Assembly (NCBI GenBank): GCA_039096225.1 | Contig: JBBPEB010000005.1 | Location: 801,501-865,500 of the forward strand | From: Blastocystis sp. Blastoise | Taxonomy: Eukaryota; Sar; Bigyra; Opalinata; Blastocystidae | Direction: 5' to 3' | DNA: 64,000 nt | Part shown: positions 1-64,000 of the stretch, in pieces | Layout of the letters: each line of letters opens with the position of its first letter | Numbering within the stretch: position 1 is the first letter of the stretch | Notes under the pieces: model-generated | What the model saw: the letters and a program-made list of their open reading frames with translations, nothing else | The model's database searches: none | What the model was told of the DNA's origin: nothing | Program-made: the position numbers and the translations under genes

Positions 1-2872
<2,872 letters not shown>

Positions 2873-4428
2873 CTTACAGTTTTATTATATATAAATATAT
2901 ATTACAAGTCATTTACCGCTAAAATTGAATTGGATTCAACACAGAAAACAAGTTTCAATTTATTCTCCTAAAATACAATTGAATATAATTGGACAAATTC
3001 CGTTTTTTTAAGATCAACCAATAAAAACAGGTATTGCTTCATAGTATTGACTTTTTGCAAGTTGAATTTCTCTTGTCTTCTTGATATTTACTGATAAATA
3101 GTATTATAGTATGGTTGAGATCGATATAAACATTCATATTTTTCATAATTAATAGGAAAAATAATGAATTTTAGGTTTGAGGAATAGTTTTTTTGTTGTT
3201 CAAATATACATAACTTATTTGCTTTGAACACGAATTAAGAAAAAGAAATAAATTGAATTAATTATAAAGTCAGAAATGTTAGGAAATTGTCTTGATTTTG
3301 ACAAAGTATCTATTTCTTTTTAATTGTTTTCATTCAGTAAAGACTTAAAACATATTGAGATAGTTAAAATATTATTAATTAAATGAAATATGTTATAAAT
3401 AATAAAAATAATTTTGGAAAGAACAAAAAAATGTGACTAATTTGATGATACAGGCAAAATGTTTGAATTAACTATGTTCCTTGAGTTAAATAAAAATGTA
3501 TAATGTTATTGAAAATGATAAAACAAAAGAAAATAGTTTTGACAATAGAATTCAAGATATATTTATGAAGAGGAAGAAATGGATATAATAATTATGATAT
3601 TACTATATCACTACTATATATAGAGATAAGGATATAGAATAGAAACAGTAGATATTTAAGTATAAGAATACATATATATATATAGATATAAAGATAAAGT
3701 GAGAAAGATAATTAAAAAGAATCTTAATAAAGTTGAAAGAACTAGCATATAAAATAATTTGAATAGAATAGTATCGTAGAATATATAATATACAATATAA
3801 GAATTAAAAAAAAAAATCGAAAAGTATTTAAAAAAAAACATCAGTAATAGGTATATATTATTTATTTAAAAAAAAAATAAAAATGAACACAAGAAGAAAT
3901 CGTAAAAAAAAAAGTCATAAAAGAATGATTTTAAAAGAATTATGAATAGATAAGAGTAGATGTAAATAAAAACATATTTAAAAAAAGGGAAAAAATATAT
4001 GTATATAACAATAAAAGTAAACTAATATACATAAAAATATATTATTAAAAAGATATATGAATATATATATAAAAGAAACTAGTGAAACAGCAAAGAGATA
4101 CACATATATAAAGAATGAAAAATGAGAAACAAATTGATAATAGTATTTGAGTAGCACTATATGTATTTATATATACATATACTATACAAAGAAATCTTAT
4201 TCAATATTAAAAAATATATATAGAATATAATAGTATAATATATATTTATAACGATATACAGAATATATCATTTTAATATATATATAGATAGAAATGAAAA
4301 AGAATTAAATATAATAATAAAAATAGTAAAATAGAGAATAGGAAAAAAGATAGTGATTTACGAAATAAAAAGAAATAAATGTATATATATATTTTTTAAA
4401 AATACATAAAAATACTATTTATTTCATT
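2873..4428. other. AT-rich intergenic region, no gene seen
   Basis: The DNA is AT-rich with many short A and T tracts. The longest open frame (3656-3841) is Phe/Leu/Tyr-rich, has no splice-supported extension and no family resemblance, so I do not call it. Confidence 0.6.
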
Positions 4429-4975
4429 TTATAATTCATCATTCATATATATACAACGATCTATAATTTTATCCCATGTTCCATCATCACGACATTCTCT
4501 TAATATATGACCTGAATAACCAGGAGGACAATCAATTTGATCAACATCATGAGCATCGGTTTCTCTCCATTCATTCTCTTCAGGGCATCCTAAAATTAAT
4601 GAAGAATTTAGAAAATTTAAATATATATTTAAAATGAATTATATCTATATTTAATATAAAAAAAAAACATACTACATTTACTTTCGACATCACCCCATAT
4701 AGCAGCAAAACTACCATTAGGTTCTTCTTGAAATATACATATTCTTCTATAAAATCCTAATCCAACACAATTACTAAAGGCAGACTTTCCTAATTTAGTT
4801 TGTGGCCAATGTTTTCCTTCATATTCTTCTGCATCACAGTAAGCCTTTGATATTGTTGTAACATGTGCGTCAGCTATCATAAAGAATAACACAAATAGCA
4901 AACAAATCTATAGTATCATGATTGATTTTTTAGTTTTTAATATATGATCGTATATACATAGTAAATCTGTCTCAT
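4429..4975 (-). CDS. Small secreted cysteine-rich protein (137 aa)
   Basis: Three exons: 4975-4958, 4907-4673 and 4589-4429 (stop TAA). The first exon is only 18 nt (MRQIYY); it supplies the ATG, because the open frame around 4901 otherwise starts at a non-ATG codon behind a TAG. Splicing the 50-nt intron gives a clean signal peptide (MRQIYYICLLFVLFFMIADA). The mature protein has two Cys-rich modules of the pattern C-x-WP...C...YRRIC...W...C and C-x-EW...C...YSGH-x-REC...W...C. The same module type recurs near the C-terminus of the 1,963-aa surface protein at 31400-37808, so this looks like a soluble single-purpose relative. The pattern recalls hormone-receptor-type (HRM) domains, but I would not assign a ligand. 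Confidence 0.75.
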
Positions 4976-5703
4976 ATTATTTGAATAAAGATCTCTAAAT
5001 TATGTGTAAACGTTATAAAAAGATGAAAAACCTTCTATAAATCCTTGTTTTCCTCTTTATGAGAAAAGCCTGAATAATCACAAAACTTCTGTTTTTAAAA
5101 GAGGATTTTTTATACTTTTAGATAAAGAAACATTTTTATTCATTTATTGTTTGTTTTGTTTCTCTTTCTGAATAACATTCAATTAAGCGATGGTATATGA
5201 TATACATTTACTATTTTAAATAATTATTGCTTCGTCATTCATTAGATTCAACTGGAAATCTTGATAATGCTCAATTAAGTTGTTTTATATATTTTAAGTT
5301 GTATTTTTTTTTATTTAGATAGTAATTAAAGAAACTATGTTATTATGAAAGGCCACTTTAACTGATGATCACTCTTAATGTGATCATGTTAGTTTTATTG
5401 AGTACTCTCAGTATTGTTTATTCATCATGTAACTTTGTACAATGATATTAAAATACTCAATCATTATAAACGAGAGTTAAATAGAGTATTCAACTACTTT
5501 TTTTTTCTACTTTTTTAATAATAGTTTTCAATGAATTCTATTTCATATACATGTACTACGTAAGTTTAAATTATATTCAAAGTTATAATAAAGAACAATC
5601 AGTACTTATATCATTTTTCTTCGTTGACTAATTGGAACAATGATTTTCCAGGTTTTTTTAAACGAACTAAACATTTTTAATTTTTTTCTTATATAATTTT
5701 AAA
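4976..5703. other. Intergenic region between divergent genes
   Basis: This is the shared upstream region of the secreted Cys-rich gene (-) and the glycosyltransferase (+). I see no coding exon and no distinctive motif beyond T-rich tracts. Confidence 0.5.
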
Positions 5704-7260
5704 ATGTTCAGATTTGTTGCTATTGTCTCAATAGTTTACGCTTTATCTATACTCATTTGTGTACAATACGTATGTTATTAAGACAGTTTTATTAGTTCAT
5801 GTAGTCATTTCTTGATAAATCAAAATCAGCTATTCGTATTTTGTACAACAATGACGATCAAGACCCTTATTATGAAGTTTTGACTGATTCAGATAGTCTT
5901 CGGAATGAAATAGACAATGTTGATCCTAAGTATGTGTGACTAAACATGTTTTTTAATGATATTCTGATTAATTCTATGCTTTAATAGTTGTTTCTAATTT
6001 ATTCTTTAATTGTTTTTATAATTTATTTAATATATATAGTCTCATTTATGGACATTTACTTCATTTTTTGGATAAGAAAGAATACGACGATAGGTTAAAA
6101 CTAATAGAAAGAAATCATCGAGATTATCGTATTCCATATCCATCTACTCATTTAATTGATGACATACGTAAGAATGCGTTGAATAATGAAATTGTTATTA
6201 CTTTTATAACTCCAGAATATATTGAAATGTTTTTGATGTTTTATTATAAATCAATTATTCCTCATGATATCAAAAACTTTCTCGTTTTTGTCAGTGACCA
6301 AAATCTTTATCGTGTATATAATTTGTAATATGTTTTTATTGATAGATATATATCTTTTTATATTATTCATATATATATATATATTTTTTTAATTACTTTT
6401 TTGATAGAATTATTTTAATAATTATAATATATATATATATATATAGACTTTAAAATCAGAATCTATTCCTTGTACTTTAATAACTCAATATAAATCTTAT
6501 AATAAAAAGAATATACAATATGGTACACAAGGGTTTATAGATATAGTAAATATGAAGACATTATGTATATTATATGTATTAGAACAAGGATATAATGTAT
6601 TATTTACGGATGTCGATATTATCTTCTTAGATAATCCTTTATATTATTTTAATCATACTTATGATATTAATGCACAAATGGAAGGATATTATGAAATCAA
6701 AGAAATTAATAGTGGATTCATGTATATAGGATATTTTAGGATTGTAGTTTATTATTATTATACTTTATTATTATTTCGATTTTATGATTTTATTATTATT
6801 TTAATTATTGTTATGGTATTATTATTTTATTATTATTATTATAGTATTCTTTTATTTAAAATAATAAACCTCATTTATGTATACTATTCTTATTTTTTTT
6901 TATAATATAAAATAATATATGTATATATTATCTTTCAAATTCATAGGTATATACATTCAAATATGCATACATTAGCGTGTTTTTATAATGCTTTTTCTTT
7001 ATATCTAACACAAAACATTCGTCAACAGACAGCAGTCAATGATGCCGTGTTCAATCTTATACCCAATTCTCTTTCTTTAAATGAACTCGATATTTATCGT
7101 TTTCCCATGGGAAATGACTTTTTTGTTGAAGGAAATCATGTATTTTTAGATGATTCACCATGTATATATTATTATACTTATATTATATATATATTTATTT
7201 GTTAATGTATATATATATTATTTATTATATTTTTATTTTTTTTTTTAATATTTGAATCTT

Positions 7261-7291
<31 letters not shown>

Positions 7292-8836
7292 ACTTTATAA
7301 ACTCTTTATTTGCTATATTTATAATTTTTTTTTATTAATATTTAAAACATTATATCTATTTTATTTATTATTATTATTATTATATATATATAGGTGAGAC
7401 TTGTATAATAGTACATAATAATTGGATCAAAGGTATTGATGCCAAGATATATAGACTTAAAGAAATAGGTTATTATTATCCTTCTTCTTCTTCTTCTTCT
7501 TCTTCGTCAAATGATTATTATACAAGTAGTACAAATAATTATCTTACTTATTCTATCTCAAATCATCATGTATCTATTGGTATATATATATTTATATATA
7601 GAGAATCATATAAATAATAATATTATATATATATATATTAATATTCTTAATAATAATAAAAATATATATTTTTATATTATAGAAACTCAATTATTATATT
7701 TAAAATCAATGATTGCATTATCTCTTCAATTAAATCGTATTCTTGTTTTACCTGTTTTCTATATACAAGAAAGAGATATTGATATATTAAAAAGAATAAG
7801 TAAGTATAGAATACAAGCGGCTATACATAAAGGAATATATATATCAAAAACAAAAATGACAACAAAAATTGATAAATCTAAAAGTATATATATATATATA
7901 TATTGTTACATTCTGTTATATCTTTTTATATTGATTATATATATCTGTGGTTTTATTATATTTATTATTATATATATTAAATATATTATATATTATATAC
8001 TATCTATTTACTATAGTATTTAATACATTAAATGCATCTAATATAACTTCACCCTCTCCTTCTATTCCTCTCTCTATGTATAATCCTTATTATATACAAA
8101 GAGAAACAGATCCTAAGTATAATATGAAAAAATTAAAAAAATTAAAAACAGAAGAACCTCTTTCTGTAGGATTAAATGAAATTATATGTATTAATAAATT
8201 TAATAAATATTATCAAAATTATTATAGAGAACATGTATATAGATATATTTATTTTTTTTATTTATTATATAATTAATTATATACTATTTATATACTATAT
8301 TTATAATATATATTTATTTTTATTTATTATATAATTAATTATATACTATTTATATACTATATTTCTCATTATATATAGTCTTTCTTTAAGAATCCATCTA
8401 TACCTGCTTCCCTCTCTTCTTTATATTTAAATAATAAAGGCATATATTTCACTAGAAGTCCTCTAGACAATAAACATAATCCACAAATATCCTTTCTATA
8501 TTATTTATTCTATTTATTATAATATTTATATTTATTCTATTTATTATAATATTTATATTTATTCTATTTACTATTATATATATTATCTATATTATCTATA
8601 TTATCTATATTATCTATATTAGTACTCATTTATTATATATATCCCTTAATAAATACTCTATTTATTTACCTCCTTCCTCACCTATTGAAACTATAACTAA
8701 ATTTCTACGTATATATAAGAATCAGAAAATTCTTGATCTTCACAATCCTCCTTTATTTAATAACGCTACATTAAATACCTTTATACATCAAGAATCATTC
8801 ATTCCTTCAATTGCTGATCAAAAATATTGCTATTAA
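5704..8836 (+). CDS. Type II membrane glycosyltransferase, nucleotide-diphospho-sugar transferase family (PF03407-like)
   Basis: Ten exons: 5704-5769, 5805-5929, 6040-6313, 6447-6721, 6947-7161, 7394-7579, 7683-7883, 8017-8234, 8379-8486 and 8657-8836; 615 aa. Exon 1 encodes a signal anchor (MFRFVAIVSIVYALSILIC). Family landmarks in order are LFTDVDIIFLDNP (the DxD nucleotide-sugar/metal site, about residue 210), NSGFMYI, IVHNNWIKG, LNRILVLPVFY and a C-terminal DLHNPPLF segment ending in YC. This matches plant and protist Golgi transferases of the xylosyl/arabinosyl type; the donor sugar cannot be read from sequence. A run of Ser (TCT/TCA codons near 7485-7506) sits between conserved blocks. 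The last intron (8487-8656) has no GT donor and is read as a U12-type AT-AC intron; without it the frame stops early and the conserved C-terminus is lost. Confidence 0.88.
8268..8366 (+). repeat. Direct duplication inside an intron
   Basis: A segment of about 40 bp containing TTAATTATATACTATTTATA occurs twice in tandem within the intron between exons 8 and 9 of the glycosyltransferase gene. Confidence 0.7.
8487..8656 (+). other. U12-type AT-AC intron (glycosyltransferase gene)
   Basis: The donor is ATATCCTTT, the exact minor-spliceosome AT-AC consensus, directly after codon CAA. The branch-like motif TCCCTTAAT is at 8642-8650 and the intron ends AAATAC at 8656. Splicing is phase 0 and joins HNPQ to SIYLPP. 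No GT-AG pair rescues this junction. Confidence 0.85.
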
Positions 8837-9526
8837 TATACACTATTAAACACTTTTGACCTTTTAGAACATATGATTGGCAAAATAAACTATTCTATCC
8901 AATCAATTTTCTTAAAACGTTAAAATGTCTAATAGTGATATCTTTATATATATATTTATTTATTTATTATTATTACTATTTTATATTTTATTTATATTCA
9001 CATATATCTAACATTTCCATCTTCTTAACATTCTATACAGAATCCTTTATATATATTTAATGAATTTTTTCTTGTATGTAAATCTATATATACTATACTA
9101 TTTATTAGTAATTATTACATTTATATACACATCTCTAAATATCTACTTTCTATTCTATTATAAAATATTAATTCATATATGTTAGTATAATAAAATATTC
9201 ATGTATATATATTTTCAAAAAAAAACAGTTCTATCACTAGTTTTTATTATAGCTCATTTTTTAAACTATTGGATTGATAATAGTAATAATAATGTTTTTC
9301 TGTTTTTAATTACATCTGTTTTATTTAATTGATATGATATGCTTATTTTTCTATTTTTCCCAAGAATAAAAATATTTTTAGTTGTGTTTATTCATAATTA
9401 TATAGTATATATTAAATATTATATAAAAACAAAAAAACATAAGAATAAATATATAGAGTATTCTATAAAGTAATTTTTAAAAAGTGTAAAATAAAACAAG
9501 TCAAAAGTCAAATATATATATATATA
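8837..9526. other. Intergenic region between convergent genes
   Basis: AT-rich spacer between the 3' ends of the glycosyltransferase and eEFSec genes; no coding sequence or RNA gene recognised. Confidence 0.55.
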
Positions 9527-12504
<2,978 letters not shown>

Positions 12505-13106
12505 TTCTATAGAGTCTATCGATCTTTAACGTTTAAATTAACAAGAATAATCAACTAGAAAATTCTTCCTTAGAAAACACAAAAAGTTTTTGTATACAAA
12601 TGAAATGAGTTTTTTTTTATTTGTTTATGAATTAAATGAAAATATGTGGAATGAGAGTATGTGAACTATGTGTAAACTATAGAATAAGACTATTCAATGA
12701 GAGAAATAACAAAATTTTGTACATTTTGATTAACGATTGAGTTCATCTTCATGATATACATAGTTTCATATTCTTAAAAAACCCTTTTAATCAAGTTTAT
12801 TGTGTTTTCATCTTTAAAAATTAAGAGAATGTATATAAAAAAAAGAAATGCTTCTCTTGCAATGAAAAATAATTTAAGATAGTTGAGTATTCAAATAATT
12901 AATTTAAGAATAGTTAAATAATTACTTTATGAATAGTTAAATAATTATTTTAAGAATAGTTAAATAATTAATTTAAGAATAGTTAAATAATTAATTTAAG
13001 AATAGTTAAATAATTAATTAAGAATAGTTAAAAAATTAATTTACGACTATTCACCGCTAGTTATGATACATAAAACAATACTTGGTAAACAAAAAAATAT
13101 ATATAA
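12505..13106. other. Intergenic region containing a minisatellite
   Basis: This lies upstream of eEFSec (-) and downstream of the next minus-strand gene. Apart from the 23-bp repeat array at 12871-13052, I see only AT-rich DNA. Confidence 0.6.
12871..13052. repeat. 23-bp tandem minisatellite
   Basis: About seven imperfect copies of a 23-bp unit (AATTTAAGAATAGTTAAATA then ATT). The unit is partly self-complementary (AATTAATTTAA against TTAAATAATTAATT). Confidence 0.9.
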
Positions 13107-14154
13107 TTAAAGAGTTTTGGAAATATTTTTTAAGAGCGTACATAAAGTATATTTATATTTCCATGAGTTCCAACGATTATAGAGTTTATTCCATAAATTA
13201 TCATTCAAAGAATATGATGAACATGAATTCTTTATAATACGAAGAATTTCCATTAGAAATTGAATTAATAAAGAATTCTCTTTAGAAATAGTTTTGAAAT
13301 TATGATCCATTAAAATAGGAAAGAAAAAATTGAAGAAATAATCAACATAATTATAAAATTGACATTTTTGAAGAATAGATTTGATATTTGAAAGGTAATT
13401 AAAATAAAGGAAATAATAGGATATATATATATACTTTATTGTATAAATAACTAAGGATATTAATAATGAATAATTATATAAACACTCATTTTGAGTATAT
13501 AAACTGTTCCAGAAAGATACTGATTGTTTCTAATAATAAAAGAATATATAAAAAACGTATAACTTATCAGAAGAAGATTATATATAATGAAGATAATAAC
13601 GAATAAATATATATATATACTTCTAATTTTATATATAATGTGGATGAGATTGATTCTGTGCTTATAAGCCATTGAATTATTTGTTCTTCGTCTTCTTTAG
13701 ATAAAGATAAACAGTCTTCATCACTAATTTCATTATTTTTATCATCCTATATAATATTAATAATTTTAAGTATTATATATGCATACAGATTCTCTATTTC
13801 TTGATACAAAATTATCAAAGGGAATCAATACAGGCTGCATTAGAGAGTCTAGATTAGAAGAAGGCTCTGTGAAAATGTATCCATTTTCTTTTTCTTCATT
13901 CTCATCAATAGATATTTCAGTGGGAATCCATAAATACTCCATTTTTGCTTCATCTAAGAAATACATATTCGTAGTAGAGTCGACATTTTCTGTGCTACTG
14001 GAAATATTTAGTGCATTTTGCTGAATTTTTTCTAGTAACGACGACAAATCAACTATAATTATTGAATTATAAGTATATTAAAATATTATAAGTTACATTT
14101 CGGATCATTTTTTTGTGTTTTAATTTCATTCTCATCAATATCATCCCATTCCAT
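13107..14154 (-). CDS. Unknown protein, 268 aa, with an AT-AC intron
   Basis: Five exons: 14154-14097, 14052-13787, 13746-13621, 13529-13461 and 13394-13107 (stop TAA). The N-terminal half is acidic and Ser/Asn/Glu-rich (MEWDDIDENEIKTQ, ISIDENEEKENGY, EISDEDCLSLSKEDEEQ). The C-terminal half is probably helical (LSNIKSILQKCQFYNYVDYF, FLMEILRIIKNSC). I do not recognise a family. Read straight through, exon 4 runs into a frame that stops; the two halves join in frame only if 13460-13395 is removed as an AT-AC intron. It is head-to-head with the p27 zinc-ribbon gene, 217 bp apart, so they may share a promoter region. Confidence 0.7.
13395..13460 (-). other. U12-type AT-AC intron (unknown 268-aa protein)
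   Basis: On the minus strand the 66-nt intron begins ATATCCTTAG at 13460 and ends TTTAATTAC at 13395. A branch-like TTCCTTTAT lies about 10 nt before the AC. Splicing is phase 0 (after codon TTA, before CTT TCA) and restores one continuous frame. No AG suits a GT-AG alternative. Confidence 0.75.
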
Positions 14155-14371
14155 TATTCGAACTATTTTTGTTTTTGAAAAATTATTATTTATTAATATA
14201 TATATGTTATAGAGATATCGGAGAAACACCTAAAAAAGATTTTTATTTAGATATAAAAATAAAAATGAAAACGATGATAACGAAAGGAATTAAATAATAA
14301 AAATTATAAATTGCTGAAGCTTTTTTTAAAAATATAGAAAAATAAAAGAAAATTAATAATCCAATTTTACA

Positions 14372-15392
14372 ATGACAGATGATTGCATTTCTTTAGTATC
14401 TATTTTATTGAAGTCTAGAAACAATCTCAATCATATAGATGGGGAAATATCTCCTTAATGGTTGGACAATGCTCAATGAGAATTGTCCTAACAATTGTAA
14501 TGTATGTGAAATGTAGTTAAAATAATGCAAAAAACTATTTTAATTATTGTGATTAGGTTCCTTTGTTTCGAAATAAAGAAAACGAACTTGTGTGTCCTAA
14601 TTGTGGCCCTATTTCAGCGGAATCTACATCAGAAACAGATAAGAAAGAAGATTCTGAAGGATATAAGAATGAAGATGTAATTAGATCATCATATATATAA
14701 TTTTATATAGGACATAATGCAAATTGAAGAAGAAACATCCAGTCAAAAACGTCTTTTTGAAGAAGACATAGTTAGTCATTTTAAATCTGATGATGTCACC
14801 AAGTTAATTGGTGAAAAATTATTACAGGTAATGTTTGTTTGTTTATTATTTAATTAATTAATTATTTATTGAATTAGAATTGATTTTTAAAAAGTAGATA
14901 AATGCATAGAATACTATAAATATAATATATTTCTTCTATTCTCTAGGGGTGGACTATGTTAGAATCAAGTTGTATAGAGTGTCATGTGCCCTTAATGAGA
15001 GATCATGAAGGAACTGAAATCTGCTTAAAATGTAATAAAATATATAATTCAAAAGAAAATATAAATAATCAAATTTCTATTGATGATTCAAAACAAGTAT
15101 ATATATAGTTTAATAAATATATATATTATTTCTTAAGGAGAAAATAGCAAATAAACCATCAATTTCTTCTATAAAAATAGGTATATATATATATTCCTAT
15201 ATCTATCTATATGAATGAATAATTATAAAATAATTCTTTATAGACTCTTCAACAGATATTTCTATATTAAAATCAGAGATTCATAAATATCTCCTTCAAC
15301 TGGAACAAGAAAATAGTTTAACAAAGAAAACTGATATTCTTTCATATATTAAATTATGTACAGAAACAATCAATATGTTAAAAACTATATAA
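14372..15392 (+). CDS. Double zinc-ribbon protein of the Sjogren/scleroderma autoantigen p27 (ZNRD2/SSSCA1) family
   Basis: Seven exons: 14372-14395, 14439-14501, 14557-14676, 14711-14827, 14947-15096, 15138-15180 and 15244-15392. The first exon is 24 nt and splices over a 43-nt intron to give MTDDCISLMGKYLLNGWTML, the conserved start of Auto_anti-p27 domains. There are two such domains: GWTMLNENCPN-x-CNVPLFR...LVCPNCG and, after an acidic linker, GWTMLESSCIECHVPLMR...ICLKCN. Each has four zinc-ligand cysteines. The C-terminus is a predicted helix (SEIHKYLLQLEQENSLTKK). Human ZNRD2 has one domain and is linked to mitosis and tankyrase; a duplicated domain is known in archaeal and protist relatives, so the cellular role here is open. 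Confidence 0.88.
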
Positions 15393-16209
15393 GCTTTATT
15401 GAATCATTTAAGTAGAAATCGTATTTTGTTGTGCATATATTTGTATATTAATTGTTTAAAAAAATAGTTTATTAAAATACATATTAGAAAAAAAAATATT
15501 TATATTCAAAGTGATACTATGAATATTAAGTAGTAGTAAAATATAGATATATATTTGTATATAATTAAAAATAATACTTTCCACTTATAATCTATTTCTT
15601 TCCACTTTGATTCTAAATATGTTTTTAGATATTTTACAGAAACATATTTATAAATAACATTAAAAAAAGACATCTCATTATTTACCTATAATACTTATAT
15701 TCTGTTTAAAAACAGAATTTATTCATTTATTTATTATTCTTAATTCACTTTTTTGGATATTTTTTATCAACATGTATATTTTACAACATAACGTTTTTCA
15801 AATCCCAATAACAAACTGATTATGAATGCATTTGATACTGTTATTGGTAAACTATTCGACTAATCTTCTTTACAATCATCTGACAATCCCCTGAAAAAAA
15901 CTAAATTGTTATAAATATCACTTAATATATAAAAAGCATTGAAAAAACATATAAAAAAGTGTTTTTTATATTTATAAAACACTCTCCAAAAATGTTCTTT
16001 CAGTAAGGTTTGTATACTAAGGAAGTTTTTCTGTATACCTTAAGAGCCTAAAACGTACCCTATAAACTGTCTCTTTTAGGAAATGTGTACCCCAAGAGAG
16101 TCTTTGTGTCGAAATCTTTTTATTTTCCGCGTCGCAATTATGTCGAGTGACGTAGGAAGGGACAAAATAAAAATTCGTTTCATTTTCTATTTAAGATATT
16201 AATATAAAA
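15393..16209. other. Intergenic region, partly of higher complexity
   Basis: Between 15985 and 16160 base composition is less AT-biased than in the other spacers (for example TACCTTAAGAGCC, CTGTCTCTTTTAGG, GTGACGTAGG). There is no open frame. This could be promoter DNA of surface protein A or an unrecognised small RNA. A hairpin with an 8-bp stem (AGTGTTTT/AAAACACT) lies at 15958-15983. Confidence 0.4.
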
Positions 16210-18029
16210 ATGCATTTCTTTTTGTTTATTTCTATCTTATTCACCATTAGTAAGCAAATATATATGTATATATATAAACCTTTGATTTAGGTATTTCATC
16301 AGCTGCTCAATTAAGAGATGAAGATGTCACCTTTCGCTATGAGTTCCTCTGTACAAATGGATACACAGATATATGGAATGTATCGGGCATCGTTGGTGGT
16401 AAGGAAGTATTATTGCGTAATATAACAAGTAATTTTTGTTCAACTGTTTCAAAAGGATCCTTTATTATTGATAAAACTGATGATCTTAATTATAAGTTGT
16501 GTTTCCATACAAAGTAAGTTCATATCTATATTTTTATGTATATATTTTTAACATATAGATCTTCTTATAATATTGATTCCTATGTTATAATTTACGATAA
16601 AGATGATAATCTACTTATAAGAAAACATGCACTTTATAACAATGACTTTTGCTCTTTTTTCACAAGTATTATCATATATTTTTTATGTGCTTATTTTTAA
16701 CATTATTTATATAGTTCGAAGACCGATTGATACTGTTTCTTCGTTGGCTTTTAAGAGAGGGGATGTTCCTGATAATTGGTATAAAAAGACATTTGATTCT
16801 TCTTCTTGGGAAACTGTTCAAAATGGTCAACAAACTAGTTCATCCAATGAGAATCAGTATTATAGAATATCATTTGAAGAGACTCAATTTGATTTAATGG
16901 CTGCTTATAACCTTCATTTACAATTAAATGGTGATATAACTATATATATGAATGATATACAAGTGTATAAAACATTATCTATTAATCCGTATGTTATTAT
17001 TATATAATAGATGGAACTTGTTTAATATATTATATATATAGAGATAATACTGAAGAATTAAATAACATGCAGTATATATAATAGTAATAACTATTATATT
17101 ATTCTTTAGAATCATATTAAATGCTTATACACTTCAAAAAGATAATATTCTCGCTATTTGTATCAGTAATCCCGCGGGAATCTCTCAAACAAATTATATG
17201 TCTATTTATATGACTCTCTTCTTTGCTACTGAAGAAGGAAGTATATATATATATATTTATTATTATATATATATATTTATTTATTTTTGAAATATGTATT
17301 ATATGTATATTATTATATATATTTATTTTTGAAATATGTATTATATATATTATTATATATATATATTTATTTCTGAAATATATATCATATATATTATTAT
17401 TATTATATTTATTTCTGAAATATGTATCATATATATATTATTATTATAATATATTTCAATATATATATATATCAATCAATTTAAGAATAAATCCTATATA
17501 TATATATAAACTAGAATGTGCACAGACCATAGGGGATCACACAACAGAATGTAACGGTTGTACGACATGTGACGAACTCTATGACGGTAGTATACGTCAT
17601 TCTTGGAAATCTAGTACAGATAATAGTACTAATACATTATCAATACTTAATAATATGTATATATATATATATATATGATTAGTTATGGATTGATATAATT
17701 ATATATATATATTGTTTTTAATTTGTTTTCTATTCTATATATTTTTTCTTTTTTATTTCTTTATTATATTAATAAGTTTAATAGAATTTTTTTTATTAGT
17801 ATATATGTATTAATATATAGATATACTGATATTAATCGATATATATTAATTCCGACTGAATACATTGACACACCACCACATACATTTTTCGTTAAAGTAC
17901 GAAACACAAATGATGACGCATGGAACTTTATTGACTCTAATGAAAATGCTGTTTATCCTGAGAATATGAATATATATGATATAAATGGATATACTATACC
18001 TCATCAACAATTTCAATTCTATGCAAAGC

Positions 18030-18119
<90 letters not shown>

Positions 18120-18819
18120 AATAATCCCAATAAAATGAAATATTTAGTCAACAACGGACATTATGACGCACAATTACGTGAAATGTTTATGATGACGTGT
18201 AATCGTGTTCCACAACCGTTTATTTATCAGAAATACAATTATACTTTCTATCTTGGAGACACGAAAAAGAATATTATTCCCGTGAATAAGGGATATGGAG
18301 CAATTTCAATCGAGCCATCACTTCCCCGCGGTTTATCCATGAATCTTGAGAATGGTGTTATCTTTGGAATTGTAAATATTATTTTTATTTAGTTATTTTT
18401 TATTTATTAAAAAATTCTTGTTCTTCTTATATATATATATTTAGTTATTCTTTATTTATTATTATCATTTCTTTCTCTTTTCTTATATATATATATATAG
18501 GGTGAAGAAATAACTACTCCTAAAGTATATACAATTACAACTCAATATCCATATTTATTCACTACTTCTATTTCTATTGCTATTTCTCGTATATATATGT
18601 ATATATAATAGTATTATTAAATATAATATGTAGATAATTTAAATAATACTAATTATTGTTATAATATATATATATATAGCATGTACAAGCGCAGCTATCA
18701 AAGTAGTACGATATTATTCTGATTATTATAGTGTCAATTATCAAATATTCACGATTATTCATATGGAAACGAACGAAATATTAATGGAAGAACTTGAAAG
18801 AACAGTTCAAAAAGAAGAC

Positions 18820-18879
<60 letters not shown>

Positions 18880-21446
18880 TTTATGATTATTATTATTATA
18901 TATATATTATATATATAAAGACAACATTGTATTATAATTATTGTGTTCCTATTGGTCATTATAACATTACATTAGGAAATTCAGAGTATTTATATATACA
19001 TATATATATACATAACCTTTTAGTTAATTTCATTGTTACATCTTTTTTTATGTTTTCTTTTATTCTCAAGAATATATATATATATTTATAGTGGTAACAG
19101 TTGGGATAAAGATTCCTATCTTTCAATTTATTTAACAAATAAACCAATAGATAAATGGAAGAATGAAACAAATCTTGATGGATATTCACTAATTTTTAAA
19201 GAGAGAAATGAACTTTTTGCCTCAAAAAACTATATTCTTAATTGTATATATATGTTTTTTAATTTTTATTTTTTTTTAAATATTTTTATTATATATATAG
19301 TACAATATGCTATTTCTTCTCAATCCGAATGGAAACACAATGAGGGATCTATTCCATCTGATTGGTTCTCTTCTACATTCGATGATTCTCAATGGTCCAC
19401 AATAACCGTGGGAAAAGACACATTATCTAAAGCTATTCATATATATAGAAAGAAGTTCACATTAACTTCCTTTGAATCCTATGACATGGGAGAACTTATG
19501 GTGGAATACTATTCTGGAATAGTATTATATATTAATAATAAGAAGATCTTTATCAATCATATTGAAGAGAATATATATAATATATATATTATATATATTA
19601 TATATATAGACCTATTACAACTTCTTCTACTGCTAATGGTCATTATGATGAATTAATATATAGAAGGTATATATATAGTAATTATTCCTTTTATTTCTCT
19701 ATATATATATATATAGATTTACTATTCCGTTCCATTATCTTCAACCAGGAGAGAACGTCATTGCCGTTATGATAATCCCTCATAACGATGAACCATCAAC
19801 CAATTATTTCGATTTATCTTTGAGAAATGTTGGTACAGGTATATTCTTAAAATAGTTTATATTTTTTATTCTTTATCTATATGTATATTCATTTATATAT
19901 ATATATATTTCAGGTGATACACGTGCATATATGAGTCCATATATATATTCTGATCAAATTAATGCATTTGATACTGATTATAAGACTATATATTCTTTTG
20001 AACCGTTGAAAAATGATACTATTTATTATCTTAATACACTAGATGAGTATATATATATAATATTGTCTCTAGTCAATTATCAACAATATATATATTTCTT
20101 ATTTCTTCATATTATATCAGTTTTCTCAGAGTATTAGTATAATAAACATATATACATATTACTAATATATCATAGATATTAATTATATCTCTATATACAT
20201 ATATATAGATATTCTACTATTAATATGTATACTGTAACAAGTAATTATGAAAATACTGATTATCGTCCATATGATTGGATTCTTCAAGGACGTATAAATA
20301 ACCACGGGAATGAACCATGGATAGATATAGATACACAAACTTATGTAAATTGGGATACTAAATTCCAAAGAAGAGTTTTTGGAATCCCGCGGGAAAAACA
20401 AGGTTTATATAATGAGTATCGTTTAACTGGTCTAAAAGGTGTTAATAAAGAATTACAAATATATCAGATCGAATTCTATTCGAATTCACTTGCTGTGGAT
20501 TATCCTTCTTTCGAATATTCTCCAAATGAAGTAGCTGTATATGTAGATACATATATACAAGAAATGATACCTACCTATTCTTATTATTATACTAATTTCC
20601 ATGTTGATCCCTCTTTCCCTGAGGGATTGACTATTAACGCCAGAACTGGCTCTATTCGAGGGACTCCAAGAGAATATACTGATGTTCAACAATATACTAT
20701 TACAGCTACTACTTATAATAATAAGAAAGTGAGTACTACTATCAAGATTCAATATAAGAAATGTTATGGAGATCAGAGTGTATTAGACATTGAAATGAGA
20801 TATAATAATATATATCGTTATACAACTGTACTCTTAATGAATGATACATTAAAAGAAGGAAAACCTGTTTTTAAAGAAACAGAACTCACAGATGTTTATA
20901 GAGAGTATATATATATGTATATATATATTAAAATAGTATTTTATATATAATAAATAACAAATAGAATAACCTAATTATATATTCATGCTAATTGATAATA
21001 AACAATTTTTCTTGATATTTTTTTATTTTTTTAGTTTTTTTAATAAATTATAATAGTAATAATTATATATATTATTATAGATTCAGAGATCCACAAGAGT
21101 CAATTGATTTGATTCGTCATTATTATATTTGTATTCCTCATCATTTATATACCCTTACTATTACTCCTGATAAAGTAGAAACAATGACACTTCCTTATGG
21201 TTATTCTATTCGAAATGCTGCCAAAACTGTACTAAATAGCGGGTCATTTGATGAGGGACATCGTGAAGCTTCAATTCTATTGGATACTACAATGCCTGTT
21301 GAATCTGGAGTTACTTCTTGGAGTTATTTAGCTTCAGAAGAGAATATAGGTGATTGGACAAGTAAATATTATGATATAAGTTCCTGGAAAAAGATGAAAG
21401 AGAATAGTATAGAAAATAATCAAAAGAGAAATATATACTTTAGAAC

Positions 21447-21522
<76 letters not shown>

Positions 21523-23422
21523 TTTATTATAATAATCTTTTTAGTATATGCTTTATTTATTACATATAAAAAAATATAGATCTATAACTTTCTAAATAAT
21601 AATTATATATATATATAGTTCACAATAATGGATATAACATCTCATTCTTCTCTTGATTTCCGTATAAAGACAATTGGATCTATATATGTATATTTAAATG
21701 CACATATTATTTATCATATGACTCTTAATAATTCGACTTTAATTGAACATACATTCACATTAAATATTCAGAATAATGCTATTAAATCAAAGAATAATAT
21801 ATTAGCTATACATATAGAAACAAAAGATATATTAGAGACTGAATATTTATATGTAGATTGTGCATATACGTATGGTGCTCAAACTCGATTAATGAATACA
21901 TTTACTTATTCATCATCTTCTTCTTTTTCTCCTTCTCATCCTCTTTCTAATATGTTTGATATCGATTTCTTTACAACTACTGAGTTTACTGGAGATTCAC
22001 AAATAGTTTTTATTGATATGGGTAATGAATATAAACGTTATTTTAATAGTATATTCTTGCAAACATGGAATAGTTCTCATCCGAAAACTATGGATATTTA
22101 TGGAAGAGAAGAAGAAGATTATAATTGGATACCCTTATTAGAAAAGGTAAATAATTATATATATATATATTGATAATTATTTATTATATACGCTTTATTT
22201 ATAACAAAAATATATTTTATATCGGAAATAATTTTTTTATTTTTATTTTAATTTTATTCATTAATATAGTTTGAAATTCCCGAGAAAGGATTATATTCTG
22301 AATATATCAGTGTACCGATGGGATTAGCAGGATTCAGATATATTCAGATACATTTCAACAAGGGTATGGAAAAGCCTGCTTCTACAATAATAGCTGAGTT
22401 TAATTTTGTATATAAAAGTTATACTGGTTCGATGTGTCCTTCTGCTGATGGTTTTATATCTGTAGGAGAAGATGACAGTAGCTATATTCTTTGTGGAGAG
22501 AATTATCAAGGATATATATATAGTATTTGTGATGGAATTATATTTGACCCGCCAAACTACTCTTTCTGTACACTTTTACCTCCAAAATCTGTTCGATATC
22601 CAGAAATATCTTATATATTCTTCACAGATACTATTATCACTCCTCTTCTTCCTACCTATGAACGTATTGTTGATTCATTTAATATTCAACCTGGTATATA
22701 TTGATTTATTTGTTGTGATTATCATTAATTGTATTATAAAAAAATTATTTTATTTATTTATAATATTATATTACTAGTTTATTATACTGAATATAATAAT
22801 AAACAAATATATATAGATCTTCCTTCTGGATTATTCTTAGAATCCGAAACAGGTAAATTATATGGTAAACCTACTACTATACTGTCTACTACTACTTATA
22901 CTCTTCAAGCACGTAATAAAATAGGTACAGCTACATTTAAATTTACTATTCAAATTAATCCTGGTTATTGTTCTATGCAATCGTATCCTCCTACAAATAT
23001 TCATGAAAATCTTATTTTACCTTGTCCTGATGGTTACTATGGTCAAATTCAAATTCCTTGTGTTGCTGGTGATACTCAACCTGTCTATTCTATAGCTATT
23101 AATGAATGTACAAGCTTAACTCTTACTATCGGCATTTCTCTCAGTGTCACTCTTGCTATTATATTAATCATTATTGTTATCATCTGTATTCGAATGAATA
23201 AGAAGAATAAGTATGTTTTTGGATTTTTTTAAAATATTGTTTATTTTATTTATATTTATTATTATATTTATTATAATTATATTTATATTTATTATTATTA
23301 TATTTATTATTTATTATAATTATATTTATTATTTATTCAGGGAAGAAATTCGTCGTTTAAAGAATCCCTCTGAAGTCATGCGTACATCGAATCAAAGTAA
23401 AGCACCTGTCACACAAATATAA
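16210..23422 (+). CDS. Large type I surface protein A (1,632 aa) with putative-Ig and discoidin-like modules
   Basis: 23 exons: 16210-16249, 16291-16513, 16559-16665, 16715-16988, 17042-17071, 17110-17240, 17515-17656, 17821-18029, 18148-18371, 18501-18588, 18680-18819, 18921-18985, 19092-19243, 19301-19568, 19610-19666, 19717-19838, 19914-20046, 20209-20904, 21081-21450, 21619-22146, 22270-22693, 22817-23210 and 23341-23422; lengths sum to a multiple of three. It has a signal peptide (MHFFLFISILFTIS), beta-sandwich modules (DNWYKKTFDSSSW; SDWFSSTFDDSQW), a discoidin-like module (DWILQGRINNHGNEPWIDID), and repeated putative-Ig motifs (PSLPRGLSMNLENGVIFG; PSFPEGLTINARTGSIRG; LPSGLFLESETGKLYG). 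A Cys-rich stretch follows, then a transmembrane helix (about 1575-1599) and a short basic tail. The likely role is adhesion or cell recognition. It is paralogous to the gene at 31400-37808. Weak point: the junction 19568/19610 has GA in place of GT. Confidence 0.85.
17241..17514 (+). repeat. Tandem repeats of about 60 bp within an intron of surface protein A
   Basis: About four diverged copies of a unit containing ATTTATTT(T/C)TGAAATAT followed by (TA)n and ATTATT. They fill the intron between exons 6 and 7. Confidence 0.75.
21451..21519 (+). repeat. (TA)n microsatellite in an intron of surface protein A
   Basis: About 65 nt of uninterrupted TA dinucleotides directly after the GT of the intron following exon 19. 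Confidence 0.95.
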
Positions 23423-24192
23423 ATTATATTACTATATGTAAACTATATATGTCCAACTTCAATTATTATTATTGTTAAGATTTTCATTATTTTTTCTAAT
23501 AACATTTTTTTTTTCAACTCAAACTATTTATTATGTAGTATTCTTTTTGTGTATTTTCATTAGTCAATATATATATATCTATAATTAGTTTGTTATTATT
23601 ACATAACACATCTTGCTTGATGTATATTGCAATCCAATAAGTTTTGAAAGAGAAAACAAGTATTACCATTGCAAAACAGTTAAAAACAACGAAATATACA
23701 TTTTATTCGTAAATATGATGCCGGTATAAATTAGTAATGTATAGGGCATTTGAAATTCATATACAATCAATAACTTACTTAAAAAAAAGACAAAATAAAT
23801 TAAACATTTTCTTTTTAGACGAGTTATTTTTCAATATAATTTACCTAGATATATCTGTATAATTGCTCAAAAAATAATAATCCAAAAATAGGTAACTTAT
23901 GAATAATTATTCACTTCATCGGCAATACAATACTTAATTTCAATTATCAATAAAACCCATACATTAATCCTCTAGTTGATTCACGTAAGTTATCTATATA
24001 TTTTAATGGATACGTTACAATAATTCAATAGAAATAGAAGAAAACAACTTTTTCGATTCCCGCGAAAACTTTTAGCAAAATAAAAAAAAAAACGAAACAA
24101 GTTTGGGCGGGAATTACGATTTATGTATTCTTTAAACTTTTCCTTATTCTAGATTTATCATTTTAGTTAAATCCATACATAGATATATATAA
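23423..24192. other. Intergenic region upstream of SMC1
   Basis: Non-coding AT-rich DNA. The last 140 bp contain two E2F-like GC-rich motifs listed separately; otherwise nothing recognised. Confidence 0.6.
24057..24113 (+). promoter_or_regulatory. Two E2F-like sites upstream of SMC1
   Basis: TTCCCGCGAAAA (24057-24068) and GGGCGGGAA (24105-24113) lie about 135 and 80 bp before the SMC1 ATG. Both match the classical E2F/DP site (TTTSSCGC), and cohesin subunits are S-phase genes. Binding is inferred. Confidence 0.5.
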
Positions 24193-30361
<6,169 letters not shown>

Positions 30362-31399
30362 ATTATATATTAATATCTATAGTATACTGTTTATAAATGA
30401 TTCTATATCTATAAATATTTTTTAAGTAAGTGTAATACTATCATTATTGTTATGTATATATTGCGTATATATTTTTATGGATTCCATATATATATATATA
30501 TTTTTTTCTCTTTTGAATCATCTTCCTTTTCATTTTTTCTTACAGTTCATATATTTATATGTTTTGTTTTTCATAGAGTGTTTATGACATTTTTTTAAAT
30601 ATAAAAATGGTTTTTTTACATGTCACTCCTCATATATTTCATTATAAATATTAGTCATTTGCACGCTAAAAGAGTAGCATACAAAAATAACTGAATTACT
30701 GATAATCCACCAATTTATTTATAAATAAAAGCAAATAATGCAATCAGGTCATAAGAGCAGTTTCAAAATTCATTTATAATATGTTCATCATGAAATAAAT
30801 ACCAGTGATCACTAAGATCTCGCAACAATTGACATTTTATGTTATTTAAATAAAAGTAAAAATCAGTTCAATGATATCTGAGTTGATAAGATATTCACAA
30901 GCATCTTAATTATTTCATAATACATATATAAACAACAATTCACTTTTAAATAATTAGAGACTGCCTAATAGAACATAATAAAAACATTCTTATGAAAGAT
31001 ACAATTTTAGTGAATAATCGTTACATTGAATATTCTTAGCAATTAGCAATAATAGTGAATTGAAAAATTACTAAAAAAACATACTTTTATTTAACTGAAA
31101 ACAATGATGAATTCTCGAAACGCAACTTTTTAAAAAAAGATTTTTAAAATATTCATGATTATTTTATTAATTGATACAAAAATTGTTTTAGTACTCTTTG
31201 AGAATAAGAAGTTTTTATTGGATAATTTTGAAATTATCCAATAGAACTGGATTCATCTCGAATTACTAAAACATAATTAGGCGTTTTTGATTTTTTTCTT
31301 TAGTAATTCAAATAGATCAAGTACTATGAACATATTATTTATTAGTAAGGAATATGAATTTCTTCTTTAAATCATTCTTTTTTATTTAATAAAAATAAA
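30362..31399. other. AT-rich intergenic region, no gene seen
   Basis: About 1 kb between SMC1 and surface protein B with no open frame, RNA gene or clear motif that I can support. Confidence 0.55.
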
Positions 31400-31968
31400 A
31401 TGAAAGCTCTTACGTTAGTTGTTTTATTTATTTATTTATTCGTTACTAGTAAGATATCCTATATTTTCTTTGATTACACCTTTTTAGTTGATGCTTGTGA
31501 GTCTTCAGAGATTCCTATCAAGATTAAAGTCCATCATGGACAGAACTGTAATAATGAACAATATTATGTTGTTGAAGGAGCCAGTGGTTATTCGACAAAA
31601 ATAATTTTAGAAATGCAAACTGCACAATCGTCTAACTGTAGAACAGTTGTAACTCACACCCTTTGTTTGAAATATGACACCTATTACAATCTTGTTTTAG
31701 TGAAACCGTATTTAGATTAATATACTGTGTTTTTGATTTTTAAAAATTAATTTCATTTTTTTGAATAGTGAAGATAATGGTTGGGATGGTGGATCTTATG
31801 CGACAGTTACATTTGAAGACATGGAATTAGCTGCTTCATTATTCTATATAAATATGTTTCAAAGTAATCAACAAAAATTTGTTCCTTTCAATAGTATGTT
31901 TTATTTTAGTTTCATTTTTATATAAACAAATTAAGATCATTCTATATTACTTTTTGTTATATTATGAA

Positions 31969-32005
<37 letters not shown>

Positions 32006-35000
32006 CTTTCATGTGTAGTCGACCTGAATCTGATTGGAAATACACGAGTGTTGCACAGACGACAGATGACTGGACAAAACCAGAATATGTCGATAATGAT
32101 TGGTCAGTTGGCCATCATAATAGTTTTGATAAATATAATATGACAACACGTTATTATAGAAAAAATGCTACTTTAACAAATTCTGATACTTATGGTTTAC
32201 TTATGAGATTATATACAACTGGAGGATATATTATATATATTAATGGAATTCAAATTCAATCTTATAATTTACCATCGTATTTTTATTATTATTATTATGT
32301 TTATTATTATTATGTTTATTATTATTATATGTTTATTATTATTATTATGTTTATTATTATTATTATTATATATATAGTGGAACAATTACTCCTACGACAA
32401 CACCTACTTTTTCTTATACAAATAATTATTTGTATATATATATAATGTTAAATATTATTTCTAATATTATTTTTTTCACACTATAATTATTATATATATA
32501 GTACTGGTTTAACGTTTTCTCAATATAATATAAAAGGAACTATTTTAACTATATGTATTGAAGTACATATTCCATCTTCATTTATGAATCAAAGAGATCA
32601 ATTTTATTTTATGATTCATGATGTTTCTTCTGCAGGTATATATATATTATTATTATTATTATTATTAATATATCAAATATATATTAATATATATATTATT
32701 ATCTCAAATATACATTAATATATATATAATATTCCCTAATAATACCTATTATTTTAAACATATATATAGATGGTTTAGAAGTAGGAGGAGGAGGTACTGT
32801 AGAATGTAGTGGTGGTGAGCTTGGTGATTATACTTGTGGTCGTATTTTTGATCGTGAAACAGCTAAATATTTATATAATCCTGGGAAAACGATGATTATT
32901 ACTTTCCCTAATAATTCTCCTATGTATTTCAATGAATATCGTATAATTAGTGGTGATGATCTTCCAAGTAGAGATCCTAAAAATTGGATTTTATATGGTT
33001 CTAATGATAAACAAACTTGGGATACACTTGATACAATAAAAGATAACTCTTTTCCTCATCGTGTGAAATACTATTCTTTTCCTCTTCCTTCAAATAAGAA
33101 ATCCTATCGTTATGTTAAATTATATTCTCCTAATTCTAATGGTGATCAATATGTTCAATTCTGTGAAATTCTTTTCTTTTTAAATAATCATAAATATCTT
33201 GATACTATTACTTATAATTATAATCCTATTGTATTCTTTAAAAACTATGAGAATTCTATAAAACCTATTTCGAATGGATATACTACCTATCAAATAACAC
33301 CTTCCTTACCTTCTTCGTTAAGTATAGATTCTCAAATCGGACGTATTTATGGTAATCCTTCTTCTACATATAATTTACAAAATTATACTATTTCTGCTAA
33401 AGAATTTGATAAGACTTCTAAATCTATTATTATGGGTATTCAAGTCACAGAATGTAAATCACCTTTATATAAAAAATTAAAATTTATATATAAAAATAAA
33501 GAAAATGGAAGTCATGAAAGAATATATATTTATAATAAAAATAATATTTTATTATATTCATTTAATGGTTACGATAGTGCTACTTCTCAAGATAAGCAAT
33601 TATGTTTTGAAGCTGGTTCTGTATTTGTTACTTTATCTTCAACAAAACATGATTACTGGCAGAGTGGAAGTGTATTAGAAATTCAATATATTGAAGAATC
33701 AACTACTTATTTTTCTGAATATTTATATTTATTAGGTGAATCTTCTCATACTTATAAAATTAATACGAATCATATTGTAAATATGAGAGATACTTGGATG
33801 AGAATGAATACTCTTCCAGGCTCATCTGATTGGCTAAATCCTTCCTATAATACATCTGATTGGTCATCTTATACTTATAGTGGTTCAATCAGTTCAAAAT
33901 ATGTTTCTCTTCGAAAAGAAATATCTTCTGTTGATTTAACAGATGCAACTGGATGGCAATTTATCACTAATCTTAAATGTGGTGCTGTTATCTATATAAA
34001 TGGAGTTGAAATGGCTAGATATAATCTTCCTCAAACAGGTAGTATTTCTACATCTACTACTGGTACTTGTTCTAGTTATTCTTTGAATTATCTTTCAGGA
34101 CCTATGACATTATTTAAATATACAAAAAAACTTGTTATTTCTATTATATATATTCGTTCTTCAACTTCTTCAGATACTTTTAGTTTTTATGGTATCTTCC
34201 GTTTTATTACAGATACATCTGTACCTCAACCTATTAAAGGCACTGCTTCTAATGATTATACTATAGCTCATCCAATAGAAAATCTAATTGATAAACAATA
34301 TGGTGCTAGTTGGATTACTGATGTTTTTACTCCATCGAAAACTGTTAATGTAAAGATATCTTTAGATTCTACTGTACGTATGTATTCTAATAAATATTGT
34401 TTTATAAGTACATATGATTGTGATTATTATGATCCAAGAGAATGGAATTTATATGGTTCTAATGATGATTCTAATTATAATAAATTATCTTATGTATCTA
34501 ATATATTATGGTCAGACAGAAATCAACGTCGTTGTTTCTATATTACTGAAAATGATCAAAATCATAATAAAGCATATCGTTATTTTAAATTAAGTTTATT
34601 TACATCTGGTGAAAATAGTATATCTGATTATAGATATGCTATTGGAGAATTTGAATTCTATATGGACGACACAAATATGCCTATTCCTCCTCTTTCTGTT
34701 ACTCCTTCAATTATTTCTTTAGCTGCTAATTTAAATGCACCTACTTTAACTTATTCTTCTCCTTATTATACTGGTTTCCAAATATCTCCTACTCTTCCTA
34801 CTGGATTATATATAGATTATGCTAATGGTCAAATTCATGGACATAGTGCTTTAATTACTCCAAAAACTATTTATACAATTACTTGTTCAGATATTCGTGG
34901 TAAAATAACTAGTTCTGTAAAAATCACGCTTGATATTCATCATTGCCCAAATCCTAATACTGCATTCTCTTTATTTTTTGATTATCAACCTACTGGTAAT

Positions 35001-37808
35001 GTTGTGTGGATGTTAAAGAATTCTCAAGAAGATATAGTTGATTATAGAACTTCATTAACAAAAGGAAGTAAAGTTACTTTTTATTTTTGTGTTCCTGGTG
35101 ATCTATATACAATGACCATTACTAATTCTGATGGAGTTAATTGGAATGGTAAGCAATATAAAGTATATAATGAATATGGTAATTGCTTAGTAAGTAATAC
35201 ATTTACTGGTGGTGCTTCTAATAATCATATACTTGATTTAACTGGTGTTATTCATCAATATTATACACAATGGAGTCATTTAGCTTATGGTAATTCTCCT
35301 CCTTCAAATTGGAATACTAATGAATATTCACCTAAAGACTGGCCAGTAGATATAGCAGATACTATTAGTTCATATGATGATAGTATTACTGTATATCATA
35401 GAACTGTATTAGATTTAGATGTATTATCCTCAAAAATTACTGGTATTCAAATTACTGTAGGTTTTACTAGTGGTATTATTATTTATATGAATGGTTTTGA
35501 AATATTTAGAAGAAATATGCCTACTGGTACTATTACTGCTATTACTCCCAGTACTGTTGGATATGGTAGTCATTCATCCTATGATATTGATGTAAATATA
35601 CGTGAATCATCATATGTATATTTAACTAATAATGTAATAGCTGTTGAAATTCATAAACCTGTAGGTCAAGTTAGTACAATTTACAGTAAATTTTATTTTA
35701 AAGCGAAAGCTGTTCTTAGTACAGTTAATTTAATGGAATCCAAGAGAGTATGGTCAGATAATTTTGGTGAAGGAACTAATCAAGGTCTTTCAAATGCTTT
35801 TGATAATAATGATGATACTAAATATTATAGATCAGATCATTGTGCTGGTACATTTATTATTTGGAGATTTAGTGATGATAATCGAAAATTAATTAATTCT
35901 TATTCTATAACTAATGCTAATGATTGTCATCATAGAGAGCCATTAACATGGAAATTAGAAGGTAGTAATAATGATCATCAAACATGGACTTTATTAGATT
36001 ATAGAACAAATATTCAATGGACCAATTATAAAGAAACGAAATCATTTGATTTTTATACAGATACTGCATTTAATATATATCGTTTTACTGTAATAGAGTG
36101 TCGTCCTCTTATAAGCTCTGAAATACAAATGTGCGGACAAACACAATTTCAAATTGCTGAAATAAGAGTCTTTTCAAAAACACATACAAAACCATTATGT
36201 CCTTCTGAAGGTGATTGGCCATCAGTAAATATAGCTAATGGTAAAAGTATACAATCTTGTCCTAATGGTAAAGAAGGATATCAATATAAAACATGTTCTT
36301 CTAGTGGTACATTATCAACAACTTCTCAAGATAATTGTTCTTCTGGATCACTTAAATTCTTCCTTTATAGACAAACTTCTTTTGTTTTATATACAGGTAA
36401 ATCTGTATATATACCAAGTATGCTTTTAGGTGGTGGTGTTACTTTTTCTTCTTCAAATTTACCTACCGGTTTGAAATTATCATCATTAGATGGTTCTATT
36501 ACTGGTAATACGACTACTATTGTTAGTTCTAAGACAGCTACAATAACTGCTTCGAAATCTGGTACTACTTATACTGCACAATTAACATTTACTGTTAAGA
36601 AATATTTATGTTTAAAGGAAGGTGATTGGCCAGAAACTGATATAGGACAAACAGTAACAAAAGATTGTGTAGATATTAATAATTATGAAGGAAAAAGAAC
36701 AAGACGTTGCATAGGTGATTATATTACTGATTGGTCACCAGTTTCAGATTCTTGTATATTAAAGAATAATAAAATATCTTATAATAGTAGTCGAATTGAT
36801 GGCTATGTTAGTTATAGTATAACTACTTTAGTTCCTATTCTTTGGGAAGTACATCTTGCTTCACAAATAATTGTAACTCCTGAATTACCTACAGGATTAA
36901 CAATAAATAAAAATACGGGAGGAATTAGTGGTTCTGTTTCTAAAAAGATTGATGAAGATTTTAATATAAAAGTAGTAAATATTCGAGGTACTTCTGAAGA
37001 TACTATTCATATATCAATTCTTTTACCTCAATGTGAAACTGATAATGAATGGGAAAAAATAGATGCTTTATCTACTCAATATATATATTGTCCAGATAAA
37101 AAAGGTGTTCAAAAGAGATCTTGCTTACGTAAATCAAAAACAGAAGCTGTTTGGGATACGATTGATACAAGTTTATGTTATAAAGAAGAAGATTATAATT
37201 CATTAAAGAATAGTACTTCTTTTATTTATGTACATACAGCACTTACAGGTATAAAGAAAGAACATATGGAAATACCATTAACTTATGAGAATTATCGTTC
37301 TTTATTTGCAGAATTATTAAATAATAAAGTGAATACAAAAGATATACATATAATAGAGATATTTGATGGTTTATATGGATTACATGTTATATTAAGAATA
37401 TTAGTAAATGATGATATGAAAGAAACAATAAAAGAAATTATTTATGAAAGAATGAATAATATTGAATTTAGTTTATATAATACACTTAAAACATCTGAAT
37501 ATCCTTATCTTTCTGATATTACTTCATTAAAATTTACACCTCAAGAAATTAGTGATACTATTGTTGTTGAATATGCTGAAACTGAATTATCTACAGATGA
37601 TATCACTTTCTTTGTTATTTTTATTATAGGATTTGCTCTTGTTGCAACAATAGTTGCTATTTGTATTCGTAGATTTATGAATAACAAAGAACCGAAGAAA
37701 ACTGAACATCGTGTTAAAACTACAAATAATGATAAAAACAAGAAAATCATTGATCCTAAAACTGTTGTTGGTCCTACACTTACCAATAAACCTACTTTAA
37801 AAATATAA
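31400..37808 (+). CDS. Large type I surface protein B (1,963 aa), paralogue of surface protein A
   Basis: Seven exons: 31400-31448, 31488-31707, 31769-31893, 32006-32276, 32378-32431, 32502-32635 and 32770-37808; the sum is a multiple of three. It has a signal peptide (MKALTLVVLFIYLFVT), a Cys module ending in EDNGWDGGSYATVTF, then rounds of three module types. First, W-rich beta-sandwich (SDWLNPSYNTSDW, IYINGVEMARYNLP). Second, discoidin-like (NWILYGSNDKQTWDTLD, YRYVKLYSP). Third, putative-Ig (PSLPSSLSIDSQIGRIYG; PTLPTGLYIDYANGQIHG; ELPTGLTINKNTGGISG). Three Cys modules with CPSEGDWP, CLKEGDWPE and CETDNEWEK follow. Then come a membrane-proximal domain, a transmembrane helix (about 1896-1917) and a 43-residue basic tail. 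The likely role is adhesion. All introns lie in the first 1.4 kb; the last exon is 5,039 nt, unlike its paralogue. Confidence 0.9.
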
Positions 37809-38546
37809 AAAAATAATAATATTATATATATACATATATTATTAAGTATTATGATTTATAGTTTATGAATCATTTTATTTTTCTAATTATTCTATTTATA
37901 TTTTTCTTCTTTAAAACTATATATATGATTTTTCACAATATCTATTATTTTATTATTCGATATGTGACTCAACTATTCTTTTATTTATAGAATTATTCTT
38001 CTTAATATATTCTCACTTTTTTTGTTGCTGTTATACAATATATTTAATATTGTTTTCGTGATGTTATGTTCAAAATTATTCATGTTATTTATTATTTGTT
38101 TTGTTTCAATAGATAATATCAGTCATAGTGATATGAACTCAATTTTTTAATGAAATAGTTCACGAAATAATGAATAGTTGACTATTGTTTTTTTTTATAT
38201 CAATATATTTGTTTTTAGCTATATTACTTTATTCTTCATATGTTCTAGAATACTACAAAATACTTTTTAGTCAGAGATTTTGGTAACTCAAACAAATCAG
38301 GAACAATTATTGTCCATAAATATCATAAAAGGTCCTTTACTGTATAATTCTTGTTAAGATAATTATAATAAGCAATCTATTATTTAAAATAATGTATTAT
38401 AAATAAGAAAAACAATTGTTATTTACATAAGAAATGTTCCGAGCAAATTGATTTTTTTTCTCGTTGAGAAAACACTAAGAATTTGTAAAGAAGAAAAAAA
38501 AACAAAAAAAAAATGAATATTTTTTCTTTTCTCTTGAATCAGAACT
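37809..38546. other. AT-rich intergenic region, no gene seen
   Basis: Spacer between surface protein B and UPF2; nothing coding or structured recognised. Confidence 0.55.
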
Positions 38547-44046
<5,500 letters not shown>

Positions 44047-44521
44047 AAGATATTTATAAGATTTTATTGTTATTCTATATTTTCTTTTTAAATTTCATTC
44101 ATTTTTTTACATTATTTTTATGTATTTATTTTCACTTTTTTGGAGTTTTCTTATTAGAATAAACTATTTAAACAAATAAATGAATTTGCTATATATATAT
44201 TTCAATATCAACTCACAAATAGTTCAATTATCATAATTAACCCAAAAAGTACACTTAACTAGTTTCTTTAAGTAAAAGAAATATATGTTATTGTATAGTG
44301 ATTTTTAGTGAAAGAAAATATAATATTTCATTGAAATAAACAAATAAAAAATTAGAAAACAACATTAAAACAATAGTCAAAACTAATTGGTTGAACCACT
44401 TTTAAACACAAATACTATTTTTAGGTTTTTCCCTCTTTTTCTTTATTTATATTTTATTCATGTCTACTCTTTAAATATGAATATATTTTAATTTTTTTAT
44501 GTTTTGACATATACTCTAGAA
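44047..44521. other. AT-rich intergenic region, no gene seen
   Basis: Spacer between UPF2 and the next plus-strand gene; nothing recognised. Confidence 0.55.
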
Positions 44522-46866
44522 ATGGATAATTCATGTATAATTGATTCTGAATCATCATTTATTTTGTTTTTGAATAATTCTCAGAAACAGTATATATTCT
44601 TTTATCAAATACTATTAATTCATCATAGATGCTCATCCCTAAGTAAAGATATAAGTGATAAGATTTCAAGGATCAATATTCATTGTGAAGAATATATTCA
44701 TAAATGGGAAATTGAAGAGAGTGAGTCTTCTATAAATCGATGTAGAAATGTTGTTCACCGAATTGAAGAGTGTTGTGATGTGTATAAAGAATATAATAGT
44801 CGTTTTTCTGGACAATTATGTCATCTTACTGATCAATTACTTTTTAAAACAAAAGACAATCTCAAATGGAATTTTTGTATTTTTCATATTTATTTTCTAT
44901 ATGTTTTTATTATATACAACTATAAATTCTAGCTAAAAAGTTATATGAGCAAGAAATTCAAGATATTCATTCTTATTTATATATCTTAAATGAAATAAGT
45001 TCTCAATTAATAAAAATAATGGATATTCTAATAACAATTAATCTTTTATGTTTTGTATATAAATATATGTATATATAATATGTAATAATTATATATATAT
45101 ATAGAAGAAACATGAAAATAGTGATATATATAGTAATGAAGAAAAGAATAAACTACTTTCATTTATAGAATTATGTATATATTCTTATTTATCCTATGCT
45201 TATATATATATATAGTGAATAATTCAGATAAAGTAATTATATATCTTCAAAAGAAGATTGATCGAATGGATATATCCTTATATATTATTATTATTATCTG
45301 AGATATTATTATTATTATTATCTGAGATATTATTATTATTATTATCTGAAATATTATTATTATTATCTGAGATATTATTATTATTATTATTATATTATTA
45401 TTATTATCTTTAATAATACACCATCATCTGTCTCACTTATATCAAATATTATTATTATTTATAAATGAATGTAAATTAATACCAAAGGACTATTTTGAAT
45501 TTATTCAAAATATAAATAACCATGCAAATGTATATATATATAAATAATACTATATATATATAGGAAACCATTTCAAAACCATTGTCTCAATCTACAGTTG
45601 ATATGTATTTACATATTTATAATATTATATATATATATAGTATTCCTTATTCTTTCCTTCCTTCTCCTATGGTTTCTCCATCTATATATCCATCTACTCC
45701 TTTTGTTACTAATAATAATACTATTAATAATATTATTAATGATAAAAATATAATTATAATTAATGATACAAATAATATTAATAATAATAAAAATGATAAT
45801 AATAATGATAATGATAATAATGATAATAACAAAATACTGTCTTCTCAACAAACTTCTAGAAAACGAGTTCTTTCTTATGATAACTCTATATCGAAACAGA
45901 AAGAATCAAATAATGATAATAATAATAATATTAAAGAAGAAGAAGAAGAAGAAGAGAAAGATATATCAAGAATCTATCATGAAGGAATAAAACGTGTTAA
46001 TTTATCCAATGAACAGTATATATATAATAACACTTATTCTTTATATATATATATATAGTTATAATAGAAAGCGACGAGTTTTATTTCAAGGTATTTAAAT
46101 GAATAGACAGCATATAGAATACTATTTATATAGATATCCATGATTATATATCCATACAAACTGATAAGAAAAACATTAATAATAAATATATAGTATATAT
46201 GAATATATTTATAAATACTATATATATATATAGTATTCGTTTTCTATATATAATCATGCTTGTTCAGAATTATTCCTCAAACATTATACATATATATGTC
46301 CCTATTGTTCTTTAAATCACATTATAAATATTCAAAAACAAAGTTATATGAATAAATATGTATATAATTAAATATATTTTTATTATTAGTCATATTATTA
46401 TAGATTCATATATATTATTTATATATATATAGGTAGATATAACATTTATTCCGTCTTGTCTTCCACAAGTAAATGTATTCATTCATATATATATATATAT
46501 ATATATTCTATTTCTTAGATAACTTCATCAAAAACACTATTGTTGCCATTATTACCGTATATATAATTATCTATTTATTTCATCTAATTGAACTGTAATA
46601 ATAATATATATATATATATATATAGACTAGTTCGATTTCCTTTAGTTCAATCAATACTATCTCAAAGCATCCAACACTTCAATTCTAAATCTTCAAATAA
46701 TTCTTCTGAAATATCTGATATTGAAGGAAACTTATTCTATAATACGAAATTATCAGATAACACAGAAAAGTATATATCATTTATTATAAGCCAAAATAAC
46801 CTTAATCTTCATAATCTATATAGCAATCTTAACTCCACTGATAGTTCAATTTCTATATCCATCTAA
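44522..46866 (+). CDS. Unknown protein, 520 aa, with helical N-terminus and an AT-AC intron
   Basis: 13 exons: 44522-44589, 44629-44876, 44933-45054, 45105-45174, 45216-45271, 45422-45529, 45564-45604, 45641-46015, 46059-46090, 46232-46359, 46433-46468, 46519-46556 and 46626-46866; the sum is a multiple of three. The start is the ATG at 44522; upstream codons are non-ATG. The N-terminal third looks coiled and charged (YIHKWEIEESESS, NEEKNKLLSFIEL). The middle is Pro then Asn/Asp-rich low complexity with a basic motif (RKRRVLFQ). A possible zinc site, CPYCSL, follows an HACSELFLKH segment. I recognise no family. The first intron (39 nt) is in frame without stops, so retention cannot be excluded. 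The intron 45272-45421 is AT-AC. Confidence 0.65.
45272..45421 (+). other. U12-type AT-AC intron (unknown 520-aa protein)
   Basis: The donor is ATATCCTTA directly after codon GAT; the intron ends AATACAC at 45421 with branch-like TATCTTTAAT 8-9 nt upstream. It is phase 0, joining KKIDRMD to HHHLSHLYQ. There is no GT near the donor. Its body is a minisatellite of about four (TTA)n-TCTGAGATA units. Confidence 0.8.
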
Positions 46867-47479
46867 TCCAATTACTCAATTAATTAAAACATATAAATAA
46901 TTACATTATCGATTTTTCATTATTTAAACGATATTTCAAGTAAATTACTAGTTCTATGTTATTTCCCGATTAACTTTCAATGACAACAAAGAAATTTCGA
47001 TTTCAAGAACACACTATTTCTCAAATCAATAATCACATTTCTATAATAAACTAAGAATCTACATGATATAGTATATTTTTCTTATTTAATATGTGACTCC
47101 TACATGTAACTGATATTCAAAGGCATAAAATATAGAATATAAAAAAGTTACATCAGAAAATCAACTTTTTTTTCACATATTCATTCAACACATTTTGCGA
47201 GCGCATTCTGGAATTACTGAATAACATACTTTTGATAATAATTATTTCATAATATGAAAAAATACTATGAAATTAGAACAAAGTACTAAAAAAGAAAAAC
47301 TCAAATATGACTGGCTTTTTTTCTGTAAACGAAGCGCCCTCTATAAGATTATTGTTTTTTGATTTTTTTTAGCTTTTTAATGTCATAAGACATAGATTAT
47401 AGTAGATTTAAGTTTTAATTCTTTTCGAATAATCTCATAAGGCTAGTTTTACAAAACTAAAATAAGAAATAAAAGGCAA
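46867..47479. other. AT-rich intergenic region, no gene seen
   Basis: Spacer upstream of the SSUH2-like gene; nothing coding recognised. Confidence 0.55.
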
Positions 47480-48616
47480 ATGTCTCAATTAATGTCAAAT
47501 CAAAGAAATGAAACCGTATCAAGTGTACCGGTAAGTATTATAATTACTCCAAATTATACTCAGGATCATCAGATAGAACTGAGAGAAATTAATGAAGAAC
47601 GTGAATTCACAAATTTTGATGAAGAGACTATTCCTGGAAATCAGCAGCAAACGGCATCACTCCTTTATGATTCCATACCCATTGTTATACAAAAGAGTAT
47701 ATCTCCTTCATTATTCAATCAGAATAATCAATTTTTGCAAAATCAAAATGAATATACAAGCAGTATAGCTAATTATTTCTAATCATATTATAGTGTTTCT
47801 TATAAATTATAGGTATCCCAACAGTACATAATCAGATTAACAACATAATGGACAATCATTCCTTAGATAATGGGGATCTGCGACAACTAGATGAGTCTCT
47901 AAGTCAAGAAGACGATATTCCTAAAGTTTATCATGTTGATTCACCTAATCTTGATGAAGTAAAAGCTGAACAGAATCATTCAAATGAAATTTTATCAAAT
48001 AATCATTTCTTAAGTGATTCTGAGGATATAGAGAAGCCAGTAATGAATTCAGAAATAGCAGAATCCTACTGTGAATCAGATGGTGATGACAGTATAGAAA
48101 AACCGTCTTTTGCATTGCACGCTGAAGATCAAATTGATTATAAATCTGATTCTATATATTCAGATACTAATGATTCTGACGATACTGACAGTGAAAGTGA
48201 TATAGAGATTATTAAAACGAATCATTTAGAACGATATAAATCACCTGATATTTTACATGAATATTCTGATGAAAATGATGATATAGAAATAATTAAAGGA
48301 AATATATATAATTCAAGGCAATATATTTATAACGAGAATAGTTCTTCTTCTGATTCTTCTGATTCTAGTGAAAATGAAAATGAAAATGAAAATGAAAATG
48401 AAAATGAAAATGAAAATGAAAATGATGATATAGAAATAGTTAATAAAAATGTATATGATAATATAGATAATTATAATGAAGAATTGAGTTCTACTGATGA
48501 TAATGATGATATAGCTGTTATTAAAGAGAATAATAATATAGATATTGATGATGATATAGCTGTTATTAAAGAAAATAGTAATATAAATATTGATGATGAT
48601 ATAGCTGTTATTAAAA

Positions 48617-48652
<36 letters not shown>

Positions 48653-48687
48653 TAGATATTGATGATGATATAGCTGTTATTAAAGAC

Positions 48688-48718
<31 letters not shown>

Positions 48719-51175
48719 TAGATATTGATGATGATATAGCTGTTATTAAAGACAATAATAATAATAATAATGATAATAATATAGATATTGATGATGATAT
48801 AGCTGTTATTAAAACTAATAATAATCAGTATTCTAAGAGTTCAACAGAATCTGATTCTGACGATATACTGAAACCTAACGCTCTCTCTACTCTTAGTTCT
48901 ATATCTATAAATAATACGTCAATTTCAAGTATAGATAAGAATTCTTTAGAAAATCAGGATAAAAAAAAATCTTTAGATATGAAATATTTAGATTATAATG
49001 AAGACGATATTGATATAGATAAGAAATATAATACTATTCCAAATATAAACTCAACTCCTTCTTCTCATCATAAGAAACTACATAAGCATTCATCTTCTAA
49101 TAATAAGAATAATAATAATAATCAGTATAATAATAATAATAATAAGAATAATAATAATAATAATAATACTAAAAAGAAAAGTAAGAAAATAACTGATACG
49201 AATAATAATAATAACTCTCATGCTTCCTTTCCATCTTCTAATCCTAGTATTTCACATCACAGCCATGAAAACGCAATTCATAATTCTTTACCTTCATTAA
49301 ATAATACTAACACTATTATCAATAATAATAATCAACAACAACAACCAGTAGTAGCTGTTCCCGCCACAATTGCCCTCCATAACTCTCTTCCCTCTCAAAT
49401 TCAGTATTCACAATCATTATATTCAGTTCCACAAACAGGATATTCACAAGGACAAGTGGTTCAACCAATCGTTGTATCCCAAAATATTGTGCAACCAATA
49501 GTTGTACAACCAAGTGTAGTTTCTAATTCTTTAAATATCTCCATTTCAAACTTTTTAAATAAAAAACCAAATTTATTATTTACTGAGAAAAATAATAATA
49601 TTTCTAATCCTTTATTAGCTACAGTATCTATTTTTGTTATTTTTTTTTTTATATTATTTTTTATTATTTTTTTAATATTACATTATTTTTTTTTGTATTA
49701 TATTATATATATTCTAGTATGCGAATATGAAAGAATTGCCCGGTTTTTGTCTCCCGCCAAAGAATATAACATCTCGTATTATTCTATATATATAAATATT
49801 ATTATTATAACTTTTTTCATATATGATTGTTACTATATTTATATATATATAGCAAGTTTAGTTGAGTTTCAAGAATTAGTAGTATATGATACTACAGATG
49901 AAGATCTTCAAAAAGCTCTGATAACGACGACTAAAGACCCCTGCTTTCAAATAAGTCCTTTTTCACATATACCTATTATTGGAGTATATATATATATATA
50001 TATATATTGAATTATTGTATTAATAGTAATATTTCTATTAGAATTATAAATAAAATTTCTATTCTATATAAAGTGACCTATATATATATAGATATCAACA
50101 TGTGATTTATATTTATGTAATTGGGATATATTCGTTGAAAGTCGTGTTTTGAAATGGTCTTATACTGCATATATAGGACAACAAGTATATATATATATTA
50201 ATTATTATATTATAAAGAATAAAATTATATAAATATATATATATAGATAGATCCAATGGGACTTGTACCTCCTTCTTTATGGTCAATTCCCGTGGGAACC
50301 CCCAAACTATTCACATCTCATGAATATTATATACATGTTCCTCATACAGATTCTATTGCTATATGTCCTTTCTGTAATGGTATATATCTATTTATATAAT
50401 TATATAATCATACTCTCTTTTTTTTTGAACTTTTATATATATATATATGCTATTATCTACATCAATAAATGTCAACATATATATATATATATATAGGAAC
50501 AAAGATGGCTATATGTAAAGAATGTTCTGGAACAGCGATAACGACATGTGATTATTGTAGAGGAACAATGAAATGTATAGATATTCACGGGAGACAGGCT
50601 CATTGCTATAATTGTATAGAAGGTAAACAGAACTGTAAGAAGTGCCTTAAGAAAGGAATGGTTATATGTCCTGACTGCCTTGGAAGTGGACAAATTGTAG
50701 TTTTTGCACTTGTATATAGAATATATTATCTACTATAATATTATATATTATATATTATTCTATTATATATTATATACTATTCTATTATATATTATACACT
50801 ATTCTATTTTATATTATATACTATTCTATTATATATTATCTACTATTCTATTATATATTATATACTATTCTATTATTTTTCTTTTCTACATATAAATTTT
50901 TATAATATTATTATACGATATCATATTATCTTATTAATAAATATATTCTTTATATATATATTCTTCATATCTATGTATTTATTATACATATATATTTACC
51001 TTCAATATAGGCTATTATTTCCTTTCATAACGAATGCATATCAGAGTCCCACGGAGGTGTTCGAGTGAAAAACATCGAAGCACCACTCGCCGAATATGAA
51101 CATTTATGTGAGTATATATATATATATATTATTATTATTATTATATAATATATATATATATTGTCTAGAACCTTT

Positions 51176-51211
<36 letters not shown>

Positions 51212-51570
51212 CACAAAACCTCTTCTTTCTCTTCCTACTACTATTAATAATAAAGAACTATATATATTCATGAATAATATCTATGTTGCACATCGAAATG
51301 TATATATATATATATATATATTTATTATTCATATAAATTATACTATATATATATAATTATTATTCATATAAATTATACTATATATATATATAGACATGTG
51401 TTTCAAATAATTACTATATACATATGGAACATTTTAATTTACGTTATTTGCCAGTATATGCAGTAACTTCTGAAGATACAAAAGGAAGAACATTTCTTAA
51501 TTATTTATATGGAAAACATCTTTATGGATTTATTATGCAAAAACCATCAAATGCATGCTCTATTTATTAA
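47480..51570 (+). CDS. SSUH2-like zinc-binding protein with repeated SUMO-interacting-motif-like array (1,025 aa)
   Basis: Ten exons: 47480-47762, 47813-49623, 49718-49775, 49853-49983, 50092-50184, 50247-50379, 50497-50696, 51011-51111, 51209-51299 and 51394-51570; the sum is a multiple of three. The N-terminal 700 residues are disordered and acidic. They hold SDIEIIK, DDIEIIK, DDIEIV and six copies of DDIAVIK (residues about 220-440) separated by Asn runs and an (Asn-Glu) run; hydrophobic quartets beside acid match SUMO-interacting motifs. The C-terminal part is SSUH2-like: MKELPGFCLPP, LVEFQELVVYD, VLKWSYTAY, GLVPPSLWSIP, VPHTDSIAICPFCNG, then DnaJ-like CxxC pairs (CKECSG, CDYCRG, CYNCIEG, CKKCLKKG, CPDCLGSG). 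The role is unknown; the acidic array suggests partner recruitment, possibly of SUMO conjugates. Joining the two leading open frames removes an apparent stop. Confidence 0.82.
50704..50880 (+). repeat. Short tandem repeats in an intron of the SSUH2-like gene
   Basis: Five or more imperfect copies of a unit of roughly 30 bp (TATTATATACTATTCTATTA) in the intron after exon 7. Confidence 0.75.
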
Positions 51571-52094
51571 TAATCTTAAAATTATCTTTCTTTTTATTAT
51601 ATATGCATGTATTTTTATTCTTTTATAATATCAATATTTATTAATATATTTATTGTTTTCATCATTATTATTGTATTATTATATATAACTTGTAATTATG
51701 TAAAATTCATATATATATATATATACATTTATTCTTACTTTCTTTCTATTATATATATATATATATATATCAATTATTATGATTAATCATGACATTTTCT
51801 TTAGTCAAAAATAATATACTTCGTCTCTTCAATCATTATTTATTAATATATTCTTATAAATTGTCTATTTCATAGGTTATTTTAGAAGTTTCTAGTGTAT
51901 TTGAAATACCTTTATTATTGTATTTTTGTTTAATTTATATTTATATAGTTATTCTATTTCTATCAAAGATAACAGATTTATGAACAAAAATACATGAAAT
52001 TATGAATATAAATAGAAATAAATAATAGAAATATGTAAACATAAATATAACCCCAAATAATAGATTTTTATTCTTTTAAAATCATTTATTGTTT
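51571..52094. other. Intergenic region between convergent genes
   Basis: AT-rich spacer between the 3' ends of the SSUH2-like and uL11m genes; nothing recognised. Confidence 0.55.
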
Positions 52095-52767
52095 CTACTT
52101 CTTTGGTGTTTCTTGTCCTTTATTATTATATACTTCAATACCCATTGTCTTTGCTGATGCTATTACCTATTTATATAAAGAATGTATATAGAGTATACTT
52201 AGACTAAATATAAAATATATTCATATAGAATACACATATTTATTTCAAGAAAAATAGTGTTGATCTATAATAATATTAAAAGAACATACTTGAGAAACAA
52301 TACTTTCTAAAGAAAGATTTTGAAGGCTTGGATCTGTTTTCTTAATTGTAGCAATTTCATAAACTTGCTTTAAATTTACTTTACCAAGATTTTCATGTCC
52401 TGGTTTATGTCTATACATATATAATTTTTTTTTTTAATTAATATTATATATAAAAACGAAAAGAAAATAGAATGAATAAAATAAAAATAAAAACATACGC
52501 ACCAAGTGATATTCCTGCACATCTGAATAAAAAATAAGATACAGGAGGTGTTTTAACTATGAATTTGAATGAATTATCAGAGAATGCTGATAATTCTACA
52601 GGAACAACAATGCCTGGAATATATTGTGTTGTTTTTGCATTAACCTCTTTACAGAAATCTCTCATATTAACACCAAGAGGACCTAAAGCTTGACCAATTT
52701 GAGCACTAGGCTTAGCTTGACCAGCAGGAATCTTCAGTCTTACTGTAGCTTTTAAAACAGCAGCCAT
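52095..52767 (-). CDS. MRPL11: Mitochondrial ribosomal protein uL11m
   Basis: Three exons: 52767-52499, 52410-52290 and 52166-52095; 153 aa, stop TAG (the only non-TAA stop in the window). It is a bacterial-type L11 of the large-subunit stalk base that contacts 23S-like rRNA and GTPase factors. Landmarks: LKIPAGQAKPSAQIGQALG, GVNMRDFCKEVNAKT, FKFIVKTPPVSYFL, AGISLGAHKPG, LKQVYEIATIKK, IASAKTMGIEV. It groups with organellar and bacterial L11, not cytosolic eL/uL11 (L12). No clear targeting presequence precedes the L11 core, so targeting may use an internal signal or an undetected upstream exon. Divergent from FAM32A, 240 bp apart. Confidence 0.93.
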
Positions 52768-53007
52768 GACAATATTAGGATAATAATAAAGAAATATTGA
52801 TTTTTTTTTGTTTTGGCATTTCCCCTGGAACTTTTGTAGAGTCTCCCTTTGTTTTTACTTTTATCATTTCTTTTCAGTTGCCTTCAAGCGGTTAATAATA
52901 ACGAATCGTAATTTTTTTGAGTTTATAAGTCAAAATTTGTATTTATTCTTAAAAAAATATATATATATTTTTTTTTTTATCCTAGTTACGTGATTTGTTA
53001 TCTAACT

Positions 53008-53577
53008 ATGTCAGATGCTTATGATTCTGTTATAGGAGGTAAGTTAACTCTCTTGGGAAAAGCTATGCCTTCTGCTTCTTCACAACATAAAAAATCGTAT
53101 GTAATTCTATGATTATTTCTTGATTTATAGTATTTATATGTATTATTATATATTTTATTATACAAAGAAGAAGCATTCACACAAAGAAAAATCAAATAAA
53201 ATTGTATTATCTAAAGAAGAGTTTGAAAAATCTGATTTACTACCTGTTGAAGAACCAGAAACAACAAAAACAGAAACTGAATTGAAGTTCTTAGAACGAA
53301 AACAGCAATTAGTATGTTTTTTGTTTAGAATCTTATATTTTATTCTGTTGTTATAATAATTTTACTGATTGTTAATTTGAATTAATATTTAGATTGAGAA
53401 ACGTGCAAAGGAAATTGCAAAGACAAGTATGAGTGAAAAGATCCAAGTATACATTTATATATTCTCTTTTTTTAATTATTATTCATATAATTTTTTCTAA
53501 AGAAATTCAATACTCAACTTTCACAATTACCCGAACAAAACGATATGCCAAGATTAGCAGCAGCTGGTATTGGATAA
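53008..53577 (+). CDS. FAM32A: FAM32A homologue (spliceosomal exon-ligation factor)
   Basis: Four exons: 53008-53100, 53168-53311, 53393-53446 and 53503-53577; 121 aa. The N-terminus MSDAYDSVIGGKLTLLGKA matches the FAM32A start (MEAYEQVQKGPLKLKG). A Lys-rich linker and ELKFLERKQQLIEKRAKEIA follow. The C-terminus is SEKIQKFNTQLSQLPEQNDM-PRL, the conserved tail that in human FAM32A reaches into the C* spliceosome active site. The acceptor of exon 2 is ambiguous by one codon (AAG repeats at 53165-53172). Known human function: stabilising exon ligation; here inferred. Confidence 0.85.
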
Positions 53578-53867
53578 CGGCTTATTATTATTTGCAACTG
53601 TATTTTATTGTTTATTTGTTTTTTCATGTATATTGTTTATTTTTGTCAAAAAGTAGTTTTGTTTATTTTTTATATAAATGGCTTTATTATTTATAAATAT
53701 AGTTTATTCAATTTTAGGTTTATTATAAGAAATGTATTTAGATTAATAATGAAAAAACTACAAAAAGGGATATATATAATAGTAGATATCATCAAAACAG
53801 AGAAAAGTAAAAAGAAAAAAAGAAAATCAATAAATTATCTGTAAATTAATAAATTGATGACTCATCA

Positions 53868-54663
53868 TTATTTTGGAAGCTCTCGAATTCTATATATATA
53901 TATATTGAATTTTAACATTTTTTATTCATATATATATATATGAATGTATATGTATGTATATATATAGATATATATATATACCTAGCCATCCATTGCCATA
54001 TCATACAATCAAAAAAACGCTGTAAATATATACTATCTTCAAATATCTGACTTTTTTCCTATATATATATTAAGATAGTGAATTGAATATAAAAATAATA
54101 TAAATAAACAATAAAAATAAGCCTAATAAATTTCAATAAAATGAAACTATATATATATATATATATAATTAAATAAATACATTATTATAGACACGACAAT
54201 TTCTGTATATTTGTCTGATTTCAATAATGACTTCGTTAAGTGTATGATATTTATTAGCGACTAATCTTGATATTACTAATTTCAAATATATAGGATAATA
54301 CATTTGTTCATAATAACTATAAATGGATAATAATACAATAAGAAACATAATAAATATATAGAAAAACTAAATAATGATAAGATTAACTAAATATTTTAAA
54401 ATGAACAACTTTATCATTATATATTCAACTTGACCAATTTAAATAATTTATAGTTAATATTTATATATATATCATAATGATAATCAAAAATAAAAATATC
54501 TTATGATGAATAAAAGAATATATATATATACTCTTTCCTTATAGAAGAATCGATATCGTCGATAAATTGTGAGTTAATAGGAAAGGTTAATAAACGATGA
54601 ATAATATATATTAATATCTATATATATATTTATATAAATATAATAATAATAAAAAATATATAT

Positions 54664-54694
<31 letters not shown>

Positions 54695-55690
54695 CAAATA
54701 ATAATAATAATAATAATAATAAACAAAATAATAATAAATACAATTGTAGGTGTAATTTGTTTATTTGTGAGAAACGAAAGTGTTTGTTGACAATAGCTGC
54801 ATCGATTGTCCTTTGAGAACTGAGGCTATATGAATACATATATAAGAAATGGATAAATAGTGTTATTCATGATTATAATGATCATTTTCTTTTTCTTTAA
54901 TTATAATATATTATAAAATAAAGAAAATAATAATATTCAACGATAATAAAATATAACACTATAAAATTATATATACAGGAATACATGATTTATGATATTT
55001 CAAAGGACAAGTTGGGCAAGATACTAATTTCTCATCTTTTTTATCATTACAAATACAACAGACATTAAGATTATAAATAATATCACCACCAACTGTATTA
55101 TCCATTAAGAATAAACAATAAGTACATTGATGTTTCTTTGTAGAATTCGTAGAATGACACCATGGACATATTTTACATTTAGGATTAATTTCTGAAGGAT
55201 GTTGTTGCTTATAATTATCTATATCAAATAAAAATGTAGTTTTTGAAGAAACGGAAGAAACATGAAGAAATTTTCGAAATGATGAGCAATCATCAAGTGG
55301 AATAGTATCTGTATATATATATGAAATTAATACATATAAAATAAATTCATATTCATAGATATTGATAACAAAAACACATTTATGTTTAGAAAATACAATT
55401 TATTAATGGAAAAGTGAATAAACGAATGAATAATTGCTCACGAATAGATTTAATTAATTGAAGCTCCTATATTTATCTAACGTAGTATTATATATAACGC
55501 AAGAACTTACGACTTTCACAGGAAATGAGAATGATCGCGACAATTCATAAATAAAATGTTCTGGAGAAGAATTGAAATCATTTGCGAAATTCCAGACAAC
55601 ATGAGACTGAAAGGTACTTCCATCTGGAAGTGGATAACTCACATTAACTAAGAATGGAGTTTCATAATTAATAGAATTATCAGTTTCCAT
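53868..55690 (-). CDS. Compact SNF5-like / zinc-PHD / bromodomain chromatin protein (328 aa)
   Basis: Eight exons: 55690-55511, 55466-55397, 55308-54977, 54825-54742, 54617-54532, 54316-54181, 54058-53982 and 53889-53868; the sum is a multiple of three. Order of modules: an SNF5/INI1-like half (PFLVNVSYPLPDGSTF, VVWNFANDFNSSPEHF, KVELQLIKSIREQL); a C-x2-C zinc segment (CKICPWC...CTYC); a PHD finger (CCICNDKKDEKLVSCPTCP-LKYHKSC); an extra CSYCQ pair; then a bromodomain (LIYIIHRLLTFP, DYYEQMYYPIYLKLVISRL, YRNCRVYNN, IYLQRFF). The bromodomain keeps the acetyl-lysine Asn (NCRVYNN). This suggests a histone reader tied to a SWI/SNF-type remodeller. The SNF5 assignment is weaker than PHD and bromodomain. 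Divergent from cyclophilin H, 184 bp apart. Confidence 0.8.
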
Positions 55691-55775
55691 GTATTCTTTG
55701 GTATCTCGCTTCGTATATTAGCAGTAAAAAAAGAAAACAAGCACAAATATGAATAGTTTTGTAATGAGTCAATTT

Positions 55776-55786
55776 CAGCGGGAATC
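55776..55786. promoter_or_regulatory. GCGGGAA element between divergent promoters
   Basis: CAGCGGGAATC is the only GC-rich motif in the 184-bp gap separating the SNF5/PHD/bromodomain gene and cyclophilin H. It resembles the E2F half-site seen upstream of SMC1. Function is inferred. Confidence 0.3.
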
Positions 55787-55874
55787 TTTTGAATCATGAA
55801 TCATTTTTAAATTTTTTACATGTAAAAATTTTTCTTAAATTATTAACTTCGTTTTTCTCTTATTTATATATATT

Positions 55875-56798
55875 ATGGATGCTAATTTAGTTGCTGCTAT
55901 CAAGAGAGGTAATCCTGTTTGTTTCTTAGATATTGCCATTGCTGGTAATCCTATTGGTAGAATCAAGTTAGAATTATTCAAAAATATTTGTCCTAAAGTA
56001 TATTATATCCTATTTCTCTATTTTATCCTTATATTGTTTAGACTGTTGAGAATTTCAGGTACTTGTTTTTAATAGATAATTTAGTTTATGATGTATAGAC
56101 AGTTTTGTGTTGGCGAACATAAACGATCTGGCATGCCTGTTGGCTATAAGGGATCTAGAATTCATAGGTATTTTTGCTTTATATACTAAACTATTTATCA
56201 TTTGTCTAGAATTTTAAAAGAATATATTATTCAAGGAGGTGATTTCGTCAGAGTATATATTTTTTCTTCAATATTTATATTTAGAATCTATAATGAACGT
56301 AATTTCTTTGTAAAAACGTCAAAAATAAAAAAAATATATTTTTTACTATTATAGAATGATGGTACGGGTAAGATGAGTATCTATGGAGAAACCTTTGCTG
56401 ATGAGAATTTCGAACTTAAACATGATCAACCTGGTCTTTTAGCTATGGTATAATTTTTTTTTCATTTATTAAAGTCCATTTTTTGATATTTATTCTTTTT
56501 GATGTTACAATATTATATATATAAATAGGCCAATAGTGGACCCAATACCAATGGATGTCAAGTATTTTCTTTTTTTTTTATATATATTAAGAAATCATAA
56601 TAATAAATAATATATATATATATATAGTTTTATATAACATGTAATGCCAACCCAACATTAGATGGTAAATATGTAGTTTTTGGTAAAGTACTAGATACTG
56701 AATCTATGAAAATTGTCCGTATGATTGAAAATGTGTCTGTAAATACAGATGAAACACCTAAAGTATCTGTAGCAATTACTGAATGTGGTGAATTATAA
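55875..56798 (+). CDS. PPIH: Peptidyl-prolyl isomerase, cyclophilin H
   Basis: Seven exons: 55875-55997, 56042-56058, 56099-56167, 56210-56252, 56355-56447, 56529-56561 and 56628-56798; 182 aa. It catalyses prolyl cis-trans isomerisation; cyclophilin H is a component of the U4/U6.U5 tri-snRNP. Landmarks: [52 protein letters not shown] (active-site Arg in place of the usual HRVI..F..QGGDF block), [43 protein letters not shown]. The [17 protein letters not shown] stretch is the CypH-type insertion. Exon 2 is only 17 nt. The catalytic Trp position carries LDGKY; loss of Trp, as in other CypH proteins, usually reduces cyclosporin binding. Confidence 0.94.
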
Positions 56799-56996
56799 AA
56801 CTGTTCTATTATTTGTTTCTTTTTTCTTGTTTTGTTAAAACAATATTATTATATAATATATAATCAATCCTATCTATTATTCATAATTAATTAATAACAA
56901 ATCAATTCTTTATAATATATATACATATATATAATAATATAAATTAACTAAACGATTCCATATAACATCGAGTTGATTGAAAAGAATCTAAGACTT

Positions 56997-57845
56997 TTAG
57001 TTCTTGTGATGAGCATGAGCAGCATGACGACGAGCCTTGGCATATAATTCCTTGACTTCATCTCTCTTAAGGAGAGCACGCTTGTGACCACCAAGCTATA
57101 GAATAATATAGATAATAGAATATCAATGTATTCTATTGATATAATAATATATATCAATAAATAAATAAATAAAAAAAAAGAGAAATAAAAAGAAATTCAT
57201 AAATATATGATTAAATTAAAAAAAAAAATTGAAAGATGATGTTAAGAGATGAGTTTGATAATATTATTTTGTTAGATTATTATTATTATTATTATTTGAA
57301 TGAATGAAAATAAATACTCGCTTCTTAGCAAACTTGTAGAGTCTCTTTTCAACGTTGTTACCACCAGCCTTAAGTAATAAAATAAAAATTATTATTATAT
57401 ATATTATTAAAAAATAAATTTAAAAAATTCATTATCAAATAATATAAAGAAGAATAAAAGAATATAAATAACAATAAAATGCCTTAAGTTGATCCATCAT
57501 GTGTTTTTCATAAGGAAGTAAACCAATGACTTCACGGATAAGTTCACGGGCGAACTTAACGTTCTTGGTAGCCATATATAAAATAAATAAATAAAAACTT
57601 ATGTTATATTAAAAAAGAAAACAGTTCATTTTGTAATAAATAAGTAGATATTCATTTTAAATTTATTTTATTATAAATATTCATATCTACATATAAATAT
57701 AAATATGAAATGACAAAAAATAAAGAATAAATAAAACTAATCTACATACACCCTTCTTAGCAATAGGTCTTTCAACCTTAGCCATCTTTTCAGTATGATG
57801 ACCTCTTTCAATACCAACAGCAATAGATTCCCAAGGACCCTTCAT
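56997..57845 (-). CDS. RPL36: Cytosolic ribosomal protein eL36
   Basis: Four exons: 57845-57750, 57563-57483, 57368-57318 and 57095-56997; 108 aa. It is a large-subunit protein. Landmarks: IAVGIERGHHTEK, KFARELIREVIGLLPYEKHM, EKRLYKFAKKRLGGHKRALL, YAKARRHAAHAHHKN. Codon use is visibly more GC-rich (AAG, CGT, GCT, GTC) than its neighbours, as expected for high expression. Two splice oddities: the intron 57482-57369 starts GC rather than GT and is flanked by the direct repeat CTTAAGGC. The first intron's only usable AG (CTACCAAG) deletes the TK dipeptide expected before NVKF, so the real acceptor may lie a few bases upstream at a non-AG site. Confidence 0.9.
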
Positions 57846-58664
57846 TTTTGTAATGTGTGTTCTTAAAGTACTCGACGTAATTTAGAAGTATTAAAGGAAA
57901 AACAACGAAAGCGTTTTTTTTTTCTTAGGACATTTTTTTTTATCATAATCCAGCCCCTTTCATTTTCTTTTTACACCATATTCATATATACATTTCCTAT
58001 TTCACCCCCACCCCTCTTTCTTTTTTCCTATTTTTTTCATTTTCTTTACTCATTCACAACAAATTACCGTGAAAAAGGAAGGAATGTGTTTCTGAGAAAA
58101 ACGGGTACTTTTTCTACATTTATGAAAAAGGAAATTCAGTAACGACTGAATTATGTTGAAAATCACATTATAAAAACTGGTTTCATTTTTAATTTATGAT
58201 TATAAGAGATACAAGTGATTTTTTAAGGCATCCTGATTTTATTTGCTAATTGAAATCTCAGATATATGTTTTTCTAAATCTTTTTTTCATTAAATAACAC
58301 ATCATTTCATTGTTTTTATGGATAATATATTTTTAGCTTATTTTGGTGTTGCTCTACTGTTTATATGAACTGTGAAAATGCATTGGCGTTAATATTTATA
58401 TGCTATTAAACATGTGATAATCTACACGTATCGTAGTTATTAAAAATTATATCATGATATATTCATAGTATAATGTTGTGCATACGATAATACTCTTAAT
58501 TTTCAAAAACTATTACATAAACAAATGATTTCTTCAAATTAATTCCAATTTCAAAAAATAGCATTTATTTTCGAGTATTGGTATCCATGATTTATATGTA
58601 GCACTATATTTCCTAACGTATATACATAGAAAAACTTATTGAAAAGAAATAGAAAATAAAAATT
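57846..58664. other. Intergenic region with a pyrimidine-rich tract upstream of eL36
   Basis: Around 57945-58035 the plus strand is C/T-rich (CACCCCCACCCC at about 58004-58015), so the eL36 coding strand is G/A-rich; it may be a ribosomal-protein promoter element. The rest is AT-rich with nothing recognised. Confidence 0.45.
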
Positions 58665-58735
58665 TGCACCAGCCGGGAATCGAACCCGGGTCTGTTCCGT
58701 GGCAGGGAACTATCTTACCACTGGACCACTGGTGC
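58665..58735 (-). tRNA. tRNA-Gly (anticodon GCC)
   Basis: 71 nt without an intron. Acceptor stem GCACCAG/CTGGTGC, anticodon stem GTTCC/GGAAC enclosing CTGCCAC (anticodon GCC), and T arm CCGGG-TTCGATT-CCCGG are all perfectly paired. The discriminator base is A. A T-rich run follows the 3' end, as for Pol III termination. CCA is not encoded, as is normal for nuclear tRNAs. Confidence 0.98.
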
Positions 58736-59373
58736 ATGAAATTTTTATTTTAACTATCACACTTAATATCATTAGTTATCGTATAATTCATTTATGTACA
58801 TGAAATACTGAAAATTATCTAAAACTAAATATCAGAACATATGAAACAGGTTATCTATAAAGTAAAAAGCATATATATATAAGTTTTAAAAATAATCTAA
58901 GTGAAATGTTTGTTCAAAACTATATAATATTAGGCTTATATTTATATCAGTATAATAATATCACCAATATAAATGATATTTAGTATTATTAAGTAAAAAG
59001 ATTGTTAATTAATAGATTTTTATATTAATAAATGACATATATTTGATCCTAGTATATGATAAATGTGATCAATAACATAATAGTTAATTTTTTATAATTT
59101 AATATATGATTTTAAAGTCTAATTATTTAAAAAATATTTTTTATAAAAATTTTCTTTTGTTATTTTTTTTATTACGCTAAAATTTATTGTAATTTGAGAA
59201 AAATCAAACAAAAATCTATGTGATTCATTTTTATCATGCAATAGAAAAGGATTGCGCCTTGTATTTATATAAGAAAATGGAGTTAAAATAAAAGAAAATA
59301 TATAAATGAAAAAATTGAGAAAACAAAAAGAATAATAAGAATAGTAAATTATAAGCAAATAAGAACATATATT
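58736..59373. other. Intergenic region, no gene seen
   Basis: AT-rich spacer between the tRNA and the 3' end of the Hsp110 gene. The open frame 59119-59358 is Phe/Tyr-rich with no support. Confidence 0.5.
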
Positions 59374-61270
59374 TTATAAATCGGATAGATCACTCGTATC
59401 AGTGCAATTATCGGAGTCACTATCAGAATGTTGGTTTTGGGTTGATGAGGTTGAATCTACAGCATTTCCTTTAGTTGTCTTATCCCCTTTCGAAGATAAG
59501 ATAGGACTCCCTTTTGGATCTCGTTTCTTAGTTATAAACATCTTCGTTTTGGTTTGGACCTCGTTGATTTTGGCATCTATATCAGAGCATAACAATATAG
59601 GAGTTTCAGTAAGAGGTAATGATGACTATATGAAACAACAATTTATAAAAAAAAAGAAAAAGAAAAAGAGAAAAATGAAAAAATAATAATAATTATAATA
59701 AGAAGAAAAAAGAAACAATCATTACATTAACAATATTTGAATGTATAATAATATTCATTATTTATAATCTAGAAAAACATACTTGTTTTGTGACAGCATC
59801 TTTAAGCCATTCATTAGCGTCATTGATGACATTATAGGCGTCATTCACTTCAGATTCTTTTACATCCATATATTCTTCTTGTATAGTTTTAATTTGACGT
59901 TTTAAAGAACTACACATATTATTCATTTCTATAATCTTCTTATTACGATTCTTTCCTTCTTCTTGTCTATATATATATTATATTATATTATATTTAACAA
60001 TAAATAATAAAAATAATAAATTTACAATATAGCCACATATTATATATATATCATAAAAAAAAATACTCATAAAAACAATATATATATATATATACCTATT
60101 AATAATATGGTCTCCTTTTTCTTTCATAGATTGATATCGTTTTATTACTTGTTCTTTTGTAGCTAACATACATTCTTCACTATATAACCAATCTTCATTA
60201 TCCATAAATATATGTGATATTTCTTCTTTCTCTTCTCTCTTCACATATATACTCTCTAAATTCTCAATAATATCTCTCATCTTATATATATAACTTTCCA
60301 TTTCATTCTTAATCTTATTACGTTCTTTTATTTCTTCATCTTCTTTTGTCATCTCTTTCTCTTTCTCCATAAACTTATGTATATCAATTGTATCATATTT
60401 CTTACCTTTTATAGAGAAACATAATGACTTATAAGACTTATTATCTTCTATATATATGTATTTATGTATATATTCAGATATATAATTATAACCATAAATA
60501 GTATTATTTTATTTATATATATTTATATATATATATACGTTTAAAAGATCCTTTGGAATCTTCAACATAGATCTTTTGTATAGTAATACAACTAGAAGAA
60601 TCAACATATATTTCCATTAATAGAGATTTAGAAGCATATTTAGAACAATCATCTATAATTGTTATTGTATATATAGCATTCTTATTCTCACTACTTTTAA
60701 GGGTATACTATATAGTGTTAATAATAATATTATTTTTCATATTCATATATACTTCTCCTTGTTTATTCACGGGAATTGCAACGCTCTTTACTGTTGGATA
60801 ACTATCCCCTCGAACAAAAATTGGACTATAATAATAGTAATAAAAATAAAATAATAAATAAATACAATAATATAAATATAAATAAATATAATAATATCAA
60901 TATACACATCATTAATAGAGTAATCATAATATAAACGATCGAGAACATTATAAGCTTTTAATTTCATGTTTTCGTTCCCAAGAGCACATGCCCAAGTAAC
61001 TCCTTTACATATACATTCATCCATATTCAGAGTAGTACTTAATCCATACTATATATATATATTATCCATAAGTATATACTTATAAAAAATAAATAATAAT
61101 AATATATATATATATAATTCATAGATTACATAATAATATATATATATATACATTAAGTTCTTTCATATTTCTCTTCATAACAGAAGCAACAGCTTCTTTT
61201 AATTGAGGTACTCTCATGCCTCCTCCTACTATTTCGACACTATGTATATCTACTGTAGTCAGACCACTCT

Positions 61271-61312
<42 letters not shown>

Positions 61313-62881
61313 ATAAGGAAAGAATTATAAAGATAGAAGAAAAAAAACATAATAAACATAAACATAATGATAATAATAATAATAATATATAAATACAGTA
61401 AGAGCTGTATTAACAAGTCTTTTTAATCGGTCAATAACTCCTGCTTCTCTAGTTCTTCTTTGGAATTCATTTAAATATAATGTATTTGAATAATCATAAT
61501 CATTATGTAAACATTCTACATTAATTACAGCACGATCCACACCTATATAATAAGTATAAGTATATATAAATATAATATTAAATAAATATAATAAATATAA
61601 TAATAAATATAATAATAAATAGAATAATAAATAGAATAATAAATAGAATAATAAAAAGAATAATAAATAGAATAATAAATAGAATAATAAACATATAATA
61701 AATAGAATAATAAACATATAATAAACATATAATAAACATTAATATATACCTTGAGGAGAAAGGAATAATTTAGCTTTTGTAGCAGCAGCCATGAGACGAG
61801 CATTCGATCGAACATGACCACGTGGATCCGATTTATGTTTCTTCATAAAATCTTCAGCAATAAAACTAGCTATAATTCGATCTAAAGTAACTGAACCCAA
61901 GGTAGGGTCACAACAACATGATAATATCTTTACTACTCCCTGTAAAATATATATATATAAAGAATAATATAAGATTAAAAAAAAAAAAACATAATCATAA
62001 TACAATAAACACAATAAACATAATAATATCAATAATATTATAATCATAAAATAATAAACACAATGAATATAATAATAACTATATACAGCTAAGAAGCAGA
62101 CAACAGAAACAGTGGACATACTATATCCCATATCTACAAACATAACATAACGAGGTTTTTCTTTATCGAATTCTCCTTTTAAATTACGAAATAAACCATA
62201 TTCTATTGCAGTAGCACTATTTTCATTAATTAATCCCTCACAGCGAATACCTCCAATTGTACAAGAATCGAGTAAGGATTGTCTTTGGCGCTCATTCCAA
62301 AAGGCGGGAACCTAAGGTTTTCAACAAAAATAATAAATATAATTTATATTCAATAGAATAATCATATGAATTCATTATAAACATACAGATATAACTACAG
62401 ATGGATCATTATTTGTTTTCTCATCTTTCTTCACAAGATCACAACAATGCTTCAAAATAATAGCCATAATCTGTTCTGGTGAGAAAATCTCATTTTTACC
62501 ACCATATTCAATTTCAATACCCACTTCATCATTTTCTAATTGAACTATTTTAAATGGAACAAGTTTCATTTCTTCTTGAATGATAGGATCACTAAATTTA
62601 CGACCAAGAATCTTCTTTAAGGCACTAACAGTGTTTTTACCATTTGTTTGAACCTATATTAAATACCTTATTATATAATATCTCTAAAGAAATACAAGTG
62701 GCTCAGCATGTTCACCTACAAAACGTTCTAAACCTTGAAAAGAAACGAGAGAAGAAGTTCGACGTTTACTTGTATCATTAAGTAGAATATCTACACCAAG
62801 TTTTTTATTGTCATCATTCACACCAGTGACATGACCAATAACACATGCATCACTTCCAAAATCGATACCTACGACAGACAT
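59374..62881 (-). CDS. Hsp110-family chaperone (SSE1/HSPH-like)
   Basis: Twelve exons: 62881-62696, 62653-62387, 62311-62087, 61939-61750, 61542-61397, 61271-61152, 61048-60906, 60825-60753, 60707-60539, 60447-60096, 59966-59783 and 59625-59374; 768 aa. It is a nucleotide-exchange partner and holdase for cytosolic Hsp70. ATPase landmarks: VVGIDFGSDACVIG, LLNDTSKRRTSSLVSFQGLE (Hsp110-type rather than Hsp70), VPAFWNERQRQSLLDS, VDMGYSMSTVSVV, EIVGGGMRVPQLKEAV. A beta domain and an acidic helical lid follow (ERNKIKNEMESYIYKMRDII, DNEDWLYSE). The C-terminus is Ser/Asp-rich (SDSDSDNCTDTSDLSDL) and lacks the EEVD of Hsp70. The beta-domain intron 60905-60826 starts GTATATTG. Confidence 0.93.
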
Positions 62882-63389
62882 GATTTTACTTTTATAGAAT
62901 CTATTTTAAATAACAAAGAGAAACTTTTGTTCATTTTTTTTTTTGTTCTTTTTGGAAATCTTAAGAATAAACAGAAATCCTCACAAAATCCCATGGGAAA
63001 ATAAGTTTTTTCTTTTTTATGAATCATTCATTTTTTTTTGTAAGAGTATATACATATAAGACATCTGGACACAACGAAACTGACGACAAAGAATGAATAA
63101 AGAAAATAAATACAATTATATTTTATTCATTGTCACTTTTTTTCATGTAAAAATTATTTTAACCTCTTTCTTAACTTCATTAGGATTCAATTTAGCAGTC
63201 AACATACTTGCCTTATGAATCTATTTATTTTAACATAAAAAATACAACTTTTAATAAAAAATTATTTACTGTTTTTTATCCGTGGTTTTTTAGGAAATTC
63301 TCTAGTATTTTTTGATAGAAAGACTAGCTTTATGTTATTTTCTTTTTCATTTATAGAATCGAAAGTTTATTACTTTTTATTTATATACA
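62882..63389. other. Intergenic region between divergent genes
   Basis: Upstream DNA of Hsp110 (-) and the next plus-strand gene. It contains the palindrome TCCCATGGGA at 62990-63000 and loosely spaced GAA/TTC triplets near 62953-62975 that could be a heat-shock element; neither is certain. Confidence 0.4.
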
Positions 63390-64000
63390 ATGGAAAAACC
63401 TGATCAATGTCCAGAGGATATTATCAATGCTGTATATATAGAGTTTATAAAATGTTTTTATATCATATCTAGTTGAGAGTATATTTATCCTCAAAAGTTA
63501 TCCCTGGTATGCCATCAAAAGAACTTCTAGACTCTTATTTGTCAACTTACGAATCAAAGAAAGTCAATTTACACAACACTATTGTATTTATTTTGTTCTT
63601 TTTAAAAATATCTTTTTAATTTTATATTATTTATTTTTTATCTATTATTTAGACATCGAATCACGATGTTATTGAAGCCAATCTTGAAAAATTGAAGAGA
63701 TTTAATAATCCTGCATATACTCCAAGTCAACTTTATATTCCAAGACATTTATATGAAACTACACAGAATTATTTAAAATCAAATTATCCAATTCTTGCTA
63801 AATTCTACGATTCTTCAAAAGATTATTTTGAGTATATTTATATATATATTTTTTTCTTCTTTTTCTTTTTTTAATATATTTATATATTATATAGAATTAT
63901 TGATGATGAAGAAGATAATGATATTACTTCTTTTACATATCCTTCACTTGTTTTTTCAGATGCTTGTGCCTGTGCAAATTCTCCTTTTACTGTTTTATAT
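63390..64000 (+). CDS. Unknown protein, 5' part only
   Basis: Four exons visible: 63390-63431, 63473-63583, 63653-63831 and 63895 to the right edge; GT-AG junctions keep frame. The product starts MEKPDQCPEDIINALRVYLS and continues with charged helical sequence (DVIEANLEKLKRFNNP, RHLYETTQNYLKSNYPILAK), then acidic IIDDEEDNDI and a CACANS stretch. I recognise no family. The gene is truncated by the window edge. Confidence 0.6.

Follow-up and report, generated by a model that had tools for sequence, protein, structure and literature searches.

The window, a stretch of 64,000 nucleotides from Blastocystis sp. Blastoise (stramenopile, Opalinata; C31:801501-865500 of the genome searched, 33.3 Mb in 34 contigs), holds on its forward strand a gene that matches the deposited protein WA158_007587 of this organism; a search of the host protein for homologues outside its own genome at E 0.001 found none. 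Within this gene, we analysed a 150-nt segment (45272-45421, +) that opens with ATATCCTTA and closes with TCTTTAATAATACAC. Firstly, ATATCCTTA forms a U12-type AT donor at 45272-45280 (+), and the ATATCCTT of the U12-type AT-AC subtype is found exactly at 45272. Secondly, TCTTTAAT at 45407-45414 (+) departs by a single C-to-T change from the U12-type branch-site consensus near the intron 3' end, TTCCTTRAY, and belongs to a type that is enriched genome-wide when paired with the donor. Thirdly, the segment terminates in a CAC acceptor (45419-45421, +), whose AC lies at a spacing of 13 from the branch site; in a filtered set of 33 AT-AC introns described below, this spacing spans 12-17 and is 13-15 in 30, and 97% have T or C at base -3. 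If the AC at 45419 is used instead, the reading frame is broken shortly downstream. The interior contains no GT and three AGs, all of them GAG. Retention of the segment brings in-frame stops at 45299, 45323, 45347 and 45368, while its excision keeps the frame open and yields ...IDRMD^HHLSH... in phase 0. Thus the AT donor, the terminal AC and the phase-0 joining reported by the first-pass annotation all hold at exactly these positions. Its description of a repeat body of about four units is also borne out: Tandem Repeats Finder reports a minisatellite at 45283-45407 (+; unit ~24 nt, 5.5 copies, 90% matches) with four TCTGA[AG]ATA cores, of which three read GAGATA and the fourth GAAATA. The minisatellite sits between donor and branch site and leaves both signals intact, and it is plausible that U12 splicing survives repeat expansion; if so, AT-AC minor introns can have tandem-repeat bodies.

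The exon upstream of the segment (45216-45271, +) has an open frame following an ...ATATATAG acceptor, and downstream the required frame is open through a 36-codon exon (45422-45529, +), itself followed by a 34-nt GTATATAT...ATATATAG intron. The deposited model instead drops 45233-45271, misses the 36-codon exon and removes a single 331-nt GT-AG intron (45233-45563, +), which would be a task for the major spliceosome and would make the AT-AC look of the segment accidental. We reproduced the WA158_007587 model exactly with 12 GT-AG introns, 45233-45563 among them; removing the latter keeps the frame, and at three other GT-AG introns the deposited annotation is better than our own initial gene model. 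However, the other 11 introns measure 36-73 nt and start with GTAT, whereas 45233-45563 measures 331 nt and starts with GTAA; the first 39 nt that it removes score like exon, and it ignores a donor, a branch site and an acceptor at proper spacing. On our exon-versus-intron score (whose intron side was trained in part on two gaps, with unchecked ends, that separate matched pieces of WA158_007585), the AT-AC stretch reads -0.24 bits/nt and the disputed 39 nt +0.19, beside 0.16 to 0.38 for the other exons of the gene and -0.19 to -0.51 for the GT-AG introns of our gene model; the disputed 108 nt of exon 45422-45529 are neutral (0.00 bits/nt), which counts against the AT-AC model. GC content is 25.6% in the 39-nt tail, 19.4% in exon 45422-45529 and 10.7% in the AT-AC stretch. 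Replacing the 331-nt intron by the AT-AC intron and the 34-nt intron gives a protein of 536 aa with one terminal stop. We consider it unlikely that the deposited model is correct here; if the AT-AC reading is right, 49 residues are missing from the deposited gene model owing to the AT-AC intron. The segment might also hold no intron at all, its repeat being exonic or untranslated, as AT-rich triplet repeats do occur within exons of the host gene; against this stand the four in-frame stops, the intron-like score and the removal of the stretch in both the AT-AC and the deposited models, and we judge it very improbable.

The first-pass annotation had counted three AT-AC introns in 64 kb and called this a high density. 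Three candidates are indeed found, the other two being 8487-8656 (+; 170 nt, phase 0), which is also filled by a repeat (8502-8642, period 27, 4.1 copies), and 13460-13395 (-; 66 nt, phase 0), which has no in-frame stop, so that the frame does not force its removal. The density, however, is not special to this window, the genus having been described as AT-AC-rich before. On a rough figure of ~350 AT-AC introns genome-wide, 0.7 would be expected per window and the Poisson P for at least three is ~0.03, for a window that was not randomly picked. The ~350 comes from 4-5 of 68 sampled ATATCCTTA places judged by eye, scaled by base +9 (24% A and 76% T among the 33 filtered introns). The combined motif-plus-coding score of the 8487 candidate (23.1) exceeds the 99% points of both nulls (20.5 for random ATAT sites, 21.9 for random positions), and that of the 13460 candidate (14.3) falls between the two 95% points (11.7 and 16.0, in the same order). 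The score of 45272-45421, 7.0, lies under the 90% points of both (8.2 and 10.3, respectively). Because the combined score does not single it out, the case for 45272-45421 rests on its motif set, on the genome-wide class and on the gene model. Identification of the 13460 gene as Gemin2-like was rejected after a Pfam search without a match. Elsewhere in the window, 25277-26173 is a very long ATT-type triplet tract in which poly-I, poly-Y and poly-N frames are open on both strands. A long frame of the window gives a 100% match to a deposited Blastocystis sp. Blastoise protein.

We then consider the class genome-wide. Of the enrichment of the donor signal that had been anticipated, only the composite form stood. 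The bare word was dropped as evidence, being enriched neither in the window, where RTATCCTT occurs 13 times against 10.8 expected, nor in the genome, where the count of ATATCCTTA is 1308 and that of the reversed word 1857. Of a sample of 68 of these 1308 places (early in list order, C1-C3), scored against random ATAT sites, 6 lie above their 95% point (3.4 expected), 2 above the 99% point and none above the maximum, so most ATATCCTTA words are not introns. What exceeds chance is the combination of donor, branch site and AC. ATATCCTT followed by CCTTAAY after 25-55 nt was found 38 times against 19 for the reversed-pattern control; with CCTTAAY after 56-86 nt and an AC, 36 places (32 distinct donors) against 6; and with TCTTTAAY, the branch-site type of 45272-45421, and YAC, 38 against 1. 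Two near-identical families make up 14 and 7 of the last 38, the remainder being 17 against 1. The strict GT counterparts were not enriched genome-wide, at 6 against 5 reversed and, with AG, 1 against 4. The proposed comparison of AT-AC with GT-AG proportions therefore comes out for AT-AC, which with strict motifs is the commoner here (36 vs 6 against 1 vs 4; Fisher P 0.005 for 36/6 against 1/4); among such candidate introns, AT-AC has all but displaced GT-AG in the genome-wide set. Since the patterns admit only strict forms of donor and branch site over a limited range of lengths, weaker GT-AG minor introns may still occur. AT-AC introns can also be spliced by the major spliceosome, as known in human from the accessible part of PMC8280824, and 45272-45421 might be one of these; its donor and branch site are both U12-type, though, and the pair is enriched genome-wide, making this extremely improbable. 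Taken on its sequence, 45272-45421 is very probably a U12-type AT-AC intron in a protein-coding gene of Blastocystis sp. Blastoise. As a separate observation, the two families, found at 14 and 7 places, lie 4.25-4.36 kb from each other in six instances (C8, C13, C14, C26, C30 and C31), and at one locus (L190) both lie inside a cysteine-rich multi-copy gene with a third AT-AC intron by eye.

Flanking sequence was read at each of the 70 distinct places that the 25-55 nt and 56-86 nt patterns gave in forward orientation. Two had no usable 3' end, and 33 of the other 68 passed a filter requiring an AC end, a spacing of 12-17, no stops and a coding score > 5 (13/36 from the 25-55 nt pattern and 20/32 from the 56-86 nt pattern); one duplicate-locus pair among them leaves 32 distinct introns. 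The best-scoring end of the 35 failing places is AC in 20 and AG in 15. Filtered introns measure 63-110 nt, a range bounded by the search patterns, and fall into the three phases as 16, 10 and 7. AT-AC junctions restore conserved sequence in four genes: junction peptides match Pfam for RAD51 (6.3e-13) and NAGLU (3.4e-20), while for uL15, a kinase and again RAD51 the match is to solved structures and spans the junction. The RAD51 intron (L051, AC end) fails the filter yet looks right by homology. The protein of the 45272-45421 gene and the L055 peptide gave only weak Pfam matches, below the cut-off, and a Pfam search of the L061 and 13460-gene peptides found none. Two further places fail the filter but look right by eye: L073, which presumably encodes a Sec7 domain, and L081, in what we take to be a MYND-finger gene, with a possible AT-AG minor intron.

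As U12 introns of Blastocystis ST1 are published, the class is already known in the genus. The accessible text of PMC5608401 counts 346 U12-type introns in ST1, along with four snRNAs and seven proteins, and that of PMC10639083 gives 253 minor introns, 196 (77%) of them AT-AC, with 49% in phase 0 and a median of 39 bp. As far as these texts go, the present genome resembles ST1 in being AT-AC-rich and phase-0-rich and in having minor snRNAs; phase 0 accounts for 16/33 here, against a 22% average in the portion of PMC10639083 available (P 0.0007). It differs in intron length (median 39 bp there; 63-110 nt in the 33 here, and 150 nt with a minisatellite at 45272-45421) and in that strict GT-AG U12 introns are undetected here (1 vs 4). 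Human minor introns, according to the available sections of PMC8280824, are mostly GT-AG (69%, vs 24% AT-AC), whereas strict-motif AT-AC predominates here. No paper naming Blastocystis together with Blastoise turned up in a literature search.

We searched the genome for minor spliceosome components and found U11, U6atac and U12: U11 (62.9 bits) and U6atac (63.8 bits) lie above their Rfam cut-offs, U12 (46.8 bits, E 6.1e-7) below its cut-off of 53. In 14 prokaryote control genomes, a lax threshold (E up to 10) gave matches in 3 genomes for U11, in 11 for U6atac and in 7 for U12, none over cut-off. A CENATAC-family gene is matched as two segments scoring 41.2 and 30.7 bits (controls 0/14). U12 retains GAGUAAGGA and U11 retains AAAGGG; the U11 5' end, AUAAAGGGC, is complementary to the donor, with predicted duplexes of -4.3 to -6.6 kcal/mol for CCTT donors. 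The U12, U6atac and U11 genes (L009, L012 and L019) share the 16-base CTTCTAATCAA[AG]ATGT 41-48 nt upstream, which was absent from the window and from the other loci examined and is probably a shared snRNA promoter element. At 45272-45421, U11 is predicted to pair with ATATCCTT and U12 with TCTTTAAT, after which the minor spliceosome would join exon 45216-45271 to exon 45422-45529 in phase 0. Human CENATAC promotes AT-AN introns, as the accessible part of PMC8280824 has it; the AT-AC termini and the CENATAC-family gene found here parallel the human A-type (AT-AN) minor introns that it serves there.

The unexpected part, and the one worth following, is U6atac, which reads GAGCCGAGAGAAGG where the Rfam consensus has GAAAGGAGAGAAGG. 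Its donor-pairing bases AAAGGA have become AGCCGA in the only strong copy found, which lacks the AAGGA complementary to the donor, and the donors remain CCTT. With three CCTT donors its duplexes are predicted at -1.3 to -2.8 kcal/mol, where the Rfam consensus would reach -5.4 to -7.1 kcal/mol; a CGGCT donor would give -11.1 kcal/mol. A donor class fitting the changed U6atac, RTATCGGCT, was rejected: its genome-wide count is 71, the reversed control giving 63, and a reading by eye of 30 of the 71 loci showed no clear intron. A genome-wide search for a second U6atac with AAAGGA (at most 3 mismatches) gave 3 places, one of them the known U6atac gene, against 3 in the control. L068/L069 were discarded as a second U6atac, having no U6atac match even at the lax threshold, though L068 keeps AGGAGAGAAGGTTA; the next-best U6atac match, L013, is an ordinary U6 gene (94.1 bits), intact at ACAGAGA. 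Either this lineage can do without the U6atac:donor helix or has rewired it, or a working U6atac escaped our searches or lies outside the assembly. Since U11 reads CCTT and U6atac (AGCCGA) pairs weakly, a second check of the donor would fall to proteins, the CENATAC candidate among them, or to another register. That a minor spliceosome specialised for AT-AC introns has lost or rewired this helix is a tentative reading, which we hold possible rather than probable. In human cells, according to the part of PMC4980772 available, CC5/6GG donors are rescued by U6atac GG14/15CC, and completely so only when U11 carries GG6/7CC. The natural U6atac found here likewise lacks the GG that pairs with the donor CC, as does the engineered suppressor used with the human P120 U12 intron; in that assay, as far as the same text goes, the donor was changed to GG in match, whereas here the donors stay CCTT and U11 keeps GGG. 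Among literature titles, most subscription papers being out of reach, none concerned a U6atac with changed donor pairing. If the reading is right, a U6atac mismatched to its donors offers a test in nature of what that base pairing does, and a natural U6atac uncoupled from the donor would show how far the helix is needed. On C21, ~6.6 kb separates the U6atac gene from that of ordinary U6, both being on one strand.
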